From the NCBI RefSeq assembly GCF_037974265.1, contig NZ_CP150233.1, forward strand, positions 6,820,001 to 6,884,000: a stretch of 64,000 nt of DNA, given 5' to 3'. This document shows, piece by piece, positions 1 to 64,000 of the stretch. Each line of letters begins with the position of its first letter. Positions within the stretch are counted from its first letter, which is position 1. The translations under genes and the position numbers were made by a program. This DNA comes from Paenibacillus sp. FSL R5-0623 (GTDB lineage: Bacteria; Bacillota; Bacilli; Paenibacillales; Paenibacillaceae). The notes under the pieces were generated by a model. The model ran no database searches. It was not told the origin of the DNA and saw only the letters and a program-made list of their open reading frames with translations.

Positions 1-1610
1 TCACTTGCTCCGTTAGGTGCTGTCACGATATCTCCGCTATGAACAGCCTTATAGTTCAAGGATCGCAGATTCGTATAAGAAATATGCTCCACATAGTTCC
101 AGTCCTTATCGTACATCACCGCAGACAAGTCAATGTCCACACGCCCTGTAGACTGGCCATTCACGTCCCCCTCTTTCCACCAGTTGAAGAAACGAATCGT
201 ATCTCCCTCCGCCATCGGCACACGACTCCCACGAACAATGGTATGGAGAGCCTTGCTCGCCGATCTCTGGGAAAAGGGTACCAGATAATCATGGAGCTGT
301 GGATCAACATAGGTCTTCCCAAGCGGGGCAAGGTTTGCGAATCGCTCTACCAATGCCTTCTCGCACAATTGCACGACATTCTGACACGTGACTTCATCGA
401 TCTCCGGCAGCTCATTCGGAACAGCAAAAGCTTTGGCTACATTGCCTTTTGGGAAGAAGACACGCAGATCCTGCGGTTCATTACGCTGTGCAAAATGCTG
501 CCTCACTTGCAATAACACCGGGGTAGATACTTGCTCCAATACCTCTCCAAATGCCAGCAGTACATACACTTCGTCTTCAGTCATACGAAGCAAGTGATCC
601 AGTCTTCTCGCGAATTCACCTGGACGCTGTGACAACAGATCGATCAGACTCCAGACATTCCGATATTGGAAGGCAAGCTCCACACTTCCGTTGAAGGTCG
701 AATACGGCTTATTATTACGCAAAATATCAAAGGCTTTATCGCATCGTGGATACCGAAGCTTATATTCCGAAGGATGAAGGATTTCGCCAAGGCGAATCCA
801 GCGATCCTTATATCGCAGCATATCCTCCGTGATGGAGCCACACTGCTCCAGCAATCCCAGTAGCAGGCGTCTTTCACGCCGTTTGAATTTCCGGAAGGGA
901 GAAGCCGTAGCGAGACTGACATCCCCATTGGACCAGGCAACAGCCAGACGGAGGACATCACTTGCCGTTTTGAAATACGGACCGATTCGATCAATGTTCG
1001 CCTTCTCATGCTTCAACAGCGAGGCGACCACAAAGCCCACATTTTCTTTGAACGGAATCTCAGCGGGTAATAGCGCATCCACGTCTTCCGGGTCTGCATG
1101 CTCCAATACCGTGTCGATATCCGCCTTGTCTGTTTCCGAGATGGAACCCTTTGCTTCAATGATCTGACGGATGAGCGTCTGGAATGCTTGCTGGTTTCCC
1201 AAACCAATGACTTTCAAGTCCGTCTTCTCCAGCAAAGGCATTCTCTCCACAGATTTTTGATCCGGATAGACAACGTTCAGGTGAGTCAGATAATGAATAA
1301 TTGCATTGAGATATAACTCGGCCTCATCCGCTTGCATCACCTGCATTGGGAATCCTGCATACATCGGAGTGTACTTCACATGTGCGCCAACCATGACTCT
1401 CAAATCAGCCACAAGTTGAATATATACTGCTTCAAATTGTTCTTTGGACAGCTGCCGCATCGCTTGCATCAACTCATCCGAGAAAGTGTATCCGAGTGCT
1501 TCGATATTTTTAAGGGCAGTCGCCAGATGTGCCTTCGGCAACTGTTGCTTCCCTTCGTTTGATTCGATAGTAAGTTTGTTCGCTCTGCGCAAATAAATCG
1601 TATTGTTCAT
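1..1610 (-). CDS. TerD-associated MXAN_6230/SCO0854-like protein (3' end outside window)
   Basis: An uninterrupted minus-strand frame of about 536 codons runs off the left edge, so the C-terminus is missing. It opens MNNTIYLRRANKL from an ATG at 1610. The mostly helical body includes ARRLDHLLRM. The visible end (RVDIDLSAVMYD, then YTNLRS and HSGDIV) resembles the TerD fold, where a DLSA strand and a SGD segment are typical. I recall this arrangement from large cytoplasmic proteins linked to tellurite-resistance and stress (Ter) systems, but that is recognition from memory, not a search. The start is chosen because such proteins begin near an LRR-containing segment. A GGA lies 10 bases upstream, a weak ribosome site. 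The frame stays open upstream through a repeat but has no ATG there. No Ter genes are visible in this window. Confidence 0.7.
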   Translation of the reverse strand, partial: MNNTIYLRRANKLTIESNEGKQQLPKAHLATALKNIEALGYTFSDELMQAMRQLSKEQFEAVYIQLVADLRVMVGAHVKYTPMYAGFPMQVMQADEAELYLNAIIHYLTHLNVVYPDQKSVERMPLLEKTDLKVIGLGNQQAFQTLIRQIIEAKGSISETDKADIDTVLEHADPEDVDALLPAEIPFKENVGFVVASLLKHEKANIDRIGPYFKTASDVLRLAVAWSNGDVSLATASPFRKFKRRERRLLLGLLEQCGSITEDMLRYKDRWIRLGEILHPSEYKLRYPRCDKAFDILRNNKPYSTFNGSVELAFQYRNVWSLIDLLSQRPGEFARRLDHLLRMTEDEVYVLLAFGEVLEQVSTPVLLQVRQHFAQRNEPQDLRVFFPKGNVAKAFAVPNELPEIDEVTCQNVVQLCEKALVERFANLAPLGKTYVDPQLHDYLVPFSQRSASKALHTIVRGSRVPMAEGDTIRFFNWWKEGDVNGQSTGRVDIDLSAVMYDKDWNYVEHISYTNLRSLNYKAVHSGDIVTAPNGAS

Positions 1611-1615
1611 GATAA

Positions 1616-1772
1616 AAGAGTCCAGGAAAGCCACATCCCTATAATATTGGATTAGGGTAGAAGGAAGGAACGTGATAGCCTGGACGCCTCCTCTCTGAAA
1701 TGAAATCTTCAGGAGAGCTGCGACCCTATGATCTCCAATGATTGTAGAAGGAAGGATCGCAATAGCCTGAAG
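1616..1772. repeat. Two imperfect ~70-bp tandem copies, 87-bp period
   Basis: Copies at about 1616-1685 and 1703-1772 share the core TAGAAGGAAGGA and, on the minus strand, CAGGCTAT..CG.TCCTTCCTTCTAC followed later by ATAGGG and TCCTG. The period of 87 is a multiple of three. The copies sit immediately 5' of the TerD-associated gene and about 220 bases 5' of the divergent gene at 1991. The rest of this 380-base gap (1773-1990) shows no gene and no clear terminator. Confidence 0.65.
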
Positions 1773-1990
1773 GCCAGCGGCTCAAAGTTTGTCACCCGAA
1801 CCTATGGTGAACCCATCATCTCAGATTCCACGATCTGCCAACAGGGCGAAAGTATTACGACACCCCATTGAAATTCTTTTTTATATCCACGAAAAGATGG
1901 TCTTTCCCAAATCCAGGGGGAGTGCTCAAAATTGTGTCGAATATAACGAAGAAGAACCCTAGAGAATGACGCAGAAACGAGGTTAGGACG

Positions 1991-3076
1991 ATGGAACTTC
2001 AAAAATTATATTCTGATTGTATACGGCTCAAATTCAATTGTGGAGTTAAGCCTGAGCCTTCGTGCACAGGTTATATGGAATATGGTTTATATGAGGATAA
2101 TAGTGCCGAACTGTTTATGGTAGCCCACCCAGATGAGACATTTACAAGCTGGATGTCGAGACTGCGTCCGAAAGATCCCTATTATGGATCAAGGCCAGAC
2201 TGGAAGCCGACTCTCTCAGAACCATTTGAACAGCTCGATGTTTATGACGAAATGATTATGTATTATCTGTTATTTACCATCAACACCACGCTGTCGATCA
2301 ACACGTATAACACCTACAGTGCCATGAATGAATTTATGAAAAGCTATAGCTTCTTCCAATTGTCTCAGCTAAGTGAAATCACCCAATTCAGCGAGGAACA
2401 GAAGCATCTGTTACGTGACTTTTTCTTCTTTTTTTACCTCTATGCACACCCGGTTAATGAAGATACATTATATGCCTGCTCATTCAGCGAACAACACCTT
2501 GTACATACGAAGACCGACATTTCATTGGAGGATTATTTTTCGGCATACCATGATCACTACACCTTACTTCGAAATGAATACAGGGAACAAATCGTAATCA
2601 CTGCTGAAGAGATCCAAGCCTGCAAACGCCTGACGCTGGAACTGCTACATACCATTGAAGGCCGATCTCCCAAGTTAAACATGCCTTCAGAGGAAGGTTT
2701 GGAACCAATCATCATGTTAATCAACAACGTGAATCAGATGTTACAGTTGTATACAGAGGAACCGGAGGCATTATTCCAGATCATGCGGGATTTCCTTACT
2801 CAAGCTGAAGGTCACTCCAGTACATACGCTAACCACTGTTTCACGACACTGCTTCAGAACTATGCTTCGTATATCCTGTTTTTCCGATTTGATGAGGTTC
2901 AATTGCTGGTAGATGCTTTCAGGCACACCCCGGCCTGGTGCGAAATAATTGTTAGTAAACTGTTCAACGACTCCATCTTCCTTGGAAAGATCATGAGACT
3001 ACAGCAGGTCAATCTTGACGCTTATCCAGACGTCACTATGTTCTTTAATGAAGAGGCACGAAAGATGATTTTGTAG
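1991..3076 (+). CDS. Hypothetical protein, 361 aa
   Basis: I do not recognise this protein. It has no signal peptide or membrane segment, so it is probably cytoplasmic. It is rich in aromatic and acidic residues and appears mostly alpha-helical after a beta-leaning N-terminus (first 60 residues). An ATG is preceded by GAGG and AGGA purine stretches. It is transcribed divergently from the TerD-associated gene and ends at a bidirectional terminator it shares with the large SLH gene. No repeat or catalytic motif is evident. Confidence 0.8.
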   Translation: MELQKLYSDCIRLKFNCGVKPEPSCTGYMEYGLYEDNSAELFMVAHPDETFTSWMSRLRPKDPYYGSRPDWKPTLSEPFEQLDVYDEMIMYYLLFTINTTLSINTYNTYSAMNEFMKSYSFFQLSQLSEITQFSEEQKHLLRDFFFFFYLYAHPVNEDTLYACSFSEQHLVHTKTDISLEDYFSAYHDHYTLLRNEYREQIVITAEEIQACKRLTLELLHTIEGRSPKLNMPSEEGLEPIIMLINNVNQMLQLYTEEPEALFQIMRDFLTQAEGHSSTYANHCFTTLLQNYASYILFFRFDEVQLLVDAFRHTPAWCEIIVSKLFNDSIFLGKIMRLQQVNLDAYPDVTMFFNEEARKMIL

Positions 3077-3113
3077 CAACTATCCAACATGCCTGGTTCT
3101 ACAAAAAAATGCC

Positions 3114-3156
3114 TAAAAAAGCCTTTGCCGACCCATAATGTCAGCAAAGGCTTTTC
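3114..3156. terminator. Bidirectional terminator between the 361-aa gene and the SLH gene
   Basis: Stem arms AAAAGCCTTTGC and GCAAAGGCTTTT pair across a short loop, with A-rich sequence on the left and T-rich on the right. It can therefore end the plus-strand gene that stops at 3076 and the minus-strand gene that stops at 3170. Confidence 0.9.
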
Positions 3157-3169
3157 CATATCGATGTGT

Positions 3170-6100
3170 TTACTTATCAATCAAGTTTGTTACTTTCAAC
3201 ATTCTTGCAATCAATGCAGTTACCTCAGCACGGGTCATCGTGGTCTTCGGACTCAGAACCTCTGGTCCATTACCCTGGATGATTCCCACTGCAATCAACT
3301 GGGCTACATCTTCTTTCGCCCAATTCGATACATCCACTGCATCACTGTAACGTTCCAGTTCAGAGTTCATCTGATCCGGGCTGATTGCTGCTTCCGGTTC
3401 AATCAGACGGTAGGCACGAGCAACCATCGCAAATCCTTGCTCACGTGTGATTTCCTGATTACCGTAGAAGTTCCCATTATCGTAACCCCGAACGATACCG
3501 AATTCATTCGCAAGGGCTACCGCGGAGCGGAACCATGCGGAATCGTTAACGTCAGGGAATAGATTCTGTGGTGCATCCTGACGCATTAAGCCCAGTCCAA
3601 GCACAACAATCTCGGCAAACTCGGAACGGGTAACCTGACGGTTCGGTGAGAACGTGTTATCTCCGTTACCTTGCAAATCCAGTCTTGCAGCGATGTTGTT
3701 CACATCCGTTTTGCCCCAATGGGATCTGGCATCTTCAAAATCCTGCGGATTCCAGATAACCGAATAACTTCCGCTGCTACGCAAGTCATTAATGAGCGCG
3801 TAGTAACGACTATTGATCTTCGTGACAACCGTTGGTACATGGAAAATGCTGCCGTCCGGGTTGATAATCACGCCTGTTGTAATTCGGTTCGGGTCAATAC
3901 CTTCCGGAAGTGCAATATACTTCGGTGCATAGCCGTTCAGCTGGCCGGATCGCACGGTCTGTCCATCTTTCGTAAACGTCAGATCCAGATCAACCGGTGT
4001 GACAAGTAGCTCGTATCCTTGGGATGCTGCTCTCGTTTCGGCGCTGTCAATCAACGTATCCGATGAACGTGCGATGTTGATATGGACATCGATTTCGTTC
4101 AACGCTGCATTACCAAGCTGGCCGGATACACCGTTCAAGTCCATTTTTCCGCCAGGTACCGGATAGATCGCCAGCGGATTGCTAATGTTTAGTTTGGAAC
4201 CTTGATCTACTAATTGTTTCAGTGTTTCGAGGGTTAAACCGTCCACCTTCATATCCCCATCATTCGGTGAATGAATGGCGAACTGCTGGCCTGTCCCTTG
4301 TGACATGGCAACATTCAGCTTGGCTGGATCAACTTGAACCAATGTTTCTTTGTTGTCAGATGGTTTGGATGTAGCAAATGGTTGATGGCTACCATCTCGA
4401 GTTGTTTCCAAATTATCCTTCACGGGTGCTGGAGTTGGCGTTGGTACTGGCGCAGGTGTAGGTGCTGGTGTACTTCCACTGTTACCTCCTGTATTTCCGC
4501 CGCCATTGTTGCCTCCACCATTGTTACCATTGTCATTGGATGCTCTAGTCACGTTAATTTTGTACTCCGTAACATGGCCAAGTGAATCCGTTACTCTAAC
4601 AACGATCTTATTTCCACCGACTTGGAGCGGTAAATTCTCACTTACAGTACCACTTGTTACCTCGTTCCACTCTCCATCTCCAACAGCTATTTCAATCTTC
4701 GCAAGTGGATCAAGTGCTGTTGGCGTGAGCTGGAATTGATATACGCTATTCGGAACAGAGATGGTGTAGGTATCTTTAGCCGGATCAAAGGCCGGAGACA
4801 AGCTTCCCACAGAAGGGACCAGTGTTTGCAACGTAGACTCATCTGTACCAATTACTTTGGTAAGTCCCGTTCTTGCATCTGTCAGATCCTGAAGTGCCTT
4901 ATCTACCTGCGCTTGAGTCGCTGCCGGTTCATTCAACACTCGCTCTGCTTCATTCATCGCATCTTTGAGTGCTTCCCAGCTCTCTACCGTATATTCCGTT
5001 TCGGTTAGATTTTCACCCTTTATTCTATCATGTTCATTTTTCAGCACTGACGTGTCGACACCAGTACCAGGCTTTTTGGTAAGCCCCTTCCGGGCATCCA
5101 CCAAATCCTGATAAGCCTTTTCTACTTGTTCCGGTGTTGCATTTTCGTCGTCGAACACAGATTGAGCAACTTCTAACGCATTTTGCAGCGTTTGCCATGA
5201 TTCTGGTGTGTACTCCTCTTTGTCCAGTTCGCCTGTTTCAGTCTTACCGTTAATCTCATCGATTTTGGCTTTCAACTTCGCCTTATCAATAACAACAACA
5301 TAACTTTTCGTATTTGATGCTTCTGAATCTGCATATGCTGGATTGTTCGTCTTCGCTGTGACTGTCACCGTGTAGTTTCCAGCTTTCAGCGATGGTTCCA
5401 ATTGCGACAAGTTAAGGACTGTTCCGGTTACCTCCACTGTCCGCGTTGTGCCGTCTTCCAGTTCGATTGTTACCTCATATTTATCTGCATGCTCAACTGC
5501 ATCCCATGTCAACTCATCGTCGGTCAGTGTGATGTCTGGCGCCGACAAAGGAGTGGCAGCATTCGCAATCGTAAAGTACGAATTTGGACCAAAATTTGAG
5601 GTATTAAGGGTTACTTGGCCGTTCTCAATTAAATGTACCGAGTTTGGATTGCCAAATTGAGCATCATCGCTGATCACAACATATTGAGGCAACGCCGGGT
5701 TACCTCCCGTTTCGTCTACCTGAAGTGTAATCTGTGATTCAGCCCAGTTTGCTTTCTGTATCTTGTAGATACGCTCCATCCCAAGCAGTTTTTTCTCATC
5801 TTTCGTAATCTGTGTTTTGAATTCAGTACTTGCTCCATTGTCACCAAACGTAAAGAAAGAAGAATCGTTTGAGAATTCATTTTCATTTGCAGAATTTGTA
5901 TCCTCAACACTGTTGCCTAATGCAATCGTTAATATGGATCCCAGTTCCTGCGCCTTGGCTTGTTTCTGCATCAAGCCGCTCTGATCATCTCGACCAATGC
6001 TTGTGATGCGATGGGTATAGACTGCGTTCTCCTGGGCATCCCAGATCGTAGCCATGTTTGAATCCACATATGAATTGGCTTTCGTCTGATCAAGCGTATA

Positions 6101-8329
6101 CCCGTATTTTATCGCCAAATATGTGCTGACTTTTTGGCGTTCTGCGTCCGTAAGAGCATGATCGTATACGATAATTTCTTCAATCGTACCCTGCCAATGT
6201 TCAACACTTGCAGTTGCTGGAATAAGCTTACCGACTACTGCTCCACCAGAGTTGCCGGTATCCCAAGACTTGGGAACATCTTGTCCATATCCATTTGCAC
6301 CTAGTTCCTGCACTATCTTCATTTTACTGTACAATCTAGCTATGTTAGATTCAGTATTCCCGCCTGTCCAAGTAACAAATTGCTCGTTCGGGAACGTGGT
6401 TCCTAGGAACCCGTCAGGAGTGTATAATGTCTGACTCCTGGTACTGTTAAATGTGGTCAAGCCACCTCTTGTGCCATTTTGAAGCATCCCTATACCGGTA
6501 TAACCGGTCGTTTGGACTCCCCAGGAAATGATATACTTGATGCCTTCAGTTCTATCGGTTTTACTAATGGTAATGATCGATCTGGGGCTCTTCCCTTGAG
6601 GGAGCTTACTTACATCCAGATTCATAAAACTACTCGTACCGTTATATTCCAATACCGGATTGAAGTTGATATTATGATTTTTATCATCCCAATAAGTTGG
6701 TTGGTTATTGACCTCATCTTGCGTTGCGTTATTTACTTTACTGCCTTGATCTTCCCAGTTACTCACCTTTTGGCCGCTGGCAACTCCCATGCCCAGATCT
6801 GATCGTAGCCATAGTGCAGGGGTACCAACTCCACCCGGACCAGCTGTGCCTCCAACTGACTTATCTACTACAATAATATCCCTGCGTACGGGTTCAGCAG
6901 AGATCCCGTTATTCGTTGCTGTAACCCTCAATGTATATTCTCCAGGTGGCAACACAGAGGAAGGTGTGAATTCCCATGTCCCGTCTGGGTTGACAGTAGC
7001 TTCCCCGACTATGTTTTTAGCTGGGTCGGATTTGTTCACCATTGTAATGGTTACCACAGCCCCGGCTGTAACTGAACCTTTCAAAGTAGGTTTGGTACCC
7101 ACAGTAGAAAGATCCAGGGGAGTATCCAGTTCCAGATTGACTGGCATTCGGTATGTTAAAACAACCTTATTAGCTTGATTATCATACGCAACCGCTGCCG
7201 TCGTATTGATATCAGATACAAAGAATGTCTGGTCTTCTTGCACTGCTTGATATGGGGCTCTACCGATGGCAATGTCGACAACCGGATTCGTATCTTCATC
7301 AGGCATAATCTTGGCATACACGCCAACCTTCGATCCCGATTGCATAGGACCAACTAGCGTCAGATAAGCACTACCAGTAGCTGCCGTATTCTTCAGATAC
7401 ACATTACGCTGATCCCCATTGGAATTAAAATTATCGTACACATAGGCTGTACCTCCAAAATCGAATCGAGCTTGGCTCGCATCCCCACGCATAAAAACAG
7501 CTAAATTCCCGATTGTTTCACCTTCGCTTAGTTCGGTTCCCAACAGCTTGTTGGCTGTTATCTTGCCTCCTGTCATCCTAAAGTTAGGACTCTGATATAG
7601 TCCCACCCCAATGATGACTCCATTTCCATCTGAAATTTCATTATCCGTAATCAGACCATCCTCAATGACCAGAGAGCCTCCTGAACCAGCACTCAGTACT
7701 GAAGGGGGATTCTCTTTTACATTGCCTGAAACCTTGTTATCATGAATTATGGTGCCCTCTTGTATGACAACCATTGAATTACCGCCGCTAGTTGATATAA
7801 CGGTTGCAGGCTGAGTAACACTTGCTTTCACGATGTGATTTCTAATTTCAGCCTCTTTAAAATTCACTGTTCCGCCCGCACTACTAATTCCATATATCTG
7901 GCCGTTGGTGCTTACGTCATTGCCATCTATAATGATTTTCTCAAAAGTTACACTATTCGCTCTACTCCCACCACTGATCTGAATCAAGTTTCCATTAACA
8001 AAACTCTCACCACGTATAATGGAGTATGTATGCCCCTCTGCTGAGGTTATCGTAATATTCTTCCCAGCAGAAGAGACAACCAAGGTGGAATCCTGGATGA
8101 TGTTACTTTGCAGGATTACAGTTCCTGTAGCATCGACCTTTTCAAGTGCCTTTTCTATTGTTGCCACTGGCGCTTCTGCAGTACCCGTGCCAACGATATC
8201 ACTTCCCGTCGATGATACGTAGATATTTCCATCGGCTGCGCTTGCTACCGGAGCAAACAGCGACGATATTGATGACAATAGGACCACAAAAGCCAAAAAC
8301 GATATTTTCATTGCCTTAAATACTTTCAA
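3170..8329 (-). CDS. Giant secreted SLH-anchored surface protein, 1,719 aa
   Basis: A TTG start is chosen because AGGAGG lies 11 bases upstream; an ATG six codons later is the alternative. A signal peptide ends near VASAADG. Approximate domain order: parallel beta-helix-like region (35-390), Ig-like domain (395-490), LamG/concanavalin-like segment starting LWLRSDLGMG (505-760), fibronectin-like segment (960-1015), two FIVAR-type three-helix repeats (about 1016-1160, each ending near DARxGLTK), a cadherin-like beta-sandwich (1165-1263), a Gly/Asn and Pro/Thr linker (1265-1335), and three SLH domains (1535-1719). SLH domains bind pyruvylated secondary cell-wall polymer, so the protein should sit on the wall with its N-terminal modules outward. 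Such modules suggest binding or adhesion; no catalytic residues are assigned. Upstream lies a two-component pair that may control it (inference from proximity). Confidence 0.92.
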   Translation of the reverse strand: MKVFKAMKISFLAFVVLLSSISSLFAPVASAADGNIYVSSTGSDIVGTGTAEAPVATIEKALEKVDATGTVILQSNIIQDSTLVVSSAGKNITITSAEGHTYSIIRGESFVNGNLIQISGGSRANSVTFEKIIIDGNDVSTNGQIYGISSAGGTVNFKEAEIRNHIVKASVTQPATVISTSGGNSMVVIQEGTIIHDNKVSGNVKENPPSVLSAGSGGSLVIEDGLITDNEISDGNGVIIGVGLYQSPNFRMTGGKITANKLLGTELSEGETIGNLAVFMRGDASQARFDFGGTAYVYDNFNSNGDQRNVYLKNTAATGSAYLTLVGPMQSGSKVGVYAKIMPDEDTNPVVDIAIGRAPYQAVQEDQTFFVSDINTTAAVAYDNQANKVVLTYRMPVNLELDTPLDLSTVGTKPTLKGSVTAGAVVTITMVNKSDPAKNIVGEATVNPDGTWEFTPSSVLPPGEYTLRVTATNNGISAEPVRRDIIVVDKSVGGTAGPGGVGTPALWLRSDLGMGVASGQKVSNWEDQGSKVNNATQDEVNNQPTYWDDKNHNINFNPVLEYNGTSSFMNLDVSKLPQGKSPRSIITISKTDRTEGIKYIISWGVQTTGYTGIGMLQNGTRGGLTTFNSTRSQTLYTPDGFLGTTFPNEQFVTWTGGNTESNIARLYSKMKIVQELGANGYGQDVPKSWDTGNSGGAVVGKLIPATASVEHWQGTIEEIIVYDHALTDAERQKVSTYLAIKYGYTLDQTKANSYVDSNMATIWDAQENAVYTHRITSIGRDDQSGLMQKQAKAQELGSILTIALGNSVEDTNSANENEFSNDSSFFTFGDNGASTEFKTQITKDEKKLLGMERIYKIQKANWAESQITLQVDETGGNPALPQYVVISDDAQFGNPNSVHLIENGQVTLNTSNFGPNSYFTIANAATPLSAPDITLTDDELTWDAVEHADKYEVTIELEDGTTRTVEVTGTVLNLSQLEPSLKAGNYTVTVTAKTNNPAYADSEASNTKSYVVVIDKAKLKAKIDEINGKTETGELDKEEYTPESWQTLQNALEVAQSVFDDENATPEQVEKAYQDLVDARKGLTKKPGTGVDTSVLKNEHDRIKGENLTETEYTVESWEALKDAMNEAERVLNEPAATQAQVDKALQDLTDARTGLTKVIGTDESTLQTLVPSVGSLSPAFDPAKDTYTISVPNSVYQFQLTPTALDPLAKIEIAVGDGEWNEVTSGTVSENLPLQVGGNKIVVRVTDSLGHVTEYKINVTRASNDNGNNGGGNNGGGNTGGNSGSTPAPTPAPVPTPTPAPVKDNLETTRDGSHQPFATSKPSDNKETLVQVDPAKLNVAMSQGTGQQFAIHSPNDGDMKVDGLTLETLKQLVDQGSKLNISNPLAIYPVPGGKMDLNGVSGQLGNAALNEIDVHINIARSSDTLIDSAETRAASQGYELLVTPVDLDLTFTKDGQTVRSGQLNGYAPKYIALPEGIDPNRITTGVIINPDGSIFHVPTVVTKINSRYYALINDLRSSGSYSVIWNPQDFEDARSHWGKTDVNNIAARLDLQGNGDNTFSPNRQVTRSEFAEIVVLGLGLMRQDAPQNLFPDVNDSAWFRSAVALANEFGIVRGYDNGNFYGNQEITREQGFAMVARAYRLIEPEAAISPDQMNSELERYSDAVDVSNWAKEDVAQLIAVGIIQGNGPEVLSPKTTMTRAEVTALIARMLKVTNLIDK

Positions 8330-8498
8330 ATTAACTTAACCTCCTATGTGATTCGAATGTTTTGGTCATTTACTGGGACAAGCACTAACGCAAATACTCT
8401 GGTTCTTCTAAGCCCAGTTGCTATCTGACCCTCATCTTGCTTATTCTACACATAGCCTCTTACCAAACTCTTACCAAACTCCTCGCTAACAAATACAA

Positions 8499-8534
8499 CA
8501 AAAAACAGCCCTGCAAATGAAGCTGCAAGGCTGT
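8499..8534 (-). terminator. Terminator of the SARP response-regulator gene
   Basis: Read on the minus strand, an ACAGCC(T)TGCA / TGCA(G)GGCTGT hairpin is followed by TTTTTTG, ten bases after the stop codon at 8544. The remaining bases up to the SLH gene start (8341-8498) must hold that gene's promoter; no strong -10/-35 pair was picked out. Confidence 0.85.
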
Positions 8535-8543
8535 GTATTTCAA

Positions 8544-9686
8544 TCAAATATTTGATTGTTTCCATTGCTGGTACCATAACTCAACTTCCAAGCCAGGACG
8601 TATGCCCGCCTCTTGTTCTAACGTAGTGACCAACTGATTATATTGTGCGATTACAGGATCTTTATTGCCTAATCGATCATAGGTCTTCATTAAGGCCAAT
8701 CCGACTTGCTCCAATGATGGCTCGAATTGCTGTACCCGATGATATAGCGTGAGTGCTTCCGTATTCTGTCCCAGTTCGATGTAAAATTGTGCGAGTTGCA
8801 TGGCGTGGTTACGCCAGAGTGCATGTAATCGCTGGCGCTCCAGCTCAGCCCATATATAATCGTCCTCGCCATAATATTTGCCTTCATATTGATCTGAGGT
8901 CTGCCGATGTTCAGCTATTGTAGACGAAGATAATAGAGGCAATCGGTTAAGACGACTCTCCCATTCTTCCGCGTCAATCCTGAATTCTCCCGTTTCCAAT
9001 AGGTAACCAAACTGCTGATAACGAATGACCATCTTGTCCTCACCCATGAATTCGTTCATCATGCTACGTAAGCGATGGATCCCACTGTGCAGATTGGATA
9101 TACCTCTCCGCTCATCCAACTCTGGCCACAACAGTTCAAGTAATGTATCCCGCTTAATCGGTTTGTTCCGATGGTGGAGCAAATAAGCGAATAACTCTCT
9201 AATCTTGGTTGTTCTGAATTTCATATGTTTTGGCGGCTCATTGGGGTGCACTTGGACTTGGAGCATCCCCAGACAACGGATCAACATGGATGGCCCTTCT
9301 GCTACATTCAGACTTGCTGACATCGTTCGGCGTTGATACATCTTCATCGTTTTTTCCAAACGGTCACGCGTTACAGGCTTCATAATATAATCCAGCACTT
9401 CAAGCCCATAAGCCGTCAGTGCATGTTCGTTATATGCGGTTGTGAAAATAACTTCTGTTCCAGGAGAAACCTCATGGATACGTTCGGTCGCCTCGATCCC
9501 GTTCATCCCCGGCATCTGAACGTCCATAAAGACGATTTCCGGCAGATGAATTTCGATCTGATCTATGGCTTCCTGTGCCGTCAGAAAAGAGCCGATAACT
9601 TCGCAATCCTCTCTCTCTAGCAACAGTTTGTTCAACCTGCTCAGAGCGAGATATTCATCATCTACCAAAATCACTCTCATATGCAC
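8544..9686 (-). CDS. SARP/BTAD-type response regulator
   Basis: 380 aa. The N-terminal receiver has acidic residues at D9, D10 and E11, the phospho-acceptor D55 in FMDVQMPG, and the conserved lysine in IMKPV. About 155-245 is a winged-helix DNA-binding domain (SYxIRxLRRxLD-like), followed by a bacterial transcriptional activator domain of TPR-like helices (about 250-380), the layout of SARP-family activators. It should be phosphorylated by the divergent sensor kinase at 9858 and then bind DNA. Candidate targets are the kinase promoter and the neighbouring SLH gene (inference). The ATG at 9686 follows GAGGAG; a second ATG two codons later is also possible. Confidence 0.9.
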   Translation of the reverse strand: MHMRVILVDDEYLALSRLNKLLLEREDCEVIGSFLTAQEAIDQIEIHLPEIVFMDVQMPGMNGIEATERIHEVSPGTEVIFTTAYNEHALTAYGLEVLDYIMKPVTRDRLEKTMKMYQRRTMSASLNVAEGPSMLIRCLGMLQVQVHPNEPPKHMKFRTTKIRELFAYLLHHRNKPIKRDTLLELLWPELDERRGISNLHSGIHRLRSMMNEFMGEDKMVIRYQQFGYLLETGEFRIDAEEWESRLNRLPLLSSSTIAEHRQTSDQYEGKYYGEDDYIWAELERQRLHALWRNHAMQLAQFYIELGQNTEALTLYHRVQQFEPSLEQVGLALMKTYDRLGNKDPVIAQYNQLVTTLEQEAGIRPGLEVELWYQQWKQSNI

Positions 9687-9857
9687 AACTCCTCTGGCTC
9701 ACTGATCACCCTTTAATCTATAATTTTACCATAAATCCTGATGTGGGACCGCTATCATTTGAATATAGAATTTATGTTCCGGTATTCAAAAAAATGTTCT
9801 TCACTTTCAAAAGGCATGCAGGAATTTGAAGTAAACTGTCGAAAACTAAAGTCTGCC

Positions 9858-12800
9858 ATGAAACCAATAACCTATAAAAAGATACCCCGATATGTAGTGC
9901 TGTCGATTCTATTCCTGACTATTTTGCTTGGCTTTCGCTGGATATGGTCCGAGACTTTCACTATACCCGCACATCCTGAACCCATTGAAGGCTTATTAGA
10001 CCTTCGAGGCTGGGACCTCGCCAACACTTCACCCATATCCCTGGATGGAGAATGGGAGTTTTATCCCCAGACGTTAATCTCTAATCGTGACGCGAAAATA
10101 GCCAACCCATCCACACGGATTCAAGTTCCCGGTGACTGGCGGAATGCATTACCACAATCCTCATCGTCATTCGGATATGGGACGTACCGTCTTCGCATAC
10201 TTTTAGATCCATCTGTGAAGGAAATCGCTCTCTGGGCTCAGAAAATCCAGACATCATCGATCATCGAGATGAACGGGACCATTGTGGCCGAATTCGGCCA
10301 ACCTGCCACTCATGCCGAAGCCTATCGACCAGAAAGGACTGCATTTACAACTTCCTATGTGCTTAACGGTTCTACCGAACTCAATCTTTTGGTGCAGACC
10401 GCCAATTTTGACGATCCTTATAGCGGAGGGATCACACGCTCTCTCTATTTTGGTTCTCCAGAAGCCATTGGCAGTGAACGAGGATTGTCTATTGATTTGC
10501 AAAAGATCACGTTCGCCATACTGATTTTGCACAGCCTATACGCTTTTGTCATGTTTCTGTTTATCCGAAAGGAACGAGCTCTGCTGACGTTCTCGATGCT
10601 AACACTGGTAGCTGCCCTAACGGTCGCTTCCGACCATGACAATCTGTTATTGAGTTGGATTCCACTCAACTTCACTTGGATCGTTAAGGCCAAGGCGTTA
10701 TCCTATCCGTTGTTCGCATTCTTTCTTTTACAGATGGCTAAAAGCTTCTCCCATAATCTACAATGGCGTAAACTGTTCCGTATCTATGCCAGCGTGCTTG
10801 GCGTTTACTGTTTATTTTTACTCGTCGCACCAGTGACCCTGATCTATCATGTACTTGAGATTGGGCTCTCTGATTTCCTTTATCTGTTTGCCATCGGCTG
10901 GTCTGTGTACCTATTCTTCCGAATGGCAGCCGAGAAACGAAGGGACGCAAGCTTTTTGCTCTTTGCGGCTACTAGCAGCCTATCAAGCGTGTTATGGGGA
11001 ATTGTGAACTCACATAGCGAAATTACCAACGTGTATTATCCGATCGATGTGATTGCGGCCATGTTTGGCTTCTCCGCCTATTGGTTCAGAAAATACTTCC
11101 GTAATTCAAGTGAGATCGAGAAGTTGTACGAACAGCTCAAAGAAGAGGATCGCCAGAAGGATCAGTTTCTTGTGAATACGGCTCATGAATTGCGTACACC
11201 GCTGCACGGGATCATCAATATCGCCGAGAGCATCGCGGTTCGTGAACGTCGTAAATCAGGTGGGCAGCAGGCAGAAGACATGAAGCTGTTAGTTACCATC
11301 GGCCGACGCATGTCCCAACTGGTGGATGACCTCCTTGATGTCATTCGTTTGAAGGAAAAACGTATTACGCTTCAGAAGAAACCTTTATCTCTTGCATCTG
11401 TCATTCCAGGCGTGATCGGTATGTTCCGATTCATGGCAGAGGGCAAGCCCATCCATATGCAGGTGGATATTCCAGAATCACTGCCGTTGATTCAAGCCGA
11501 TGAGAGAAGACTTGTTCAGGTGCTCTACAACCTGTTGCATAATGCGCTGAAATTTACCGATGAGGGTACCATTACCGTGTCCGTTCGGGAACATGGAGAG
11601 TACGTCTTGATTAAAGTTTCAGATACAGGTGTTGGTATGAGTGAGGAGATACAACAGCGAATATTCGAGGCGTATGAACAAGGGACCCCAGAGGCTCGTT
11701 TAAGCGGAGGAATCGGCCTCGGTCTCAATATCAGCAGGCAGCTCACCGAACTCCATGGCGGCCAACTCACCGTGCAATCCGTACCTGGGCAAGGATCGAC
11801 CTTCCAGATCTCGCTTCCACGGGAAGACACCGCATCGTTATCGGACCAGACTGAGCAGCAATGGGACGCTCACAGCTTCGATGAAATTGCGATTGCAGAG
11901 CCGCAGCAGCAGACCGTCTCTCAAGATAAGACTGCCGCAAGAATTCTTGCCGTCGATGATGATCCTGTAAACCTGCGAGTCCTGATCTCCATGCTTGCGA
12001 ATGAACCATACCACATTCAACCAGCAGCTTCCGCACTCGAAGCACTAGAGTTGCTGGATAAAGAGCCGTGGGACTTACTGATTGCCGATGTCATGATGCC
12101 CCATATGTCCGGTTATGAACTGACCGAGAACGTACGCAAACGTTATTCGGTCTCGGAGCTTCCCATCCTGTTGCTGACGGCCCGTAACGAACCAGCGGAT
12201 GTATACGCCGGATTCATGGCCGGTGCGACGGACTATGTCACCAAGCCCGTGGATGCCGTTGAATTAAGGCATCGCATTGGATCACTGATTGTGCTGAAAC
12301 AATCCATCGATGAGCGGTTGCGCATGGAAGCTGCTTACTTACAAGCACAGATCCAGCCCCATTTTCTTTTTAATACGCTCAATTCAATCATGGTTCTTAG
12401 TGAGATGGACACAGAGCGAATGCAGAAACTGGGCGATGCCTTTATCGAGTATCTTCAGACCAGCTTTCATTTCGTCAATTCGGAGAAAATGGTGGAGGTC
12501 ACTCATGAGTTGGATCTGTCACGTGCCTATCTCTACATTGAGAAAGAACGATTCCTGGATCGGCTAAATGTCATCTGGGATATTCCAGATGATCTTGATC
12601 TTTCCCTGCCGCCACTCACCATTCAACCGCTCATTGAGAATGCTGTTCGACATGGTATTCTCAGTAAAGTTGAGGGTGGAACCGTGCATATCCGAATCAT
12701 CAACCAAACAGCGTCCACCTTAATTGAGATTGAGGATGATGGTGTAGGGATGCAACCGGAACAGATCGAACGGGCATTAGCATGGCCCAAGAAGGGACCA

Positions 12801-12944
12801 GGGGGAACCAGCGGCATTGGATTAACCAATACACATCGCCGGTTGACCCAGATGTACGGACAAGGTTTGACCATCATCAGCTCGCCGGGCCAAGGCACGA
12901 AAGTTTCCTTTGTCATCCCTTTGGACCGCAGCATAAGAGCCTGA
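9858..12944 (+). CDS. Hybrid sensor kinase with two kinase cores and a receiver
   Basis: Order, numbered from ATG 9858 (1,028 aa): one N-terminal membrane helix; an extracellular 7TMR-DISM-type beta-sandwich (about 60-190); seven membrane helices (about 215-410); HisKA with H443 in AHELRTP; HATPase_c (about 550-660); a receiver with D744 in IADVMMP; then a second, LytS-type His_kinase with H835 in QPHFLFN and its own HATPase_c (about 910-1020). Carrying both a classical and a LytS-type core is unusual. It is divergent from a SARP response regulator, its likely partner. The frame is open back to an ATG at 9741, but that would leave only 54 bases for two divergent promoters, so 9858 or 9816 is preferred. 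None has a strong ribosome site. Confidence 0.88.
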   Translation: MKPITYKKIPRYVVLSILFLTILLGFRWIWSETFTIPAHPEPIEGLLDLRGWDLANTSPISLDGEWEFYPQTLISNRDAKIANPSTRIQVPGDWRNALPQSSSSFGYGTYRLRILLDPSVKEIALWAQKIQTSSIIEMNGTIVAEFGQPATHAEAYRPERTAFTTSYVLNGSTELNLLVQTANFDDPYSGGITRSLYFGSPEAIGSERGLSIDLQKITFAILILHSLYAFVMFLFIRKERALLTFSMLTLVAALTVASDHDNLLLSWIPLNFTWIVKAKALSYPLFAFFLLQMAKSFSHNLQWRKLFRIYASVLGVYCLFLLVAPVTLIYHVLEIGLSDFLYLFAIGWSVYLFFRMAAEKRRDASFLLFAATSSLSSVLWGIVNSHSEITNVYYPIDVIAAMFGFSAYWFRKYFRNSSEIEKLYEQLKEEDRQKDQFLVNTAHELRTPLHGIINIAESIAVRERRKSGGQQAEDMKLLVTIGRRMSQLVDDLLDVIRLKEKRITLQKKPLSLASVIPGVIGMFRFMAEGKPIHMQVDIPESLPLIQADERRLVQVLYNLLHNALKFTDEGTITVSVREHGEYVLIKVSDTGVGMSEEIQQRIFEAYEQGTPEARLSGGIGLGLNISRQLTELHGGQLTVQSVPGQGSTFQISLPREDTASLSDQTEQQWDAHSFDEIAIAEPQQQTVSQDKTAARILAVDDDPVNLRVLISMLANEPYHIQPAASALEALELLDKEPWDLLIADVMMPHMSGYELTENVRKRYSVSELPILLLTARNEPADVYAGFMAGATDYVTKPVDAVELRHRIGSLIVLKQSIDERLRMEAAYLQAQIQPHFLFNTLNSIMVLSEMDTERMQKLGDAFIEYLQTSFHFVNSEKMVEVTHELDLSRAYLYIEKERFLDRLNVIWDIPDDLDLSLPPLTIQPLIENAVRHGILSKVEGGTVHIRIINQTASTLIEIEDDGVGMQPEQIERALAWPKKGPGGTSGIGLTNTHRRLTQMYGQGLTIISSPGQGTKVSFVIPLDRSIRA

Positions 12945-13106
12945 GCGATAAGATCGTTCTATGACTCTATAGCGGCATATTGTACGATCCGTATCCGTTT
13001 GCTTTGTGTAAGGTCTACGGGGAAAGCGATGATAGCGGACATGTTCAAGTTCAATTCCAAGCCAGGCTCGAGTTCAAGTTCAGGTTCTGATATACCAAAT
13101 AAACCA

Positions 13107-13152
13107 AAAGAGAGCTTAGCACGGGTTTCATCCCGGCTTAGCTCTCTTTTCT
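13107..13152. terminator. Bidirectional terminator between kinase and mqo
   Basis: Arms AAAAGAGAGCTTAGC and GCTTAGCTCTCTTTT-like sequence enclose a CGGG/CCCG inner stem and a TTTCAT loop. T-runs follow on both strands. Confidence 0.92.
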
Positions 13153-13188
13153 ATGACTTCATTATGACCTAACACGATAAGCTAAACG

Positions 13189-14694
13189 TTATACGTGCAT
13201 GACATGTTTTTCATCCGATAACCCCAGCGCCTTGGCTGTTGAAGAATGAACCTCTTTGAGAAGATCCAAGTTCTCCACAAGTGATATGCCATAGGATGGA
13301 ATCATTTCCTTAATCTTTGGCTCCCATGCCTCCATATGCTGCGGGAAGCAACGCTGAAGAATCTCAAGCATGACCTGAACCGCGGTGGATGCACCCGGTG
13401 ATGCACCTAGCAGAGCCGCAATCGTTCCATCTGCAGACGTGACCACTTCCGTACCAAATTGGAGCGTACCCTTGCCGCCCTGGACGGTATCCTTGATCAC
13501 CTGCACACGCTGCCCCGCCAGAACCATATCCCAATCCTCGCTCTTCGCACCCGGAACAAAGTCACGCAATTCAGCCATACGTTGTTCTTTGGATAACATC
13601 AGTTGTTGGATCAGATATTTGGTCAAAGAAATTTCTTTGACACCTGCTGCAAGCATCGTAAGCAGATTATGCATCTTAACCGACGTGATTAAGTCGGCGT
13701 TGGAACCCGTCTTCAGGAACTTCGGCGAGAACCCGGCAAACGGCCCGAATAACAGCGACTTCTTATTGTCGATAAAACGGGTATCCAGATGCGGAACCGA
13801 CATCGGCGGAGCTCCTACCGAAGCCTTGCCATATACTTTGGCATGATGCTGTTCCACGACTTTTTGATTTTTGCACACCATAAAGATCCCACTGACCGGG
13901 AATCCGCCGATATGTTTACCTTCCGGAATGCCCGTCTTCTGGAGCAAATGTAGACTTCCACCGCCCGCGCCGATAAAGACGAATTTTGCCTTATGGCGTT
14001 CGACTGCACCGCTCTTCAGGTTTTTCACGGATAGTTCCCATTGTCCATCGCTGGTGCGTTTCATATTCTTCACGCTATGTTGGTAGTGGATGCCCACGTG
14101 TTGTTCCTTCAAATGTTTGATCAGCATACGCGTTAAAGCACCAAAGTTAACGTCCGTACCGGAGTCAATTTTGGTCGCTGCAACAGGTTCATTACTTGTA
14201 CGATCTTTCATCATCAGCGGCATCCATTTCGCCAGCTCTTTCTTGTCATCCGAGAATTCCATGCCTGCGAACAGCGGGTGATTCGACAAGGAGTCATAAC
14301 GTCTTTTCAAAAACTGGACATTGCTCTCTCCATGTACATAACTCAAATGAGGAATCGGCATAATGAAGTCCCGTGGATTACGAATCAGACGGCTATTGAC
14401 GAGATAGGACCAAAATTGCTTTGAGATCTGAAATTGTTCATTCACTTTAATCGCTTTGCTAATATCTACGGTTCCGTCTGGTCGTTCAACGGTATAGTTA
14501 AGTTCGCACAATGCAGCATGCCCGGTTCCGGCATTATTCCATTCGTTGGAGCTTTCCTCTCCTGCAGTGGCTAGCTTTTCGAAAACCTTAATATTCCAGT
14601 CTGGTGCCAATTCTTTTAGCAAAGTTCCCAAAGTTGCACTCATAATTCCGGCACCAATCAAGATAACATCTGTACTCGTTTGTCCCTGGCTCAT
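13189..14694 (-). CDS. mqo: Malate:quinone oxidoreductase
   Basis: 501 aa, the usual length of this family. It oxidises malate to oxaloacetate and passes electrons to the membrane quinone pool, an alternative to NAD-dependent malate dehydrogenase in the TCA cycle. The FAD-binding N-terminus reads [15 protein letters not shown]. Other family segments seen include [11 protein letters not shown] near residue 50, [15 protein letters not shown] near 240 and [11 protein letters not shown] near 430. It is membrane-associated but has no transmembrane helix, as expected. An ATG is preceded by AAGGA. It stands alone between terminators and is not part of the downstream transporter operon. Confidence 0.96.
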
Positions 14695-14990
14695 GTCTAC
14701 CGTCCTTATATCCTATATTTGCCAAAAGGATGTAAGCGTTATCGATTTGGCATTTGCAGCAAGCCCATTCTTGAACGGGATCGCACCTTCTCTGAATGAT
14801 TAAACCTTGATCTAGTGTATCAATAATATAGAGCAATTTAAATATGCAATTTCAAGATATTTGCTATTCCATCAGTATACGCTAGTTTACATCGGAACGT
14901 TAGCCCGGTTATAGGCCTGAAAGATATATTTGTTCAAAACAAAGAAAGGAACCCGGTTTTAGTAGGACTTGGGTGATCAAATGGATGCAC
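14695..14990. other. Gap between the transporter operon end and mqo: no gene seen
   Basis: The gap runs to 15071, and its left-hand part must hold the mqo promoter. Short frames exist but have no ribosome site. Apart from the hairpins described separately, no repeat or RNA structure stands out. Confidence 0.5.
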
Positions 14991-15027
14991 TAAAAGCCGC
15001 TCTCGAATCTCTTCGTAAGGCGGCTTC
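14991..15027 (-). terminator. Probable terminator of the Zur-boxed ABC operon
   Basis: On the minus strand AAGCCGC and GCGGCTT form a stem followed by TTTAG, 45 bases past the last gene of the operon. A smaller CCCGG/CCGGG hairpin at 15053-15066 lies between them. The U-run is short, so this is only probable. Confidence 0.5.
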
Positions 15028-15071
15028 ATATATAAATTAACGATTACAGCCCCCGGCGTTTCCGGGAGTAC

Positions 15072-16052
15072 TCAGAAAATTGAAATCAGTTCCTTTGTAT
15101 ACGGATGGCGTTCTTCAGCGAACAACGCATCTGCACCAAAGCGGTCAACGATCTGACCTTCCCGCATGACGATAATGCGCTGGCTCATACGATGTACCGC
15201 AGCCAGATCATGCGAGATGAATAAGTATGACAGACCAAGTGATGTCCGGAGATCCGTAAGCAACTGCAAAACGGCTCCCTGCGAGATCACGTCCAGGCTG
15301 GCTGTCGGTTCATCCAGAACGACAACGTCTGGCTCAATACCAATGGCACGTGCGATCGTGACGCGCTGACGCTGTCCACCACTTAGCTCATGGGGGTAAC
15401 GTCCAGCCATATCGCTTGGAAGCTCGACCGCTTCAAGCAGCTTTTGGACGTAAGCCTCCTTGGATGTGTAGGTAAAGTGGGAAAGCTCGGCGTTCCGTCC
15501 AAGTTGTTCGTACGGATCAATCAGCGAATCAGCAATCTTGAGCTTCGGATTCAGTGCAGCCATCGGGTTCTGGAATACAATCTGGATCTTCCGGCGATGA
15601 GGTCGCAACCGTCGGCCGCTCAGCCGCGCGATATCCTGTCCGCCCAAAGTAATCGAGCCTGAATCTGCATCTTCGATCCTCAGCAAACAGCGGGCGAGTG
15701 TACTCTTGCCGCAGCCGCTCTCCCCAACCAGGCCAAGGCATTCGCCGTGGTTCAGGGTGAAGGAAATATCATTCACAGCCGGTCGGTCTGCACCTGCATA
15801 CGTTCGGCTTAGATGTTCTACGTGAAGCACGGGGTCGCCAGGGGTGCTGAGCGATGAAGCATTGTCTGAACCGGCAATATCTATATCCGCATCTATATCC
15901 GCATCTATATCCGTATGATCTGTACCCGCAGTATCTATGACTGCATTGTCTGTGTCTGCATGGTTTACGTCGTTAGCAAAACCGTGGCTTCGCAAACCAG
16001 ATTCTTCAGACTGCACGAGCCCACGGTGTTCATCATTTGCGGTTGTCTTCAT
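15072..16052 (-). CDS. ABC transporter ATPase, OppF/NikE type, with low-complexity N-terminus
   Basis: 326 aa, longer than the usual ~265 because of a 75-residue N-terminal extension rich in Asp, Ala and Ile. The extension is encoded partly by a 12-base tandem repeat (ATCTATATCCGC). The ATPase domain follows: Walker A GESGCGKS (about 106-113), signature LSGGQRQRV (about 220) and Walker B VVLDEP (about 243). It powers import with its partner ATPase at 16049. The start ATG overlaps the previous stop as ATGA and has GGAGG ten bases upstream, so the extension is probably translated rather than a mis-called start. The gene is last in the five-gene operon. Confidence 0.93.
   Translation of the reverse strand: MKTTANDEHRGLVQSEESGLRSHGFANDVNHADTDNAVIDTAGTDHTDIDADIDADIDIAGSDNASSLSTPGDPVLHVEHLSRTYAGADRPAVNDISFTLNHGECLGLVGESGCGKSTLARCLLRIEDADSGSITLGGQDIARLSGRRLRPHRRKIQIVFQNPMAALNPKLKIADSLIDPYEQLGRNAELSHFTYTSKEAYVQKLLEAVELPSDMAGRYPHELSGGQRQRVTIARAIGIEPDVVVLDEPTASLDVISQGAVLQLLTDLRTSLGLSYLFISHDLAAVHRMSQRIIVMREGQIVDRFGADALFAEERHPYTKELISIF
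15881..15918 (-). repeat. 12-bp tandem repeat inside the OppF-type gene
   Basis: About three head-to-tail copies of a unit reading ATCTATATCCGC on the plus strand encode alternating Ile-Asp-Ala-Asp. Copies are nearly identical, suggesting recent slippage. The unit length keeps the frame when copy number changes. Confidence 0.8.
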
Positions 16053-16849
16053 TCGGTTCCTGCCTCCTTCAATCCCGACTTCAGCGAGCGACTCAGGACA
16101 GGAGCCGCTTCAATTAGCTGGCGCGTATATTCATGCTGAGGATGATCGAGAATGCGGTGCTTTCCGCCAGATTCCACAATCTGCCCTTCCTTCATAACAG
16201 CCAAGCGGTTGGCATAGCGACGTACATGGCGCCAATCATGTGTGATAAACAGAATGGCACATCCCGTCTCCGCTTGTTTGCGTGCCAGCAGTTCCAACAC
16301 GCGATGCCCGGATACACTATCAAGCGCCGTCGTTGCCTCATCTGCAATCAGCAGACGAGGAGACAGCATTAGCGATGTGGCGATTGATGCCCGCTGAAGC
16401 TGTCCACCGCTCAACTGGAACGGATAGCGGCGCAGCAATTCAGCGCCAAGGCCAACCGATTCCAGCGCTTCCTCCGCTCGTTTCTTGCGGATGGCAGAAG
16501 ACTTTTCTCCATGTACCTTCTGGTATTCATCAAAGTGCCCACCAATGCTGCGAAAGGGCGTAAATGCTCCCTGATAGTCTTGAAAAATATATGAGATGCA
16601 GCTTCCCCGCAGGGCTTGCATCTCCTTCGGCTTCCGTTCGAGCAGGTTGCTGCCTTCGAACATGACTCGCCCCGACGCATGCAGGTTGGGCGGCAGCAGA
16701 CGACCAATTGCTTGCGAGAGCAAGCTTTTGCCACTACCACTCTGTCCAACCAATGCCATAAATTCACCTTCGCGAACAGCCAGAGAGACTTGATCTACAA
16801 TAGTACGATCCCGACTAGAGATACTCAGTTCCTCAATGGAGAGAATCAT
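16049..16849 (-). CDS. ABC transporter ATPase, OppD/NikD type
   Basis: 266 aa. Walker A GQSGSGKS (about 35-42), Q-loop in the YIFQD segment, signature LSGGQLQRAS and Walker B LLIADEATTALD. It lacks the long C-terminal oligopeptide-type extension, consistent with NikD-like members. It couples ATP hydrolysis to transport with the OppF-type ATPase. It overlaps the genes on both sides by four bases (ATGA), so translation of the operon is coupled. Confidence 0.94.
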   Translation of the reverse strand: MILSIEELSISSRDRTIVDQVSLAVREGEFMALVGQSGSGKSLLSQAIGRLLPPNLHASGRVMFEGSNLLERKPKEMQALRGSCISYIFQDYQGAFTPFRSIGGHFDEYQKVHGEKSSAIRKKRAEEALESVGLGAELLRRYPFQLSGGQLQRASIATSLMLSPRLLIADEATTALDSVSGHRVLELLARKQAETGCAILFITHDWRHVRRYANRLAVMKEGQIVESGGKHRILDHPQHEYTRQLIEAAPVLSRSLKSGLKEAGTE

Positions 16850-17700
16850 GGCTGCACCTCCTTCTTCACGTCAAACCGGTCTCGCAGATAGTCGCCCAGC
16901 ATGTTGGCGAGCAGGACTACCGAGACAATGGCAAGACCCGGATAGATCATCAGCTCCGGCCGAGACTGGAAGTACGGCCGCGAGTCGTTCAGCATCGCAC
17001 CCCATTCAGGTGTTGGCGGCTGTGCGCCAAGGCCAATGTAGGACAATGATGAGATGAGCAGGATGATTTTGCCCAGATCGAGACTGGCTAACACGAGCAC
17101 ATGCCCTGCGATATGCGGAAGCAGATGTTTTCTCATGATTCGACCGTCCGATAGTCCGTTGGTGCGGGCGATCCGAATGTAATCCTTTTGTGACTCCGAT
17201 AAAACCGTACTTCGAACGAGACGCGCATAGCTGACCCACTTTACAATCACGATCGCCAATACCAGATTGCCGATTCCCGCGCCAAGCAGGCCACTGAGCA
17301 CAATCGCCACGATGGTATCAGGGAAAGCGAGAAAAGCATCAGCGATGCGCATGAACAGCTTATCGACCCAGCCACGTTTGTATCCTGCTATCAGTCCAAA
17401 AGGAATACCGATCAGCAGTGCAGCACCGAGTGCCAGCAGGCTATAACCCAGTGTTTGACCGCCGCCAAGCAGCAGACGTGTCAGTACATCGCGGCCCAGA
17501 TGGTCGGTACCGAACGGATGGAGAGCACTTGCCCCCTGCAATCGTCCACGCAGATCCGTTAATGTGTGATCATGCTTCAAGTATAAAAAGGCATATAAGG
17601 AGGCCGCGATGACCAGCAGTGCAAACAGCAGACCAATAATCGCCTGCCAGCTATGTTTTTTAGATTTTGTAGGCAGAATGGGCAGGGGTATGGTTTTCAT
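16846..17700 (-). CDS. ABC transporter permease, OppC/NikC type
   Basis: 284 aa, one N-terminal membrane helix followed by a binding-protein-dependent permease domain with about five more. The permease EAA-type loop (RTNGLSDGRIMRKHLLPH) that contacts the ATPases is clear near residue 180. It pairs with the OppB-type permease to form the membrane channel. It overlaps both neighbours by four bases. Confidence 0.95.
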   Translation of the reverse strand: MKTIPLPILPTKSKKHSWQAIIGLLFALLVIAASLYAFLYLKHDHTLTDLRGRLQGASALHPFGTDHLGRDVLTRLLLGGGQTLGYSLLALGAALLIGIPFGLIAGYKRGWVDKLFMRIADAFLAFPDTIVAIVLSGLLGAGIGNLVLAIVIVKWVSYARLVRSTVLSESQKDYIRIARTNGLSDGRIMRKHLLPHIAGHVLVLASLDLGKIILLISSLSYIGLGAQPPTPEWGAMLNDSRPYFQSRPELMIYPGLAIVSVVLLANMLGDYLRDRFDVKKEVQP

Positions 17701-18644
17701 CGGTGGGCCTCCTTTTCCTTCAGTTTCATTTCGGGATTCAAATAACGATAAGATAGATCAACCGCTGTATTCACGAGGAATACCACGATAGCCATGATCA
17801 GAATGTAACCCTGAATCAGTGGATAATCACGCTGGCGGATGGCGTCAACGACAAGCTTGCCGATACCCGGATAAGCGAACAACACTTCAATCACGACAAC
17901 TCCGCCAATCAGGCTGCCGAGACTTACGCCAAATACCGTAATGACAGGCGGCAGACTGTGCCGAAACGCGTGAAGCATGAAGATCCGGCCTTCGGATAAC
18001 CCTCTTGCCCTGGCGGATCGAACGAACTCCTGACTTAGTGAATCCAGCAAGCTGGAACGCAAAAGACGCACATAAACGCTGGAGATGGCAAGTCCCAGCG
18101 TCAGAGATGGCAGAATAAGTGATGTGAATCCATCCCGGCCCATGGTTGGCAGATTACCGAAGCGTACGCCGAACATGTCGATCAGGATCAGACCCAGCCA
18201 GAAACTTGGCACCGCCGCACCCACAATGGAGAGCATGCGGCTGCCCCGGTCAATCCAACTGCCGCGATGGAGTGCTGACAGTGAGCCGAGCGGGATCGCT
18301 ATGACGAGCATGACTAGTAGAGCGCCAATCGTCAGTTCAGCTGTAGCTGGCAGCGCACGCATCAGGGTCTGCATGACAGGCTGGCCTGTTGAGTACGATA
18401 CGCCGAAGTCGAGCCGAACGAAATCGAGCAACCATTTGCCGAACTGGACAGGAAGCGAATCATTAAAGCCCATTTCCTCGCGTACAGCTTCGACCTGCTC
18501 CTGACTAACGGACAGTTCGTCCACATTCAGGATCGTCAGCACCGGATCACCGGGAGCCAGACGAATGAACAGGAAGCTCACAAACATAATGAACAACAGA
18601 AAGATAAATACCTCAAGGAACTTTCGAAGCAAAATGCGAAACAT
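17697..18644 (-). CDS. ABC transporter permease, OppB/NikB type
   Basis: 315 aa. Starts MFRILLRKFLEVFIFLLF, a typical first helix, followed by LAPGDP near residue 33, the hallmark of OppB/DppB/NikB permeases. The EAA-type loop ARGLSEGRIFMLHAFRH lies near 215. The start ATG shares one base with the stop of the substrate-binding gene (TAATG), so the two are translationally coupled. Confidence 0.95.
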   Translation of the reverse strand: MFRILLRKFLEVFIFLLFIMFVSFLFIRLAPGDPVLTILNVDELSVSQEQVEAVREEMGFNDSLPVQFGKWLLDFVRLDFGVSYSTGQPVMQTLMRALPATAELTIGALLVMLVIAIPLGSLSALHRGSWIDRGSRMLSIVGAAVPSFWLGLILIDMFGVRFGNLPTMGRDGFTSLILPSLTLGLAISSVYVRLLRSSLLDSLSQEFVRSARARGLSEGRIFMLHAFRHSLPPVITVFGVSLGSLIGGVVVIEVLFAYPGIGKLVVDAIRQRDYPLIQGYILIMAIVVFLVNTAVDLSYRYLNPEMKLKEKEAHR

Positions 18645-20194
18645 TACATCACATCCAGCTTATTGGTAATCATGTAATATTCACTGCGAGTGGTAACCCA
18701 GTTCTTGATCTTCTTGCCGTTATAGGCAACGATCGTACCTGGGTGCAGCACGAATGAGTTCAGCACGTTGTCATGCACGTAGTTGGCCGCCTTCTCGGCA
18801 AGCTCTGCGCGCTTCTCCGGTGCAACTGTGAGATTCAATTCGTCGATGATCTTGGTCAACTCCGGATCTTCCGATCCACTGAAGTTAAGAGCACCCTTCG
18901 GATGGTACGTCGCATTCAGGTAATAGCCTGCATCCCCACGCGGAGCTGTCAAATTACTGTAGGTCGCAATATCCCAGTCGCGGTTGGATGCCATATAGTC
19001 TTCCGGCGTGTCAATCTGGCGAATCTGCACGTCGATACCGATCTTCTTCGCATCAGATTGGAACACTTGAGCAATCAGTGGCAGATCAGCACGGGCTGAA
19101 TATGTCAGTAGCGTCAGCTGCAATGGTTTGCCATCCTTAGTCATCACGCCGTTTTGCTGCGTGTACCCTGCTTCGCCAAGATATTTTACAGCGACATCAG
19201 CTCCGGATTCCGTTGCTGTATCCGTATAGGTTGGCGCGAAGGGCAGCGATGGCAGGAACGGTCCGATAGCAGCTTCACCGTAGCCGAGCAGGATCGTGTC
19301 CACGATACCCTGACGGTCAATCAGCGCGTCCAGCGCACGACGAACATTGAGGTCCTTCATACTCTCCCGCTGCATGTTCATCGTTAGCTGATGCACGCGG
19401 AATGTCGATGTGGACTCAACGGTCATGCCGTCCATCGCTTTGAGCGATTCGAGGCTTTCGACTTCCGGACGGTATACGATATCAACCTGCCCAGATTTGA
19501 GCGCTAGTGTGCGGGCATTGGCATCTTCATTGAATGAGAACGTGATGGAATCCAGAGGCGATGCTCCATCCCAGTATTCATCATAGCGATCCAGTTCCAG
19601 TTTGCTACCTGGGGTAAAAGAAGTCAGTTTAAACGGGCCCGTACCAATAGGCTTGTTCACAATGTCCGGCTCACTCACGTCGATAATCGCCGTGTTAGGG
19701 TTCACCAGCTCTGAAGCAAATTCCGGGAACGGCTGAGTTGTAGTAATCTCCAGCTTGTCACCCTCGGCTTCAATCGTATCGATCTTCAGCACGTTCTGGA
19801 TGGCTACATTCTCTTCCAGTGCCCGCTCAAGGGATGCCTTAACGGACTCGCCTGTCATCGGCTTGCCATTCTGGAAGGTCACATCATCTCGCAGGTCGAT
19901 CGTCCAATGCTGACCGTCTTCGCTCTCCCAGCTCTCGGCGAGCCATGGAGCAACCGTCAGGTTCTCTTCATCGAGACGAACCAGCGTTTCCGTAATGCCC
20001 GCGCGCAGCGGCACATAGCTAGAATCCACATGTGGATCTAGCGAACTGGTGGAGAAGTTATATAGGAAGTGAACATTTTTATTATCGGTGGATGGTTGCG
20101 CAGCGGGACTGGACTCAGATGATCCGCAGGCGCTCAACAGTCCAGCGCTCAAGGCCAAGGAGACCAGCGCTAGCAGTGGCGTCTTTTTATTCAA
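18644..20194 (-). CDS. Solute-binding lipoprotein of a NikA/OppA-type importer, probably for zinc or a zinc chelate
   Basis: 516 aa, SBP family 5. The lipobox LLSAC gives a lipid-anchored Cys at residue 23. Family segments include LRDDVTFQNGKP and PIGTGPFKL. It captures the ligand outside the membrane and hands it to the OppB/C permeases encoded next. The TTG start is preceded by GAGAGGGG at a spacing of seven. NikA-like proteins usually bind nickel chelates or peptides, but two Zur-like operators in this promoter argue for zinc, perhaps as a metallophore complex like the staphylopine importer. No metallophore synthesis genes are present here. The ligand is therefore an inference; the protein family is clear. 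Confidence 0.9.
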   Translation of the reverse strand: MNKKTPLLALVSLALSAGLLSACGSSESSPAAQPSTDNKNVHFLYNFSTSSLDPHVDSSYVPLRAGITETLVRLDEENLTVAPWLAESWESEDGQHWTIDLRDDVTFQNGKPMTGESVKASLERALEENVAIQNVLKIDTIEAEGDKLEITTTQPFPEFASELVNPNTAIIDVSEPDIVNKPIGTGPFKLTSFTPGSKLELDRYDEYWDGASPLDSITFSFNEDANARTLALKSGQVDIVYRPEVESLESLKAMDGMTVESTSTFRVHQLTMNMQRESMKDLNVRRALDALIDRQGIVDTILLGYGEAAIGPFLPSLPFAPTYTDTATESGADVAVKYLGEAGYTQQNGVMTKDGKPLQLTLLTYSARADLPLIAQVFQSDAKKIGIDVQIRQIDTPEDYMASNRDWDIATYSNLTAPRGDAGYYLNATYHPKGALNFSGSEDPELTKIIDELNLTVAPEKRAELAEKAANYVHDNVLNSFVLHPGTIVAYNGKKIKNWVTTRSEYYMITNKLDVM

Positions 20195-20215
20195 GGTAAT
20201 GCCCCTCTCTCTTAA

Positions 20216-20276
20216 TCGTAATCATTATGATCTAAATAATGAGTATTATCATATCGTAATGATTACGTTTTGACAA
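20216..20276 (-). promoter_or_regulatory. Sigma-A promoter with two Zur-like 7-1-7 boxes
   Basis: On the minus strand: -35 TTGTCA (20271-20276), a 17-base spacer, then -10 TATGAT (20248-20253). The spacer carries TCGTAATGATTACGT (20254-20268 read on the plus strand), 14 of 15 to the B. subtilis Zur consensus TCGTAATNATTACGA. A second box TCGTAATCATTATGA (20216-20230) lies just downstream of the predicted start point. The outer halves also form a perfect CGTAATCATTA/TAATGATTACG inverted repeat. Binding in the spacer would block RNA polymerase, so the operon should be off when zinc is plentiful. Confidence 0.85.
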
Positions 20277-20301
20277 GAGTTATATTGGTGTTAGAACGAG
20301 A

Positions 20302-20334
20302 AAGAATCCGACTCTCGGATGAGAGCGGATTCTT
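20302..20334. other. Strong stem-loop upstream of the Zur-like promoter
   Basis: AGAATCCG and CGGATTCT enclose a second CTCTC/GAGAG stem with a GGAT loop. No long T-run follows directly on either strand (TCATGTTTTG on the plus). It could insulate the ABC promoter from read-through. The rest of the gap to 20562 holds only the promoter area of the next gene. Confidence 0.5.
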
Positions 20335-20562
20335 CATGTTTTGTTACATATGAGGGCTTTATTAGTAGGTATTTTCTTTACGATCCGGGATTGTTTACAG
20401 GTAGAACAATCCAAAATTTCTAGAAGAGTTACAATCCAGTTTCGTAGTCTTCCAGCATATGTGACCAGTAACCTCGATGTACTTTAAGGATTAAACAAAA
20501 TAGAGTTTATGCGGAACATTTCAAATACAAAATTCGTTTAGGGACTAAAGAGGGGGAGTACC

Positions 20563-20988
20563 ATGAGAAGATATTTTTTTATCGTCTTGATGATTGCTAC
20601 AGTTATGATCCTGATTCTTAGCGGCTGCCAAAGTTCTAATCAGCCCGATCAAGTCGGAGTAAGTAAAGTATCAAGGAAATTAGACACCTTCTATCCTGGC
20701 GAAATTACACAGGTTGATTCTATTGAAATGATGAGTGGCAGTGATGGTACTAAAAAAACAACCACAGATCAGGTACTAATTCAGGAATGGATTGAAAAGG
20801 TTCGCGATTTAGAAATTGTACTTGATCCGGATCAAGAAGATTCAACAGGGGTTTTGTACCATGTCACGATGTTTGAGCAGGGAAAAGAATTGCTGTACAT
20901 GACACCTACCGATATGAATCATCAGCGAATGCAGCCACAGTTGGAATTGGCTGACCGAATGTCGGAACTTTATGATGCCATAGAATAA
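20563..20988 (+). CDS. Small lipoprotein of unknown function
   Basis: 141 aa. A membrane-spanning signal ends in the lipobox LSGC (Cys at about residue 22), so the mature protein should be lipid-anchored outside the cell membrane. The mature part is acidic with no recognised domain. The ATG follows AGAGGGGGAG. It is a lone gene, transcribed convergently with the Imm7-like gene. Confidence 0.8.
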   Translation: MRRYFFIVLMIATVMILILSGCQSSNQPDQVGVSKVSRKLDTFYPGEITQVDSIEMMSGSDGTKKTTTDQVLIQEWIEKVRDLEIVLDPDQEDSTGVLYHVTMFEQGKELLYMTPTDMNHQRMQPQLELADRMSELYDAIE

Positions 20989-21044
20989 GAGTGTCATATA
21001 GCCTGTATTCAAAGTGACTACATGCTGAAAAGTTCGATATGAAA

Positions 21045-21428
21045 TTATCCTTCGTAATCACCTTCTAGTTTAGGTATGAATGGGGAGAGAAAGTTACCTC
21101 GGATTAAAGTGTAGACCTTAAACTGTTTGAAGGATTCCGTATCATCACTATCTCTTACATAAAGAATTCCATAGGAGTCCGGAGCTATTTTACCTACCTT
21201 TTTCAGCACTTCGGTGGGATCATACTTTGATACAGGTTTGTGATTATCTAGGCCCGCTATCCATAGTTGAAAGTCGCCATTAACTGCTCTCACGTCCAAA
21301 ACACCTGTAGGCCAATTTAGCTCCTCTACATATTCCAGCAGGTGTTGAATAACTAAACCATATTGATACTCATCTTCTTCAAACGACACACTCTCTCTAA
21401 TGGTTGCCCATCCATGATATTCATACAT
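21045..21428 (-). CDS. Imm7-like immunity protein
   Basis: 127 aa from ATG 21428, chosen because the protein then begins MYEYHGWATIRES, which matches the N-terminus I associate with the Imm7 immunity family. The frame opens seven codons earlier at 21449. A conserved-looking NGDFQLWIAGLDNHKP segment lies near residue 60. Immunity proteins of this group neutralise toxins delivered by neighbouring cells. No cognate toxin is adjacent: the IS3 element now separates it from the rest of the EndoU immunity array. The family call is from memory of the pattern. Confidence 0.7.
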   Translation of the reverse strand: MYEYHGWATIRESVSFEEDEYQYGLVIQHLLEYVEELNWPTGVLDVRAVNGDFQLWIAGLDNHKPVSKYDPTEVLKKVGKIAPDSYGILYVRDSDDTESFKQFKVYTLIRGNFLSPFIPKLEGDYEG

Positions 21429-21548
21429 AATCTCTTCACAACCCCTCATCCGTATCTATGTGGGTTAGTGGATCGGCTACACTTAGTTGGACAGAAAAAA
21501 TAAGGGCTTGTAGAATAAAATTATCATGTTAAGGAGCGGATCTCTACA

Positions 21549-21833
21549 ATGCCTAAACAACAACGACGCACATTCACAACCGAGTTCAAAAAACAAATGG
21601 TGCAACTCTTTGAAAACGGCAAATCCAGAGCTGCAATTGTGGAGGAATACGACCTCACTGCTTCGGCTCTAGACCGCTGGATCAAGCAATCGCAGGCAAC
21701 GGGCTCTTTCAAAGAGAAAGACAACCGTTCACCTGAAGAAAACGAATTAATGGCTATGCGTAAAGAACTCCAACGTTTACGGATGGAGAACGACATTTTA
21801 AAGCAAGCCGCGCTGATCATGGGACGAAAGTAA
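21549..21833 (+). CDS. IS3 transposase OrfA
   Basis: 94 aa with a helix-turn-helix (about 15-55) that binds the element ends, then a leucine-zipper-like helix (LQRLRMENDILKQA). AAGGAG lies 9-14 bases upstream. It ends just after a slippery heptamer that allows -1 frameshifting into OrfB, giving the full OrfAB transposase, the usual IS3 strategy. Confidence 0.93.
   Translation: MPKQQRRTFTTEFKKQMVQLFENGKSRAAIVEEYDLTASALDRWIKQSQATGSFKEKDNRSPEENELMAMRKELQRLRMENDILKQAALIMGRK
21797..21803 (+). promoter_or_regulatory. -1 programmed frameshift site TTTAAAG
   Basis: In the orfA frame the heptamer reads T TTA AAG, the X XXY YYZ form. After slippage translation continues as KVTIIQNNRDKYSVSAM straight into orfB without a stop. 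The zero frame stops 30 bases later. Confidence 0.8.
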
Positions 21834-21874
21834 CTATCATCCAGAATAACCGTGATAAATACTCAGTATCAGCA

Positions 21875-22669
21875 ATGTGTAACGTCCTCGAAATCGCCAA
21901 AAGCACCTTCTATCATGAAGCGAAGGAAAAGCCAAATGAAGATGAGCTCACGGAAGCTATTGTGGAGATATTCCACAAAAATCGAAAAGTCTATGGTACA
22001 CGAAAGATAAAAGCCAAGCTTCAGGAACGAGGACTCATCGTATCTAGACGTCGCATTGGTCGAATCATGCAAGAGCAGAGTCTCGTCTCCACGTACACCG
22101 TTGCGCAATTTAAGCCTCATAAAACGGCCTATAATGAGGAGGAAACAGTGAATGAACTGGGTCGGGAGTTTAATCAGACGGAAGCAAAGCGCTTCGTGGT
22201 CAGCGATCTCACGTATGTGAAGGTCGGTCATCGGTGGCATTACATTTGTGTGCTCATGGACCTGTTCAATCGAGAAATTATTGGCCACAGTGCAGGTCCA
22301 CATAAGGACGCTGCTCTGGTTTCGCGTGCCTTTGCAACGGTAGAAGGCGACTTGAGCCAAATCCAGTGGTTTCATACGGATCGTGGGAGTGAGTTTAAGA
22401 ACCACGTGATGGACCAGCTTCTAGGCACGTTTGGTATTGGTCGATCACTCAGCAAGAAAGGATGTCCCTACGATAACGCTGTGGCCGAAGCCACCTACAA
22501 GGTCATGAAAACGGAGTTTATTTACCAAATGGAATTCCGAAACCTCCGTCATTTGGAATTGGAATTATACGACTACGTTAACTGGTTTAACAGGCACAGA
22601 GTTCATGGATCACTGGGGTATTTGACGCCTGTTCAGTATCGCCAAGAAGCCCTTAAAAAAGTTGTCTGA
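21875..22669 (+). CDS. IS3 transposase OrfB (rve integrase domain)
   Basis: 264 aa when read from the internal ATG; in the element it is probably made only as the C-terminal part of OrfAB. An HTH_21 region with YGTRKIKAKL is followed by the DDE catalytic core: D in VVSDLTYVKVG, D in WFHTDRGSEF and E in NAVAEATYKVMK. All three acidic residues are present, so the element may still be active. Confidence 0.93.
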   Translation: MCNVLEIAKSTFYHEAKEKPNEDELTEAIVEIFHKNRKVYGTRKIKAKLQERGLIVSRRRIGRIMQEQSLVSTYTVAQFKPHKTAYNEEETVNELGREFNQTEAKRFVVSDLTYVKVGHRWHYICVLMDLFNREIIGHSAGPHKDAALVSRAFATVEGDLSQIQWFHTDRGSEFKNHVMDQLLGTFGIGRSLSKKGCPYDNAVAEATYKVMKTEFIYQMEFRNLRHLELELYDYVNWFNRHRVHGSLGYLTPVQYRQEALKKVV

Positions 22670-22712
22670 TTTAATGTTGACAATCCATAGTTAACTATAA
22701 AGGTCATTATCA

Positions 22713-23123
22713 TTAATCTGTTCTTTCAATAATCGCTTTAAAGGGAGCATGTCCTGTTTCAACATTTCTCAGCAAAGTAGGCTTTCTAAACCTTAGACTA
22801 CACTGTAATTTAAAGATCGCTGTTGCTTCATCTAAACCTATAAAGATTACATTAATCCATATAAGCACCATTGGCTCTAAACCGCAAAGAACATTCACCG
22901 TATTGATTAACGGTAACTGCTTTCCTCCTATATTATCCTCACTCAAAATATTCAATCGCATCATATCATCTGCACTATTCAAAGGCTTATCCTTTTCCCT
23001 CACAGGCTCGATAATGAATCTATATTCATTAGATGTTAAACCAATTTCATTCGAGATTTCTTGAATTGTCTTTAATAAATTTTCTTTGAATATTTCTTTA
23101 TTCATCTGTTTTATCTGTTCCAA
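22713..23123 (-). CDS. Hypothetical protein, possible immunity protein
   Basis: 136 aa, no signal peptide, one hydrophobic stretch (PMVLIWINVIFIGL) near 84-97. I do not recognise the family. The TTG start at 23123 follows GGGGGGCG closely; an ATG at 23105 is the alternative. Its place in a run of short minus-strand genes downstream of an EndoU toxin suggests an immunity or immunity-like role, but that rests on context only. Confidence 0.6.
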   Translation of the reverse strand: MEQIKQMNKEIFKENLLKTIQEISNEIGLTSNEYRFIIEPVREKDKPLNSADDMMRLNILSEDNIGGKQLPLINTVNVLCGLEPMVLIWINVIFIGLDEATAIFKLQCSLRFRKPTLLRNVETGHAPFKAIIERTD

Positions 23124-23153
23124 AGTCGCCCCCCCAGTTTGATCAACATAATC

Positions 23154-23632
23154 CTATTTGATGTCGCTATTATCTTGCACTGAAATATTCAAATGTCTCA
23201 AATACTTAAGAGGATAGGCTGAATCGCCTACAACCATTTCGCCTTGTCTTATGGTAAAACTCCCGCCTTGTTCAAAGAACTTTATCATCGGTTCGTAGAG
23301 GTCGATGTATTGAATTGCTTCATCCAATCCTTGATCTGCTAATTCCGAGACTTCTAAATAACCGTAGCAATTACCTTCACATAAAGGTTTTGTATTGTGT
23401 CCAGTTTGGAACAGGCTCGATATACTTTTTCATCTATGGCTTTTCCAAGGATTTTAGCAAAACTAAATAGGGGATACTGATCTATTGAAGCATCCATCTC
23501 GTTTAATAATTGATTAACGCGTCTAAGATATTCTTCAATCAGAACATGAGACGATTCTAGTGAGCTATCTTCGGTATCCTCAAATGAAATAAACGACAAA
23601 CGTTCAATAGCTTTGGTTAGTAGATGCCCCAT
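23154..23632 (-). pseudogene. Frameshifted immunity-like gene
   Basis: The first part (23632 down to about 23380) encodes MGHLLTKAIERLSF... and stops after 92 codons at 23354. A second frame overlaps it and continues from about 23395 to a TAG at 23154, reading GNCYGYLEVSELADQGLD and later RQGEMVVGDSAYPLKYLRH, with no usable start of its own. The two halves look like one protein of about 155-160 residues broken by a small indel near 23380-23440. Codon use in both halves matches neighbouring genes, so the break looks recent. A sequencing error is the alternative. Confidence 0.6.
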
Positions 23633-23749
23633 GCGTTGCTCTCCTCTTGATCGATTATTAACCTATTCAGAGTTACTTAAAAGGTAACAACTAAATAACG
23701 CAGCCCTAGCAACTGCGTTATCGTTTGAAATTATGTTCCTTGATCTCAA

Positions 23750-24154
23750 TCAGTCGTATTCAATATACACGCTACAACCGTTCGTTTTGGCTAATTCTAA
23801 AAATGTCGTTATCTGATGTGCTACTTCTGGGAGAGTAGGACCAATATTCTTAACATTCTCTATTTGCTCACCAATTACTTTACTCACATTAAAGGATTTA
23901 AATAAATGAATAGCTGAATCAAGGTCCTGTATTTCCCATGGACTTTCCTCATACCAACCTTCATGGGCATAGTATTCTTGTAGAATACCATTGTCAGTAG
24001 GCTCATACTGACACATAAGATCCAATAATGTCTCAAAATATCCATTCCACATCTTTAGGATATTTTTCTCCGCAGAGTTTTCAAATACAATTAATATTCC
24101 CGGTTGCCCCTCGTAACCAACATAATAAAAGTCATTAACTTTATCTTCTTTCAT
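23750..24154 (-). CDS. Hypothetical protein, possible immunity protein
   Basis: 134 aa, acidic, soluble, family not recognised. Rich in aromatic residues (DFYYVGYEG, HEGWYEESPW). It lies in the array of short genes downstream of the WXG-EndoU toxin, 83 bases past the Imm30-like gene. The position fits an immunity protein; no motif proves it. Confidence 0.65.
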   Translation of the reverse strand: MKEDKVNDFYYVGYEGQPGILIVFENSAEKNILKMWNGYFETLLDLMCQYEPTDNGILQEYYAHEGWYEESPWEIQDLDSAIHLFKSFNVSKVIGEQIENVKNIGPTLPEVAHQITTFLELAKTNGCSVYIEYD

Positions 24155-24237
24155 AGTTCATCAACTCTCCAACGTTCATAAAGAGCATTACCCTCGCTCT
24201 AATGAACTTAGGTACTCGCTTATTATACTCATTTCAC

Positions 24238-24648
24238 CTATTTTAACCCCTTAAGAAATTCCTCTAATATTTTTTGGCTAGCAGTTCCTGCTCCTGAAAT
24301 TGCATTATGCACACGATCTAATATCATAGGATGATTTATAATTCGTTGCTTATGTTCAGTAGATGTGTAGCTTCTTAATGTATCTATACATATTTCAAAT
24401 AACTCGCTGTCTTCAACAGAAAGTAGCGAAAGTAGGATTTCAAATTCTTGTGTGTGCTGCGTACTATCTAGACAGTAAGCCAGCTTTTTCTTCCAGTACA
24501 CTGGCTTATTCAACACCTCAATGGTTAACTGATCCCAATCACTTTGTCCGAAATCCTCCAATATTTCTGCTGCTATAATACAACCGTCATCATACCAGGA
24601 ATCAACTGTCGTCACAGCTGATAAAAGATTATCTAATTGTTTGTACAT
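24238..24648 (-). CDS. Imm30-like protein, likely cognate immunity to the EndoU toxin
   Basis: 136 aa, all-helical, HEAT-like. The segment WKKKLAYCLDSTQ followed by EILLSLL and ICIDTLRS resembles the Imm30 immunity family (recognition from memory). It starts 29 bases after the toxin stop, the usual place for the cognate antidote, so it probably binds and blocks the EndoU domain in the cytoplasm. Confidence 0.7.
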   Translation of the reverse strand: MYKQLDNLLSAVTTVDSWYDDGCIIAAEILEDFGQSDWDQLTIEVLNKPVYWKKKLAYCLDSTQHTQEFEILLSLLSVEDSELFEICIDTLRSYTSTEHKQRIINHPMILDRVHNAISGAGTASQKILEEFLKGLK

Positions 24649-24677
24649 ATTTTATAGTTACCTTCCATTTTATAAGT

Positions 24678-25898
24678 TTAGAAACCTGCTGGTTGGGGTG
24701 CGTTTACATCACCTGTAGGATAGGCGCTACTAACTTCATCCCCATTTTTAATTACATCAACTTCTACACCATCAACCTTCTCACGATGCCACGTAGCCCT
24801 ATCTCTTATTCTTGATGATATGGCGGGCGTATCTCCAACATCTTTTATACTTCCAATAATCTTATCTTCACTCCACGAATTTGGAAACAAAGTACTATGC
24901 TTAAGTTTAGAAATATTTCCATCTTCGAATTGTTTAGTAAAGAGAACATACTTAGTTCCATCCGGATTACTTCTTACTACTTCTACAGCATAACTATTGT
25001 TGCTATTGTTTATATTGGGTGAGTGCCCACCTATCAAAATATTTTTCGGGACTTTTCGCTGCCCTTCCAATATTTTAGATTCCATTTCTGAACTGATAAC
25101 AGTTTTTGGAGTCGCTCCCAAGCTGTTATCGGTCTGAGTATTCTCAACTCTGGATTCAGCTTTCTTTATATTATTCTGAATCTTAGATGCCAAACCAGAT
25201 GACGACGTTTTAAATGGTCCTGAACGTCCCGGCATACTTCCACGAACCATCTGAATCGCCATGAATATCTGACTAAACTTCAGAGAGGTCACCATCATCT
25301 GAGCATACTTATCTGATACAGGCTCTCCTGTTGTAGGATGAATCCCCATCTCAAACGCCTTGATCTGTAACGCAAAAATATCTTCCCCAGGCGGTTCAAC
25401 GTTCACAGCTTGCATGCGATTAAAGTCCAGATTTCCCTGATCCCTCTGATAAGCCTGAAGAGCAGCCTGATCTGCAACACCATTCTCGTTGACAGGCATC
25501 CATACCCACTTACCGAACATATTGATTTGCGCCATCCGATAGCCCTTGTCACCCGAACCTGAATCACCTGATGATTTGGTCATCATGGCTGCGGCGCCGA
25601 CTGCTCCAAACGCACCACCCAGAGTTACCTTCTGAGCATCTGCATCTTGGAAACGCGTGGCGATATCCTTCAATTCCTTCGATGTGTTCACCATACTCTC
25701 AAGCGCTTTATCCAGTATAGGTCGTGACTGCTCGAACTCATAGTAAAATCGCTCCTGCGTTGCGCCCATCCACATCATCTGAACAAACATGATCTGTCTC
25801 GTCAGATCATTTCGTATACTCTCTAACTGTTGTCTGGCTTGATCCACCTGATTCGATACGTGATGTAGTTGTTCAGGGGTAACTTTTATTGTACTCAT
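24678..25898 (-). CDS. WXG100/LXG-type polymorphic toxin with C-terminal EndoU nuclease
   Basis: 406 aa. The N-terminal ~100 residues form a WXG100-like helical hairpin (W43 in MMWMGATQE), the signal for export by the Esx (type VII) system. A middle region (about 178-225, ending near KFSQIFMAIQMVRG) is like the pre-toxin segment of such proteins. The last ~130 residues resemble bacterial EndoU: IGGHS near 290, then STLFPNSWSEDKII near 334, matching the STFFP.sWs pattern of EndoU. EndoU toxins cleave RNA, commonly tRNA, in competitor cells. The ATG follows GGAG. An immunity-like gene follows at once. No Esx machinery gene lies in this window, so export would rely on genes elsewhere. Confidence 0.85.
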   Translation of the reverse strand: MSTIKVTPEQLHHVSNQVDQARQQLESIRNDLTRQIMFVQMMWMGATQERFYYEFEQSRPILDKALESMVNTSKELKDIATRFQDADAQKVTLGGAFGAVGAAAMMTKSSGDSGSGDKGYRMAQINMFGKWVWMPVNENGVADQAALQAYQRDQGNLDFNRMQAVNVEPPGEDIFALQIKAFEMGIHPTTGEPVSDKYAQMMVTSLKFSQIFMAIQMVRGSMPGRSGPFKTSSSGLASKIQNNIKKAESRVENTQTDNSLGATPKTVISSEMESKILEGQRKVPKNILIGGHSPNINNSNNSYAVEVVRSNPDGTKYVLFTKQFEDGNISKLKHSTLFPNSWSEDKIIGSIKDVGDTPAISSRIRDRATWHREKVDGVEVDVIKNGDEVSSAYPTGDVNAPQPAGF

Positions 25899-26142
25899 AC
25901 GTTTCTCCGCTCATTCGAAATAGGATTACCCTATGTTAGCAGAAGTGTAATATGTAAACTATCCGGCTAACATCCTGATTTCACCATGATAAATACACAA
26001 GCTGTGCTCCTCATCGGTGCTATGGTCCTATATGCATATACCCACTTTCTGTGAACCTCTTATGAAGACCATCGTAACTCTCCTACAATTACATCAGAAA
26101 ATGCTGGAGGAGAGTGATGATGGTGATCGTTAATAGAGGTTT

Positions 26143-26976
26143 TTAACTCTGAGAATTCTGAGGTCTGTTAAACGATTTCTTTCTAACATAACTCATATAA
26201 AAAAGGAATAATAAGAATATGCAAGAAACTACATACCAAACTGTTGTAAATATAAATACTACTGGCGTAATACAAAAAATAATAAACAATGGCCAATTGT
26301 ATCCTTTGTGATTGAATCTGCCCTTCATAAATCCTTCACTGATAATTGCGCATAAAAGAATAAAATAAATAGTGAGATCAAAAAATAGTAACACTATCTC
26401 AATACCTTCTAATGCTGATCTTGCTGTAAAAAGGGAACTGATAAAAAACAATACTACAAAAAGTAGAATGAATATAAGATAAGTATGAAAAACAGGTGTT
26501 AAAAAAGGAGCTACTTTAGACTTTGCGAAGTTCTCAATACTTACCATAAGATCACCGCTACTATCACTAGTGATTATAGGATTGATTTGTTCACTTTTTA
26601 ACAACGCAATTTCTTTATTAAGCTCCTTTCGAAAATTGATCATAGCAGCTCTCTGATCAAATGAATTATTTTCTTCTTTCATTTTATTAAAATTCTCAAC
26701 TAATCTAGGAGGAAATAATACTGAGGCTTTTGAAATTTTCTCCACTGAAAGAAAAAAATCGCTTCTATTATTTATGTATTTGTAAACTTCCATTTCAGCT
26801 TCAGTATAGATTTCTAATGCCTTCTCAAAACGTTGTTGATCTATCTTCCTGTTTTCCAAATAATTTGTTCTTAACTCTTTGTACATCCAAACCATAAAAA
26901 TAATAAAAACGGTCGCCAAGGTAGTGCTGATATCTCTAGCAAATAATTCTTTAATTAGATCAATAAAATGACTCAT
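26143..26976 (-). CDS. Membrane protein of unknown function
   Basis: 277 aa. One membrane helix near residues 17-33, a charged helical cytoplasmic or external region (about 35-160), then four hydrophobic segments (about 163-265). I do not recognise the family. It is AT-rich compared with the neighbours. It lies 244 bases upstream of the toxin gene on the same strand, but the distance makes a shared operon doubtful. The gap 25899-26142 shows no other gene. Confidence 0.75.
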   Translation of the reverse strand: MSHFIDLIKELFARDISTTLATVFIIFMVWMYKELRTNYLENRKIDQQRFEKALEIYTEAEMEVYKYINNRSDFFLSVEKISKASVLFPPRLVENFNKMKEENNSFDQRAAMINFRKELNKEIALLKSEQINPIITSDSSGDLMVSIENFAKSKVAPFLTPVFHTYLIFILLFVVLFFISSLFTARSALEGIEIVLLFFDLTIYFILLCAIISEGFMKGRFNHKGYNWPLFIIFCITPVVFIFTTVWYVVSCIFLLFLFYMSYVRKKSFNRPQNSQS

Positions 26977-27072
26977 TTAAACCCCTCCCGTAATATATTC
27001 CTGAATAATCATACGCATATTACGGGAGAATGGTAACCTGATATTATTTTATACTCAAGTCTTATAGAATTA

Positions 27073-27879
27073 TCAACAACCAACACTCTCTAAAATCACT
27101 CGATACCGTCCAATCTGCTCCGCTGTCGCCTCTTCCCGCAATGATTCCAACAATGCCGTGCACCTTATAAAATACCGATCCATCCCTAGTTTATCCCCTA
27201 ACCTGATTGCCTGCAAAATGAACTCCAATGCCTCCTGTGGTCTTCCCATCCACTGTTCATACAAAGACCGCTGATAACAGTAATGGTACATATCATCGTT
27301 GTTTAAAGAATTCATTTCTGTGCCATCGCCCAGCATCTGATCCTCAAACATATCTAAAACTCGATCAATCTGCCACCTATGCCGCACTGCTGCCTCCGTA
27401 ATCACCTTCAGACCTGCCAACCGTTCCTCCGGATGCTCAAGCAAAAAGTTCACAAACTCCTCCAGCAGTTCCACCTGCCCAGCTTCGATCTCAAGAGCAT
27501 ATCGATTCACCAGTGCCTTATGTCTGAACTCCTGTACCACCAGCATACCTACCTCATCCAGATCCTCCAACCATCCCAGTTCTGCATATTGATCGATACA
27601 TGCCCTCGCCTGATCTACCTGTCCCAACTTCTGGTGAGCCATACCCCGCATTAAGTGACTGAACCCGTAATAGTAGACCAAGGGCCGCTCGATGTGTATA
27701 TGTCGTGCAAGCACTCCCTCTGACCGATACTCCTGCCGCTCTTCATGGATAGACTGAACACATTGATATAACATGTCCGCCCTCTCCATTACCTTGTTCC
27801 AATTTTCAAAAGCCACAGCCATCTCCAACATTTCAACAATGATGTCCGGTTTGAGTGATTTTAGGATAGATTTCCGCAA
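27073..27879 (-). CDS. TPR-like helical protein divergent from an XRE regulator
   Basis: 268 aa of repeated helix pairs (YYYGFSHLMRGMAHQKLGQ; YQRSLYEQWMGRPQEALEF) typical of tetratricopeptide folds. No helix-turn-helix is present. The TTG start is supported by AAGGAGG at a good spacing. Such TPR domains in Rap/PlcR-type (RRNPP) receptors bind signalling peptides, but here the DNA-binding part would be a separate protein, the divergent XRE gene at 28044. That link is a hypothesis. A promoter with TTGATC, 17 bases, TACAAT reads into the gene. Confidence 0.8.
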   Translation of the reverse strand: MRKSILKSLKPDIIVEMLEMAVAFENWNKVMERADMLYQCVQSIHEERQEYRSEGVLARHIHIERPLVYYYGFSHLMRGMAHQKLGQVDQARACIDQYAELGWLEDLDEVGMLVVQEFRHKALVNRYALEIEAGQVELLEEFVNFLLEHPEERLAGLKVITEAAVRHRWQIDRVLDMFEDQMLGDGTEMNSLNNDDMYHYCYQRSLYEQWMGRPQEALEFILQAIRLGDKLGMDRYFIRCTALLESLREEATAEQIGRYRVILESVGC

Positions 27880-27949
27880 AGATAATCCTCCTTAATTATC
27901 GATTTTCTTATAATTGTATAGAAAAACCAAAAGAAGATCAATATAAATT

Positions 27950-27963
27950 GTACTTATAAGTAC
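27950..27963. promoter_or_regulatory. Perfect 14-bp palindrome GTACTTATAAGTAC, candidate operator
   Basis: It lies in the 164-base divergent region between the TPR and XRE genes, just upstream of the TPR gene's -35 and overlapping a possible -35 (TTGTAC) for the XRE gene. This is the placement expected for autoregulation by the XRE protein. Confidence 0.55.
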
Positions 27964-28043
27964 TGTTTAATTATCATTTGCTTTGCACATATTAGTCTGT
28001 AAGGATTCTATAACCTCTTCTAACCTTAAGTGGAGGTGATCAA

Positions 28044-28391
28044 ATGAGTTTACCAGAGGACGTAGGAAATCGAATACGTGAGTTAAGGAAGGCAAAAGGC
28101 TGGACTCAGGAACAACTGGCGGAAGCAGCAGGTCTTCATTACAGCTATATTGGTGGAGTTGAACGGGGAGATCGTAACATTTCTTTGGAGACTCTTGAGA
28201 AAATAATCAATGGATTGCAGGTCACTGCTGAAGAAATCTTTAAATTCAAAGAAGACTCTGAGTACAAAAAAGCCTTGGATGAACATATAACTTTAATAAG
28301 CGGCAAAAGTACAGATACAATCGTATCATTGACCAAAATTAGCAAAGAATTTTTAAATGCTATCGAAAAATCATATAAAAATTCCGAATAA
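28044..28391 (+). CDS. XRE-family transcription regulator
   Basis: 115 aa. Residues 9-63 form a lambda-repressor-type helix-turn-helix (IRELRKAKGWTQEQLAEAAG, YIGGVERGDRNIS), close to SinR or restriction-controller proteins. A short helical C-terminus (about 65-115) may dimerise. The ATG follows GGAGGTGATC, an excellent ribosome site. It probably binds the palindrome at 27950. No restriction-modification genes are nearby. Confidence 0.9.
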   Translation: MSLPEDVGNRIRELRKAKGWTQEQLAEAAGLHYSYIGGVERGDRNISLETLEKIINGLQVTAEEIFKFKEDSEYKKALDEHITLISGKSTDTIVSLTKISKEFLNAIEKSYKNSE

Positions 28392-28426
28392 ATATATCTG
28401 TATCTACATCATTACTTTAATACCAA

Positions 28427-28460
28427 AAAAGAGTGGAGTACGTCTCCACTCTTCTCTTAT
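28427..28460. terminator. Terminator between the XRE gene and the diguanylate cyclase
   Basis: AAGAGTGGAG and CTCCACTCTT pair around TACGT, with AAAAAA on the left and TCTCTTATTTCTC on the right. It can serve both convergent genes. Confidence 0.85.
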
Positions 28461-28468
28461 TTCTCTTT

Positions 28469-30163
28469 TCAAATAACTTCCCGCTCCAACTCCGCAAACT
28501 CCACTCTGTTCCGCCCATTCTGCTTCGCCTGATACAATGCCTTATCCACCGCAGCGAACAGTTGAGTCAAATACCCCTCCGGATTGTCCGGCACATGCAC
28601 AACTTCAAAGTCCTCAAAGGAAAGAATCCCAATACTTATCGTAATCGACACCTGCATAATCTCGTGATCCACCATGATATGGTTGGACTCCACAGCTGTT
28701 CTCACACGCTCTGCGATCTGGTTCGCCAGATCATGCTCCGTATGCGGAAGGTAGATCATGAACTCTTCCCCGCCATAACGCGTCAGGATGTCGGTGCTGC
28801 GAATCGATTGTTTGACAGCTTCCGCCGTGCGGACGAGCACTTCATCCCCGATGACATGTCCATAGCGATCATTGATCGCTTTGAAGTAGTCGATATCGAG
28901 TAGCAGGAGTGAAAATGGTGTTTTGTATTGAATATTGGTAATGACCTCGTGATTCAGATGTTGGGTCAGATAACGACGGTTGTAACAGTTGGTTAAACTG
29001 TCCGTCAGCGCGAGTTCCTCCAGTTTGAGATTGGCCTCGGATAACTCCTGACGGATCAGGTCTAGCGCCTGATTGCGCTCCTGAAGCGTCTCGTTCTGGC
29101 GATTCATCTCTTTCACATAGAAGCGCTCCTGCGAGACGTCCTGGAACGTAAGGATATGACCGATCGGCACAAGAGCCGAATCCACAATCGGAGACGATTG
29201 CAGGATATAGTGCCGGATATTGTTGTCCCGCTCCACGATCACTTCAATGTGAGAGAGGGTATTTTCTTTTTTCTTATAATGATTGACGAACTCCCGGCAG
29301 CTGCCCACGACATGAACAGACTCCAGAAAAGCTTCCATATCAAAAGAATCCCCCACATGCAGATCCATAAAGGATCGTGAGGCTTTGTTCGCTTCAACAA
29401 TGACTTCATTCTCATCCAGTACCAGGATGCCATATGGAATGGTATTGATTACGTCCTCATGGGCGATGGAGACCAGATCGAACACATTGTATCTTTTGAT
29501 CACATAGACAAAGAACAGGTCCGACAAAAAGATCCCCAGCGAAGTCATGCCAGGAATGATCGGCAACCAGCGGGCTAGAACGACATTCAGAATCGCATCA
29601 ATCGTTGCAAACACAGCCAATACCAAGATGCCCCACAGGGTGATTCTCACCTGTTTTTTGATCATGGCAGACGTCTGCGAAGAATACACCGCCCGGAATA
29701 GAACCACGAGAGAAGTCAAGAAGTAGCTCACTAGAATAGTCATCACAACCCAGAACCAAAGGCCGTAATCCCGCTCGATGTACCCGCCCTCCAGTGGAAT
29801 GACGAATTCGTTCCATGGATTAGCGACCACACCTATAGCCCCGATCACCGCAGGAACAAATAGCAAGAAGGTTCCTTTTGCACTCAACCGCTCCGCGTAA
29901 CCGGTAATAAAGATCGTCAGTAGAAGCCACCCGCTCCCAAGCAAGGAGACCGCGACGAAAGATAAGGTAACGTAGAACAATTGCAGACCGGAATCATCCG
30001 TGAGCGTACTCGCAAATTGGCAGAAAGGCCAGAGCATCATCAACCCGTGAAATAAAAAGTACACCTTATGTAAGTTCGTAATTCTAACCGTAGCAAATAC
30101 ATATACACCTACACCAAACAATAGGACAAATAAAAAGAGATCATACCATACTAAAGGGTTCAC
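28469..30163 (-). CDS. Membrane diguanylate cyclase (7TM-PAS-GGDEF)
   Basis: 564 aa. Residues 1-215 hold about seven membrane helices of the histidine-kinase-7TM type, 220-345 a PAS-like sensor, then a coiled coil, and 390-555 a GGDEF domain. The active-site motif is GGEEF near 461, a functional variant, and RSTD five residues earlier is the inhibitory site. It makes cyclic di-GMP from two GTP. GTG start with AAGGAG upstream. A likely effector in the same window is the PilZ-bearing synthase at 45795 (inference). No EAL or HD-GYP phosphodiesterase is seen. Confidence 0.94.
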   Translation of the reverse strand: MNPLVWYDLFLFVLLFGVGVYVFATVRITNLHKVYFLFHGLMMLWPFCQFASTLTDDSGLQLFYVTLSFVAVSLLGSGWLLLTIFITGYAERLSAKGTFLLFVPAVIGAIGVVANPWNEFVIPLEGGYIERDYGLWFWVVMTILVSYFLTSLVVLFRAVYSSQTSAMIKKQVRITLWGILVLAVFATIDAILNVVLARWLPIIPGMTSLGIFLSDLFFVYVIKRYNVFDLVSIAHEDVINTIPYGILVLDENEVIVEANKASRSFMDLHVGDSFDMEAFLESVHVVGSCREFVNHYKKKENTLSHIEVIVERDNNIRHYILQSSPIVDSALVPIGHILTFQDVSQERFYVKEMNRQNETLQERNQALDLIRQELSEANLKLEELALTDSLTNCYNRRYLTQHLNHEVITNIQYKTPFSLLLLDIDYFKAINDRYGHVIGDEVLVRTAEAVKQSIRSTDILTRYGGEEFMIYLPHTEHDLANQIAERVRTAVESNHIMVDHEIMQVSITISIGILSFEDFEVVHVPDNPEGYLTQLFAAVDKALYQAKQNGRNRVEFAELEREVI

Positions 30164-30403
30164 GAATCTTCTCCTTCTTAGATGCTACAATGACAACGTG
30201 GTTGTTCATGATTCTATGTGATACTTATATATAACTTCAATAAACACCTATACAATACTGCTACGCCAATCCTATTGGTTAATTTAACCATATCTTATCA
30301 CACCACCATAAGGGTGAGTAGCCCATACACTGGAAGTCCGACCAACCTCTGATCGAAATGCTGATCTATTTTGCGCTTTTGTGAAGGAATCTGACTGTTC
30401 CAC
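30164..30403. other. Promoter region of the diguanylate cyclase gene
   Basis: On the minus strand TTGTAT (30250-30255) and an AT-rich -10 about 17 bases on could drive the cyclase. A 15-bp perfect palindrome lies about 20 bases upstream of that -35. A 60-codon frame at 30284-30466 overlaps the terminator and has no ribosome site. Confidence 0.4.
30276..30290. promoter_or_regulatory. 15-bp palindrome TGGTTAATTTAACCA, candidate operator
   Basis: The two seven-base arms match perfectly around a central T. It sits upstream of the inferred cyclase promoter, a place for an activator or repressor. The regulator is unknown. Confidence 0.4.
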
Positions 30404-30432
30404 AAAAAAACCGCCCATATCCAACTGAGCGG
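30404..30432 (-). terminator. Terminator of the AAC(3)-like gene
   Basis: On the minus strand CCGC...GCGG closes a hairpin that is followed by seven T residues, about 90 bases beyond the stop at 30525. Confidence 0.6.
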
Positions 30433-30524
30433 CCAGCCAGCGACCTGTTTTATTCAAATGATCCAAACCATTCGCGGAGTTAATCTCTCCGGCAGTAGTA
30501 CTTCACCTGCTGATCAGGCTGCAT

Positions 30525-31448
30525 CTACTCTTCTCGTATTTTGGCTATGAGTTGCTCATGATTAAGTAACCGTTCGCCTTCAGCGACCTGTTTCTCTGCG
30601 ACCAACAGCTCCGATTGCAGCTTATAACGCGCCTCGTTTCTGAGATATGCTTCATGACTCATCCCAACTAGATCTACTTCATAATTAGGTGAATGGAATG
30701 GTTCGTTGTCCGAAAATAAGTCCGGATTGTCCTTCAGCATCTCCGTAATTACCTCTGCTGTCTTAGCCGCATCACACACTCTTACGACCGCATCACCAAG
30801 CTTTCCTTTACGCATCGCACCTTCGCGAACCAGTACCTCATCTACTTTCCAGAAATGCTCCGACCATGGCAACCCACAATGTCTGCGGGACGGTACTGAA
30901 ATCTGGCTTCCATCCGGTAAAACCGTATAAAGCATCTCATGCTCGTCCGTCATTCTGCCAGGGATATCCACCCACTCTTCGACCCCATGGATAAATGTAT
31001 TGCGCTTCAAGTCAACGCCCACTAACAAGATCGTCGCTTTCCGATCCAGCAGTTTCCCCCATGCTGAACCTCTCGCACATGGTGTATCGAAGAGATGATC
31101 GTCCTTCGTAAATGCCTCTGCATCCCCTCCCAGTGCCGCTACCGAGTGCGTAGGATGCCAAGAACGAACCACGCCCGGACGTTTACGGAAAAGTTCAGGC
31201 AGAATACCCACACAGCATACAGATTTTTCCACGTGGAACATTGGGTTATCCGCATTGATGGTAGACCACGTATGGGTGGGAAGCACCAACAATCCGTCTT
31301 TCATATAATCGCTAACAACATCCAACACCGTATCTGCTCCACCTTCAACCTCGCCCAAACTCTTCATTGAAGAGTGCATAAGCAACGTACCTTGGCGATC
31401 CAAACCAAGCTGCTCCAGTTGCTGCATCAAGCTTTCTTTTGTGTACAT
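30525..31448 (-). CDS. AAC(3)-family aminoglycoside N-acetyltransferase-like protein
   Basis: 307 aa, Antibiotic_NAT fold. Family segments: LLMHSSMKSLGEVEGGAD near 23, LPTHTWS near 56, RSWHPTHSVAALG near 95 and HGVEEW near 153. Members transfer acetyl from acetyl-CoA to the 3-amino group of aminoglycosides; many Bacillus relatives (YokD type) have unknown natural substrates, so resistance should not be assumed. The ATG follows GGAGG and AAGGAT. It is separated from araA by a terminator, so it is not part of the ara operon. Confidence 0.9.
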   Translation of the reverse strand: MYTKESLMQQLEQLGLDRQGTLLMHSSMKSLGEVEGGADTVLDVVSDYMKDGLLVLPTHTWSTINADNPMFHVEKSVCCVGILPELFRKRPGVVRSWHPTHSVAALGGDAEAFTKDDHLFDTPCARGSAWGKLLDRKATILLVGVDLKRNTFIHGVEEWVDIPGRMTDEHEMLYTVLPDGSQISVPSRRHCGLPWSEHFWKVDEVLVREGAMRKGKLGDAVVRVCDAAKTAEVITEMLKDNPDLFSDNEPFHSPNYEVDLVGMSHEAYLRNEARYKLQSELLVAEKQVAEGERLLNHEQLIAKIREE

Positions 31449-31540
31449 ATCCTTTCCATACCTCCTTCATTTCTTATCTCTTTTCGATGGAAAAGCAAAT
31501 CCTTGCTCAGCTTCACATCATGCTTCTCAGCATAACAAAC

Positions 31541-31567
31541 AAAGGGCCGAGGGTTAACCCCCGGCCA
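31541..31567 (-). terminator. Terminator of the araBDA operon
   Basis: GGCCG(G)GGG TTAA CCC(T)CGGCC on the minus strand is followed by TTTGTTTG, 48 bases after the araA stop. Confidence 0.85.
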
Positions 31568-31613
31568 CAGAGAAAGATTCGTATAAGTTCATGCAGTAGC
31601 TGCCAATCCACTT

Positions 31614-33032
31614 TTACTTAATAATAACGTATTCCAGATTCACCAGCTTCGCATAAGTCACGATCTGATCTGTAGTCAGGTTCAAGGATACAACCGTATG
31701 GTGACCACCACCATTTTCGATCCATGCTTTAACTCCATCTTGGAAGTTCGGCTTAACGCTCCACAGAACACGTGCTACCGGCAGGTTAGGTGCTGGAACG
31801 GTTGGTTCAAAAGCAGATACTTCGTTGATCAGCAGTTTGTAATGTGTACCAAAGTCTGCCATGGATACCACAACACCTTCGCCTGCTTTACCGTCGAATA
31901 CGAGACGTGCCGGATCTTCACGATCGCCAATGCCCAGTGGGGACACGATGATTCTCGGTTTTGTGCTGGCAAGTGTAGGATCTACTTCAAGCATGTGAGA
32001 TTGCAGGATCGCTTCCTGTCCAGCAGCCATCTCGTATGTGTAGTCTTCCATGAAGCCCGTGTTCTCGTTATGGGCCATGATTTTCAGCAAACGATCCAGC
32101 GCAGCTGTTTTCCAGTCACCCTCACCGGCAAATCCGTACCCTTGAGCCATCAGGCGCTGCACAGCCAGACCCGGAAGTTGTTTCATGCCATGCAGATCTT
32201 CGAAGTTTGTAGTAAAGGCACTGTAACCACCTTCGTCCAGGAAACGTTTGATCGCAATTTCATAACTCGCTTGCACACGTACGCTGGCTTCCCAAGCTTC
32301 CTTGCTGTTCGTGCCATAATCAAATTCGTACAGGTCCTTATACTGAGTGATCAAATCATCAATTTCCTGCTCCGTTACGGCGTTCACGTATTGCACGAGG
32401 TCGCCAATACCGAAGTAATCAACGGTCCATCCGAATTGGATCTGTGCTTCCACTTTATCACCTTCGGTTACGCCCACGTTGCGCATGTTATCACCGAAGC
32501 GAGCTACTTTGATGTTAAAGCTTTCATTATAAGCTACCGCTACGTCCATCCAGTCAGCAACCTGTTGTTGCACCTCTGGGCGCTCCCAGTAGCCAACAAC
32601 GATTTTATTTTGTTTTCTCAGACGGGCATTAATGAAGCCATATTCGCGGTCACCATGTGCCGCTTGGTTCAGGTTCATGAAGTCCATATCGATGGTTGCC
32701 CAAGGAATGCTTTCGTTGAATTGGGTTGCCAAGTGCAGCAAAGGTTTTTGCAGCAATTTCGTACCACGAATCCACATTTTCGCCGGGGAAAACGTATGCA
32801 TCCATGTGATCACACCTGCTACTTCGTCGCGATAGTTGACTTCCTTCATCGTACTCGTGATTTTATCTGCGCTTACCGCCAGATCCTGCAATACGAGCGG
32901 GTACGGTAGTACGCCACTTGCATTAAGAGCATCCGTAATTTTCTGTGCGTTGGCTTTTACTTCACCCAGTGCTTCTTCTCCGTACAAGTGCTGTGAACCG
33001 ACCACAAACCAGAATTCTTTTGCTGCTGACAT
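31614..33032 (-). CDS. araA: L-arabinose isomerase
   Basis: 472 aa, near-standard length. Converts L-arabinose to L-ribulose. Begins [14 protein letters not shown], a family hallmark; further segments are [12 protein letters not shown], the [12 protein letters not shown] region with catalytic Glu and the [10 protein letters not shown]-terminal metal-site region. ATG with GAGGA upstream. Third gene of araB-araD-araA, but 276 bases after araD, an unusual gap that holds an inverted-repeat element. Confidence 0.98.
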
Positions 33033-33095
33033 ATAATCATCCTCATTTCATTATTTTATAGTTGAACATTTGGGTTTACACTAGAACACTGCGAT

Positions 33096-33207
33096 TGCAG
33101 TACCATCTTCCGATCGCTGGTTATCCCCGGATTTCTTTGATCAATTTTAATAAGGATGATATCCGGTTATAAAGGCGAGCGCTTCGCTTCTACAGATTGG
33201 TACTGCA
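33096..33207. repeat. 112-bp inverted-repeat element in the araD-araA spacer
   Basis: Outer arms TGCAGTACCA (33096) and TGGTACTGCA (to 33207) are perfectly complementary and extend with TCTT/AGAT. Inside are a CCGGAT/ATCCGG stem and a GCGAAGCGCTCGC hairpin. On the minus strand it would fold in the araA leader. It contains TGTAGAAGCGAAG, similar to the core of the repeat near 1745. It could be a mobile intergenic repeat or an RNA control element; no classic riboswitch class is recognised. Confidence 0.6.
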
Positions 33208-33308
33208 CTCTCCGTTATCGTGTAAAAAGTTTGATACAACTTCATTGGTAGTAGTAACAAACAACTTATTCGCTTGAATTATAATCAACCGATCGCTACA
33301 TAACCAAA

Positions 33309-34004
33309 TTACTTCTGTCCGTAATACGCGTCTTTTCCGTGTTTTCGCAGATAGTGTTTATCCAAAATGCCTTGCGGCAGTTCCTTCGCGAAGTTATTCA
33401 ATTGCCGCGCGTACAGGTTCATTTTGCACACTTCCTCCAGCACGACACTGTTCACCACCGCAGACTTGGCATCTTTCCCCCACGTAAACGGTGCGTGACC
33501 ATGGAGCAGTACTGCCGGAACAGCCATAACATCAATTCCACGCTGTTCAAACGTTTCAATAATGACGCGTCCTGTCTCCGCTTCGTATCCACGATCAACC
33601 TCGTCCTTGTTCAGGAAACGTGCACAAGGCACCGCTCCATAGAACGTGTCCGCATGTGTCGTTCCCATTACAGGTACGTCCAATCCGGCTTGCGCCCAGA
33701 TAGTCGCCCACGTAGAGTGTGTGTGCACGATGCCGCCAATCTCCGAGTAATGCTTATATAGTACGGCATGTGTTGCGGTGTCCGAGGAAGGTCTCATCTC
33801 ACCCTCCACCACATTACCGTCCAGATCAACCACAACCATATCGCTTGCTTTCATCACATCGTAGCTGACGCCACTTGGTTTGATCACGAACAGACCGCTT
33901 TCCCGATCAATTGCACTAACGTTACCCCATGTGAACTTCACAAGTCCGTGCTTTGGCAGTTCCAGATTCGCCTGGAATACCTCTTCTTTCAGTTGTTCTA
34001 ACAT
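33309..34004 (-). CDS. araD: L-ribulose-5-phosphate 4-epimerase
   Basis: 231 aa, class II aldolase/epimerase fold. Converts L-ribulose-5-phosphate to D-xylulose-5-phosphate, feeding the pentose phosphate pathway. Markers are FTWGNVSAIDRE, KPSGV near 42, SSDTATH near 73 and the zinc-binding HTHSTWA near 94. GGGAGG ribosome site lies in the end of araB; a single base separates araB's TAA from this ATG, so translation is coupled. Confidence 0.97.
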   Translation of the reverse strand: MLEQLKEEVFQANLELPKHGLVKFTWGNVSAIDRESGLFVIKPSGVSYDVMKASDMVVVDLDGNVVEGEMRPSSDTATHAVLYKHYSEIGGIVHTHSTWATIWAQAGLDVPVMGTTHADTFYGAVPCARFLNKDEVDRGYEAETGRVIIETFEQRGIDVMAVPAVLLHGHAPFTWGKDAKSAVVNSVVLEEVCKMNLYARQLNNFAKELPQGILDKHYLRKHGKDAYYGQK

Positions 34005-34005
34005 G

Positions 34006-35628
34006 TTATTCCCTCCCGTTCTCTACCAGATGATCCACGGCTGATTGCTCAATTGTGAGTCCACTCCGATAGCGTTCGATAAATGCTTCAAACCCTTTCA
34101 CATCCGATGCATCCGGCGCCACTTCGACTCCCTCAACATCGTTAAAGACTTTCTGCTCCAGGAACACATCCAGGCTCTCCTCTTGATCCTTGTTGATCAT
34201 GTACGAAGCCAGAAGCGCCATGCCCCATGCGCCGCCTTCACCAGCGGTAGACATTACCGACACGGGTACGTTCATCGCAGCAGCTACAATCCGTTGTCCG
34301 ACAACAGGGGTCTTGAACAGGCCACCGTGAGCCAAAATGCTGTCAATGGCTACATTCTCTTCTTCCGTCAAAATGTCCATACCCAACTTGAGTGCACCGA
34401 AGGCACTGAACAGATGTGTCCGCATGAAGTTTGCCAGATTGAAGTTGCTTTCCGGGGAGCGGACGAACAATGGACGGCCTTTCTCAAGTCCCGTAATGTT
34501 CTCGCCTGAGTAGTAACCGTAGCTGAGCAAGCCACCACCATCAGGGTCTGCCTCCAAAGCCTTGTTAAACAACACGCTAAACAACTTGGCGTTATCCACT
34601 TCATATCCCATTGCTTGAGAGAATTCACGGAACAGTCCAACCCATGCGTTGATATCACTGGAACAGTTGTTGGCATGCACCATCCCTACTGGACTGCCAT
34701 CCGGCGTGGTGACCATATCGATCTCGGGATACACTTTGGACAATTCCTTCTCCAGTACGATCATCGCAAATACGGATGTGCCAACGGAGATGTTGCCCGT
34801 ACGTTTTCTCACGCTATTTGTTGCCACCATACCCGTTCCCGCATCGCCTTCTGGCGGGCAGAGCGGAATGCCTGCTTGCAGATCTTGCGAAGGGTCGAGC
34901 AACTTGGCTCCCGCTTCCGTCAATACACCTGCATTCTCACCAGCGAGATATACCTTGGGCAGAAGGTCCTCGACTTTCCACGGATAACCTTTGCCTGCGA
35001 TCTGTTCGTCGAACTGTTGGACCATGGATGGGTGATAGTTATGTGTAGACTCGTCAATTGGGAAAATGCCTGATGCATCGCCGATCCCAATCGCCTTATT
35101 GCCTGTCAGCAACCAGTGGATGTATCCAGCCAAGGTTGTCAGGTGATCGATCTGTGGCACATGCGCCTCTTCGTTCAAAATCGCTTGATACAAGTGGGCA
35201 ATGCTCCAGCGTTCAGGAATATTAAATTGCAGAAGATCCGTTAGCTCTCTTGCAGCTGCTCCCGTCGTAGCATTACGCCAGGTGCGGAAAGGTACCAGCA
35301 GTTCGCCCGCGCTATCCAATGCCACATATCCGTGCATCATGGCCGAGAATCCGATCGAACCGACCGTTCGCAGCGTAATTCCGTATTTCTGTTCCACATC
35401 TTGCTTCATCTCACGATAAGCCGTTTGCAGACCTGTGATGATATCCTCCTGGTTGTACGTCCAATATCCATCTTTCAGGAGGTTCTCCCATTCATAACTG
35501 CCTGACGCGATGGTCTCAAAACGTTCGTCAATCAACACCGCCTTAATCCGCGTTGATCCAAATTCAATTCCAAGTGAAGTAGCGCCCGTGGTAATGGCTT
35601 CTTTCAAGTCCAATTGACTCATAATCAC
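34006..35628 (-). CDS. araB: Ribulokinase (FGGY carbohydrate kinase)
   Basis: 540 aa from GTG 35628, preferred because AGGGG lies six bases upstream; an ATG two codons later is equally in frame, and an open frame continues back to 35748 without a good ribosome site. It phosphorylates L-ribulose. The N-terminal ATP-binding motif is [16 protein letters not shown]. Sequence type ([26 protein letters not shown]) is the clostridial/xylulokinase-like kind rather than B. subtilis AraB; the operon context gives its substrate. First gene of araBDA. Confidence 0.93.
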
Positions 35629-35748
35629 GTGTATCCCCTCTCCGGTCGCGATTTCACATCCCAAAGGATGCATATATAAGGTGAAGCTCTTACTTATGGC
35701 AGTAGCTAATAATGAATTTTGTATAAATGCTTCTTGTTGTGTTTTCAA

Positions 35749-35762
35749 AGAATGCGCTTTCC
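35749..35762 (-). promoter_or_regulatory. Candidate catabolite-responsive element (cre) in the ara leader
   Basis: On the minus strand GGAAAGCGCATTCT matches the cre pattern TGNAANCGNNNNCW except at the first base. It lies about 16 bases past the -10 box, where CcpA could block transcription when glucose is present. Confidence 0.5.
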
Positions 35763-35777
35763 TTTTCTGACAGCCTT

Positions 35778-35806
35778 AGTATATTTTTTGTACGTACATT
35801 TGTCAA
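35778..35806 (-). promoter_or_regulatory. araBDA promoter with AraR operator in the spacer
   Basis: Minus strand: -35 TTGACA (35801-35806), 17 bases, -10 TATACT (35778-35783). The spacer holds AATGTACGTACAAAA, close to the B. subtilis AraR operator ATTTGTACGTACAAAT. Arabinose would release AraR and open the promoter. Confidence 0.93.
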
Positions 35807-35985
35807 TAATATATAATAGTTATACTTACAAAGGACACATATTGTATACTATTTGACTATTCAAAGGTCTTAAACAGCTATAAATTGGCTATGTTGTAAG
35901 GTACACCTCTTTCTAATAAGACCTGATATGTACGGTTTATTTCAAAAATTGTGCTGTTTTATATGCATCTTATCTGAATCATGCT

Positions 35986-36006
35986 AAAATATGTACGTAC
36001 AACTAT
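35986..36006 (+). promoter_or_regulatory. AraR operator upstream of araR
   Basis: ATATGTACGTACAAC (core TGTACGTACA at 35992-36001) lies 37 bases before the araR start and just after a TAAAAT -10-like hexamer. It suggests autoregulation, and with the site at 35789, about 200 bases away, possible looping. Confidence 0.85.
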
Positions 36007-36038
36007 TTGAACAACTACGTTGATATAGATGAGTAACG

Positions 36039-37148
36039 ATGAAAGAAGTGGACTACGTGAAGCCAAAATACCAGGTCATCATTGATGATATAAAGAGTCA
36101 TATCCTCTCGGGGACATATAGCATAGGCGAACAGATTCCAACAGAGTCCGCATTGCAGGACAGCTACAACGTAAGTCGCCAGACGGTGCGGAAGGCTATT
36201 TTGGAGTTATCGAACGAAGGGTTTTTACGAAGCGAAAAGGGTTCAGGAACTTACGTTAGCAATCAGTATCGATCACGATCAGGTGGCAATACGTCGAAGA
36301 AAACGATTGGTGTGATCACGACATACATCTCGGATTACATCTTTCCGTCCATCATTCGCGGTATTGAGAGTCGTCTGAATGAGGACAACTACTCGTTACT
36401 GCTGGCCAGCACCAATAATGATGTAGCTCAGGAGAAAAAAGCCCTCGAAATGATGCTCTCCTACGGCGTGGATGGCCTGATTGTCGAACCGACCAAAAGT
36501 AACCTCTATAATCCCAATATTGCATACTATCTATCGTTCAAGGAGCAGGATGTGCCGTTTACGATGATTAATGCCTTTTATGAAGAGTTGGAGGTTCCGT
36601 TCTTCTGCCTGGATGACGTGCAATCCAGTTATCTTGCCACTCGGGAATTGATCGCTAAAGGCCATACCCAGATCGGCATTATTGCCAAAATGGATGATCT
36701 ACAAGGCAAGTACCGGATGAAGGGGTACATCAAGGCGCTGGGTGAAGCGAAGTTACGGTTCCATCCTGAGCAAGTGCTTTCCTTTGATACCGCATCGAAA
36801 CCGGAATTACCCTCTAATGTAGCAACGTATCTGGACGAAAACAGGGATTCGCTCACCGCGATTGTCTGTTATAACGACGAGGTAGGACTGGAGGTCGTGA
36901 ACGCCTGCAGGCAACTGGGCATCTCGATCCCGGATGAGTTATCCATCATTGGACAAGACAATTCATACATCGCCAAGAATGCCAACATCCGGCTAACAAC
37001 GCTAACCCATCCCCAAGAGCAAATGGGCCGCGATGCTGCCGACTGGGTGATCAAGAATCTGCAAGGCAAAAAGGATCTGCCAACGAACACCTACTATCAG
37101 CCGGTGCTGGTTGAGGGAGAGACGGTGAAGGAGATCGAAGTGGAATAA
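36039..37148 (+). CDS. araR: Arabinose operon repressor AraR
   Basis: 369 aa. A GntR-type winged helix (about 8-75; PTESALQDSYNVSRQTVRKAI) is fused to a LacI/periplasmic-binding-like effector domain (about 88-365; KTIGVITTYISDYIFPSIIRG), the arrangement of B. subtilis AraR, with which long stretches look alike. It represses ara genes until arabinose binds. The ATG at 36039 has a poor ribosome site; a GTG at 36057 gives MKPKYQVII, closer to the B. subtilis N-terminus, so the start is uncertain by six codons. Confidence 0.96.
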   Translation: MKEVDYVKPKYQVIIDDIKSHILSGTYSIGEQIPTESALQDSYNVSRQTVRKAILELSNEGFLRSEKGSGTYVSNQYRSRSGGNTSKKTIGVITTYISDYIFPSIIRGIESRLNEDNYSLLLASTNNDVAQEKKALEMMLSYGVDGLIVEPTKSNLYNPNIAYYLSFKEQDVPFTMINAFYEELEVPFFCLDDVQSSYLATRELIAKGHTQIGIIAKMDDLQGKYRMKGYIKALGEAKLRFHPEQVLSFDTASKPELPSNVATYLDENRDSLTAIVCYNDEVGLEVVNACRQLGISIPDELSIIGQDNSYIAKNANIRLTTLTHPQEQMGRDAADWVIKNLQGKKDLPTNTYYQPVLVEGETVKEIEVE

Positions 37149-37203
37149 TATTGTTGTGGGACAGGCAATGAGTTGTTACCGAGCGTTTCTGTTCAGCATA
37201 CTT

Positions 37204-37244
37204 AAAGAAGGCCGTCAGAATATCTGCGGCCTTCTTTGTTTTTG
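37204..37244 (+). terminator. Terminator of araR
   Basis: AAAGAAGGCCG and CGGCCTTCTTT pair around a 12-base loop, followed by GTTTTTGTT. Confidence 0.92.
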
Positions 37245-37305
37245 TTCAATATAATGAGGGATTAACTTCTTCTTACATATACATATACATTTTCTCTAAT
37301 CGAAA

Positions 37306-38070
37306 CTACTTCGCCTGATCTGCTTCATCGCTTACCAGACTTACAAGGACGCCTTTCTTCTCCAAGTTTTTCACAACCTGCTCTGCTCGATCATTCAACG
37401 GATTGTTAGCCAAATATACCTCTGTTAGATGTGGGATGGTTTCAAGCACTTCAATATCCTCAATGAGGTTATCTTCTACATAAAGGTACTCCAAGGTCGG
37501 ATGATTTTTTAAAGGAGTTAGATCCTGAATTTTATTATCATTCATAAGGATCCATTCCAACTTTAATTTCTGAAGAGGACTTAGATCAGTTACCTGATTA
37601 CCGCTGGCGAATAGACTTTTCAGCTTATGCATATTTTTCAATGGAGCCAGACTTTTGATGTTGTTATCTTCCATAAATAAAGTTTGCAGATTTTTTAATC
37701 CTGAAAGTGGAGACAGATCTGTAATCTGGTTTCCATCCAAAGCTAAAAACTCTAGTTTTTTTAATTTGGTGAGCGGTGTAATATTTTTCACGTTATGGCC
37801 GGGTAGAACTAAATCCGTCATATTAACGGCATGTTCAAGACCTTGCAGGTTAGAAATCTTACTTTTTGTTTCCATAGCATATATGGATTTTAATTTTTTC
37901 AAATCGCCAGCCTTTATTTCCTTCTTAGCCGACATCTTCAAATCTGCTCGAATAACTTTGCCCAAGACCGGGTCCTTAATAAGCGACGACGCAGCCAAAA
38001 CGCTCGTTGCCGGTAATAATACAAAAACCAAACAAAGTACGATCAACTTTTTTATGAATTGATTATGCAT
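37306..38070 (-). CDS. Secreted leucine-rich-repeat (internalin-like) protein
   Basis: 254 aa from ATG 38070, chosen because AAGGAG lies eight bases upstream; the frame extends 20 codons further without one. Signal peptide to about TSVLA. Then about seven 22-residue repeats of the LxxLxxLxLxxNxIxDLSPL type (about 70-230), as in internalins. No LPXTG, SLH or other anchor is present, so it is probably released. LRR domains bind proteins; the partner is unknown. It is convergent with araR. Confidence 0.88.
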   Translation of the reverse strand: MHNQFIKKLIVLCLVFVLLPATSVLAASSLIKDPVLGKVIRADLKMSAKKEIKAGDLKKLKSIYAMETKSKISNLQGLEHAVNMTDLVLPGHNVKNITPLTKLKKLEFLALDGNQITDLSPLSGLKNLQTLFMEDNNIKSLAPLKNMHKLKSLFASGNQVTDLSPLQKLKLEWILMNDNKIQDLTPLKNHPTLEYLYVEDNLIEDIEVLETIPHLTEVYLANNPLNDRAEQVVKNLEKKGVLVSLVSDEADQAK

Positions 38071-38296
38071 GTAGAATCTCCTTACATTATTTAATACTAG
38101 AAATATACCATGATCTGGAATGTAATACATTGATAATATGTTTATCCCTATTTAATAGAGTCCCTACTACTCTCACCCTACAACTTTTCAGTTAAGAACG
38201 GATAATGGAATACTTCCCCCAAAAATCTATCCCTAATATGATATGTGCCTTTACAATTTTTTCATTGACACTCCCTTTGATAAAAAGATATATTTA

Positions 38297-38326
38297 TTGA
38301 TGTTGATAATCATTATCAGGTATATA
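38297..38326 (+). promoter_or_regulatory. Promoter with perfect Fur box
   Basis: TTGATG (-35), 18 bases, TATATA (-10). The spacer is filled by TGATAATCATTATCA (38304-38318), identical to the Bacillus 7-1-7 Fur consensus. Iron-loaded Fur would shut the siderophore importer off. The rest of the gap 38071-38296 has no gene. Confidence 0.93.
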
Positions 38327-38430
38327 AAACGTTTTATATATCTATTCTTTCACATCTCAATGGATGTAATTGATCAATCAGGATGTTAAGCACCACCAAA
38401 TACATTTTATGATTCAGGAAGGGGAAACAC

Positions 38431-39501
38431 ATGAATACAAAGAGAAAGTTTCCATTAACGGCGTTACTGATTTCACTGGTCTTTATCCTGGCATTGGTAG
38501 GTTGTGGCAACCAAACAGCTGAGCCCGCTGCAAGTGATTCGGTAGCTCCAGCTACAGAAACACCAGCCGCTACAGATGAGAATGCCAGATATCCAATTAC
38601 AATCAAGCATGCTTTGGGTGAAACGGTTATTGAGAAAAAGCCTGAGCGTGTAGCTACTGTTCAATGGGCCAACCAAGATGTCGTTCTCGCGCTTGGACAA
38701 GTTCCTGTAGGCTTCTCGGCAGCTAACTTTGGTGTTCAGGATGACAGCGGACTGTTGCCTTGGACAGCGAAGAAACTCGATGAACTCGGTGTAACCGTCC
38801 CGAACGTTTTCCAAGATACAGACGGACTTGATTTTGAAGCCATTTCCGATTCCAACCCAGATGTTATTCTTGCAGCATACTCCGGTATCACTCAGGAAGA
38901 CTACGATCTTCTTAGTGAAATTGCTCCGGTTGTAGCTTACCCAACGGCTCCATGGGCAACAACATGGCGTGAGCAGGTTACGTTCAATGCGAAGGGTATG
39001 GGTATGGAAGCAGAAGGTGAGCAACTGATCAAAGATACTGAGGCTATGGTCAACGAAAAATTAGCAGCATATCCTCAGATCAAAGACAAAAAAGTGGTTT
39101 GGGTTAACTTCTCCGCTGAAGACATGTCCAAACTTCATATCTATACACCTGTAGATTCACGCGTGGCCTTCCTTGGTGAGCTAGGGTTGGTTGTTCCAGA
39201 GAGTGTCACTAGCCAAATTACAGACCCTAACAGCTACTCCCTGAGCTTAAGCGCAGAGAATGCTGAAGCCCTTAATGATGCAGATATCCTTGTTGGATAC
39301 GGAGATGCTGAGTTGCTAAAAGCTATTCAGGCTGATCCTTTGCTGGGTAAAATCCCTGCGGTTAAACGTGGTTCTGTAGCGTTCATTGAAGCAGATACAC
39401 CTTTGGTTGCTGCTGGAACGCCAAACCCACTGTCCATTTCCTACACGATCGATGATTACCTGAAACTAATTAGCGGAGCTATCGACAAGATCAATGAATA
39501 G
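38431..39501 (+). CDS. Iron-siderophore solute-binding lipoprotein
   Basis: 356 aa. Lipobox ALVGC with Cys at 25, a low-complexity Ala/Pro/Thr linker, then the two-lobed FecB/FhuD (PF01497) fold: PERVATVQWANQDVVLALG near 72 and NPDVILAAYSG near 142. It binds a ferric siderophore outside the cell. ATG with AGGAAGGGG upstream. First gene of a Fur-boxed operon. Ligand type cannot be told from sequence; B. subtilis YfiY-type (hydroxamate) relatives are a guess. Confidence 0.94.
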   Translation: MNTKRKFPLTALLISLVFILALVGCGNQTAEPAASDSVAPATETPAATDENARYPITIKHALGETVIEKKPERVATVQWANQDVVLALGQVPVGFSAANFGVQDDSGLLPWTAKKLDELGVTVPNVFQDTDGLDFEAISDSNPDVILAAYSGITQEDYDLLSEIAPVVAYPTAPWATTWREQVTFNAKGMGMEAEGEQLIKDTEAMVNEKLAAYPQIKDKKVVWVNFSAEDMSKLHIYTPVDSRVAFLGELGLVVPESVTSQITDPNSYSLSLSAENAEALNDADILVGYGDAELLKAIQADPLLGKIPAVKRGSVAFIEADTPLVAAGTPNPLSISYTIDDYLKLISGAIDKINE

Positions 39502-40534
39502 TACATCGCTTTCGAACGATAATCACATACGAGCACATGCCCCCAAGAACTTCATCTTGGTGTTAGTCATTTGTTTCATTCTGCTCGCTGCAACTCTGAT
39601 TGCCTCACTGGTCTTTGGCTCTAGACCCGTGAGGTTTCATGAGTTAATCGACGGATTATTTCACCCGGAAGTAGATTCATATGGGGCAAACATCGTGCGC
39701 AAACGGATCTCCCGAACAGTCTTCAGCTTGTTATGTGGGGTAGCACTCGGCGTATCAGGAGCACTTATGCAAGCCGTTACCCGGAACCCACTTGCCGACC
39801 CAAGCATATTGGGCGTCAATACAGGGGCATCCCTGTTTGTGGTTATCGGTATTGCATTTCTGAACATCAGCAGCGCCAATCAATATATCTGGCTGGCACT
39901 GGCCGGGGCTGCAATAACGGCTGTGTTTGTATTCGGAATCGGCTCAATGGGGCGTGGCGGAGCTACGCCCATTAAGCTTGTTTTGGCCGGAGCAGCCATT
40001 AGCGCCGCGCTCTCCTCACTCGTCACCGCCATTATGATCCCTCGTTCGTATGTCATGGACCAGTTCAGGTTCTGGCAAGTGGGCAGCGTAGGATCGGCAA
40101 CCTGGAGTGGAATCAGTACGTTCATCCCGTTTCTGCTCATCGGCGTACTCATTGCATTTCTTACTGCTCCGGCACTAAATGCGCTGGCACTGGGTGATGA
40201 TGTTGCAACAGGACTCGGTGTTCGCACAGGAACACTTCGATTCATTGCAGCCCTTGCAGGGGTTTTATTATGCGGAGCAGCTACTGCTCTTGCTGGACCG
40301 ATTGGTTTCATCGGATTGTTATCCACCCACGTCATACGCCTTATACTGGGGCCCGACTTACGTTTTGTCATACCCATGTCAGCCATAGCTGGAGCGATCA
40401 TTCTAACGATATCCGATGTCGGTGGCAGACTCATCAGCAACCCTGGGGAGCTTGAAGTCGGTGTCGTTACTGCCTTTATAGGTGCTCCAATATTAATCAT
40501 TCTCGCGATGCGATCGAAAGTGCGTTCATTATGA
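39494..40534 (+). CDS. Iron-siderophore ABC permease, FecCD family (first)
   Basis: 346 aa, about nine to ten membrane helices. Family motifs RISRTVFSLLCGVALGVSGA, NPLADPSILGVNTGA and the C-terminal GPIGFIGLLSTHVIRLILG region are clear. It forms the membrane channel with the second permease. Overlaps the binding-protein gene by eight bases. Confidence 0.96.
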   Translation: MNSTSLSNDNHIRAHAPKNFILVLVICFILLAATLIASLVFGSRPVRFHELIDGLFHPEVDSYGANIVRKRISRTVFSLLCGVALGVSGALMQAVTRNPLADPSILGVNTGASLFVVIGIAFLNISSANQYIWLALAGAAITAVFVFGIGSMGRGGATPIKLVLAGAAISAALSSLVTAIMIPRSYVMDQFRFWQVGSVGSATWSGISTFIPFLLIGVLIAFLTAPALNALALGDDVATGLGVRTGTLRFIAALAGVLLCGAATALAGPIGFIGLLSTHVIRLILGPDLRFVIPMSAIAGAIILTISDVGGRLISNPGELEVGVVTAFIGAPILIILAMRSKVRSL

Positions 40535-41562
40535 GAGATCAATCCATTGAATTTATTATGGCGGGCAGACGTCATCGACGTCGCCGCTGGATACTTGTCA
40601 CCAGTCTCCTTGCCATACTTGCATGTGCTCTTTGCTGCGCCATGCTTTTGCTCGGCAACACAATCTATCCGGTCAAAGATGTCATCAGCTCCCTTGCGGG
40701 AGAGAAGATCAAAGGTGTGTCTTTTGCCTTGAATACGATACGTCTACCAAGAATGCTTACAGGTCTCTTTGCCGGATTTGCCTTCGGCATTGCAGGTTAT
40801 ACCTTCCAGACCATGTTGCGGAACCCGCTGGCCAATCCTAATGTTATCGGGATCACGTCAGGTTCAAGCGCTGCGGCTGTGTTCTGTATCGTCGTACTTC
40901 ATGCAAGCGGAGCCATGGTTTCCTTGGCTTCAGTGATTGCAGGTCTGGCTACGGTATTGTTCATATATGTACTTTCCAGAGGAAAAGTGTTCTCCATCGG
41001 ACGGTTAATACTTATTGGGATTGGCATTCAAGCCATGCTTGATGCAGTCATCTCCTATCTCTTACTGGTTAGTTCTGAAAAGGATATTCCTGCTGCAATA
41101 CGGTGGCTTACAGGCAGTCTGAACGGTTCTCAGATGAGTGAACTGCCACCTCTCGTGATTACCGTACTGATCTGCTCACCCATCATAATGATGTTGGGCA
41201 AACACCTCAGTATATTGGAACTCGGAGAACAATCGGCATTCTCACTAGGTGTGGATACGGACAAAACCAGAATTGCACTTATTGTGAGTTCCGTCTGCAT
41301 GGTTGCCATTGCTACCGCGACTACAGGTCCGATCGCCTTTGTCTCCTTCCTTGCGGGACCTATCGCGAAGAGGCTCGTAGGTGTTGGCTCCTCGAACATC
41401 ATCCCGGCTGGTTTGGTTGGCGTTAATCTGGTTCTAGCCTCAGATCTCATCGGACAGTTTGCTTTTGAGTACAGATTCCCCGTAGGCGTCATTACCGGAT
41501 TGCTCGGAGCACCGTATCTGATCTTCCTGTTAATCCGAATGAATCGTAAGGGGGAGTTATAA
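40531..41562 (+). CDS. Iron-siderophore ABC permease, FecCD family (second)
   Basis: 343 aa, polytopic. LPRMLTGLFAGFAFGIAGY, RNPLANPNVIGITSG and GPIAFVSFLAGPIAKRL mark the family. Partner of the preceding permease; the two genes overlap by ATGA. Confidence 0.96.
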   Translation: MRDQSIEFIMAGRRHRRRRWILVTSLLAILACALCCAMLLLGNTIYPVKDVISSLAGEKIKGVSFALNTIRLPRMLTGLFAGFAFGIAGYTFQTMLRNPLANPNVIGITSGSSAAAVFCIVVLHASGAMVSLASVIAGLATVLFIYVLSRGKVFSIGRLILIGIGIQAMLDAVISYLLLVSSEKDIPAAIRWLTGSLNGSQMSELPPLVITVLICSPIIMMLGKHLSILELGEQSAFSLGVDTDKTRIALIVSSVCMVAIATATTGPIAFVSFLAGPIAKRLVGVGSSNIIPAGLVGVNLVLASDLIGQFAFEYRFPVGVITGLLGAPYLIFLLIRMNRKGEL

Positions 41563-42362
41563 TGAATCCGACACATGTATTTGAAGCGAAACAACTGGTT
41601 GCGGGATATGAAAATAAAACCATTATCCACGGTGTGGACATCTTAATACCGAGTAACCAAATAAGCGTCATTATTGGCTCTAATGGTTGCGGTAAGTCTA
41701 CCCTTTTGAAAACGATGGCCAGGCTCATTAAGCCCACATCCGGCAGCATTACACTGGATGGCAAAGCCATTAGCAAGATCCCGCCCAAACAATTGGCTCG
41801 TGTGATCGGGTTACTTCCCCAGTCTCCCATTGTTCCGGAAGGCATTTCGGTAGCGGATCTGGTGGGGCGTGGAAGATTTCCACACCAATCCTTGTTCAGT
41901 GGCTGGACCAAGAAGGATTATGAGGCTGTAGCCGAAGCCATGACCATTATGAACATTACCGAGTTTGCCAATCACAATATTGATGAGCTTTCAGGTGGAC
42001 AGCGTCAGCGTGTGTGGATTGCCATGGCGCTGGCGCAACAGACAGATATCCTTTTTCTCGATGAGCCTACGACCTTCTTGGATATCACGTATCAAGTCGA
42101 GATTCTCGACCTGCTTACCGAGCTGAATCGTAAACACGGAACGACCATTGTAATGGTCCTGCACGATATCAACTTATCGGCGCGATATGCAGATCATATC
42201 TTTGCACTTCACACCGGAAAACTTGTGGCTGAGGGTAAGCCCGCAGAGGTGATAACTGCCCCACAGGTTAAAGACATTTTCGGATTGGAATGTACGGTCA
42301 TAGAAGACCCCGTTTCGGGATCACCGATGGTGGTGCCTAAAGGACGATATCATGCGAGATAG
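41562..42362 (+). CDS. Iron-siderophore ABC ATPase, FecE/FhuC type
   Basis: 266 aa. Walker A GSNGCGKSTLL (about 38-48), signature LSGGQRQRVWIA (about 143) and Walker B DILFLDEPTTFLD (about 164), then the H-loop HDINLS. It energises uptake. The start shares one base with the previous stop (TAATG) and has GGGGGAG upstream. Confidence 0.97.
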   Translation: MNPTHVFEAKQLVAGYENKTIIHGVDILIPSNQISVIIGSNGCGKSTLLKTMARLIKPTSGSITLDGKAISKIPPKQLARVIGLLPQSPIVPEGISVADLVGRGRFPHQSLFSGWTKKDYEAVAEAMTIMNITEFANHNIDELSGGQRQRVWIAMALAQQTDILFLDEPTTFLDITYQVEILDLLTELNRKHGTTIVMVLHDINLSARYADHIFALHTGKLVAEGKPAEVITAPQVKDIFGLECTVIEDPVSGSPMVVPKGRYHAR

Positions 42363-42378
42363 ACAAATAGCGGCAATT

Positions 42379-42418
42379 GCGACAAAGATTCCTTTGTCCT
42401 AAATGTCGCTTTTTTTTG
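42379..42418 (+). terminator. Terminator of the siderophore operon
   Basis: GCGACA/TGTCGC stem with an inner ACAAAG/CTTTGT pairing, followed by eight T residues. Confidence 0.9.
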
Positions 42419-42543
42419 TGGTCCACCACCTCTTCCTCAGCATGCCGCTTCCTGATCCGTTAATCTCATCTCTATCCCATTGTTTCACTCTCTTGGCGGT
42501 TATGGGCTCTGATCAAACATGCACTCAAAAGTGAGGATACACC

Positions 42544-42576
42544 AAAAAGCCATACGGATGATGGTCCGTACGGCTA
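42544..42576 (-). terminator. Terminator of the methionine-synthase-like gene
   Basis: On the minus strand AGCCGTACGG and CCGTATGGCT pair around ACCATCAT-like loop bases, followed by TTTTTGG, 22 bases past the stop. Confidence 0.88.
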
Positions 42577-42597
42577 AGATGAATGACGTTGAAAAAG

Positions 42598-43737
42598 TTA
42601 CTTCCAGAGCTCTTCAGCAATTTCCTTAATGAAGGCAAGCTTGCGCCATTGTTGTTCCTCGGTCAGATGGTTGCCTTCTTCCGTGGAAGCGAAGCCGCAT
42701 TGTGGGCTCAGGCAGATTCGATCCAGATCAACATATTGTGTAGCTTCCTCAATCCGTTTCAGGATATCTTCCTTGTTCTCCAACTCTCCGAATTTGGAAG
42801 AGAAGAGGCCAAGTACAACCTGCTGATTGTCCTTCAGGAAACGAAGTGGTTTGAAGTCACCAGCCCGTTCCGTATCAAACTCCAGATAGAATCCAGAGTA
42901 GTTATCGATGCTCAGAAGTGTCTGCGCAATCGGCTCATAACCGCCACCAACTCCTGCAAATGTCGAAACATAATTACCGCGGCAGACATGAGTGGTTACC
43001 ACGAGGTCTTCCGGCAGGCCAGATACCACATCTTCGTTCAGTTTTGCGAGTTCGTTGGCGTACTCTTCCACATTAACGCCAATCTGCTCCATCACTGTGA
43101 TGAACTGTTGATCACACAATGCACCCCATGTGCAATCATCAATCTGGATGCTGCGGCAGCCGGCTTCATAAAAGGCCAAGATGGATGCTTTGTACGCCCC
43201 GGCAATGTCCGAGAGAAGCTCTTGGCGGTTCGGGTAGATGGCCTGTGTGCTTTCCTTGTTATCTGCCCGGTCCAATTCGAATAGGAACTGTGCAGCTGCT
43301 GGGATGGACTGACGGGCAACAACGTCTTCCCCAGCCGCTTCTTTCAAGAAGGCATAATGCGCTACAAATGGATGACTGCTATAGCTGATTTTGCCGCTCA
43401 GACGAGCTGTTTCCGGTCTGGATGTCGCACCGTTGAATCGGTAGCCTTCCTCAATGATCGTCCGCTCTACACCATCCAGTCCCCAGAAGAAGTCCAGATG
43501 CCACCAAGAGCGGCGGAATTCGCCGTCCGTTACAGCCTGAAGGCCAACTTCTTTTTGCTTCTGTACAAGTTTCACAATCTCGGCATTCTCCACTTCATTC
43601 AACTGTTCCGTGGTAATTTCGCCGTTTTGGTATTTTAATCGGGCATCCTTCAACGCACTCGGGCGCAGGAAACTGCCAACAATATCATATCGAAATGGAG
43701 TGACTGTTCGTTGTTTAGGTTCTGTTTGTAGGCTCAT
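42598..43737 (-). CDS. Cobalamin-independent methionine synthase C-terminal-domain protein (YxjG/YxjH type)
   Basis: 379 aa, the short form made only of the MetE C-terminal TIM barrel. Zinc-ligand segments are THVCRGN (His and Cys, about 250) and the LSPQCGFAST loop near 345, with an acidic segment LEFDTERAG between. B. subtilis YxjG/YxjH are linked to methionine metabolism and methylate homocysteine from a poorly defined donor. Those genes carry an S-box, but none was seen here. ATG at 43737 with a GGGGAGA site. Confidence 0.93.
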   Translation of the reverse strand: MSLQTEPKQRTVTPFRYDIVGSFLRPSALKDARLKYQNGEITTEQLNEVENAEIVKLVQKQKEVGLQAVTDGEFRRSWWHLDFFWGLDGVERTIIEEGYRFNGATSRPETARLSGKISYSSHPFVAHYAFLKEAAGEDVVARQSIPAAAQFLFELDRADNKESTQAIYPNRQELLSDIAGAYKASILAFYEAGCRSIQIDDCTWGALCDQQFITVMEQIGVNVEEYANELAKLNEDVVSGLPEDLVVTTHVCRGNYVSTFAGVGGGYEPIAQTLLSIDNYSGFYLEFDTERAGDFKPLRFLKDNQQVVLGLFSSKFGELENKEDILKRIEEATQYVDLDRICLSPQCGFASTEEGNHLTEEQQWRKLAFIKEIAEELWK

Positions 43738-43781
43738 AGTTTAATCTCCCCGTTTATCATTATAGAGTTAAATATAACATA

Positions 43782-43791
43782 TCCGATCGGA
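43782..43791. promoter_or_regulatory. Palindrome TCCGATCGGA upstream of the yxjG-like gene
   Basis: A perfect 10-bp palindrome with partly symmetric flanks (AT/AT). It lies about 15 bases upstream of a TATAAT box reading into the gene, so it would cover the -35 region. Candidate operator for an unknown regulator. Confidence 0.4.
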
Positions 43792-43812
43792 ATAACTGTT
43801 CTACGAAAGAGT

Positions 43813-43849
43813 TATAGCCCGCTATAGGTATTAGCTATAGCGGGCTATA
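43813..43849. other. 15-bp perfect stem-loop between yxjG-like gene and membrane gene
   Basis: Arms TATAGCCCGCTATAG and CTATAGCGGGCTATA are fully complementary around GTATTAG. Neither side has a proper T-run, so it is either a terminator of the minus-strand operon ending at 43930 or a protein-binding site. Confidence 0.65.
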
Positions 43850-43929
43850 TTTAAGGAGACTCTATATACAATCATGTATTCCATCTTACCTGACCGGATA
43901 CCCGGAACAGGGTTTCAACATCTATGATC

Positions 43930-45783
43930 TCAAGTCAACGTAAGAACGATCTGGTCCCCGGAACGGGTGATTTTGTAGATCCCCTCTTGCATGTCGATGC
44001 CATAATGCTTTTTCAGCAACCACTTGGCGTTGAGATCGGTCTCGACAACCACGAGATAATCGTAGCCGCTCAGAAGGTTGTCCATATTATCCTCATAGAA
44101 CAACACAATCCCGTCCACATGAGGAGCATACAAGAAATACTTCCCTACATATTGCATGTAATAGTTCGTGACCTGCTGGTCTCTGTCTGAGGCGTAGAAG
44201 AGATATCTGTTATTATCCTCTTGCCCACCTGGGTACCACCGATCACCAGTAACCGCATGAATCTTGTAAGGGAGCGTTGTATCATAGCTTTGGGCGATAG
44301 ACACGATACCATTGTATTCGGACAAAAGGATGGTGGCCGCAACCGCCATACAGCCGATAATGCCTTTTTGATAATGGCCTTTCGTTTCAACCGTCTTAAA
44401 GGACTGATAATCTGGTACTTCACCGATCCGATAGTGGAATGAACGCTCCAGGTCAATCGCAGCGCACAACACCAGCCCACCGGCGAACAGCACCACGATA
44501 CTGGACGCATAACGTTCAAATCCAGCCAGGACAATTGCTTCATCCAATGGCATGGAGAAGAGATACAACGCCAGAATACCCGCATAGTATAGTAATAGCA
44601 CAACGTCCAAAGCAATTAATGCTTTCCACAAGTTCCACTTCTTCTTGAGCACCACGATGGCAAATACAGATGCTGCAATCGCGATAAGCTGGAAAATAAC
44701 AATGCCGATCACTGGCCGTGTCGTCAGATCCGTACTGGCCTTCAGGAAAGTCCACAGAATCTCACGCATCTGCTCTGGTGTTTTGCCGGCTTGAATCCCC
44801 GAGGTAGCCACATCGAACTTGTTATCAATCCCTTGGAACACCATCGCCATTCGCCAGCTCCAGCCGAAGTAGGGAATCAGCGCGCCACAGATCGTACCCA
44901 CTACAGCGAGCGCTGTTTTCCGACTGAACTTTTGCTTATGTTTTAGCCATGTATACACTAAGAAAATCAGACTGATCACGGCGAAAATAATACCCGTGCT
45001 TTTGATAATGGTCAGTAATCCCGCAAGCGGAAGAACAACAATACATGCCTTTTTGATCTCATTACGATATTGGTAGATCACCGCCAAGATCGCGAGCGCG
45101 TAAATGGGAAGTAGGAAATCCACGAGCAAATTAGTGATCCGAATCGTAAGATTGAAAAAAGAAAGTGTAGATAACCCGAGTCCAAGAAAAGCATACAGAA
45201 GAAAGCGTTTCTTCTCCGAAACAATGCCAAACATGGCATAAAAACAGGAAAAGATAAGCAAACCTTGTGCCAAAAGCATCACGGACTGGGAGTGCCCCAT
45301 GAAGCGACAGACATAATAAATGAAAGATGAAGTCCCCAGCGGATAGTTTTTAAAATCAATCAGGTTGGAGTCTGGCGTCGGAAAGGCATCTGTAATCAGC
45401 ATCTGCTTCAATACGATAGCCCAGTGTGAGAAATTATCGTAATGTGTTAATTGGTTCTGAAAGAGTACCAGCAAGAAAACAAAGGTCCCTGCCAGAAATG
45501 AAAATTGGAATATAGAAAAAGACATACGTAATGATGCCCCTCGGCGCAGCCTGAGAAACAACATTCCCCCATATAAAAGTAAACCTGCAATCAGGATGAC
45601 AAGGCTGCCCGTAAAGAGCTGCCCTGCCAAACCACTTAGAAAAACAAGGCAAGCAATCGAGGAAAATACAAATACAGGGATGAACTCCCAACGTAGTGAA
45701 AGTGCCTTCCGTACAAACTGCATATAACCAAGAAAGGAGAATATCAATAAAACTCCCATCACAAAATGAAGCACAATGAGCAT
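43930..45783 (-). CDS. Polytopic membrane protein of a polysaccharide operon
   Basis: 617 aa with about 12 hydrophobic segments and a short soluble C-terminus (about 510-617) containing ATGDRW-like and YDYLVVVETD segments. The overall form resembles membrane glycosyltransferases or polymer ligases, but no defining motif was recognised. ATG with GGAGAG upstream, 11 bases after the stop of the BcsA-like gene, so it is the last gene of a three-gene operon and probably handles the same polymer. Confidence 0.85.
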   Translation of the reverse strand: MLIVLHFVMGVLLIFSFLGYMQFVRKALSLRWEFIPVFVFSSIACLVFLSGLAGQLFTGSLVILIAGLLLYGGMLFLRLRRGASLRMSFSIFQFSFLAGTFVFLLVLFQNQLTHYDNFSHWAIVLKQMLITDAFPTPDSNLIDFKNYPLGTSSFIYYVCRFMGHSQSVMLLAQGLLIFSCFYAMFGIVSEKKRFLLYAFLGLGLSTLSFFNLTIRITNLLVDFLLPIYALAILAVIYQYRNEIKKACIVVLPLAGLLTIIKSTGIIFAVISLIFLVYTWLKHKQKFSRKTALAVVGTICGALIPYFGWSWRMAMVFQGIDNKFDVATSGIQAGKTPEQMREILWTFLKASTDLTTRPVIGIVIFQLIAIAASVFAIVVLKKKWNLWKALIALDVVLLLYYAGILALYLFSMPLDEAIVLAGFERYASSIVVLFAGGLVLCAAIDLERSFHYRIGEVPDYQSFKTVETKGHYQKGIIGCMAVAATILLSEYNGIVSIAQSYDTTLPYKIHAVTGDRWYPGGQEDNNRYLFYASDRDQQVTNYYMQYVGKYFLYAPHVDGIVLFYEDNMDNLLSGYDYLVVVETDLNAKWLLKKHYGIDMQEGIYKITRSGDQIVLTLT

Positions 45784-45794
45784 CTCTATCTCTC

Positions 45795-48086
45795 CTAACC
45801 CTCTCTGGTGGAACGATCGGAATGTGGCTCAATCAAATCAGTCAACAATTGGTCGATCAGGCCCTTCTCCACAATATCATCGATATTCTCCACCGAGAGA
45901 AGCACTTCGCGCTCACGGGCTGTCGTTTTTCCCGTATGTTGCAAAATGACTTCAATATTACTCTTCGTATAAAAAGTAACGACCGCTCCTGCCGCAATAT
46001 CACCATGGAAACCCGTCGCGGAGAAGAAACGATAATTGAAGCTGCGCAGCGTACAGCTAGCATCATTGGTGAAATGAACTGGAAGCTGAAGGGATAGCCG
46101 CGGCATTTTTCGCTGATCCGATCTGGGTTGAACAACCCGTCTTTTCACATTACGTAACATATCGTCATAAGCCGTATCCCACAGATTCATCTGCTCTGGC
46201 AATGAGTGTTTACGGTCGTAGATGATTTGCATGTATTGGCGGTTATCATTCTCATCAATCGGCTGAACCGTTGCGGAGTAACGCCAGCCCTCTCCATCCT
46301 GTTTCACATAAACGATGACTGCATCGAGATTGGCCTCATACCGGTCGGTTTTGACAACCAGTGAGATGATCTTCTGCTCAGCCAAATAAATGGGATAAGG
46401 AACATAGAAGGCAATACCTTGCTCAGATACATCCACCGTCTTGGCCTGATAACGCAGATTGTTGGCTTGGTCATGAATCGTCACATCCTCCTGCGCCCGA
46501 ATCCGTTCTGTCTCCCGGTACGCACGGCGGCCGATCATGAAGAACAGGGCGTAACACAGCGCAATCATGTTATGAATCAGCCAGAAAATAATGATACTGC
46601 TGAAGAACAGCGCAATGCCGTACTTGCCATTGACATACCGAATCACGGCTGCAATGGAAAGCAACAGCAAGAAGATATGCGGAAGTGCATATAACAGAGC
46701 AGACATCCATTGTCGACCGCTTGCTCTGCTTTTGTTGGTGACCTTGAATTTTTTCTCGCGAATTCCCAGCGTCTCCAGGAGAACCGGCCAGATCAAGTAA
46801 GGCATGAATATGGTATCGATAACCTGACTCCATCGCTGATTCCGAATATTGCTGGATAAATATCGCATGGATACACTATAGAAGAAATAAGATGGAAGCC
46901 AGAATATTAGGATTTGCCAGAAGGTTGTGTTCACAATCTGGAAGTCGAATAACGCAAATAAAATAGGTGCCAAAATGAAAATCAACCGGTTAAAGAAGGA
47001 CCACCAGTATAAGAAACTGCTTAAGTAGGTCACTCTCGTCCAGAAAGGCAGCTTTCCAGATATGGGTGCACGCGTATTCTGCAGGCTCTGAATGATACCC
47101 CGTGCCCAACGAATTCGTTGTTTAATCATGCTCTTCACTGTTGTTGTTGTCTGCCCGGCAGCTTGAACCTCTTGAGTCGCATAGGTAATATAACCTTCCT
47201 GCTGCAAGCGGATGCTTGTCTCAAAGTCCTCGGTGATTGTATTGAGCGGAAAACCTCCGATGTCTTCCATACCCTGCCGGGAAATGATCGTATTACTTCC
47301 TGTATAGGCTACTGCATTGGAAGCATTACGCAGGATGTTTACTTCTCTGGAGAAGAAATCCTGTTCATTCGGAATGCCTTGCTCTGCATACAGGTTGAAC
47401 TGGAATAGATCCGGATTGTAGAAGCTTTGCGGGGTCTGCACCAGACCAAGCTTGAACTTAGGGTCCATCTCGTCCTCTCGGCGAGGACGCCATACCTCAT
47501 TCTCCTTAATAAACGTGGAGAGCATGAAATAGGGTACCGTTTTCATCAAAAAGGTGTGCTGTGGAATCATATCCGCATCAAAGGTTGCAATGAGCGGCGA
47601 AGAGCTTTTGCTCAATGCATTGTTCAGATTACCAGACTTGGCATCCTTGTTTCCGGGGAACCCCATATATCCCACGCCAAATTGTCTGGCAAGCTCCTCC
47701 ACCTCAGGTCTTGCTCCATCGTCACAGAGATAGATATGAACCTTCTGCTTGTCCGGGTAATCCATGAACGTACAGGCATTAACGGTTTTATATAACAGAT
47801 CAACAGGCTCATTATGCGTAGCAATAAATACATCCACATCCGGATAATACTCCGGCGGAACGATTGGAAAGTCGAGCTGTGTACGTTCTTTTTGCATTTT
47901 TTGAAAGAATAATTCAAAGGTTGTCAGTACGGTGACCGTTTCAGCAACAATCAACAGCATACCAAAAATGACGTTCAGAACGCCCTCACCCCATGGCAAC
48001 GTAAAGAACGTACGCCATACCAAATAAATCGACATCAGGATCATCGTGATGACAAAAAAGATATTCTGCCTTTTTTCGTTTTGCAC
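45795..48086 (-). CDS. BcsA-like GT2 polysaccharide synthase with PilZ domain(s)
   Basis: 763 aa from GTG 48086; the frame opens 11 codons earlier but AGGAGG lies inside that stretch, 11 bases before the GTG. Two N-terminal membrane helices, then a processive GT2 domain with DDG (LCDDGARP, about 122), DAD (FDADMIP, about 170), TED (TITEDFETS, about 282) and QRIRW (about 320), the signature of cellulose-synthase-type enzymes. Four to six membrane helices follow. A PilZ domain (about 520-612) keeps RRAYR and DVSEQG, both c-di-GMP contacts. A second PilZ-like segment (about 650-740) has RSDQR but SATG without the leading Asp/Asn. The polymer made is not known. Confidence 0.92.
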   Translation of the reverse strand: MQNEKRQNIFFVITMILMSIYLVWRTFFTLPWGEGVLNVIFGMLLIVAETVTVLTTFELFFQKMQKERTQLDFPIVPPEYYPDVDVFIATHNEPVDLLYKTVNACTFMDYPDKQKVHIYLCDDGARPEVEELARQFGVGYMGFPGNKDAKSGNLNNALSKSSSPLIATFDADMIPQHTFLMKTVPYFMLSTFIKENEVWRPRREDEMDPKFKLGLVQTPQSFYNPDLFQFNLYAEQGIPNEQDFFSREVNILRNASNAVAYTGSNTIISRQGMEDIGGFPLNTITEDFETSIRLQQEGYITYATQEVQAAGQTTTTVKSMIKQRIRWARGIIQSLQNTRAPISGKLPFWTRVTYLSSFLYWWSFFNRLIFILAPILFALFDFQIVNTTFWQILIFWLPSYFFYSVSMRYLSSNIRNQRWSQVIDTIFMPYLIWPVLLETLGIREKKFKVTNKSRASGRQWMSALLYALPHIFLLLLSIAAVIRYVNGKYGIALFFSSIIIFWLIHNMIALCYALFFMIGRRAYRETERIRAQEDVTIHDQANNLRYQAKTVDVSEQGIAFYVPYPIYLAEQKIISLVVKTDRYEANLDAVIVYVKQDGEGWRYSATVQPIDENDNRQYMQIIYDRKHSLPEQMNLWDTAYDDMLRNVKRRVVQPRSDQRKMPRLSLQLPVHFTNDASCTLRSFNYRFFSATGFHGDIAAGAVVTFYTKSNIEVILQHTGKTTAREREVLLSVENIDDIVEKGLIDQLLTDLIEPHSDRSTREG

Positions 48087-49180
48087 TACAACTGCTTCCT
48101 CCTTGCTGCAAATACCCATCTTCGCTGCAATTGGAAACTGAGCAGGAACAGCAAGGCATCACAGACGAATTTCGCCAATTTCTCATCTACGAAGAGAACG
48201 GTATGGAATATATATACTCCGGTACTGGACAGCAAGATCACTACTCCGCATAACGTCAGATAGCGCCATAGACTTCCCTGGCTATCCTCCTTGCGGAATA
48301 CAAAGTATCTGTTCAGTACATAGTTGACCACAATGGAAATAACCCTCGCAATCACGGTTGCAAGCAGAATTCTTAAATAGTGTTGCTCACCCAACACGGG
48401 CCGCAACGCGTCGATCAAAAACCAGGCGATGCCCAAATCCACAACAGAACTGGCCACCGATGATGAAATGAACCGCAGGAAATTGGAGAACAACACCCCC
48501 ATGACCCGAGCACTATCCTGGATCGCTTTAAAATGAGTGCCTGCATTGCCATTCTCATAAATGACTTGAATTGGCATCGTATGAATCGGTATGCCAGACT
48601 GAATGCACGAGATGAGCATCTGCAGCTCATATTCAAATCGAGTGCCGCGAACATCCTGCATAAACGCAAGTAACCCTGGACCGAAGGCACGAAGCCCAGT
48701 CTGGGTATCTGACAGCTTTTTACCATACAGCATGGCAAAAATAAAGGAGGTCATCCGATTGCCTAACAGGGACTTTGGGGGTATATTCCCCTCGCTGAAG
48801 TTCCTTACCCCGAGCACCAACGAATCCGGATGAAGCCTTGCTTCTTGGGCTATGCGGTATACATCCTCAGCTGCGTGCTGTCCGTCTGAATCAGCGGTTA
48901 CAACGAAGGAAGATGCGTCGAATTGCCGACCAATATACTCAAATCCGGTCTTGAGTGCCGCACCCTTCCCCTGATTTTCCGCATGAGTCAGCAGAGCACA
49001 ACCGTCCTCACGAAGCTCCTCGAAAATCGACTGGTAGGCCTCACCAGATCCGTCGTCCACAATAACAATATTAGTAAATCCATACTCTCGCAATTGCCTT
49101 ACATAGGCTGGAAGTCTCTCATCCGGTTCAAGCGATGGAATGAGGATGATCGTTTCGCCGTTTTGTCTACCTCTAATCAT
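48086..49180 (-). CDS. GT2 glycosyltransferase fused to GtrA flippase domain
   Basis: 364 aa from ATG 49180 (GAGG eight bases upstream; a TTG five codons earlier is possible). Residues 10-225 are a dolichol-phosphate-mannose-synthase-like GT2 with IVDDGSG and TADSDGQHA. Residues about 235-360 are a GtrA-type four-helix membrane domain (FSNFLRFISSSVASSVVD), linked to moving lipid-linked sugars across the membrane. Its TAG overlaps the next gene's GTG as TAGTG. It heads the operon and probably supplies lipid-linked precursor. Confidence 0.92.
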   Translation of the reverse strand: MIRGRQNGETIILIPSLEPDERLPAYVRQLREYGFTNIVIVDDGSGEAYQSIFEELREDGCALLTHAENQGKGAALKTGFEYIGRQFDASSFVVTADSDGQHAAEDVYRIAQEARLHPDSLVLGVRNFSEGNIPPKSLLGNRMTSFIFAMLYGKKLSDTQTGLRAFGPGLLAFMQDVRGTRFEYELQMLISCIQSGIPIHTMPIQVIYENGNAGTHFKAIQDSARVMGVLFSNFLRFISSSVASSVVDLGIAWFLIDALRPVLGEQHYLRILLATVIARVISIVVNYVLNRYFVFRKEDSQGSLWRYLTLCGVVILLSSTGVYIFHTVLFVDEKLAKFVCDALLFLLSFQLQRRWVFAARRKQL

Positions 49181-49353
49181 CCTGATAAGCCTCAATTCGA
49201 CATATTTTCACAGATTCTTTTTTGAATATTGTGAGTATAACATCGAAAAGGCATACAGTAAACGAATAACTTGTATATATATTGGTAAAAAAGTTGCAGT
49301 CTTTTATAAACTAATTCATAGGCGAAAAATACTAGTAGAGGGTTAGTCTAGCA

Positions 49354-49455
49354 CTACTCAAACAATTGCACATTCGGCTCTCGTTTCAGCACATGTACCA
49401 GCATGGCGTGAATGAACGCCTCCCCAGAATGCAATCGTTTCTCGTAATAGTTCAT
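49354..49455 (-). CDS. Possible small protein, 33 aa
   Basis: Reads MNYYEKRLHSGEAFIHAML and ends NVQLFE. GGAG lies eleven bases before the ATG. Composition is protein-like, but the ORF is short and could be chance or a remnant. It lies alone in the gap 49181-49556, on the opposite strand to the YheC/D-like gene. No other gene is seen in that gap. Confidence 0.35.
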   Translation of the reverse strand: MNYYEKRLHSGEAFIHAMLVHVLKREPNVQLFE

Positions 49456-49556
49456 CTTCTGTCTCCATCGACCGATTGGACATGCTTCGACTTACAAATC
49501 TGGACGAATGGCCACTTATGCGGATCACGAATTTGATTTAGAATTACCGTAGACGA

Positions 49557-50300
49557 TTGAAAAAGGCTGTGATTCCAATGTTATTCGAAAGAGACAAATG
49601 GTTGCAGTATGGCATTCTGCGCGATGAGCCCTCTCTTGCTGAACGGTTGCCAGAAACACAGTTGCTTGAGAAGGATACGCTAACGAAGATGCTTCTTCAA
49701 TATCCCAGCGTTGTACTGAAACCTCGCGATGGGAGTTACGGAAGGGATATCCTGTTCATTAGACGAGACGGCGCAAAAGCCTATCGTATTCAAAATGAAA
49801 ATAACACGGTCACCATGAGAGACAACGATCAGTTACTCGAATGGCTCGAACAAACAAACAAAAGTGATGAATATATTGTCCAAAAGCGTCTGCAGCTTGC
49901 TCAAATTAAACACAGGCCGTTCGACATTCGGATCATGGTTCAGCGCAAAAAAGGCTCCTCGTCCAATTGGAACGTGACAGGTTCCTATGCTAAAGTTGCG
50001 GCACAAGGATACCAAGTCACCAATGTGAATAACCGCCCCATTCCAGTCCTTAAGGCACTGAGACTAGCTCGAATTGGAGATCGGCGCTTACTTGTCAAAG
50101 CGGAACAAGTTGCACGATTAGCTGCCAAACGATTGGGAGAGCATTACCCTATGCTTAGACAAGTTGGGTTCGATATAGCCATCGACAAGAAACTGCGAAT
50201 TTGGATTATCGAAGGCAATTATCAACCAGCCTTACGGCCTTTCCGACTTTTGAAAGATTCCTCGATGCACCGAAGAATATTATGGTACAAAGAACATTAA
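49557..50300 (+). CDS. YheC/YheD-like ATP-grasp protein (spore-coat associated family)
   Basis: 247 aa. ATP-grasp features are VVLKPRDGSYGRDI (about 52), QKRLQLAQIKHRPFDIRIMVQ (about 110) and a GFDIAID...IIEGNYQPA end (about 205-225). B. subtilis YheC and YheD are spore-coat-associated members; this is a short form. ATP-grasp enzymes join a carboxyl to an amine or thiol; the substrate is unknown. The TTG start at 49557 has no good ribosome site and an ATG at 49578 is possible. Confidence 0.8.
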   Translation: MKKAVIPMLFERDKWLQYGILRDEPSLAERLPETQLLEKDTLTKMLLQYPSVVLKPRDGSYGRDILFIRRDGAKAYRIQNENNTVTMRDNDQLLEWLEQTNKSDEYIVQKRLQLAQIKHRPFDIRIMVQRKKGSSSNWNVTGSYAKVAAQGYQVTNVNNRPIPVLKALRLARIGDRRLLVKAEQVARLAAKRLGEHYPMLRQVGFDIAIDKKLRIWIIEGNYQPALRPFRLLKDSSMHRRILWYKEH

Positions 50301-50308
50301 ACCGAAAA

Positions 50309-50348
50309 AGAGACGACCTGCCTATTACTCCGGGCAAGTCGTCTTTTC
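50309..50348 (+). terminator. Terminator after the ATP-grasp gene
   Basis: GACGACCTGCC and GGGCAAGTCGTC pair with one mismatch, followed by TTTTC; A-rich on the left. Confidence 0.85.
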
Positions 50349-50385
50349 ATGTTTCGTACCTAATCTTGATATTAACTCTCTTCGA

Positions 50386-50727
50386 TTATTTCCGGCATTT
50401 TCTAATCGCACTTGTAACACGCGTCACTCGGAACTGATTTACCCCTACCTGTATAATGGCGAACTGGCTGTACGACGTACCAGAAGAGGTATACGGTTCA
50501 GCCTCAATATTTCCACTCGGTGTTCTAACCGTCGCGGTGATTCTAGTTACCAGGCACACACCACGGTCGGATGATCTCCAAGTCTCGTCACGCTGAACAC
50601 TATATCTATCGTTACTACAAAAGATGGATGCATACTCCACTACTCCACTCGCATTAAACGAAGTAGAGTTATAGATCTGAACAGGGTCATAACCACCTCT
50701 AGGTGCTCCAGGTCTTCTATTTCCCAT
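50386..50727 (-). CDS. Hypothetical small protein, 113 aa
   Basis: From ATG 50727, which has GGAGG eight bases upstream; a TTG two codons earlier is in frame. No signal peptide or membrane segment. Begins with a basic Gly/Pro/Arg patch (GNRRPGAPRGGYD), then beta-rich sequence, ending in a basic tail. Three Cys residues. Family unknown. It is preceded by a 270-base stretch (50734-51004) with no convincing gene. Confidence 0.7.
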   Translation of the reverse strand: MGNRRPGAPRGGYDPVQIYNSTSFNASGVVEYASIFCSNDRYSVQRDETWRSSDRGVCLVTRITATVRTPSGNIEAEPYTSSGTSYSQFAIIQVGVNQFRVTRVTSAIRKCRK

Positions 50728-51004
50728 TCTCAAAACCTCCTTTTTTATTGATAGTCTATTAAATGCAATTAAATAGTTTTAGTGAGGTATAAATGTGGAC
50801 AAGGCAGAAAAAGTGTGTTTGTACAGTGGTAGAGGGGGAACTGGTAGCTTCTGATGTCGTAGCTCAAACACGAAAAAGAACCACCCTTTAATGTACAAAG
50901 GTAGTTCGGGAAATTTGATCGTCTACTATTTTCCGATTCAGTAAGATTGTCTAGATTAAGTCGTATGTATGCCTTGCGAGCATCGTAGTAACGCTCCTGA
51001 TGCC

Positions 51005-51565
51005 CTATTCTGCCGCCTCCGCCAACCATGCTTGCACAGCCGAAGACTCCGCCCGATTCAAACGTAAGGCAATTTCAGTATTGATCTTATCCGGTGGCAT
51101 GACTTCAACAAGGACACATACGGACTCTCGAGGTTGATTTAAGGCAAATATACCTTCATCATCGAGCATTTTCATCGCCAGCTCCATGGCGTTTAACCTC
51201 ACATCCAACTCGCAATTCCAATCATCATACTCCAGTTCCACAATGAAAGGACGCTCGTTATATCGTTGTTTGACACCGTCAAAGTACTCATCCCCAAAAC
51301 AGCAATAGGGCGAATCTGCATACGACCATTTGATGAGATCCGCAATCGTGGATACCGGCGTATCACTTTCCTCTGCTTGCCTAGCCAACTCCAATGCCAA
51401 AGCTTCCCACGACCAAGCAGAGATGCTTGGCGCATGTCCTTCTCCAGTAGTGTATAACGTACAATAATAGTAACGTTCACCATTTTCAAAAAGAGTGCAA
51501 AAAGATGTTCTGGCGGCAGCGGCGATCTCTATGGCCAGTGTCTCTATTTCTTGCATTGGCTTCAT
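51005..51565 (-). CDS. DUF4303-like protein
   Basis: 186 aa from ATG 51565 (AGGGG eleven bases upstream). Segments FCTLFENGERYYYCTLYTTGEG and WSYADSPYCCFGDEYFD-type sequence match what I recall of DUF4303, a family common in Firmicutes near polymorphic-toxin immunity genes and of unknown biochemical role. Soluble. It precedes no obvious partner; the membrane protein gene lies just upstream on the same strand. Confidence 0.7.
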   Translation of the reverse strand: MKPMQEIETLAIEIAAAARTSFCTLFENGERYYYCTLYTTGEGHAPSISAWSWEALALELARQAEESDTPVSTIADLIKWSYADSPYCCFGDEYFDGVKQRYNERPFIVELEYDDWNCELDVRLNAMELAMKMLDDEGIFALNQPRESVCVLVEVMPPDKINTEIALRLNRAESSAVQAWLAEAAE

Positions 51566-51593
51566 GAATAGAGTTCCCCTTTCCATTCGTTGA

Positions 51594-51872
51594 TCATTTG
51601 CCCCTTCGATATGAATTGGCTATTTGGACTAGATACCAGACACCCGCACCCACAAGTGCAGCAAACACCAGATTAATGCAGCCGAACACGATGAGTGACT
51701 TTGCTTGGCCTGGACCGATCCGGAAAGCGGTAACAAGCTGGAAGACAGCCGGTAGCAAAAATGCCAGCCAGGAGATAGTTATAAGCTTTTCTGTTCTGAA
51801 GCTCCACCATACTGCGGAACATGAGGCAACTAGCAGTACCCAGGTACAGATAATATTTAGGGCGGACATCAT
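51594..51872 (-). CDS. Small membrane protein, three helices
   Basis: 92 aa with three hydrophobic segments (about 4-22, 30-50, 60-85) and a basic C-terminus. Two ATGs in a row follow GGAGGGGGC. Probably co-transcribed with its neighbours (gaps of 12 and 28 bases). Function unknown. Confidence 0.75.
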   Translation of the reverse strand: MMSALNIICTWVLLVASCSAVWWSFRTEKLITISWLAFLLPAVFQLVTAFRIGPGQAKSLIVFGCINLVFAALVGAGVWYLVQIANSYRRGK

Positions 51873-51884
51873 TTCAGCCCCCTC

Positions 51885-52502
51885 CTATTTGCCATGAATC
51901 ACAAGTCCATATTTATTGAAGATCCACGATTGGCTCAAGTCGTGCATTGCATCATGGCTTATACGCACAGAGGGCTTTTGCTCCTTCATCGCATCTGCAT
52001 CACGGGCTGAGAAGCGAAGGGGTTTGGTCATTTTTTTGATAGATTCTCTTATTTCATCAAAAAACGCATAGGTCAGCGGCTTATGGTCCCGGATATCCTC
52101 ATAAATATAGTACTTTCCTTTTTCATCTTCCGAATTAACTTGAAAACCTTTCGGAAATGAAATCAAGATACACGGCAGTTCATCCTCTGCCCATTGTCCG
52201 TGATATGGAAAAGAAACCCCTTCATTTCTTACAAAAAATCCTGAACTTTCTTGATCTGATGCAATAGAAATAGAGTAAACAAAGAAGGGATGGATGTCAT
52301 CTCTCTTTTCTCCTGCCACAAAATACTGATAGAACGTCTGATACGCCTCGTACACCTGATTATAATCATGCTCTGTTCGGGCAGCATTGGTACGATAGAA
52401 TTGCGCTTGCCGATGCTCCAAAAGCTGCAAAAGGCTTTTAAACTCTTCAGGAGTGATGAAGAATCTCAGTTTATAGAATCCGCTATTCTTTAATTTGTCC
52501 AT
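51885..52502 (-). CDS. Hypothetical protein, 205 aa
   Basis: Soluble, mixed alpha/beta; begins MDKLKNSGFYKLRFFITPEEF. No recognised family. First of three closely spaced minus-strand genes with the membrane protein and the DUF4303-like gene, perhaps one transcription unit. Confidence 0.75.
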   Translation of the reverse strand: MDKLKNSGFYKLRFFITPEEFKSLLQLLEHRQAQFYRTNAARTEHDYNQVYEAYQTFYQYFVAGEKRDDIHPFFVYSISIASDQESSGFFVRNEGVSFPYHGQWAEDELPCILISFPKGFQVNSEDEKGKYYIYEDIRDHKPLTYAFFDEIRESIKKMTKPLRFSARDADAMKEQKPSVRISHDAMHDLSQSWIFNKYGLVIHGK

Positions 52503-52770
52503 TTCTTTTCGCTCACCGCCCTGTTTAGAAATGTTATGCCAATTGACCTTAGCGGTTCAGGTTCAACTATATATGTATCTTATTTCCATTATAGTGATTA
52601 CCTTTCCTGAGTCTACCTACTTTACACCTGAATTTTGCGAATGAACTGAGAAAGGGTAGCGAAATATAAGGATCATTGCGCTTGTACGCGAGCAAAAGAC
52701 ATGCGTGAGGTAATTCCAGGCTACCCCTCCTTGTGAGGATGGGAGCACGCCAACATCTCGTAATCAGCAC
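52503..52770. other. Gap upstream of the 205-aa gene: no gene seen
   Basis: Holds the presumed promoter of the 205-aa gene. A 67-codon minus-strand frame at 52567-52770 has no ribosome site and no protein-like character. Confidence 0.4.
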
Positions 52771-52809
52771 AAATTAGCCGTACGGATGATCACCCGTACG
52801 GCTAATTTT
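52771..52809 (-). terminator. Terminator of the L25 gene
   Basis: AATTAGCCGTACGG and CCGTACGGCTAATT pair around ATGATCAC. T-rich after the stem on either strand. The stem shares its CCGTACGGCT core with the terminator at 42544. Confidence 0.9.
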
Positions 52810-52839
52810 GAATTATTCAGCTTTGCGAATTTGGAATTG

Positions 52840-53385
52840 TTAAGGTTTAACTACAGAGAGAAGAGACTCATTCCCCTCAGAGATCACTGTCACATCTGGA
52901 GCAAACGTTGCATCACTTACATGTAACGTTTCTCCAAGTTCCATAGTACTAATGTCAAATTCAATCGACGTTGGCAAGTGTTTCGGCAAGGCTTCCACTT
53001 CAATAGAAGATAATTGGACTTGCACGACTCCGCCCTGTTTTGTACCAATCGGTGTGCCGTTGAACTTCACAGGAATTTTAGTACGCAGGATCTCATTGGT
53101 CTGCACCTGCTGAAAATCCACATGAAGTAAATCCCGTGTAACTGGATCACGCTGGAGATCTTCCAACAATACAGTCAATGAGCCTTTCTCCTCAAACTGC
53201 AGTTCGATAAAACCAGACGTACCCTGCTTCAACCATTTTTGAAATTGTATTGTTGGAATATGAATCATTTCATTCTCCGTATTTTTGCCAAACACAATAC
53301 CTGGCAAACGCCCGGATTTACGTAAATCCCTAAGTCGGGATGTATTTAATGGAATGCGGGTCTCCGCCACAAAACTAGTAGTCAT
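52840..53385 (-). CDS. rplY: 50S ribosomal protein L25/general stress protein Ctc
   Basis: 181 aa, the two-domain (TL5/Ctc) form. The N-terminal 90 residues bind 5S rRNA (RLRDLRKSGRLPGIVFGK), followed by a beta-rich C-domain. In B. subtilis ctc is a sigma-B stress gene, but no sigma-B promoter was recognised here. ATG 53385 has GAGGAG upstream, lying inside the small ORF that ends one base before it. Confidence 0.97.
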   Translation of the reverse strand: MTTSFVAETRIPLNTSRLRDLRKSGRLPGIVFGKNTENEMIHIPTIQFQKWLKQGTSGFIELQFEEKGSLTVLLEDLQRDPVTRDLLHVDFQQVQTNEILRTKIPVKFNGTPIGTKQGGVVQVQLSSIEVEALPKHLPTSIEFDISTMELGETLHVSDATFAPDVTVISEGNESLLSVVKP

Positions 53386-53386
53386 G

Positions 53387-53473
53387 CTATGTTCGCTCCT
53401 CTTTATTAAATGATATTTTCACATTTTTCATAGTCATCCAACCATCCCCTGTTGGGGCTAAAGAGAGAAACAT
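53387..53473 (-). CDS. 28-residue ORF coupled to the L25 gene
   Basis: Starts MFLSLAPTGDGWMTMKNV and ends SFNKEERT. The ATG has GGAGGTGGTGAT upstream, a stronger ribosome site than most real genes nearby. Its TAG is one base before the rplY ATG, so ribosomes could pass straight on. It may be a leader peptide or a small protein. I do not recognise it. Confidence 0.6.
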   Translation of the reverse strand: MFLSLAPTGDGWMTMKNVKISFNKEERT

Positions 53474-53546
53474 AGCATCACCACCTCCATATACGATCCA
53501 ATTGATTTTAAAATACATTTAATGTAAGCACCCACAATATACATGA

Positions 53547-53577
53547 AGGCACTCTACTCCGAAGAGTAGAATGCCTA
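53547..53577. terminator. Hairpin between the Eis-like gene and the L25 leader
   Basis: AGGCACTCTACTC and GAGTAGAATGCCT pair with one mismatch around a CGAA tetraloop. No T-run follows, so termination is likely but not certain. The rest of 53578-53751 has no gene. Confidence 0.55.
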
Positions 53578-53751
53578 TGGGATGCTTCAACCCTATCATA
53601 GAAACCTAGATTTGTCGATTTAACCCCATAATATGATCAAAAGTGTCTCCATCCAGTCCACATCGTTGATCAGCGTAGAGACCACCCCAACGTGGAGTGG
53701 CCTTCATGTCCTCATCTCTAATTTATATATCCTTAATACTCGTTGGATTCG

Positions 53752-54870
53752 TCAGAATTTATCTATCTTGTACCAGAATATCGGGAGTGGAAACCATCCA
53801 ACGGGCGCAGCAACTGCCATATAACGACCATGTTGTGTAAGCAGAAGCGCCTGAGCCTGCTGCTTATCAAGGACAACAGCATCGGTCTTAGCAGACCGCT
53901 CGACAGTCACACCACTCGCATCCACTCGCGCAGTAATTGGCTGACCGTCCATGACTGTTGAGAACTCCCCCTCTACTATCCCTGTGGTCTTGAACTTGAG
54001 TGTCAGATATGCCTCCAATACATTGGCAAAGTCCAGAATATGATACATATCCGATGTCTCAATAACATAGTCTTCCGCAATGTTGCCAAGTGTCGTATTC
54101 AGCGGAATATCATATTCCGGTGTAAATATAGATATACGATCTGTTCTGCTATGTACCATATAAGCCTTAATCGTCCGCGAAATATCTGCCGCATTTTCCA
54201 ACGCAAATTCAGATATTTCATCGCCTGTTTCGTTTACAATTAGATACCCAATCAGTTTACCTTGATCCAGAACGCCCAGCGCCTTTTGATGGAGGCTACC
54301 GAAAATAAGTGGCAATTGCTGCACTGCACGTTCAACATAAGCAAGCCGCGAGGTGTTGATGTTATGTGCAAAGGACTCTGCTCCTTCAATCTCGAAGAAC
54401 GGCCTGAAAGATATTCCTGTGTCGTTCACATGTTTTAAGCCATGGCGCACATTAGCCTCTCCCACAATATACTTGAGCTTTACACCGCCAAGCGTGAAGC
54501 CAAAATACTCATACCTCTGCCGCTGACCATATAATACAACCATATCACACGTATTGCGTAATTCCTCAAGCCACATGTCCATGAGCACCTTCATATGTCC
54601 TTCGCCACGCGCCCGTGGATGGACCGATACAGTACCTAAATAGCCGGTTCGCAGGGTATAGCCACATACCGTCAGGCGCTCTGGAAAAACAGCTACCTGC
54701 GCGCGCAGCCTGCCTTTCTCATCTACAGCTACCTTATGCATGGCAGAAGAATCTACGTTCTTCCCATACCCTTTTGGCATCAGGGTTTCAAAATCCAAGT
54801 GAAAAGCATAGTTGGCTAAATCGATACATTCTTCACGCTCATCTGGAGTTGCCATTCTGTATTCAGTCAT
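53752..54870 (-). CDS. Eis-like GNAT acetyltransferase
   Basis: 372 aa. N-terminal GNAT domain with the acetyl-CoA loop VHPRARGEGHMKVLM near 85, a second GNAT-like middle part and an SCP2-like C-terminal domain (about 280-372), the Eis layout. Family members acetylate amines on drugs or proteins. The substrate here is unknown. ATG preceded by AAAGGATAGGG. Confidence 0.9.
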   Translation of the reverse strand: MTEYRMATPDEREECIDLANYAFHLDFETLMPKGYGKNVDSSAMHKVAVDEKGRLRAQVAVFPERLTVCGYTLRTGYLGTVSVHPRARGEGHMKVLMDMWLEELRNTCDMVVLYGQRQRYEYFGFTLGGVKLKYIVGEANVRHGLKHVNDTGISFRPFFEIEGAESFAHNINTSRLAYVERAVQQLPLIFGSLHQKALGVLDQGKLIGYLIVNETGDEISEFALENAADISRTIKAYMVHSRTDRISIFTPEYDIPLNTTLGNIAEDYVIETSDMYHILDFANVLEAYLTLKFKTTGIVEGEFSTVMDGQPITARVDASGVTVERSAKTDAVVLDKQQAQALLLTQHGRYMAVAAPVGWFPLPIFWYKIDKF

Positions 54871-54987
54871 TTGCCCTATCCTTTCATAACATCAATATTG
54901 ATAAACAGCCTTCCAAAACATAATTCTAGGAGCATATTCAATATCCTGCCCAGCAGCGTAGAAGAGATCGACCGCATGTAAGCATGA

Positions 54988-55041
54988 AAAAAACACATCC
55001 CTAATTGGGATATAACCTTCTCCCAATCGGATGTGTTTTCC
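54988..55041. terminator. Bidirectional terminator after the 5'-nucleotidase gene
   Basis: AAAACACATCC and GGATGTGTTTT, with an inner ATTGGGA/TCCCAAT stem, form a long hairpin flanked by A and T runs. It ends the gene that stops at 55074 on the minus strand. Confidence 0.92.
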
Positions 55042-55073
55042 TGTTTTCATATAAAATTTGACTAAGTTCTACA

Positions 55074-57197
55074 TTATGAAGCTTTTGCTGCAACAGCTTT
55101 TTCAATTAATGCTTTGGCATCGTTAGTAGTAAGACCTTGTTTAGGTTGAAGTGATTTTTTATCTGTTCCAGCAAAAATACCTTTGTCAATCAGTTTTGCC
55201 ATAGGTTTAATTGCATAGGCAGACACGGATTTACCATCTTCGAAACTAGCAATAATCGTAGCAGCGTCTTTATCAGTCGCTTGATCTTTTACCAATTTAG
55301 CAAGAATGGTAGCTGCTTCTTCACGTGTAATATCCCGATCAGGATAGAAGTTTCCACCATAACCTTGAATGAATCCAGCATGCGTAGCTTCAGCGATTGC
55401 ATCTGCATATGCAGCATCAGCCGCAACATCCTTGAATGCAGGTGCTGTAGCTACTTCGTTAAGTTTCAACATGTCGACCAGAGCACTTACAAATTCAGCA
55501 CGAGAAATGACTTCTGTTGTTACAGGTGTTTCTGTTGGCTCAGTAGATGCTGCCAGGTTTGTGATACGTCCTTCATTTTTAGCTTCGATGCTACCGCCTT
55601 TATACGTATCTACGATGTACTGGTAGAATACATCCAGATCGATAGGACCTGCCAGGGATGATTTAGCATCCACTAGCACTTTATAGTTATCTCCACCTGC
55701 AGCCATAAAGTTGTTAACTACAGCCGTATATGTTTTTGCAGGGTCAATCGTTGTTCCATCTTCAAGACTGAGACCAGTAACACGCTCTGCGACAGGCTTA
55801 TTGAAATCTGCAGTGTATTTCAAACCAGAGATTTGGAGTGTTTTGGTATTAGGTGTACCGTCAGCATTGGTACCCCATTGCTGCTGCAACAAGGTTTTAA
55901 CCTGTTCGCCAGTCAGCTCAAGTTTTACTAGAGTATTACCAAACGGTTGGATTTTGGCAAGATCAGCAAAGGTCACATCGCCTTGTGGCAGATCCGCACG
56001 AATACCGCCTGGATTCATAAATGCAAAGTCAGCAGCACTTGCCTTATCCCCAAAGTCTGCTTCACGCATTGAATCTGCAATGAGGTTACCTAGAGGGGCT
56101 TCGTTATTATAAGCATCTGTACGGGTAACAGAACCATCCGTTGTACCTACTGGCTTCGTCAGCTCAGGATGCTTGTCTAATGATTTTTTAATAATAGCTA
56201 AAGATTCAGGGTCTTCTTTTACACCCTCTTGGAAAGTCGTTGTAACAGTCGCTGATTTTTCAGTTACATCCCCGGTAGCAGGGTCAATCATCAGCTTGAT
56301 ATCTTCAAATGCCGTGCCATAGGAGTAAGCTTGAACGATCAACTTTCCATTCACTTCACCGTTAGCCAAAGCATGATTGTCACCTGCAACGATAACGTCA
56401 ACAGGGGAATCCGCCGGTAAAGCTTTTGCCAGATCAGCTGCTTCTCCAGTGGTTACGCCTTCTTTGGTTGATGCTGGATCATGTGCCAAAACAATGATCG
56501 TTTCTACACCTTGGTCTTGCAATTCTTTAGCATATTTATTAACGGCTTCCACTTCTTCTTCTGCGCTTAAGAAACGTACGCCAGCTGTCCCAGATGGAGA
56601 TACTTTGGCAGGTGTGGATTTCGTCACTAGTCCGATGAATCCAATTTTGACTCCGCCCACTTCTTTAATCACATACGGCTTAATCAATGTTTTTCCTGTG
56701 GCAGTTTCAATCACGTTTGCATTGACGTAATCAAATTTTGCACCGGCATGCGTTACCTTACCTTCTTTTGGATCAAGGCCACCAAAGATCTGTGCCTTTA
56801 AAGCAGCGACACCTTGGTCGAATTCGTGATTCCCTAAGGACCCTACATCGAAGCCCATCATATTCATCCATTCCATGGTAGGCTCGTCACGATCCAAAGA
56901 TGAGGCTGGAGCAGATGCACCAACAGAGTCTCCATTATGGAATAGTAGGGAGTGTTCATATTTGGCTTGAGCTTCTTTGAGATAGGTTGCTAGAATTGGA
57001 GCCGTTCCTGCCTTCTTATCACCCACGATTGATGTGGTATCTAACTGACCGTGGAAATCATTGATTCCAATCAAGTGTACTTCTACATCGTTACCTGCGG
57101 CAGAGACAGAACCTGCTGCGCCCAATAGTTGCGTGAGTAATAGTGCAGCGGTGGCTACACGCAGTGTGCTTTTACCCAAAACTTTTTTCCAAAACAT
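55074..57197 (-). CDS. SLH-anchored 5'-nucleotidase / metallophosphoesterase
   Basis: 707 aa. Signal peptide to SVSAAG. Metallophosphatase domain (about 38-265) with GINDFHG, HNGDS, GNHEFD and AGDNHA motifs; 5'-nucleotidase C-terminal domain (about 335-510) with MNPGGIRADLPQG. Then three SLH domains (about 565-705), the last two diverged. It should hydrolyse extracellular nucleotides to nucleosides and phosphate at the cell surface, as UshA/YfkN relatives do. ATG with GGAGAGGGG upstream. Confidence 0.95.
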   Translation of the reverse strand: MFWKKVLGKSTLRVATAALLLTQLLGAAGSVSAAGNDVEVHLIGINDFHGQLDTTSIVGDKKAGTAPILATYLKEAQAKYEHSLLFHNGDSVGASAPASSLDRDEPTMEWMNMMGFDVGSLGNHEFDQGVAALKAQIFGGLDPKEGKVTHAGAKFDYVNANVIETATGKTLIKPYVIKEVGGVKIGFIGLVTKSTPAKVSPSGTAGVRFLSAEEEVEAVNKYAKELQDQGVETIIVLAHDPASTKEGVTTGEAADLAKALPADSPVDVIVAGDNHALANGEVNGKLIVQAYSYGTAFEDIKLMIDPATGDVTEKSATVTTTFQEGVKEDPESLAIIKKSLDKHPELTKPVGTTDGSVTRTDAYNNEAPLGNLIADSMREADFGDKASAADFAFMNPGGIRADLPQGDVTFADLAKIQPFGNTLVKLELTGEQVKTLLQQQWGTNADGTPNTKTLQISGLKYTADFNKPVAERVTGLSLEDGTTIDPAKTYTAVVNNFMAAGGDNYKVLVDAKSSLAGPIDLDVFYQYIVDTYKGGSIEAKNEGRITNLAASTEPTETPVTTEVISRAEFVSALVDMLKLNEVATAPAFKDVAADAAYADAIAEATHAGFIQGYGGNFYPDRDITREEAATILAKLVKDQATDKDAATIIASFEDGKSVSAYAIKPMAKLIDKGIFAGTDKKSLQPKQGLTTNDAKALIEKAVAAKAS

Positions 57198-57429
57198 GAA
57201 TGAAAAAACCCCTCTCCAATTTTAGATCCTGAGATATTTTACCATAGTTCAATTCATAAAAATCATTAAATATATAAAATGGATGTAAAAAGTTGAGAGA
57301 TTGATAGAACAGCAACATGACATGTTACATTTCAGCCAAAACTTCACTATTGGTACTCTGACACGCAGCTCAATTCTTCTTACGCTATCACCTACTGGGT
57401 ACGTTCGACATAGTACACTGGCACTGGCT
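57198..57429. other. Promoter-side gap of the 5'-nucleotidase gene
   Basis: No gene is supported. The sequence is AT-rich and must hold the nucleotidase promoter, but no clear -35/-10 pair was identified. Confidence 0.4.
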
Positions 57430-57457
57430 AAAAAAAAAGACACCCTGCAGGGTGCCT
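57430..57457 (-). terminator. Terminator of the Ig-SLH gene
   Basis: On the minus strand CACCC-TGCA-GGGTG is followed by TC and at least eight T residues, about 105 bases after the stop at 57564. Confidence 0.8.
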
Positions 57458-57563
57458 TAGTTTCTTCATATAATATCTCAAAACACTCAGACGACGAGGT
57501 ATCTATCTTTTACTCCAACTTGCTTTCCTCTTTATAGAGGTAGAGATGTTTCTCGGTTGACTA

Positions 57564-60245
57564 CTATTCTGCTTTGGTTTTATCTATCATGTTCATTAAT
57601 ATAACAACAGCCTCTGCTCTGGTGGTTTGCGCTTTAGGTTTGAAATCGTTGTTACCCATGCCTTCTACAAGACCAAGTTCCTTCAGAGCTTCCACAGAAG
57701 TTTTCGCCCAAACAGGAATAGATTTGTCATCTGCAAAAGACGTTGTAGCATTGCCTGTAATAGATACCTTTATCGCATTCGCAACCATCACTACCATCTC
57801 GGCACGTGTTATATTGGTGTTCGGACGGAACGTGTCGTCCGGATAACCGCTAATAATGCCTTCTTGCACGGCTTGCGAGACTGCCATTTTGGCCCAAGTT
57901 CCGATCTCGGTTTTATCTGAGAATACCAGTTCCAATTCTGCTTTTTGTGAACTCAATGCACCCATCAGCATAACTGAGAACTCGGCACGTGTGATGTTCT
58001 TCCCCGGATTGAACGTTCCATCCGGATAACCGTTGATGATGCCTTTGCTTGAAGCTTGTTTAATTCTTGCTTCAGCCCAGTGTCCCGAGATATCGCTAAA
58101 ACCAGGTTCCGTCGTGGGTTCAACTGGATTATTCAAGACCGGCTTCCCGCTAATTTTATCTATAACAAGGACAGCATACTTCGTAAAGTGATTAACCTCA
58201 ACTATGATTTGGTTCCCTTTTATAATGCCTCCGTCCACTTTCTCCCATGCCTTGTTCACTTCATTATAATAATATACAGCTGTCGAATGATGACTCTCAA
58301 GACCTGATGAATCAAATGTAAAGGTCATTTTTACCGGCTTGAGGAAGTTCTCCGGGAAATTCTTCAAAAGCTCAAAAACTGGGCTGGCCAGAATCTCTTT
58401 ATTTGTTAGCAAAATTTCGGTATTAGACACTTTATCAATCGATAGAGTCAGTTCTTGAGATGATCCTCCTGCTGGAATTGAGATCTGAATCTCTTTACCT
58501 AAGCTAACCAACCCTGATTTTCCCACCGGAACGGTTATTTTACCCGTTGTTGAAGTGACTGTATTGTCTATAGGAGCCATTGGTGCTGAAGGAGTACTCG
58601 GACTTGTTGTTTGTACGGGCTGTACAGTGAAAACTGAATACGGATTGGACTCCGTTATCCCCTGTCCTGCATTACCGGCACCATTGGACACTCCATTATT
58701 CTGAAGGGTAATAACATTGACCGATTTGTTAACGTTACCTTGAGGTGTTAACGTTGCTGTCCACGTCACACCCCCATCGGATGATTGAACAGCACTCAGT
58801 GTACCACTTGCAACCGTCAGATCTGCATTATCAAAACCCGACACGGCCTCAGAGAATGTGATCGTTACCGCTGATGTTTTGCCACTGGTCAGCGTTGTAT
58901 CGGCTACAACAATCGTTGCTGTTGGTTGGGCGGTATAAACCGTATAATTATTCGAATCCGTTGTACCCGTTCCGGCATTGCCTGCAACATCACTGATGCC
59001 TGTATTATCAAGCGTAATGATATTTGTGCCATCCGTGGTGCCAACAGCCGGCGTCAATGTCGCAGTCCATGTAATACCTCCATTGGATGAACTAACGGCA
59101 CTCAGCGTACCGTTTGCAACGGTCAGGTCGTCATTGGTAAATCCTGTAACTCCTTCGGAAAAAGTGAAGTTGACCTGCGATGTCTTCCCGGCAGTCATTG
59201 TCGTATCGGTGACGTCAATCGTTGCTGTAGGTCTAACCGTATCAATGGCGTAGTTATTGGAATCCGTTGTACCCGTACCTGTTATGCCGCCTTGATTCAT
59301 CACACCCGTATTGTCGAGTGTAATCTTATTGGTTCCAGCAGTCATGCCGACAGTCGGGGTTAGTTCTGCTGTATAGATAATATTATCGTTAGTAGCCAGA
59401 TTGTTAATGGTTCCATTCATCGCTGCAAGGTCTGCAACAGTAAATCCTGTAACTGGTTCAGAGAATGTGATGGTGACCTGTGATGTTTTACCAATGATCA
59501 GCGTTGTATCGGCTACTACAATCGTTGCCGTTGGCCGGGCGGTATAGACCTCATAATTATTCGAGATCGTTGTCCCTATGCCAGCATTGCCTACATCATT
59601 GCTCATGCCTGTATTATCAAGCGTGATGATGTTGGTTTCATCCGTGATACCATAAGCTGGCGTCAATGTCGCAGTCCATGTAATACCTCCATTGGATGAA
59701 CTAAGGTCGCTCACCGTACCGTTCTCAACCAAAAGGTCAGCGACGTCAAAACCTGTCACTGCTTCGGAAAACGTAATAGTAACCAGTGATGTCTGCCCAG
59801 CAGTAAGGACCGTACCAGCTATGATAATATTTGCTGTGGGTCTTATTGTATCAATCGCATAATTACTCGAGGTGGTTATACCTACACCTACAGTACGGTC
59901 TTGATTCATCACACCTGAGTTGTCGAGAGTAATGACGTTCAATGCATCTGTAGTGTCGGGTTTAGGTGTGAGAGTTGCGGTCCAAGTAGTGCCTCCATCT
60001 GAAGATGAAGGTGCAGTCAGTGTAGCGTTTGGAACCGTTAAGTCTCCATTATCCAACCCTTGTACCGCTTCCGAGAACGTAAAGGTTACCTGTGATGTGC
60101 TGCCAATTCTCAGCAGTGTGTTATCCATTGTGATTGTTGACGTTGGAGCCGCAGCATACACCTTATCTGATGGTTTTAAGTACAACAGTCCTGTAATGAG
60201 AGACAAGACCAGAATGAAGCTCCCTATCCTTTTGCCAAAAATCAT
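57564..60245 (-). CDS. SLH surface protein with five Ig-like repeats
   Basis: 893 aa. Signal peptide to KVYAAAP. Five Ig-like repeats of about 100 residues begin near 34, 132, 235, 335 and 436, each with PTATI-type start, ITFSEAVTGF and WTATLTP and ending NNY. A linker (about 541-560), a ZU5-like domain (about 565-690; FTKYAVLVID) and three SLH domains (about 705-893; GIINGYPDGTFNPG, GIISGYPDDTFRPN). Wall-bound, probably structural or adhesive. ATG with AGGAGGG upstream. Confidence 0.94.
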   Translation of the reverse strand: MIFGKRIGSFILVLSLITGLLYLKPSDKVYAAAPTSTITMDNTLLRIGSTSQVTFTFSEAVQGLDNGDLTVPNATLTAPSSSDGGTTWTATLTPKPDTTDALNVITLDNSGVMNQDRTVGVGITTSSNYAIDTIRPTANIIIAGTVLTAGQTSLVTITFSEAVTGFDVADLLVENGTVSDLSSSNGGITWTATLTPAYGITDETNIITLDNTGMSNDVGNAGIGTTISNNYEVYTARPTATIVVADTTLIIGKTSQVTITFSEPVTGFTVADLAAMNGTINNLATNDNIIYTAELTPTVGMTAGTNKITLDNTGVMNQGGITGTGTTDSNNYAIDTVRPTATIDVTDTTMTAGKTSQVNFTFSEGVTGFTNDDLTVANGTLSAVSSSNGGITWTATLTPAVGTTDGTNIITLDNTGISDVAGNAGTGTTDSNNYTVYTAQPTATIVVADTTLTSGKTSAVTITFSEAVSGFDNADLTVASGTLSAVQSSDGGVTWTATLTPQGNVNKSVNVITLQNNGVSNGAGNAGQGITESNPYSVFTVQPVQTTSPSTPSAPMAPIDNTVTSTTGKITVPVGKSGLVSLGKEIQISIPAGGSSQELTLSIDKVSNTEILLTNKEILASPVFELLKNFPENFLKPVKMTFTFDSSGLESHHSTAVYYYNEVNKAWEKVDGGIIKGNQIIVEVNHFTKYAVLVIDKISGKPVLNNPVEPTTEPGFSDISGHWAEARIKQASSKGIINGYPDGTFNPGKNITRAEFSVMLMGALSSQKAELELVFSDKTEIGTWAKMAVSQAVQEGIISGYPDDTFRPNTNITRAEMVVMVANAIKVSITGNATTSFADDKSIPVWAKTSVEALKELGLVEGMGNNDFKPKAQTTRAEAVVILMNMIDKTKAE
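58620..60150 (-). repeat. Five ~300-bp tandem coding repeats
   Basis: Adjacent units share long identical stretches, for example GTCGCAGTCCATGTAATACC at about 59060 and 59669. The likeness at DNA level is higher than protein function needs, suggesting recent duplication or gene conversion. Confidence 0.8.
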
Positions 60246-60813
60246 ATGACCCTCCTCGTATCTTTCCTCTGGATGAGAAAATCTTCTGAAACCCTTCTTA
60301 AATACTTCAAATTCAATCTAATCAATCATTCGACACATTCGTCCAAATTCCTATATCCACAAATAAAAATAAATCGTTCGTCACAGCTGAACTACTAACT
60401 GTAAGTCGAGAGTGAGACTAGTTAAAAGTATTCATTTATGCCTTCCACAATCACCCGGAAAGATTTTCATAGAAAATAATGTATTTTATCTTTTTAGTTG
60501 CTATAATGGAATAAAAAGTAATATCATCTACATAGTCCACTGAATAGCAAGTTTCCACCGAGCCTTCCCCCCTCCACTCTAGGTATCACATCCATTTACA
60601 TATAGTGCATTCAAGCAACTAATTTTGTCTATTAAAGGAGGTGAACCGAGAGCATTTTATATCTGATTTCCCTTTAATTATCATTGGGGGATGTGTTGAT
60701 TGCTCTTCCACCACTCCTAACCGAACGCTGCGCAGAAATACGCAATAATTGTAAGGGTTTGTTTTTCTATGTATTTAGCTTTAACCATTATAAAGAACAT
60801 AGGAGCGTGTCCA
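60246..60813. other. 568-base gap between the Ig-SLH and lectin genes
   Basis: Contains a TATAAT (60502-60507) on the plus strand and, at 60634, AAAGGAGGTGAA, a near-complete anti-16S sequence without a well-spaced ATG. A GTG at 60641 directly abutting it would open a 35-codon frame to 60748. No convincing gene is seen. Confidence 0.45.
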
Positions 60814-61437
60814 ATGAATAAATTGTTCCCGAAATCTTTTCGAGTTTTTTTGGTTTGCTTGTTGATTCTTGCATTTGCCGTACCAGCAACGGCTTCTGCT
60901 GGCTATCTTGGAGATAAGCTCACAATCGGCCAAAGCATGGCGAAGGGTGACTATCTCACCTCCCAAGATGGTAGATTTTCAGCCATTTGGCAGAATGACG
61001 GGAACTTCGTTATCTATCAAAACGGTTCTTCTCTCTGGAGTAGCGGTACCAGTAACAGTGGGGCTCTTTCGTTCAATTTTGAATCACAGTACGGGAAACC
61101 TGTCATCTATAAATATGGCATGAAATATCAAGACGTTTACCAATATGGTTATCGTTATGGTTTCAACCCGGCTACAGGTAAATTCGAATATTACACCGGT
61201 TGGGGGTGGGATAAAGTTTTGATGATTGATACTTCCGTACAGGTAGCTGCTTGGTCTCCCAATACCACCTCATGGATTCCAGGTCATCACGGGAGCAGCT
61301 TACCGGCTAACACAACGGGTGACACACTGGTCATGCAAAGTGATGGGAATTTAGTTCTCTATAACACAACCCTGACCAATAGCAATTATCCGAACAGTTG
61401 GATTCCTGTCTGGGCTTCGAATACGGGCGGGCGTTAA
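60814..61437 (+). CDS. Secreted B-lectin (monocot mannose-lectin fold) protein
   Basis: 207 aa from ATG 60814, which has AGGAG seven bases upstream; a longer frame from 60769 lacks one. Signal peptide to TASAG. Two copies of the mannose-site pattern QxDxNxVxY are visible: QNDGNFVIY (about 68) and QSDGNLVLY (about 184). They are separated by an unusual Tyr-rich insert (YGMKYQDVYQYGYRYGF). Such lectins bind mannose glycans; some bacterial members are lectin-like bacteriocins. Whether this one kills or only binds is unknown. Confidence 0.88.
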   Translation: MNKLFPKSFRVFLVCLLILAFAVPATASAGYLGDKLTIGQSMAKGDYLTSQDGRFSAIWQNDGNFVIYQNGSSLWSSGTSNSGALSFNFESQYGKPVIYKYGMKYQDVYQYGYRYGFNPATGKFEYYTGWGWDKVLMIDTSVQVAAWSPNTTSWIPGHHGSSLPANTTGDTLVMQSDGNLVLYNTTLTNSNYPNSWIPVWASNTGGR

Positions 61438-61446
61438 AATCAGATC

Positions 61447-61478
61447 GAGAGCCGCATGATGAGCGGCTCTTTTTTTGT
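61447..61478 (+). terminator. Terminator of the lectin gene
   Basis: GAGCCGC-ATGATGA-GCGGCTC followed by seven T residues, about 12 bases after the stop. Confidence 0.95.
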
Positions 61479-61616
61479 TTATCCAGGGAAGCTGATAGAC
61501 TCACTACTTAACCCAAAGAGGTCAACCAGTAAAACGGCTGACCTCTATACATAAATGTCGTATGGACTATTCCGCTCTCTATATTTCGGGGAAATATAAT
61601 AACTGTAGAGAGTCTA

Positions 61617-62981
61617 TTACTTTACCGTCTGAGCCTTCTTCAATTTATCAGCAACGGCTTGAGTGTTGGATTGAATAGCAGCAGTTGCTTTGTCTAATGT
61701 TTTCTTCCCGTTTACTACCTGTGTCAATTCTTTCAATACAATTGACCGAAATCTCAATTCAAAATTTGGTGACTTGTTCATGAGAACATAACTTGTTATC
61801 GATGAATCCAGATCAGGTTTTAATTTATAGAATGCATCCAACTTGTACCCTGAGTACTCCTTAATCATGCGAGATAGAGGAGCACCGATACTATTGTTCG
61901 AGTTCTTGGGTTTATAGTATTCATTAGCGTAGTCATCTCCATTGAAATATTTGATGAAATCCCAAGCTGCATCAACATGAGATGCGCCTGCTGGAATTGC
62001 AAATATCTCATTAACATACACGTTCCCTGTTGACTTTCGGTCCTTAGCGGCTGGACCGGTAGCAATACCAAGCGTGAAAGGTTTATAATTCTTCACACCT
62101 TTTTTGGCTGCTTGCAGGGATTGCAACTGACTAATAGAGGCTACTTTCATAGCTGATCGTCCCATAATGAACGAGCTGCTTTCCAAGTAACTTTTGCCGG
62201 ACAGACTGATCATCTCGTCAAGTACTCCGGACTTCGTTGCCTCGCTCGACAGACGATAAGCATTTTTCCACGCAGTTGTATTTGCAGTAGCCTTAAGGGT
62301 GTTTGGATCCATGTACGTTAATCCTTCTGTTCTGGCGATTTCCATTACCAGATTGCTTGATCCAGTGGAGCTTAGGCCCCAAATTCGGGAGTTCTTATCT
62401 CCCTTAGTAGGGAATTTCTTAGCAAGATTCAATATCTCTTCCCATGTCATCCCATCTGTTGGTGTTTTAACATTGTACTTTTTAAATAAATCAGCATTAT
62501 ACAGAAGAGCGTAGGAATCCGCTTTTGGGCTTAACCCATAAAGTTTGCCACCGCCTTGTTTCTTCAATTCATCAAGCAAGCCGGGGTATAACGTTGTCGT
62601 ATCATACGTATCTCGCTTAATTAAAGGTTCTAAATCGACTAGCTTTTTATCTTTAGACATTTGTTGGTATTGGTAAGGGGGTAGCATCACAAGATCGGGT
62701 GAATACTTATTGATTGCCCCGTTGTAATCCTTAATCGACTCCATACCTCCAGGTGTAACTACTTCGATATTTACATTCGGGTACTTCTGACTAAACAGAT
62801 CTCCATACGTCATTTTGAAATCATCTTCGTTCCAGTACAATACTTTTAAAGTACGTGCCGAATCTGCCTCGTTATCCGAATTTGCAGAGACTTGCTTGCC
62901 TGTGCTAAAAACTGTTGAAATACCGATTAACATAACACTTAGGCTAACAAGCATGGCCTTCTGTAATACCTTATGCTTCAA
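61617..62981 (-). CDS. Extracellular sugar-type solute-binding protein (family 1)
   Basis: 454 aa from TTG 62981, preferred because GGAGG lies eight bases upstream; the frame extends ten codons to an ATG at 63011. Export signal ends near QVSAN; no lipobox Cys is present, unusual for a Gram-positive binding protein. Family 1 features: LKVLYWNEDDFKMTYGDLF at the mature start, MTWEEILNLAKKFP near 190, NEIFAIPAGASHVDAAWDF near 335. No permeases or ATPase are next to it, so it may be a sensory partner of the divergent two-component system (inference). Confidence 0.88.
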   Translation of the reverse strand: MKHKVLQKAMLVSLSVMLIGISTVFSTGKQVSANSDNEADSARTLKVLYWNEDDFKMTYGDLFSQKYPNVNIEVVTPGGMESIKDYNGAINKYSPDLVMLPPYQYQQMSKDKKLVDLEPLIKRDTYDTTTLYPGLLDELKKQGGGKLYGLSPKADSYALLYNADLFKKYNVKTPTDGMTWEEILNLAKKFPTKGDKNSRIWGLSSTGSSNLVMEIARTEGLTYMDPNTLKATANTTAWKNAYRLSSEATKSGVLDEMISLSGKSYLESSSFIMGRSAMKVASISQLQSLQAAKKGVKNYKPFTLGIATGPAAKDRKSTGNVYVNEIFAIPAGASHVDAAWDFIKYFNGDDYANEYYKPKNSNNSIGAPLSRMIKEYSGYKLDAFYKLKPDLDSSITSYVLMNKSPNFELRFRSIVLKELTQVVNGKKTLDKATAAIQSNTQAVADKLKKAQTVK

Positions 62982-63184
62982 AAATAAAACCTCCACTCGT
63001 GTATTGTTCAAACGATGATTCGCTTGTGTTGTACTCAGTATAGAAGTGAAAGCTTATCATCTAACTACCGAACTTCTTATCATTTCCTTAAATCGTCCTG
63101 ACGTTATTCAATGCATAAGAAATATCGCTTATAATTATCGTGATGCTCTTCAATTGAAGGAAGATGCTGGAATAGGGAGGATCT

Positions 63185-63898
63185 ATGGCGGAAAGCACAA
63201 TTTTAATGGTGGATGATGAAGCGGAAATCATCCAATTAATGAGTATTTATTTCAATAACGAAGGTTATAAGTTGCTGCAAGCGTCGAATGGAATGGAGGC
63301 GCTGAAGATTCTGCAGACCAAGCAAGTGGATCTAATTGTACTGGATCTAATGATGCCCAAGATGGACGGTTTACAAGCGTGTATGAAAATACGAGAGACG
63401 AATCCGATTCCTATCATTATGCTGTCCGCTAAAAGCCAAGATATCGACAAAATATCAGGCCTCAGTATCGGCGCTGACGACTACGTAACCAAACCGTTCA
63501 ACCCGCTCGAGCTGATCGCAAGGATCAAGTCGCAGCTTCGAAGAATGAACCAGTTCAACTCCGTTTTGGGCAATGCGAACGAAATACATATCGAAAACGT
63601 CGTGATTAATAATGCATCCCACACGGTAACGGTCGATCAGCAGGAAATCAAATTGACTCCCCGCGAGTTCGCGCTCCTTCACATGCTGGCTGTTAATAGA
63701 GGGATGGTGCTGAGTATGGACCGTATCTACGAAGAAGTATGGAATGAGCCTTTTATGGAGTCGAAGAATAGTGTCATGGTTCATATCCGTAAGCTCCGGG
63801 AGAAGATAGAATCCAATCCACGTGAACCACGGATCATTAAAACCGTGTGGGGGATTGGATACAAAATCGAAAGCGATTTAAAAGCAAGGGGTGAGTAG
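63185..63898 (+). CDS. OmpR/VanR-family response regulator
   Basis: 237 aa. Receiver with D10/D11, phospho-acceptor D54 in VLDLMMP and K in DDYVTKPF; then a winged-helix DNA-binding domain (about 130-232; LTPREFALLHML, VMVHIRKLREKI, IKTVWGIGYKIE). ATG with GGGAGG upstream. Followed with overlap by a sensor kinase, and divergent from the solute-binding protein gene it may regulate. Confidence 0.96.
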   Translation: MAESTILMVDDEAEIIQLMSIYFNNEGYKLLQASNGMEALKILQTKQVDLIVLDLMMPKMDGLQACMKIRETNPIPIIMLSAKSQDIDKISGLSIGADDYVTKPFNPLELIARIKSQLRRMNQFNSVLGNANEIHIENVVINNASHTVTVDQQEIKLTPREFALLHMLAVNRGMVLSMDRIYEEVWNEPFMESKNSVMVHIRKLREKIESNPREPRIIKTVWGIGYKIESDLKARGE

Positions 63899-64000
63899 GA
63901 TCCAACCACAGTGGCTGTATACGATTCGGTGGAGATTAATGCTGATCATGGTTGCAAGTCTGGTTTTGACAGGCGCAGCTATTTTTTTGGGGTATGTCAT
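63891..64000 (+). CDS. Sensor histidine kinase (N-terminal fragment, cut by window edge)
   Basis: From a GTG overlapping the end of the regulator gene by eight bases, reading MSRIQPQWLYTIRWRLMLI and continuing into a first membrane helix (VASLVLTGAAIFLGYV). The rest lies outside. A short basic N-terminus then a helix right after an OmpR-family regulator is typical of its cognate kinase. Confidence 0.75.
   Translation, partial: MSRIQPQWLYTIRWRLMLIMVASLVLTGAAIFLGYV

Follow-up and report, generated by a model that had tools for sequence, protein, structure and literature searches.

The short open reading frame (ORF) that ends one base before a gene for ribosomal protein bL25 in Paenibacillus sp. 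FSL R5-0623 is, on balance, probably a translated leader ORF within a conserved 5′ leader that regulates a bL25 paralog in cis and in which it would act as a relay. It lies on the minus strand of the window, the stretch of 64,000 nucleotides analyzed here, to which the positions below refer. The conserved 5′ leader is about 200 nt long and has two parts, a core RNA element and then the ORF; from 5′ to 3′ it comprises a promoter, the hairpin P2, a linker, the motif TTTACATTWAATG, the Shine-Dalgarno (SD) region and start of the ORF, the hairpin P4, a variable stretch, and the L25 SD. Comparison or prediction is the basis for its conservation, the pairing of P2, the linker length, the start of the leader ORF, its open frame within one clade, the predicted helix P5, and the links to other genes. 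The features, all on the minus strand, are as follows.

53613 to 53618: −35 box, TCGACA (pattern scan and alignment)
53590 to 53595: −10 box, TAGGGT, with TGA before it (pattern scan and alignment)
53512 to 53578: whole core element, matching model R2 at E 4.9e-7, the window sequence itself being among those used to build R2
53547 to 53576: P2, the 5′ hairpin of the core element, AGGCATTCTACTC / GAGTAGAGTGCCT (covariation)
53528 to 53546: linker from P2 to the conserved motif (near-constant length across loci)
53514 to 53527: conserved near-palindromic motif, TTACATTAAATGTA (nearly invariant in both alignments)
53477 to 53488: SD region of the leader ORF, GGAGGTGGTGAT (sequence and alignments)
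53387 to 53473: leader ORF, 28 codons plus TAG (frame unbroken as far as L25 in 31 of the 37 loci of its class)
53459 to 53485: P5, 5′ arm, covering the leader SD, start codon, and codons 2–5 (predicted fold)
53446 to 53457: P4, a CCCC-loop-GGGG hairpin (alignments and folds)
53377 to 53405: P5, 3′ arm, covering the L25 SD, start codon, and codons 2–3 (predicted fold)
52840 to 53385: short bL25 paralog, 181 aa (Pfam PF01386 and PF14693; PDB matches are bL25 chains)

A leader start precedes nearly all short L25 genes

A first-pass annotation of this DNA had described a 28-codon ORF with a strong ribosome site and a stop one base before the L25 gene, which is correct on the sequence for the minus strand. 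The ORF runs from 53473 to 53387 (87 nt, 28 codons plus TAG): its ATG at 53473-53471 begins MFLSLAPTGDGWMTMKNVKISFNKEERT, its TAG lies at 53389-53387, and one C separates the stop from the L25 ATG at 53385, giving the junction TAG-C-ATG. An alternative in-frame ATG at 53518 would lengthen the ORF to 43 codons, and an out-of-frame ATG at 53478 (53478-53476) opens a 6-codon frame, MLCFSL*. The same annotation had named the downstream gene rplY. Its identity as an L25 gene is borne out by both Pfam L25 domains, but it is not the only L25 of the genome: a second (G000:C1:5192802-5193311) has an open frame of 217 codons and is 35% identical over residues 9-180. A pattern search of 451 bases there, about 350 of them upstream, found no hairpin, motif, or leader SD.

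Relatives of the short L25, 42 to 100% identical, occur in 66 of 392 genomes of the Paenibacillus order (E ≤ 1e-40), and 109 loci drawn from the order sample, named genomes, and other searches collapse to 69 distinct upstream regions. An SD-like stretch followed by a start codon (61 ATG, 6 GTG) is present in 67 of these regions, 83-110 nt ahead of L25, and by this comparison the leader start is more than a chance occurrence. In both exceptions, L115 and L131, the core element sits one gene further upstream; the intervening gene is one that we take from its sequence to be SulP-like at L115, where the element was read in L195, and a Cse60 gene at L131. Across 15 neighborhoods of the short L25, the L25 itself is the only gene cluster common to all, and the next most shared is found in seven. 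Since the gene neighbors vary while the leader stays, the leader appears to travel with L25 and not with the genomic place.

Upstream in the window, the neighboring gene (53752-54870) shares the minus strand with L25 and encodes a GNAT acetyltransferase (PF13527); the 366-nt gap between the two genes contains the promoter and the leader. Two loci carry altered L25 genes. In Bacillus sp. FJAT-28004 (L046) the short L25 is seemingly frame-shifted near residue 90, with two tblastn pieces in different frames, and at L193 (G322:C1:3306681-3306837) the leader stands directly before what seems to be no more than the downstream portion of the short L25 (E 1e-14), as though the beginning of the gene were missing.

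A promoter and a core element with a covarying hairpin and a nearly fixed linker

A −35/−10 pair was found in 62 of the 67 leaders, with a spacing of 17 bp in 61, by a permissive scan that allowed up to two mismatches in the −35 box and up to one in the −10 box. Comparison thus supports a promoter belonging to the leader itself, from which the transcript would start near 53583. The hairpin P2 is paired in 98.6% of cells across 48 sequences, with double-sided changes at 6 of 13 pairs, although in this set the number of further pair types was equalled by 160 of 500 shuffles. Across 53 sequences from several gene families, 97.8% of cells are paired and 7 of 13 pairs are double-changed, a count equalled by 31 of 500 shuffles; the remaining covariation measures were equalled by none or one of 500. 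A G-C pair near the base of P2 is A-U, changed on both sides, in 7 of the 53 sequences (L199, L205, L213, L217, L219, L222, L226). An outer stem of the window's clade, P1, is paired in 69.4% of cells overall.

The distance from the end of GTGCC, at the base of P2, to ACATT is 23.5 ± 0.8 nt in 80 loci (42 of the 67 L25 leaders and 38 of 46 non-L25 leaders) and 22 nt in the window. Outside the L25 set it is 23.8 ± 0.5 nt in the 38 loci, where hairpin length has a standard deviation of 1.8; in the same measurement, 8 of 39 hairpin lengths are artefacts of a second GGCAT upstream that leave the linkers unaffected. Linker length is thus kept while P2 varies, so the spacing appears tied to the base of the hairpin, as would be expected of an RNA. 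The motif itself shows one compensatory double change in the 48-sequence set and none in the 53-sequence set, and is therefore probably read as sequence. This near-absence of compensatory changes, together with the near-palindromic form and A/T center of the motif, would also suit a protein that binds TTTACATTWAATG in the DNA as an operator, with P2 and the ORF secondary. We regard such an operator as very unlikely, because a motif that keeps its distance from a hairpin of changing length is placed relative to the hairpin base rather than the promoter.

Downstream of the motif, within the ORF, P4 begins at the 17th nucleotide (counting the A of the start codon as 1) and is present in most aligned rows with a loop of variable size. 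A ribosome at the leader start codon would run into a structure at about this position.

The leader start is predicted to pair with the L25 start

We next consider the predicted helix P5, in which the leader's ribosome site faces that of L25, whose own SD (AGAGGAG) is itself strong. P5 comprises 26 predicted pairs in the window, and the 126-nt stretch that contains it folds at −42.0 kcal/mol (z −5.2), with 0 of 200 shuffles as good. Compared with shuffled L25 sites, the mean duplex z-score is −4.2 in the window's class, F (31 distinct pairs), versus −1.4 in class Y (11), −0.3 in V (13), and −0.1 in K (1). On the register of the window's P5, 88.2% of cells are paired in F (30 distinct sequences), 69.9% in Y, and 49.7% in V. 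Covariation is low, with a double change at 4 of the 26 pairs in the F class. Swapping partners among 56 distinct pairs did little to weaken the pairing, with a mean duplex energy of −23.1 kcal/mol for own and −21.8 kcal/mol for swapped partners, and partners from other classes often did as well as the own partner or better; Y leaders reached −23.1 kcal/mol with F sites against −21.1 with their own, and V leaders −22.4 against −13.6. The swaps and the class z-scores support P5 in the F class alone. The prediction of P5 is thus strong in the window and its class, while the evolutionary proof for it is limited.

At several loci of the V class (L111-L114, L116-L119, L121-L129), the leader GUGCUC can pair with a mid-leader GGGAGCAC rather than with the L25 SD, as seen in folds of L117, L111, and L113; this pairing is perhaps an alternative switch.

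The reading frame is kept in one class and the peptide is not

In the F class, 31 of 37 loci keep the frame of the ORF open up to the L25 start or past it, compared with 5 and 1 of 37 for the other two frames. The corresponding counts are 2 of 12 in Y (other frames 1 and 4), 0 of 17 in V (1 and 3), and 0 of 1 in K (0 and 0), such that the ORF ends early in 28 of the 30 loci of these classes. Conservation of the frame, which the first-pass annotation had proposed as a check, is therefore found in the window's class but not in the more distant ones (2 of 30).

We counted substitutions along a spanning tree of 21 distinct sequences of equal length. Changes that make or touch a stop numbered 11 in the ORF frame versus 43 and 42 in the other frames, and synonymous changes in the ORF frame were not enriched (54 of 264, or 0.205, against 0.253 expected). 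A shortage of stop changes combined with no synonymous enrichment is consistent with an ORF that matters through its translation and not through its peptide. The codon counts do not support a conserved small protein, one of the two roles first suggested for this ORF, and at some loci the peptide is cut to MFLY* (seven loci) or MKL* (one). The MFLY* leaders (L013, L053, L054, L099, L100, L101, L108) end with TGA, at a position where their relatives L014, L056, L103, L105, and L106 carry TGG, TTG, or TTA.

These data also bear on an attenuator of the ermC kind, in which an arrest in the first leader codons, caused by a drug, amino acid shortage, or another insult, would expose the L25 site. The two ribosome sites are predicted to pair mutually, as such a switch would have them do, and the leaders share similar N-termini of the form M-(F/V/C/Y)-(L/I)-, such as MFLSLAP, MVLFISP, MCISLLS, and MYISLSL. 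This likeness, however, may partly follow from the RNA pairing, and in codons 2-7 synonymous changes in the ORF frame (11 of 31, or 0.355, against 0.303 expected) do not exceed those of the other frames. With the peptide shortened to a few residues at the MFLY* and MKL* loci as well, we consider an arrest peptide unlikely.

The same codons raise a different start. If the leader began at the upstream ATG at 53478-53476, its product would be the 6-codon MLCFSL* in another frame. That ATG is present in the aligned leaders, its sixth codon is CTT, TTA, TTG, or CTA, all leucine (with ATT, Ile, or TCG, Ser, in some), and changes in codons 2-7 of its frame are synonymous in 10 of 19 cases (0.526, against 0.284 expected), although these numbers are small and the third frame, equally small in numbers, gives 13 of 24 (0.542). 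In the V class the SD would lie just 2 nt from this ATG, so only an ATG of the 53473 type fits, and it is the 28-codon frame whose openness to L25 is kept. MLCFSL* was demoted as the main reading on the V-class spacing, and we hold it to be improbable.

The core element precedes several other gene families

We built two models, R1 from the 5′ half of the leader and R2 from the core alone (69 positions). At E ≤ 0.01, R1 has matches in 157 of the 392 order genomes, far exceeding the number that carry the short L25; R2 matches 138 of 392 at E ≤ 0.001, mostly once each. In a sample of the class, R1 matches 25 of 398 genomes, 15 of them from the window's family. The other 10 genomes lie outside the order (E 2e-4 to 0.01), and we took their matches as chance, the hairpin-plus-motif pattern being absent in the six whose loci were read. 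Within the genome of the window, the L25 site is a strong R2 match and the other four have E values of 0.2 to 4.6. Two of these weak matches resemble plain terminators by sequence. Another of them, L235 (G000:C1:4868883-4868958, R2 E 1.67), has a hairpin and a motif-like stretch, TTTTACATTCAATGTAT, with a shorter linker.

From part of the R1 and R2 matches, we read 86 loci outside the L25 set and recognized the element by pattern in 82, dropping L197, L225, L298, and L304. Among these further elements, 73 precede genes for Cse60, a GreA-like factor, YdjO, a zinc-ribbon protein, or L25, and nine precede none of them. Counted on the same strand within the stretch fetched at each locus, the genes behind the 82 elements are Cse60 at 57, GreA-like at 18, short L25 at six, YdjO at six, and zinc-ribbon at five, with the caveat that the family HMMs were seeded from some of these loci, which match by construction. 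Some elements have several such genes behind them: zinc-ribbon, YdjO, GreA-like, and Cse60 in a row at L199, and Cse60 followed by L25 at L202 and L208. Other ORFs behind elements resemble, in our own naming from sequence, a diaminopimelate dehydrogenase, SulP, an antiporter, and a sulfatase. Pfam, run on single example proteins, gave YdjO at 9.9e-23 and 4.9e-20 with a third at 3.6e-5 below the cut-off, GreA_GreB at 2.8e-18 and 1.5e-15, and Cse60 at 5.5e-7 and 4.2e-4 over the cut-off with a third at 0.0021 below it; cut-short GreA-like pieces had no Pfam match. The small zinc-ribbon-like protein, with four cysteines, lies near a YdjO, Cse60, or GreA-like gene at L199, L200, L201, L220, and L228, and matched no Pfam family over the cut-off.

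By a crude scan of the 82 loci, the first ORF after the motif is short in 47, longer in 28, and was not found in seven; in those 28, the gene's own start comes first, with no leader ORF between. Tandem core elements stand ahead of a GreA-like gene at L210 (G120:C1:170568-170638 and 170674-170747, minus strand).

This distribution bears on autogenous repression, in which bL25, either the paralog or the main protein, would bind the leader RNA and block the ribosome site, leaving the ORF incidental. This reading is suggested by the structured leader ahead of a ribosomal protein gene, and Escherichia coli and its relatives repress rplY in this way with a hairpin ahead of the ribosome site, as the review PMC10931766 describes. 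Yet no L25 match lies in the stretch fetched behind 76 of the 82 further elements, the genome's other L25 is without the leader, and the open frame would go unexplained. Nor did Rfam offer a ribosomal leader in the stretches tested: across window positions 52000-55000, the single match at E values up to 1 fell within L25 on the opposite strand and scored 18.9 bits, where the gathering score is 34, and 11 further loci gave two miRNA models, below their gathering scores and outside the element, so that in these 12 stretches the core element matched no Rfam family. We judge autogenous repression to be distinctly unlikely.

L25 had also been called stress-linked at the outset, and this part of the claim survives as a lead. 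Among the 82 other loci, six have the core element ahead of a gene of the YdjO family, which is named cold-inducible. YdjO is described as cold-shock-induced (PMC6449464), and Pfam names Cse60 a sporulation protein. The genome of the window has two YdjO matches and four cold-shock-domain genes, and no Cse60 was found in it; one YdjO adjoins a csp gene, without an R2 match there. R2 had no match at the four cold-shock-domain genes up to E 10, and in a search with one seed sequence none of the 82 elements showed a Csp match behind it, so that no Csp link emerged. As the element turned up with no csp gene, cold is a lead only to what the core senses, as is another stress on translation.

A proposed relay from the core element to L25

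The preferred reading, a translated leader acting as a relay, could work as follows. The core element (P2, the near-fixed linker, and TTTACATTWAATG) would control initiation at the adjoining ribosome site, which at L25 loci belongs to the leader ORF and not to L25. As long as the leader is free of ribosomes, its SD, start, and first codons would pair with the L25 SD and start, keeping L25 off. Ribosomes loading on the leader would melt P5, perhaps aided by a pause at P4, and in the window's clade they would end next to or beyond the L25 ATG, such that L25 could be translated by coupling. Translation of the leader, the direction of control, and the relay itself are what we infer. Since the Y, V, and K classes combine a weak helix with an early stop, the relay cannot work in the same way there. 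Of the regulatory leader peptide that the first-pass annotation had suggested, the regulatory leader is upheld by comparison (the conserved leader, the promoter, and the pairing with the L25 start), but the conserved peptide is not.

More broadly, we tentatively propose that an unnamed RNA element of the Paenibacillus order senses a cell state, which may be cold or a stall in translation, and that it acts through the adjoining ribosome site to switch a small set of genes linked to the ribosome and polymerase. The regulon would comprise the bL25 paralog, the GreA-like factor, Cse60, YdjO, and the zinc-ribbon protein, a joint reading that we offer as a possibility and with the same reserve. For more distant target genes, the signal would be relayed by a short leader ORF, not fixed in sequence, that opens a helix. 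If true, this would amount to a new cis-regulatory RNA family with a defined, testable gene set, and to a leader ORF that serves as a relay regardless of its peptide sequence. One element controlling the spare bL25 along with the GreA-like factor and two little-known proteins, Cse60 and YdjO, would also provide a route to the function of these proteins.

Comparison with known systems

A survey of ribosomal leaders by Eckert and Weinberg gives an L25 leader for Enterobacteria, and the string 'paenibacill' is absent from its main text (PMC7247131). A Paenibacillus riograndensis transcriptome study reports L20 and L21 leaders, with 'L25' absent from the main text (PMC5670726). We found no description of the present element among the open-access papers searched.

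Translational attenuators of the ErmC type combine a strong SD on a short leader ORF with leader sequence that hides the SD of the next gene. Here too, by sequence, a leader ORF has its own SD, and hiding of the L25 SD by the leader is predicted in the window and the F class but is weak in Y, V, and K. The present system differs in its separate conserved RNA element upstream, common to unrelated genes, and in a leader peptide that is not conserved as an arrest peptide would be. Cold-shock 5′ untranslated regions of the cspA type are structured 5′ leaders of small stress proteins; they differ in that R2 finds no element at the genome's four csp-type genes and that Csp follows none of the 82 elements.

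In the E. coli-type rplY leader (PMC10931766 and PMC7247131), a hairpin and a weak SD (GAGA) mediate repression by bL25. The likeness lies in a structured leader before a bL25 gene and in the translational control that we propose; the differences lie in the strong SDs found here, in place of a weak GAGA, in the leader ORF, and in a core element that extends beyond L25. The genes behind the element suggest no ligand. As with riboswitches, a conserved structured RNA, presumably transcribed, stands in the 5′ leaders of several gene families. In the B12 riboswitch of Mycobacterium tuberculosis ppe2 (PMC11260477), translation of an upstream ORF is needed for the next gene through termination-reinitiation. 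The RNA, the organism, and the genes there are different, and the ligand is known, but the arrangement is alike, with a 5′ element and a leader ORF ahead of the gene.
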